From assembly GCA_021814895.1 (NCBI GenBank), contig JAKAHN010000018.1, positions 1-10,303 of the forward strand: a stretch of 10,303 nucleotides of DNA. Direction: 5' to 3'. How positions within the stretch are numbered: position 1 is the stretch's first letter; each line of letters begins with the position of its first letter. Origin of the DNA: a bacterium (GTDB lineage Bacteria > Patescibacteriota > Minisyncoccia > Phycocordibacterales > 2-02-FULL-43-11). The translations under genes and the position numbers were made by a program. Below are positions 1-10,303 of the stretch, piece after piece. Under the pieces are notes generated by a model that was not told the origin of the DNA, ran no database searches, and was given only the letters and a program-made list of their open reading frames with translations.

Positions 1-401
1 ATCAAGCTGTGTCTATGCTGAATAATGTGAATATGGGGAGATAAAGAAACGCCATAATCTTTATGCCCGGAAATAACTGAATGAGCGCCCCATAATTTAA
101 AAAAGAAGCCTCCATAAAAAAACTGACGCCAACCACTTGTTGTATAAAACGACCGCGGACGGGACACATAAAACATAGGCATAAACCTGGATAAAAACGG
201 CAAACTGGCCGGAATTAAAACGGCGTCCAGTTCGCTTGCGTGGTTGGAAGCAAAAATAACACCTTTGGGTAAATCCTTAAGATTATCTGCCCCTAGAATT
301 TTTAAATGTAAAAAAAACCGAAACAACGGGCGTGTAATCGGCCAAATCGCCGTTTGTAAAATAAGCGGGGAATAAATAAATAATGGATTTGTTGAGCGCA
401 T
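1..401 (-). CDS. plsC: 1-acyl-glycerol-3-phosphate acyltransferase (PlsC family), N-terminal part
   Basis: The first 133 codons of a gene that leaves the window at the left edge; I read this frame directly from the reverse strand. It opens with ATG at 401-399. Residues 53-59 read NHASELD, which fits the NHxxxxD motif I of the glycerolipid acyltransferase family, where His54 and Asp59 would be the catalytic pair. A hydrophobic, Pro-rich stretch (residues 6-36) precedes it and may lie on or in the membrane. Aromatic-rich sequence after the motif (FYVSRPRSF, then FFYGGFFF) resembles the acceptor-binding part of PlsC. The family transfers an acyl chain to lysophosphatidic acid or a related lysolipid at the inner membrane face. 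Motifs II-IV lie outside the window, so the exact substrate is open. No clear Shine-Dalgarno site precedes the start. The frame has no internal stop. Confidence 0.8.
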   Translation of the reverse strand, partial: MRSTNPLFIYSPLILQTAIWPITRPLFRFFLHLKILGADNLKDLPKGVIFASNHASELDAVLIPASLPFLSRFMPMFYVSRPRSFYTTSGWRQFFYGGFFFKLWGAHSVISGHKDYGVSLSPHIHIIQHRHSL

Positions 402-472
402 TTTAGTCGGTAAAAATTAAAGCGAATTAATTATAGCATAATTTCACACTCATCAAATTCGCTATGTTCATT

Positions 473-515
473 TGTCCTCGGTGAGAATCGAACTCACATC
501 TCGAGCTTCGCCCGA
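473..515 (-). pseudogene. tRNA 3' segment without a 5' half
   Basis: Read on the minus strand this contains a perfect T-arm: a 5-bp stem GTGAG/CTCAC around the loop TTCGATT. It is followed by seven bases CGAGGAC in the place of the 3' acceptor strand and an A as discriminator; CCA is not encoded. Just before the T-arm, TCGGG-CGAAG-CTCGA can form a long variable arm as in Leu/Ser tRNAs. Still further 5', CTTAAAA (529-523) could be a Leu(UAA) anticodon loop, but its stem has a mismatch. There is no recognisable D-arm, and no GTCCTCG partner for the acceptor strand within normal tRNA length. I therefore call it a broken or displaced tRNA end, not a working tRNA gene. An unusual interrupted gene remains possible. 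Confidence 0.5.
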
Positions 516-596
516 ACAATTTTTTTAAGAAAATTTAACGGGCAAGGATGCCCATGTTCCCCGCCCGCCTGATTTGCTTATTATATTATTATATTA

Positions 597-668
597 TGCT
601 TCTGACAGGAATCGAACCTGTATCTTCTCCTTCGGAGGGAGAAATTCTATCCATTAAACTACAGAAGC
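597..668 (-). tRNA. tRNA-Arg (anticodon CCG)
   Basis: The minus strand folds into a full cloverleaf. The 7-bp acceptor stem is GCTTCTG/CAGAAGC. The D-arm carries the loop AATGGATA. The anticodon stem TCTCC/GGAGA encloses the loop CTCCGAA, giving anticodon CCG (window positions 633-635), which reads the Arg codon CGG. A 4-base variable loop is followed by the T-arm ACAGG-TTCGATT-CCTGT. The discriminator is A and CCA is not encoded, so it must be added by the CCA-adding enzyme. The D-stem relies on two G-T wobbles, the only weak part. Confidence 0.93.
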
Positions 669-685
669 GTAGCGACAAGTTTGGA

Positions 686-709
686 GGGTATCCATTGGAC
701 AACGAGGAT
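686..709 (-). other. tRNA 5'-half-like fragment upstream of tRNA-Arg
   Basis: On the minus strand this reads ATCCTCG, TT, GTCC, then AATGGATA. That is the order acceptor 5' strand, two linker bases, D-stem, D-loop of a tRNA, and the D-loop is identical to that of the neighbouring tRNA-Arg. The first seven bases would pair at 6 of 7 positions with the orphan acceptor strand CGAGGAC at 474-480. The second half of the D-stem (CCCT) does not pair, and no anticodon arm follows. It may be the decayed 5' part of a tRNA or a chance match. Confidence 0.3.
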
Positions 710-752
710 ATTTCTCATTCAATATCACTATACAATTTGTTTCGGTATTTTG

Positions 753-786
753 AAAGAAAGCGACTCGTAATCGGGTCGCTTTCTTT
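753..786. terminator. Hairpin terminator downstream of dnaJ
   Basis: A 12-bp inverted repeat (753-764 with 775-786) has a 10-base loop whose middle can pair further (CG-TAAT-CG). On the plus strand the stem runs into a T-run; on the minus strand it is followed by a shorter T-rich stretch. It lies about 50 bases past the dnaJ stop, so its likely job is to end the dnaJ transcript before the tRNA region. It may act in both directions. Confidence 0.6.
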
Positions 787-835
787 TTTCTGTTTTTTGC
801 CCCCTTTTTACTAATAGCTAAAAGCTAGCCACTCC

Positions 836-1939
836 CTATATCCCCTCCCTTTTCAACTCTTCAACCAATCTTTTAGCTTCGCGGGAAAGTTTATTTGGAA
901 AATTAATTTTTATATGAATTAACAGATCACCCCGCCTAGACTTGTCAATCGGCACACCCTTCCCTCTCACTCGCAAGATTTCGCCGTGAGTTATACCCTC
1001 AGGAATTTTAACTTTAATTTCCCCGTCAAGAGTCCCAATGGAATATTCATCGCCTAAAAGCGCGCTGGACATTTTTATGGATAAATCCATTACAAGGTTT
1101 GTGCCTTCCTTGCGAAAAACTGGGTGACTTTTTACGTGAATTTTTACATACAGATCTCCCGGGACACCTCGGGCAACCGCCTCGCCTTCCCCGCTTAACC
1201 TGATCATTTCACCATCCTCAATTCCGGCCGGCACACGGATTAACACTTCCTTTTCCTGGCGCAAAACTCCTTCACCCCGACAATTCACACAACGTTTTTC
1301 TGGAACTTTACCGGCACCACCACATTCATTGCAGGTGTGGACGGAACTGAACGAACCGATAAATGAACGTTTCGTTTCGCGAATTTTACCTTTTCCATTG
1401 CAAGTCGGACAAGTTTTCATTGCGCTTCCTGGCTCAGCCCCACTACCACTGCAATGATCGCAAATTCCAGCCTTACGAAGCAACACCCTTCTTTCAACTC
1501 CAAAAATTGCTTCGGCAAAAGAAAGCTCTATATCTATTGAAACATCTGTGCCTCGACGCGTTCTAGTTTCGCGATTACCACCGCCAAAAATATCACCAAA
1601 AATATCTCCTAAATCAAACTCAAAACCTCCCTGACCTTGTCCTTGAGTAAAATTTGAAAAATCCCAATTTGAAGAACCGGTTTGAGAATAAAAACCTCCA
1701 AATGGGTCAGTCCCTGCATTCTGTCCACCGCTGAAAACTCGGCCGTAAGCATCATACTCAGACCGTTTTTTATCATCAGAAAGAACAGAATAAGCTTCGC
1801 TCACCTCTTTAAACTTCTTTTCATCACCGCCTTTTTTATCAGGATGATATTTGTGAGCTAAATTGCGAAAGGCCTTTTTAACCTCTTCTTTTGAAGCATT
1901 GCGCGCTATGCCTAATGTATCATAATAATCTTTATTCAT
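836..1939 (-). CDS. dnaJ: Chaperone protein DnaJ (type I Hsp40)
   Basis: A full-length class I DnaJ of 367 residues, close to the usual 370-380. Domains in order: J-domain at residues 4-66 with the HPD motif at 32-34, which stimulates the DnaK ATPase; a Gly/Phe-rich linker at about 69-122 with repeats of the DIFGD type; then a zinc-binding domain with all four CxxCxGxG-type motifs (Cys160/163, 177/180, 203/206, 217/220), so both zinc centres look intact. The C-terminal substrate-binding domains run to the end. It would deliver unfolded proteins to DnaK in the cytoplasm. dnaK and grpE are not adjacent, so the gene stands alone here; a terminator follows it. It ends in TAG. No CIRCE-like operator is obvious upstream. 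Confidence 0.96.
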
Positions 1940-1992
1940 TTTATTTAGATTAGACTAACAAATTAATCGTAAAATTCAAAATTTATTTTTTG

Positions 1993-2322
1993 CTAAAATA
2001 AAAAATTAACCATTAAAAGTGATATAACTGCAATCAAAACGACCATAATAACAAACCAAACTACACTCCAAATTACAACCATTAAAGCTTCGCGTCTTTT
2101 GTTTTCAAAAAACAAAAATATCGGATAGCCCAAAACCGCTGAACCGGATATTAGAGCTGAAATCACGAAATATGAAAGAAAAATTGTTGCGGTTATTACA
2201 GGACTTAAGGCCACCCCCGCAGAAAAACCAGACGTTGCCCAAAGAGATAAAGCGACAAAAAATATATAGGACAGCAGCGCAGTTGCCTGAAAAAACCCGA
2301 TTTTCTTATAAGAATATTTCAT
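1993..2322 (-). CDS. Small integral membrane protein, three or four TM segments
   Basis: I do not recognise a named family. The 109-residue protein is almost entirely hydrophobic: membrane stretches at about residues 9-31, 37-70 (probably one or two helices) and 79-107. A short charged loop, ENKRREA, lies near residues 73-79, and the N-terminus is basic (MKYSYKK). There is no signal-peptide cleavage site and no catalytic motif. The ATG at 2322-2320 sits in a region of only 27 bases shared with the divergent histidine-kinase gene, so the two may be controlled together. A -10-like TATATT on the minus strand (2337-2332) lies so close to the start that the mRNA would have almost no leader. It ends in TAG, 53 bases before the dnaJ start, so dnaJ could be in the same transcript. 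Confidence 0.75.
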   Translation of the reverse strand: MKYSYKKIGFFQATALLSYIFFVALSLWATSGFSAGVALSPVITATIFLSYFVISALISGSAVLGYPIFLFFENKRREALMVVIWSVVWFVIMVVLIAVISLLMVNFLF

Positions 2323-2334
2323 AAGTGATATAAT
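2306..2334 (+). promoter_or_regulatory. Extended -10 promoter of the histidine kinase gene
   Basis: TGATATAAT at 2326-2334 is a perfect extended -10 element (TGN plus TATAAT). A weak -35-like TTATAA lies at 2306-2311 with a 17-base spacer. Transcription would start near 2341, only about 9 bases before the kinase ATG, so the message is nearly leaderless. The element overlaps the likely promoter of the divergent membrane-protein gene and the start of its coding sequence. Confidence 0.55.
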
Positions 2335-2349
2335 ATAACTATAACTTAT

Positions 2350-3228
2350 ATGAGTAAAGTCGGTATAGCTAAATATCTAATCAGCACCATCGGGCTTTTT
2401 TTGTTTTTTTTGCTGAATTACTTTCACTTGAATATTGAAGCTTATCTTCCTTTTCTGCCAAAATATTCAATTTTAACCGCAACTATAATTATAACTATTT
2501 TCCTCGGTCATTTATTACTGAAACGAGAAAAGGAAATTGAAAATATCCAATACCAATTTTTAACAATTATAACGCATAAATTTAGAACACCTCTTACCGC
2601 GATAAAATGGTTGACCGAAAATTTGATGAAGGAGGTATCAAGGGAAGAGAAACTCAATATTGCCAATCAAATGAAATCGTCTGTCAGCCGACTGTCCGAA
2701 GCGGTTGATACCTTAAGCGGACTGGCGAAATTCAACAGCAAAATGGATTACGCCTTTGAACTGGCATGGCTACGGGAAATGATTGACGTATCGCTTTTGA
2801 GATATCAACACCAATTCAAAGAAAAAAATATAACTTTTTCCATAACGACTGACCACGAAATTCCTTTAGTGGTTATAGATAAAAGAAAAATTCAGTTTGT
2901 CTTGGACACCCTGATTGAAAATGCCATTCTTTATTCGGCAACTGATGGACACATAGATATATCGCTGAAAAAACAAGGACATTTCGTCATTTTAAGCGTA
3001 AAAGATAATGGAATTGGTATCGAAAAGAAAGACCTAAAAAAGGTTTTCGGACAATTCTTCAGAACTAATAGCGCTAAAACGGTTGATACCGAAGGTATGG
3101 GTTTAAGTTTGTTTATGATAAGCGAGATCGTAAAAAAACACGGCGGTAAAATTTGGGTGGAATCGGATGGTAAAAACAAGGGTTCAACGTTTTTTGTAAA
3201 ATTAAAAATATCAAGAAAGAAAAAATGA
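2350..3228 (+). CDS. Membrane histidine kinase without sensor domain
   Basis: A compact 292-residue sensor kinase. Two membrane helices (about 9-26 and 38-57) flank a loop of only about a dozen residues, so there is no extracellular or cytoplasmic sensor domain. The HisKA dimerisation helix holds the H-box THKFRTPLT with the phospho-accepting His76. The HATPase_c domain shows the N-box with Asn191, the G1 motif DNGIGI from Asp219, an F-box (FGQFFR, 233-238) and the G2 motif GMGL at 249-252, so ATP binding should work. The residue after the phospho-histidine is Lys, where the family usually has Glu. No response regulator is encoded in the window, making it an orphan kinase. It converges on a GAF-domain gene with one base between the two stop codons. 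It ends in TGA. Confidence 0.9.
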   Translation: MSKVGIAKYLISTIGLFLFFLLNYFHLNIEAYLPFLPKYSILTATIIITIFLGHLLLKREKEIENIQYQFLTIITHKFRTPLTAIKWLTENLMKEVSREEKLNIANQMKSSVSRLSEAVDTLSGLAKFNSKMDYAFELAWLREMIDVSLLRYQHQFKEKNITFSITTDHEIPLVVIDKRKIQFVLDTLIENAILYSATDGHIDISLKKQGHFVILSVKDNGIGIEKKDLKKVFGQFFRTNSAKTVDTEGMGLSLFMISEIVKKHGGKIWVESDGKNKGSTFFVKLKISRKKK

Positions 3229-3229
3229 G

Positions 3230-3727
3230 TTACTTTTTTTGCGCTCTGTTCAACTCGTCTTCTGCTTGATTGCCAAAAATTAAAAACTGATTGATATCTT
3301 CCGATGAAAATTCCCTCGGCTTGTCATCTTTGATACAAAATACCCCTATCGGCAGTTTAGTTCTTTTATCTTTAAGAGATATGCCGGCGTAAAATCTAAT
3401 GAATGGATAACCTGTAACATAAGGATTGTCGGCAAAGCGTTCATCTTTCAGAGTATCCTCGACAATAAAAATTTCATTTGCAAGCATGGCATGACCACAA
3501 AATGAAATATCTCTCGGTCCTTCTTTTTCAGTTAAGCCAACGCATGATTTGAACCACTCTCTTTTTCTGTCGATTAAGGAAATAGTTGCAATTTTTACAT
3601 TGAAATATTCCGTTGCGTTTTTTGTAATTTTATCAAAACGTTCTTCGGGTGGAGTGTCTAATATACCCATCATTTCTAATGCGGCTATTCTTGCTTCGTC
3701 GTTGAGTGGAATTGGGGCTTTTTTCAT
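3230..3727 (-). CDS. Stand-alone GAF domain protein
   Basis: A 165-residue soluble protein that is essentially one GAF domain. The lead-in (IAALEMMGILDTPPEERFD, residues 14-32) and the later blocks PRDISFCGHAM, ERFADNPYVTGYPFIRFYAG and GVFCIKDDKPREFS match the GAF module that usually sits at the front of larger sensor kinases and diguanylate cyclases. Here no output domain follows: the protein stops soon after the last GAF helix. GAF domains bind small molecules or cofactors, or mediate dimerisation; the ligand cannot be told from sequence. The SFCGH block has a Cys-His pair that could be redox or metal sensitive, but that is inference. Its convergent neighbour is a histidine kinase lacking a sensor, so the two may form a split sensory pair. 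It ends in TAA. Confidence 0.87.
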   Translation of the reverse strand: MKKAPIPLNDEARIAALEMMGILDTPPEERFDKITKNATEYFNVKIATISLIDRKREWFKSCVGLTEKEGPRDISFCGHAMLANEIFIVEDTLKDERFADNPYVTGYPFIRFYAGISLKDKRTKLPIGVFCIKDDKPREFSSEDINQFLIFGNQAEDELNRAQKK

Positions 3728-3768
3728 ATTATTTAAAAATTATGTTAAAGGTCAAAAAGTCACAATAA

Positions 3769-3797
3769 ATTATAACATTCATTGAAATCATAATCAA
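3769..3797 (-). promoter_or_regulatory. Promoter of the GAF protein gene
   Basis: On the minus strand TTGATT (3797-3792) is followed after 17 bases by TATAAT (3774-3769), with TGT directly before it, an extended -10. Predicted transcription start is near 3763, giving a leader of about 35 bases before the ATG at 3727. This is one of the best sigma-70-type matches in the window. Confidence 0.6.
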
Positions 3798-3847
3798 GCA
3801 ATCACTTGGAAGGTTAGACCTCCGAGTCCTGAGTTTGACCTATACAG

Positions 3848-4078
3848 TTATAAATCATAAAGAATGACCAGAACATCAACCCTGTCTTTTTCCTTGAAGT
3901 CAGACTTCAAGGAAAATTTTGACCTCACCACACTTCTAGTAATCGGTCCAAAATAACCGGCAGATGGAGTAATATTGTTGGCCTTTTGGAATTTAACAAG
4001 GGCTTTGAGGGTTAAGTAGCCGAAGGTTGAGGTTTCGTTGCCGGGAGCGCCATAGCCGGTGTCAGTAAGGAGACATTT
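3848..4078 (-). pseudogene. Headless peptidoglycan-binding domain fragment
   Basis: The reverse strand has an open frame of 76 codons ending in TAA at 3850-3848, with no ATG anywhere in it. It starts immediately after the TGA stop of the 54-residue gene and is in the same frame. Its sequence carries the repeated signature of PG_binding_1-type domains: TFGYLTLKALVKFQ (residues 18-31) and GYFGPITRSVV (41-51), preceded by TDTGYGAPGNET. Such domains commonly form the C-terminal wall-anchoring part of secreted proteins in this kind of genome. The N-terminal part of the protein, including any signal peptide, is missing. The last 25 codons (SKFSLKSDFKEKD onward) do not look like the domain and contain a long palindrome. 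I take it as the 3' remnant of a deleted gene; translation by readthrough of the TGA is a less likely alternative. Confidence 0.7.
3888..3916. repeat. Perfect 29-bp palindrome (14-bp arms)
   Basis: Positions 3888-3901 are the exact reverse complement of 3903-3916, with a single A at the centre; the core is CTTGAAGTC-A-GACTTCAAG. It overlaps the 3' end of the peptidoglycan-binding fragment. It lacks a long T-run directly after either arm on the plus strand, but on the minus strand it is followed by only short A/G-rich sequence, so it is not an obvious terminator. About 70 bases away, at 3811-3822, AGGTTAGACCTC shares the GT-AGAC core in a weaker palindrome. Confidence 0.85.
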
Positions 4079-4243
4079 TCAACGGCTTATTTTAAAACCA
4101 ATCCAGATACCAGCAAAACCGCCAACTGCCGTGAAGATTACAGATGACATTGAAAACATCCCATCACCCCAGATAGACGGAACAAAACTGCCGATTAGAG
4201 AACCACAGACCATACCTATCCAAATTATAGATTTTGAATCCAT
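4079..4243 (-). CDS. 54-residue small membrane protein
   Basis: A short gene that I read directly from the reverse strand: ATG at 4243-4241, TGA at 4081-4079. The protein has two membrane segments rich in Gly and aromatic residues (about residues 6-20, IIWIGMVCGSLIGSF, and 32-51, including TAVGGFAGIWIGFKIS) joined by a short loop with SIWGDG. The Gly-rich helix pattern resembles a class of tiny membrane proteins common in Patescibacteria; I have no function for it. Its start is 7 bases after the stop of the upstream secreted-anchor gene, so it is the last gene of the pilin operon. The frame continues after its TGA into the peptidoglycan-binding fragment. Coding is supported by the regular hydrophobic pattern and by a natural-looking end (FKISR). 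Confidence 0.7.
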   Translation of the reverse strand: MDSKSIIWIGMVCGSLIGSFVPSIWGDGMFSMSSVIFTAVGGFAGIWIGFKISR

Positions 4244-4250
4244 TTTGTTT

Positions 4251-4577
4251 TTATTGTGATTTTTGAGAAACTTTTTTCTCTTTTAGTATAAACGCCAAAA
4301 TCAAAACTCCGATTGATACCGCAAATGTCACCCAGAGTAAAAAATTTGAATTTGATTCTTTCTTATTTTGATTATCCAAAAAAATATTTTTCGATTCAGG
4401 CATACCGGTGTCTCCATCGGTAAAATTATAAGAATTTACATCATTTCCTTGATAATTAACATTGCCGGAAATATTGGGCCTGACATTGGCTGGCGGTATT
4501 TGTATCGCTAAAATCGGTTGGGCGTAGAAAAACAAAATGACAGTGAAAACTAAAATTGTTATTTTTATATTTTTCAT
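4251..4577 (-). CDS. Secreted protein with C-terminal membrane anchor, pilin operon
   Basis: No family recognised. The 108-residue protein has a signal peptide at residues 1-24 (basic start MKNIK, hydrophobic core, likely cleavage after ILA). A polar, Asn/Gly/Asp-rich stretch of about 50 residues follows, then a second hydrophobic helix (about 79-98) and a basic tail KEKKVSQKSQ. The expected topology is a short extracellular domain held by the C-terminal helix with the tail inside, similar in layout to a cell-surface anchor but without an LPxTG motif. It starts 27 bases after the stop of the PilX-like gene and is followed after 7 bases by the 54-residue gene, so it belongs to the operon and probably acts at the cell surface with the pilins. 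It ends in TAA. Confidence 0.7.
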   Translation of the reverse strand: MKNIKITILVFTVILFFYAQPILAIQIPPANVRPNISGNVNYQGNDVNSYNFTDGDTGMPESKNIFLDNQNKKESNSNFLLWVTFAVSIGVLILAFILKEKKVSQKSQ

Positions 4578-4604
4578 TATGGTGAATTTTTATCAAAACA
4601 AATA

Positions 4605-6035
4605 CTAATCGCTTGTCCAGCTTAATAATTGATAACCAGAAGTGGAAAGCGGAAAAAATGGTGGCGGATTATATAAAAGGTTTCCGTCGTAATTGCTATA
4701 AGTATTTACATACCCTGAAATTATCGTAGTGCCAGAGTTATTAACCCAACTCCACGTCCACTGACCGAATGTCATTATTGAACCGTAAATAGTTATGCTA
4801 TTTTTAATATTGTCATAGGGATAATAAAAAATTTGACAACTCCCGTGTTGAGCAATCATAGCGGCGTCAATTTCTAGATTATCCGGAGCCCCATACGTAA
4901 CAATGATATTTTTTTCAGACAACAACCCTAAAACATCATTGCCGTTTTTCGAATTATAGACTATATTATTTGGAATATAAATTGTGTGTGGCGATTTTGA
5001 ACCATATGGTAATTCAGCTGCCGCCACAGTTACCCTTCCCTTAACGACTCCTTCAACCCAAACATCGTCCTCAACAAAAATCATTCCATTTGCCGGTATC
5101 GGACTGGTAAATTCAAAAATTCTTTTATTGTAGTCAATATTTTCATTGTGTGTAGCGCCATTTACATCGTAACCTTTTGGAGTATTCGTAAGGTTTTGAA
5201 CCGTATATACAGTAACTGTGCCATCACTGTTAAACACAAGAGAATAACCTTTATGATTTGAGGGTGATAGATAAATGCCCCCTGTTTGAGCGGCGGTTTT
5301 CATAATTGCCAAATCAGAGGTCAGAGTAGAAAAATCAACCGCTGGCACGGGAAATTGCCAAAAATTCTTTGTAGCCTGCAAAGCATCTCCCCAAACTCCA
5401 TTTTGAATTTTTGGACATGGACTGCCTTGATTTACAGAACACATATAGGTGGACTTCGCGGACTGAATCGGAGCATTGCCCGTACCGTCAAAACGAACTC
5501 CATTATTTGACTGAAGTTGTCCACCGACACTCTCAGAGGAACCTATCCAGATTATATCATTGCTTAAAAATGCGTATTTTGTCAGTGATGCAACTCCATA
5601 TCTCGTGGTAATCGTTCTCTTTATTCCCGGGTTATTGTTTGTCCAACCGGTTGATGTGATTTTTAAAATTGTTGATCCGACGGGTGGAGGAGTTATAACC
5701 AAACTGAATTTCCCGACACTTGTTTGAGTATCATAATCTTTATAATCGTGGACATACGGTCCGTTATTTTCCGTCCCATCTTTATAATCAGACGGAAAAT
5801 GGGCCAAGTGCCATTGATAATAATTTATACCCGCCTCGGCAATTTGCAAAGCTTCTTCTTTGTCAACCGTCGAGCGAAGCACTTTTATTTCGGATGTGAT
5901 AACTGAAACAAAAGGAAACATCATAAAAATCGCCAGCGAGATTATTATAATTAAAAAAACCAACATACTGCCTTTTTTTTGTTTTTTGCAGAGATTTTTT
6001 AAAATCATCATTTTGTTTTTTCCATTTTTATTCAT
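4605..6035 (-). CDS. PilX-like minor prepilin, large C-terminal domain
   Basis: A 476-residue pilin-like protein. A basic leader (residues 1-22, ending KKQKKG) is followed by SMLVFLIIIISLAIF and then by an amphipathic helix with EALQIAEAGINYYQWHLA, the pattern of PilX N-terminal sequences. The presumed prepilin-peptidase site is Gly22/Ser23. The Glu normally at +5 of mature pilins is Phe27 here, which is tolerated in some minor pilins. The large remainder (about 90-476) looks like an extracellular beta-rich domain with repeated turns (FVEDDVWVEGVVKGRVTVAA, then NNIVYNSKNGND). Two Cys near 199 and 207 (MCSVNQGSPC) may form a disulfide. The start lies 9 bases after the PilW-like stop, showing tight co-transcription. 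Likely role: minor component of a type IV pilus or pseudopilus tip. It ends in TAG. Confidence 0.8.
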   Translation of the reverse strand: MNKNGKNKMMILKNLCKKQKKGSMLVFLIIIISLAIFMMFPFVSVITSEIKVLRSTVDKEEALQIAEAGINYYQWHLAHFPSDYKDGTENNGPYVHDYKDYDTQTSVGKFSLVITPPPVGSTILKITSTGWTNNNPGIKRTITTRYGVASLTKYAFLSNDIIWIGSSESVGGQLQSNNGVRFDGTGNAPIQSAKSTYMCSVNQGSPCPKIQNGVWGDALQATKNFWQFPVPAVDFSTLTSDLAIMKTAAQTGGIYLSPSNHKGYSLVFNSDGTVTVYTVQNLTNTPKGYDVNGATHNENIDYNKRIFEFTSPIPANGMIFVEDDVWVEGVVKGRVTVAAAELPYGSKSPHTIYIPNNIVYNSKNGNDVLGLLSEKNIIVTYGAPDNLEIDAAMIAQHGSCQIFYYPYDNIKNSITIYGSIMTFGQWTWSWVNNSGTTIISGYVNTYSNYDGNLLYNPPPFFPLSTSGYQLLSWTSD

Positions 6036-6044
6036 ATGATAAAT

Positions 6045-6671
6045 CTAATTACCTAAGTTAGTTTTTAAATTTCTAACTGTCCCGCCAGCGGTGATTGTTG
6101 AATTCACAGTTTCATTGCCTACTTGATTCGCAATTATGAGATTGATTTTAACAAATTTTACATTAGTAACATTGATAGGTTGCGACAAAGTATTGCCTCC
6201 CCCGTTAAAATCGCTACCGTAATAAGAAAAAATGGGAGTCCCGTCATTAGCAAGATTTGTTTCAACCGAACCCACTATCTCTGAAGAAGCAATATATTTA
6301 AAAGGGCTACCCGAAGGAGTAATTATACCTTTGTACAAAGTGGTGCCGGAAATAAAGTAACGAATTCTATCAACAAGGCCACTTTCCAAATCGTGGCTTG
6401 AATAAAAAATTATTTGATTGTCTCCCGCTTGGTTAATCGGGTAAGAACCGTCATTGCCGAAAGAAGCGTTTCTAATTTCGTTGGCAAAATTAAATGACAC
6501 CTTTCTGGCCATATCGACATTATTAAGAGCAGATGACTGTTGATTGTAATTTCTATACATAACTTGAATAACAGTTGTTACGCCAATTTCCAATAAAACA
6601 AAAACCGCCAAGGTTACCAAAGCCTCTACTAACGTAAATCCCTTGTTATTTTTTTTTATTAAATTTTTCAC
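6045..6671 (-). CDS. PilW/GspJ-like prepilin
   Basis: A 208-residue prepilin with a textbook N-terminus: a basic leader MKNLIKKNNKG, cleavage at Gly11/Phe12, then FTLVEALVTLAVFVLLEIG with the methylation/assembly Glu16 at mature position +5. The following helix (RNYNQQSSALNNVDMARK) and the segment SFNFANEIRNASFG are typical of PilW/GspJ minor pseudopilins; the C-terminal domain is beta-rich. The start codon is GTG (6671-6669), chosen because it places the leader at normal length. It lies 9 bases beyond the TAA that closes the full frame of the PilV-like gene. The protein would cross the inner membrane by its N-terminal helix, be processed by a prepilin peptidase encoded elsewhere, and help to prime the pilus. 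It ends in TAG. Confidence 0.88.
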   Translation of the reverse strand: MKNLIKKNNKGFTLVEALVTLAVFVLLEIGVTTVIQVMYRNYNQQSSALNNVDMARKVSFNFANEIRNASFGNDGSYPINQAGDNQIIFYSSHDLESGLVDRIRYFISGTTLYKGIITPSGSPFKYIASSEIVGSVETNLANDGTPIFSYYGSDFNGGGNTLSQPINVTNVKFVKINLIIANQVGNETVNSTITAGGTVRNLKTNLGN

Positions 6672-6680
6672 TTTAATTTT

Positions 6681-6776
6681 TTATTTATTTAGAAAAATCA
6701 TAACTGTGTTATAACCAATTTCAATTACCTCGTCGTTTATTGTCTCTGATAAATAACCGTCAGCATTGGCCGTTCA
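6681..6776 (-). pseudogene. In-frame tail of the PilV-like gene beyond the TGA
   Basis: After the TGA at 6776-6774 the same frame stays open for 30 codons and closes with TAA at 6683-6681. It reads TANADGYLSETINDEVIEIG and then YNTVMIFLNK, which completes the last beta domain in the usual way: the module pattern 'DVETGTYS-x-TANADGYLSE' matches the Gly-Tyr turn of the earlier modules (KSGYSSDQTY). If the TGA were a sense codon, most simply TGG Trp, the protein would have 604 residues and its stop would lie 9 bases before the PilW-like start, the same spacing as at the next gene junction. With the TGA the gap is 102 bases. Confidence 0.75.
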
Positions 6777-8495
6777 ACTATAAGTGCCCGTTTCCACATC
6801 TGGAAACATTACCTGCCCAGGAGTAAAACAACCAGAAACGTAATTTATATCCGTACTGGAAAGCACCGGCGTTTGGGTGTCATCTTCTGTTTGAAGGTAT
6901 GCTTTATAACGCACGTAACGTTTATTATTATTAACCGAATTAATCGTCTCTCCAGGAGTTATATAGAAAGAAGAGTTGGTGCCGTCAGGACCGATAAAAT
7001 CCCAGGTGGTGGTCGCAGGATCATCTGAAGTGGCAATTTGAAATTTTAAAGAAGTTGATGGATTTTGCGATGTTGGTTGCCAAAACAAAGTTGTATAAGA
7101 AGTAACATCTGTACCAGTATCAAAAATTGAAGATGTTAATGAACCGGCATTCACATAATGTCCGCCAAAATTGGCCAGACGAACACCCGAAGGAGTACCG
7201 TCAACACTTATTCCGCCGTTATCTTCGAAATATTTTGTGGAATCAATAAAATCTGTCTGACCCGGACCGCCAATCCAATTATTTTGACTCCAAATGCTTC
7301 CGCCTGTAATTTTACTTGATTCTTCTCCAGAACTCATAGAATGAAGCGTAACTGTTGCCCCTTCAATCGGATTTCCACTTGAAGCATCTTTTACAATAAC
7401 TAAAACACTACTATTAGAGCTTGGCCCTAATATCAAACTTTCTGTTTGGCTGGTATTTGGCAAGATATTAATTTGTTGAACGGGCGAAGATCCATATACC
7501 ATATAAGTATTACCGGTAAGAGTTGGCGTGTAATTATCCCATTCAATGTTGTTGATTACCTTCTTGCCATTGGTATCAGTAATATAATTGTTATCAAATT
7601 TTAACAAATCCGGTCCCGTACCAATTAACTTAGAACCCTTAACTGAAACTCCAATGTCTGAAATAGGGTTGCAGGTTTGATTCAAAGTACTGATTGTTAG
7701 ATTGCTTAATAAGTCTATAGAAAAACTAACTTCCGTCACTTGTCCGTTCGCAATTGTGGAATCTGGCTTTGTCGGATTAGGATTACTAGCACTGATTGGA
7801 TAAGTTTGATCAGAAGAATATCCGCTTTTGGTTACAACAATATGGTAACTATTGTCACTGTTCGGCAAACCAACCTCAATCCAATTTCCATTGCTATCGC
7901 TCGTTCTGGTTAAATCAATAGCCGGCGAAACATCAGAATTCGTAATTTTAATGGTGGCTCCGGAAATAGGTTGCCCAACAGCATCAAAGACTTTAATATA
8001 AAGCGCTCCGCCATTTTCCAAATTCTCAAGCCCTTTCGGCACAATGTTTGTTAAAAAATTGCTAGTAGAATCAGTAGCTGTATTTTCTACATACAATTTA
8101 ATTTGTTTATAATCGTTTGGAGCAAAATCGTCGCCGGCCAAGACTGTGCCATCTGACGAATCGTCAACATAACTGACAGCGTAATAAATTTTATAATCCA
8201 CTCCGTTCACATTAGCAACAACTGCATTTGGCAAATCGGGTAAAATGCCGTGAGGGTTTCCATTTATCGTGCCGACATCAGAATATGGCAGATTCCTGGC
8301 CACTTCCAAATATTGATCGGCTAAAGCAGAAATGGTAATTTCTTCTCTGGCAAATCCTACTCCTTTTATAATCAAAGTTGAAACTTCATATATACCCAAC
8401 ATTAAAACAGCAAAAATACCGATACTGATAACCGATTCAGCCAACAAAAATCCGGCTGATTTTAGTTTTATTTCTTTTGGATGAGCTATGATCAT
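6774..8495 (-). CDS. PilV-like prepilin with carboxypeptidase-regulatory-like surface domains, ended by an in-frame TGA
   Basis: First gene of the pilin operon, 573 residues up to TGA at 6776-6774. The prepilin leader ends at Gly15; FLLAESVISIGIFAVLML follows with Glu20 at +5. Residues 30-150 form a PilV-like part. Then come domains resembling carboxypeptidase-regulatory or Ig-like modules: about 160-240 (GGALYIKVFDAVGQPISGATI, then SDSNGNWIEVGLP and KSGYSS), about 262-350 (NLTISTLNQTCNPISDIGV) and about 358 on (VLVIVKDASSGNPIEGATVTL). A Lamin/F5-8-like beta segment follows (FDTGTDVTSYTTLFWQP, DDTQTPVLSSTDINYVSG). The last module (GQVMFPDVETGTYS) is cut off in mid-domain by the TGA. Such stacked modules suggest an adhesive or tip-displayed pilin. 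Coding clearly continues past the stop (see next entry), so the gene is either recently damaged, read through, or carries a sequencing error. Confidence 0.85.
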   Translation of the reverse strand: MIIAHPKEIKLKSAGFLLAESVISIGIFAVLMLGIYEVSTLIIKGVGFAREEITISALADQYLEVARNLPYSDVGTINGNPHGILPDLPNAVVANVNGVDYKIYYAVSYVDDSSDGTVLAGDDFAPNDYKQIKLYVENTATDSTSNFLTNIVPKGLENLENGGALYIKVFDAVGQPISGATIKITNSDVSPAIDLTRTSDSNGNWIEVGLPNSDNSYHIVVTKSGYSSDQTYPISASNPNPTKPDSTIANGQVTEVSFSIDLLSNLTISTLNQTCNPISDIGVSVKGSKLIGTGPDLLKFDNNYITDTNGKKVINNIEWDNYTPTLTGNTYMVYGSSPVQQINILPNTSQTESLILGPSSNSSVLVIVKDASSGNPIEGATVTLHSMSSGEESSKITGGSIWSQNNWIGGPGQTDFIDSTKYFEDNGGISVDGTPSGVRLANFGGHYVNAGSLTSSIFDTGTDVTSYTTLFWQPTSQNPSTSLKFQIATSDDPATTTWDFIGPDGTNSSFYITPGETINSVNNNKRYVRYKAYLQTEDDTQTPVLSSTDINYVSGCFTPGQVMFPDVETGTYS

Positions 8496-8540
8496 CGTTT
8501 CAAATTTTTTATTTGAGTTTTGTACATTAATATTACTTAT

Positions 8541-8549
8541 ATTTTAACA
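8541..8549 (-). promoter_or_regulatory. Possible promoter of the pilin operon
   Basis: On the minus strand TGT-TAAAAT (8549-8541) is an extended -10 with five of six TATAAT matches. No good -35 lies at the right distance. A start near 8534 would give a leader of about 39 bases before the PilV-like ATG. The surroundings are very AT-rich, so other -10-like sites are possible. Confidence 0.35.
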
Positions 8550-8603
8550 GATTTAATTTATTTTGTATTAATTCGCATTGAAAAAGAGGTTGATAACTCC
8601 TAT

Positions 8604-8632
8604 TTGACAAATATAATGATATCTGATATGCT
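8604..8632 (+). promoter_or_regulatory. Promoter of the cold-shock gene
   Basis: A perfect -35 TTGACA (8604-8609), a 17-base spacer and TATGCT (8627-8632) preceded by TGA, i.e. an extended -10. The predicted start near 8639 gives a leader of about 85 bases before the ATG at 8723, long compared with the other genes here; long leaders are known to regulate cold-shock mRNAs. Confidence 0.65.
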
Positions 8633-8722
8633 TACAGGACAAAGAAATATGGGTTGGAAATATAGTCGTTTTTTCTTAAACATATCATTCATTTGTATTT
8701 TAATCGTTTAAACAAAAAATTA

Positions 8723-8923
8723 ATGACTGGAACAATCAAAAAATTGGTTGCTGAAAAAGGCTTTGGATTCATCACTGGAGACGGTTTGGCGAAAGACTTG
8801 TTCTTTCACAAGAACTCTCTTGTTGGTGTTGATTTCTCTGAACTTCATGAAGGTGACGCTGTCACTTTTGAAACAGAAGAATCTCCAAAAGGATTGAACG
8901 CGGTAAATGTTAACCGCGCTTAA
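8723..8923 (+). CDS. Cold-shock domain protein
   Basis: A 66-residue single CSD protein that binds single-stranded RNA or DNA and typically melts RNA structure or aids translation. RNP1 is KGFGFI (residues 12-17) and RNP2 is LFFH (26-29), followed by the typical acidic-Gly block LHEGDAVTFETEESPKGLNAVNV. The ATG at 8723 is preferred over an in-frame ATG at 8693, because cold-shock proteins begin MxxGTIK and the extra ten residues (MYFNRLNKKL) have no counterpart in the family. The Trp usually found in the first strand (VKWF) is replaced (IKKL). It has its own promoter and a strong terminator, so it is a monocistronic gene. It ends in TAA. Confidence 0.93.
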   Translation: MTGTIKKLVAEKGFGFITGDGLAKDLFFHKNSLVGVDFSELHEGDAVTFETEESPKGLNAVNVNRA

Positions 8924-8930
8924 TAAGCTT

Positions 8931-8968
8931 TACAAAACCGCCCCGACTTACGTCGGGGCGGTTTTGTA
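8931..8968 (+). terminator. Strong intrinsic terminator of the cold-shock gene
   Basis: A perfect 17-bp stem (8931-8947 with 8952-8968), GC-rich in the middle (CCGCCCCGAC/GTCGGGGCGG) with a TTAC loop. The 3' side of the stem ends in TTTTGTATT. It starts 7 bases after the gene's stop and is symmetric enough to also stop transcription from the right. Confidence 0.9.
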
Positions 8969-8970
8969 TT

Positions 8971-8996
8971 AAAAAAGTGCGGAGTTTAATCCGCAC
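8971..8996 (-). terminator. Intrinsic terminator of the PII-like gene
   Basis: On the minus strand GTGCGGA-TTAAAC-TCCGCAC forms a 7-bp stem with a 6-base loop and is directly followed by six T's (8976-8971). It lies 13 bases past the PII-like stop, so it ends that transcript. It stands back to back with the cold-shock terminator. Confidence 0.8.
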
Positions 8997-9009
8997 CGCC
9001 ATGCCAAAT

Positions 9010-9288
9010 TCACACCCCCCTATCGCCCGTTCGGATATTGATTGCGCCTTCCATATCAAAGACATAAATCATTCCTTCCATGGCAACGCTCATTATAGCG
9101 GTGACCACCTCCTCCACGTCTTCATCTTTGAGGACAATCTCAACCAGATTCATCGGGATTCCTAAAAAATCCTCACCGTGATAATGAATGGCTTCGGAAA
9201 CTGTCATCCCGCCAAAACCTGTATCATTCAACCTTTCTGCCAGTTCGGCTAACACAAAATGCCGGATGATTGCGCGAATCATTTTCAT
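9010..9288 (-). CDS. PII-like signalling protein with short T- and B-loops
   Basis: A 92-residue protein that follows the PII (GlnB/GlnK) fold plan: first strand KMIRAIIRHF, helix LAELAERLNDTGFGGMTVSEA (residues 13-33), third strand LVEIVLKDEDVEEVVTAIMSVA (48-69), and a last strand with the C-loop INIRTGDRG (83-91), the PII signature end. The T-loop, about 20 residues in classic PII and bearing the modified Tyr51, is reduced to HYHGEDFLGIP (35-45). The B-loop TGxxGDGKIF, which helps to bind ATP, is reduced to EGMIYVF. Trimer formation and a ligand site are plausible, but uridylylation and the usual T-loop contacts are not. No transporter or glutamine synthetase gene is adjacent; the neighbour is a META-domain gene. 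Lacking those, partner and ligand stay unknown. It ends in TGA. Confidence 0.75.
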   Translation of the reverse strand: MKMIRAIIRHFVLAELAERLNDTGFGGMTVSEAIHYHGEDFLGIPMNLVEIVLKDEDVEEVVTAIMSVAMEGMIYVFDMEGAINIRTGDRGV

Positions 9289-9327
9289 AGCAATGCCTTT
9301 CCGTTTTCCGTTCTAATTCTAAAACTA

Positions 9328-9355
9328 ATCGTACTTCAAAAATTTTTAGTGTCAA
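9328..9355 (-). promoter_or_regulatory. Promoter of the PII-like gene
   Basis: A perfect TTGACA (9355-9350 on the minus strand) followed after 16 bases by TACGAT (9333-9328), four of six to TATAAT. The -35 box begins immediately after the stop codon of the upstream META-domain gene. Predicted leader about 33 bases, with an AAAGG just before the ATG as a modest Shine-Dalgarno site. Confidence 0.5.
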
Positions 9356-10294
9356 CTATTTGAAAACAGCAGAACCGCTATCAAATTTCAAATCAAAAAT
9401 CAGTTCGCCCTTTGAAGTAAAGTGATAACTTTGAATTTCACCAAGTATTTTTGTGAAATCCCCCTCTTGAGAATTTTCGCAATACATCATCGTAGAAGCA
9501 ATCTTGCCGAAAGTTATTTTATCACCGCTAACAACATACTTACCGCCGACATTGTTGCAATCAGTTTTAGCCGAAAATGTATTATCGTTCTTGAAAGTCA
9601 GAGTAAACGTCTTCCCAAAATCGGGTTTAATTGTTTTTCCATCATTATAAATGGTACTTATCCAATTCCATGTTTTCATACTCAAAGTCATTCTTGCCGG
9701 GTCAGCTTCGCCTTCAAAATTTTGGACAACTTCTCCAAACTGCATTATTTTCGGGTCAAATAAAAGATAAAGACTTTTACCCATTGATGGCTGAACTGCG
9801 AAACTCTCTCCCGGCGCTCTGTCGGCATAATTTACAACCAAAATATTTCCTTTCATATTTGTCGTCTGAGGAGCAATTCGGTCTCCAATAAATAAGCCGC
9901 GCGAACCAACATATCCGTTCATGGTGTTCAAAGCGACCGCCACATAATAGAAAAGCCCACTTCCGCCTGAACTTTGGGTCAAAAGAAATGCTGTGTCTTC
10001 CCTGCCATCGCCGTCAAAATCGTATTTAACCTCATTGCCAAAATAGCGAGTTATTATTTTTGAAGCAGAATTCGGAACAATATCAACTTCAGAAACGCCA
10101 TTTTTTAAAGTAATTTGTTTACTATCAATGATATAAGTCGCATCTTTCGGACTTAGTGCGCCAATAGAAACACCATTATCAATATCATTTTTATTCACCT
10201 TAATGCTGTAGATTATTAGACAAGCAAAAACTGTCAACACTAAAATTCCAGCAATAATCAAAAGGGTTCTTGTTTTTACAGAATTAAAATTCAT
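9356..10294 (-). CDS. Membrane-anchored META-domain protein
   Basis: A 312-residue protein with one N-terminal membrane helix (about 10-31) after a basic start, so most of it lies outside the cytoplasmic membrane. The middle has DFDGDGRED at residues 92-100, a calcium-loop-like motif seen in FG-GAP/VCBS-type repeats, followed by FLLTQSSGGSGLFYYVAVAL. The C-terminal 100 residues form a META (HslJ-like) domain: MKTWNWISTIYNDG, GKTFTLTFKNDNTFSA, TDCNNVGGKY and MMYCENSQEGDF are its recognisable blocks; two Cys are in the usual region. HslJ relatives are linked to heat and novobiocin resistance and motility in other bacteria; the role here is not known. The PII-like gene follows with its own promoter. 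The gene ends in TAG, and its own promoter lies mostly outside the window. Confidence 0.85.
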   Translation of the reverse strand: MNFNSVKTRTLLIIAGILVLTVFACLIIYSIKVNKNDIDNGVSIGALSPKDATYIIDSKQITLKNGVSEVDIVPNSASKIITRYFGNEVKYDFDGDGREDTAFLLTQSSGGSGLFYYVAVALNTMNGYVGSRGLFIGDRIAPQTTNMKGNILVVNYADRAPGESFAVQPSMGKSLYLLFDPKIMQFGEVVQNFEGEADPARMTLSMKTWNWISTIYNDGKTIKPDFGKTFTLTFKNDNTFSAKTDCNNVGGKYVVSGDKITFGKIASTMMYCENSQEGDFTKILGEIQSYHFTSKGELIFDLKFDSGSAVFK

Positions 10295-10303
10295 TGTCGA
10301 TCG

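Follow-up and report, generated by a model that had tools for sequence, protein, structure and literature searches.

An isolated in-frame TGA near the end of a multi-module type IV pilin-like gene in the draft genome of a probable patescibacterium

A published review (PMC13293708) describes type IV pili as an apparent hallmark of the Patescibacteria phylum. The closest described relatives of the gene studied here are large prepilin-type Patescibacteria proteins, represented by 119 database proteins (P0002–P0120) and ten genome contigs (L021–L030, seven of which are titled Candidatus Staskawiczbacteria). These share with our sequence a similar N-terminus, CarboxypepD_reg-like modules and a conserved C-terminal end, and the listed homologues are 578 to 626 amino acids long. 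They differ from it in that every row with a residue at the position in question has a sense codon there, where our sequence has TGA. A looser likeness extends to sortase-type pilins and Cna-B/SpaA-like beta modules in the PDB, with strings of prealbumin- or Ig-like beta modules resembling those in the predicted model of P0001, a near-identical intact protein. Foldseek searches with this model returned sortase-pilin and other Ig-like chains with TM-scores of at most 0.33 in the 50 rows listed, a likeness at the level of single modules. Sortase pilins are not known to be built with a type IV prepilin-type N-terminal helix; in contrast, the N-terminus here is such a helix. No paper on this gene appeared among those listed in our literature search.

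Here, we examine this TGA, which lies 30 codons before the end of the pilin-like frame, and conclude that it is very probably an isolated and recent nonsense difference, either genuine or introduced by draft assembly. It affects one assembled haplotype of a type IV pilin-like gene with several modules, in an uncultured bacterium that is probably patescibacterial, going by the names of the homologues. An isolated premature stop in a conserved pilin-like gene, whether real or an artefact, is ordinary.

A pilin-like frame with one internal stop

Within the window (the whole stretch of 10,303 nucleotides that was analysed), the minus-strand frame from 8495 to 6681 opens with ATG and runs through 573 sense codons to a TGA (6776–6774), followed by 30 further sense codons and a TAA (6683–6681). 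No other stop or frameshift was seen in this frame. The TAA is separated by 9 bases from the GTG (6671) that starts the next gene, and the gap at the junction after that (6045 to 6035) is also 9 bases; the first-pass annotation had described both the internal TGA and the equal spacing, and both are borne out. The features discussed below are as follows.

6774..8495, minus strand: open stretch of 573 codons from a large type IV pilin-like gene, closing with the TGA (from the frame and Pfam matches); a prepilin-type helix at the N-terminus precedes beta modules of the carboxypeptidase-regulatory-like (prealbumin/Ig-like) type (as modelled for P0001)
6774..6776, minus strand: in-frame TGA, leucine in near-identical P0001; relatives mainly carry V, L, A or I (alignments)
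6681..6773, minus strand: conserved 30-codon tail and TAA, completing the last beta module (homologue alignment, model, Pfam)
6045..6671, minus strand: next gene, a 208-residue minor pilin with a prepilin-type N-terminal methylation motif (PF07963 and the prepilin domain model TIGR02532, both over cut-off)
4605..6035, minus strand: 476-residue gene, judged PilX-like from its context (4 of the 120 homologues listed have PF14341) and identical at the protein level to database entry P0121

Pfam searches of the window protein matched CarboxypepD_reg and related beta modules, SpaA (PF17802) among them. CarboxypepD_reg (PF13620) scored 46.6 bits over two stretches in the 573-residue form and 60.0 bits over three stretches in P0001, which carries the tail, both above the gathering cut-off of 32.3. 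The prepilin cleavage/methylation model PF07963 gave no match at E 0.1 in the window protein or P0001, and a G-FLLAE-type motif is visible by eye; of two relatives scanned, P0003 scored 24.8 bits (above the cut-off of 21.2) and P0010 18.9 (below it), and a PF07963 match is precomputed for many of the homologues. Comparison of the family profile with the PDB returned three weak matches to pilin N-termini (E 0.029 to 0.096). PilV models, TIGR02523 among them, did not match intact P0001 at E 0.1, and the earlier label "PilV-like" is only loosely apt, as TIGR02523 instead matches the 208-residue product of the next gene, below cut-off (23.0 bits against 52.2).

The predicted structure of P0001 (best of five models, which ranged in mean pLDDT from 68.1 to 85.3; mean pLDDT 85.3, pTM 0.70) consists of a long N-terminal helix at residues 18–67 and then a string of beta modules. 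This long N-terminal helix is hydrophobic, and over the N-terminal part the window frame has the same residues as P0001 except at positions 2 and 8. Residue 574, the position of the TGA, falls inside a strand (570–577) in the model, and two further strands (584–591 and 594–602) would be lost on truncation; the model blocks from residue 561 onward have pLDDT values of 93–95. The proposal that the sequence behind the TGA completes the last beta module thus agrees with the model, with the C-termini of homologues and with the third CarboxypepD_reg stretch. The gene product is therefore one of the large, modular surface proteins resembling type IV pilins that are common in Patescibacteria. Three Staskawiczbacteria contigs (L028–L030) have homologous frames of 1094–1132 codons against about 600 elsewhere; their N-terminal part and C-terminal end match, so the middle appears to have expanded.

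The stop position and the tail among relatives

We aligned the window frame with 120 listed homologues, the best 120 of at least 766 found in a candidate set of capped size. The TGA column in these proteins holds V (47), L (33), A (19), I (16), T (3) and M (1), with one gap; neither tryptophan nor glycine occurs among the 119 with a residue there, and none of the 120 has a stop. The 30-residue tail aligns with the C-termini of 119 of these best 120 homologues. The one gap belongs to P0105, which departs from the family ahead of the TGA column and ends in unrelated sequence, and P0057 has the tail but ends 21 residues after the column.

At the DNA level, all 19 loci with a homologue have a sense codon at the stop site (L6, I5, V4, Y2, A1, T1), none of them for tryptophan. 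Nine of these loci come from the 41 genomes searched, the source genome included, and ten from genome contigs; L001, which is the window, and L011–L020, ten matches that are short and partial, do not enter the count. Assignment to the column is less sure for L009, where the middle part is missing, for L010, with a BLAST alignment only to residue 364, and for L028–L030, with BLAST alignments only to about residue 386–388. By these alignments the 30-residue continuation behind the TGA is the family's normal C-terminus rather than a product of chance. The first-pass annotation had named a contrary outcome, in which orthologues would all end at the TGA with unrelated sequence behind it; this did not occur, as 119 of the 120 listed homologues keep the tail.

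The closest relative, P0001 (604 amino acids), differs from the read-through frame at only 3 of 604 residues: 2, 8 and 574, the last being leucine at the stop position. The tail of the window is identical to that of P0001, and has thus not decayed. P0001 represents four member sequences and two contigs, the longest of 12,159 bases. Given the differences at residues 2 and 8 it may come from another strain rather than from the same population, and it could even stem from the sample used here, assembled a second time; the comparison is at the protein level, where synonymous differences are invisible. Because P0001 is identical except at residues 2, 8 and 574, and the 476-residue neighbour is without any difference from P0121, the stop is a recent or an artificial change. 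The identity to P0121 does not separate an error from an allele, as synonymous differences are invisible in proteins here too. Judging from these relatives, the residue before the change was most likely leucine; the earlier proposal of a TGG codon finds no support in the 119 proteins, the 19 DNA loci or P0001.

TGA in the source genome and the readings of the stop

A search for prfB in the source genome (G000) identified three places, all below the curated cut-off. Two of them (on C35 and C23; L031 and L032) carry SPF and GGQ, which we take to be the RF2 motif, and the third carries PAT, which we take to be that of RF1. In the RF2-like frames the match to prfB begins only at model positions 112 and 114, and the C35 frame reaches the contig end; the presence of two RF2-like genes in one draft may reflect contamination, estimated at 7.63%, or a short RF2 paralogue. 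The window and 33 source-genome loci (86,840 bases, partly overlapping) together hold 66 distinct frames that span 120 codons or more, of which 33 end with TAA, 18 with TAG and 15 with TGA; the count includes the frame in question and did not require that a frame be a gene. Median distances to the next in-frame stop (17.5 codons after TGA, 13.5 after TAG and 9.5 after TAA, for 14, 16 and 32 frames) were left unused as too few frames were available.

ARAGORN found no UCA anticodon among 35 tRNA places in the draft, and tRNA-Trp has CCA; the set is incomplete, so this absence is weak evidence when taken alone. Among the tRNAs at these 35 places, those for Ile, Thr, Tyr, Asp and His are missing; the completeness of the genome is put at 91%. 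One candidate suppressor, called as "tRNA-Stop (tta)" at C24:5408–5480 (L050), has a loop CTTTTAA between CTCC and GGAG that suggests a tRNA-Lys(UUU), and could not read TGA in any case. A selenocysteine tRNA was likewise rejected as a candidate, since none scored above cut-off in the draft and the 11 sub-cut-off matches coincide with tRNA places already listed. The RNA around the stop (117 bases) folds no better than shuffled sequences (z 0.64; 150 of 200 shuffles as good). TGA looks like a normal stop in the source genome.

These results bear directly on the idea that programmed or leaky UGA readthrough yields two forms of the pilin, one of them lacking the C-terminal strands. In its favour stand the intact, in-frame tail and a TAA whose 9-base distance to the next gene recurs at the following junction. 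However, it is the extension that is conserved among relatives and not the stop codon, which is found in none of the 120 listed proteins and none of the 19 loci; the RNA fold is unremarkable, the draft yielded neither a UCA-anticodon tRNA nor an over-cut-off Sec tRNA, and the short form would, by the model, be left with an incomplete beta module. The stop is followed by A, unlike the leaky context of E. coli. Nothing specific supports readthrough here, and we regard it as very improbable. Genome-wide reassignment of TGA to a residue, as in Gracilibacteria and SR1 (glycine), is more improbable still, to the point of being negligible: the named homologues come from Patescibacteria, a phylum with known cases of UGA recoding, but the review that describes these limits recoding to Gracilibacteria/JAEDAM01 (PMC13293708), and in this draft genes with RF2 motifs are present, TGA ends 15 of the 66 long frames, the 35 (incomplete) tRNA places include no UCA anticodon, and the column is never glycine in the 119 listed homologues with a residue.

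We therefore favor an isolated nonsense difference, in which a codon for leucine in near-identical P0001 has become TGA in our sequence. With a real base, translation would end at codon 573 and leave the last beta module without its final strands, and this module would probably misfold to give a damaged or tail-less pilin. If instead assembly or sequencing introduced the base in error, the gene would simply be intact. The stop is not a designed device under either reading, and we hold the two to be at roughly even odds, by judgement rather than calculation. The draft of the source genome comprises 160 contigs, with an estimated completeness of 90.83% and contamination of 7.63%, and window positions 10174–10299 exactly repeat C29:1–126 of the same genome, an overlap of 126 bases that suggests a break typical of a short-read assembly graph. 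This draft state and the contig overlap make a consensus error or strain mixing plausible. Of the three options raised at the outset, a recent change and a sequencing error both stand and are together very likely; the third, readthrough giving two forms, is disfavoured by the evidence and has no specific support.

Two extensions of a real allele deserve mention. As a special case of the isolated nonsense difference, the truncated allele could be fixed in the strain and the pilin could be becoming a pseudogene; the same-genus genome G001 lacks a full-length homologue, so the gene may be dispensable in the lineage. We consider this unlikely: apart from the TGA the frame shows neither a stop nor a frameshift, the frames next to it are open, its tail has not decayed, and G001 is itself a draft, 91% complete. 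There is also a slim chance that the population carries both intact and stop alleles and that low-level UGA decoding leaves some full-length pilin, in which case cells would differ in the end module of a surface pilin by which they contact a host or neighbour.

In practice the stop matters little beyond annotation: gene callers will clip the last 30 residues off the pilin and leave a false 102-base gap before the next gene, although these residues belong to a conserved fold. The case also illustrates that, before readthrough is proposed from a draft metagenome genome, a lone internal stop should be compared with near-identical copies.

Neighbouring genes and origin of the locus

The frames neighbouring the pilin gene are open. 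The 208-residue product scores below cut-off with the minor-pilin equivalog models. Minor-pilin genes are known in the order PilV-PilW-PilX, and the succession of the pilin, the 208-residue prepilin-like gene and the 476-residue gene looks, going by its motifs, like a minor-pilin operon arrangement.

The pilin of the window is 57–62% identical to its homologues on nine of ten named genome contigs and 45% to the tenth, and only 36–40% in the eight best same-order matches. G001 has only partial-domain matches, in a 2343-codon frame. These pilin identities raised the suspicion of a contaminant contig. However, among nine genomes compared, both the DnaJ (73%) and the META-domain protein (55%) of the window are closest to same-genus G001, and going by these two proteins the contig seems to belong to this lineage. 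With the pilin nearer to other named contigs and DnaJ nearer to the same genus, horizontal exchange of the pilin locus is possible.
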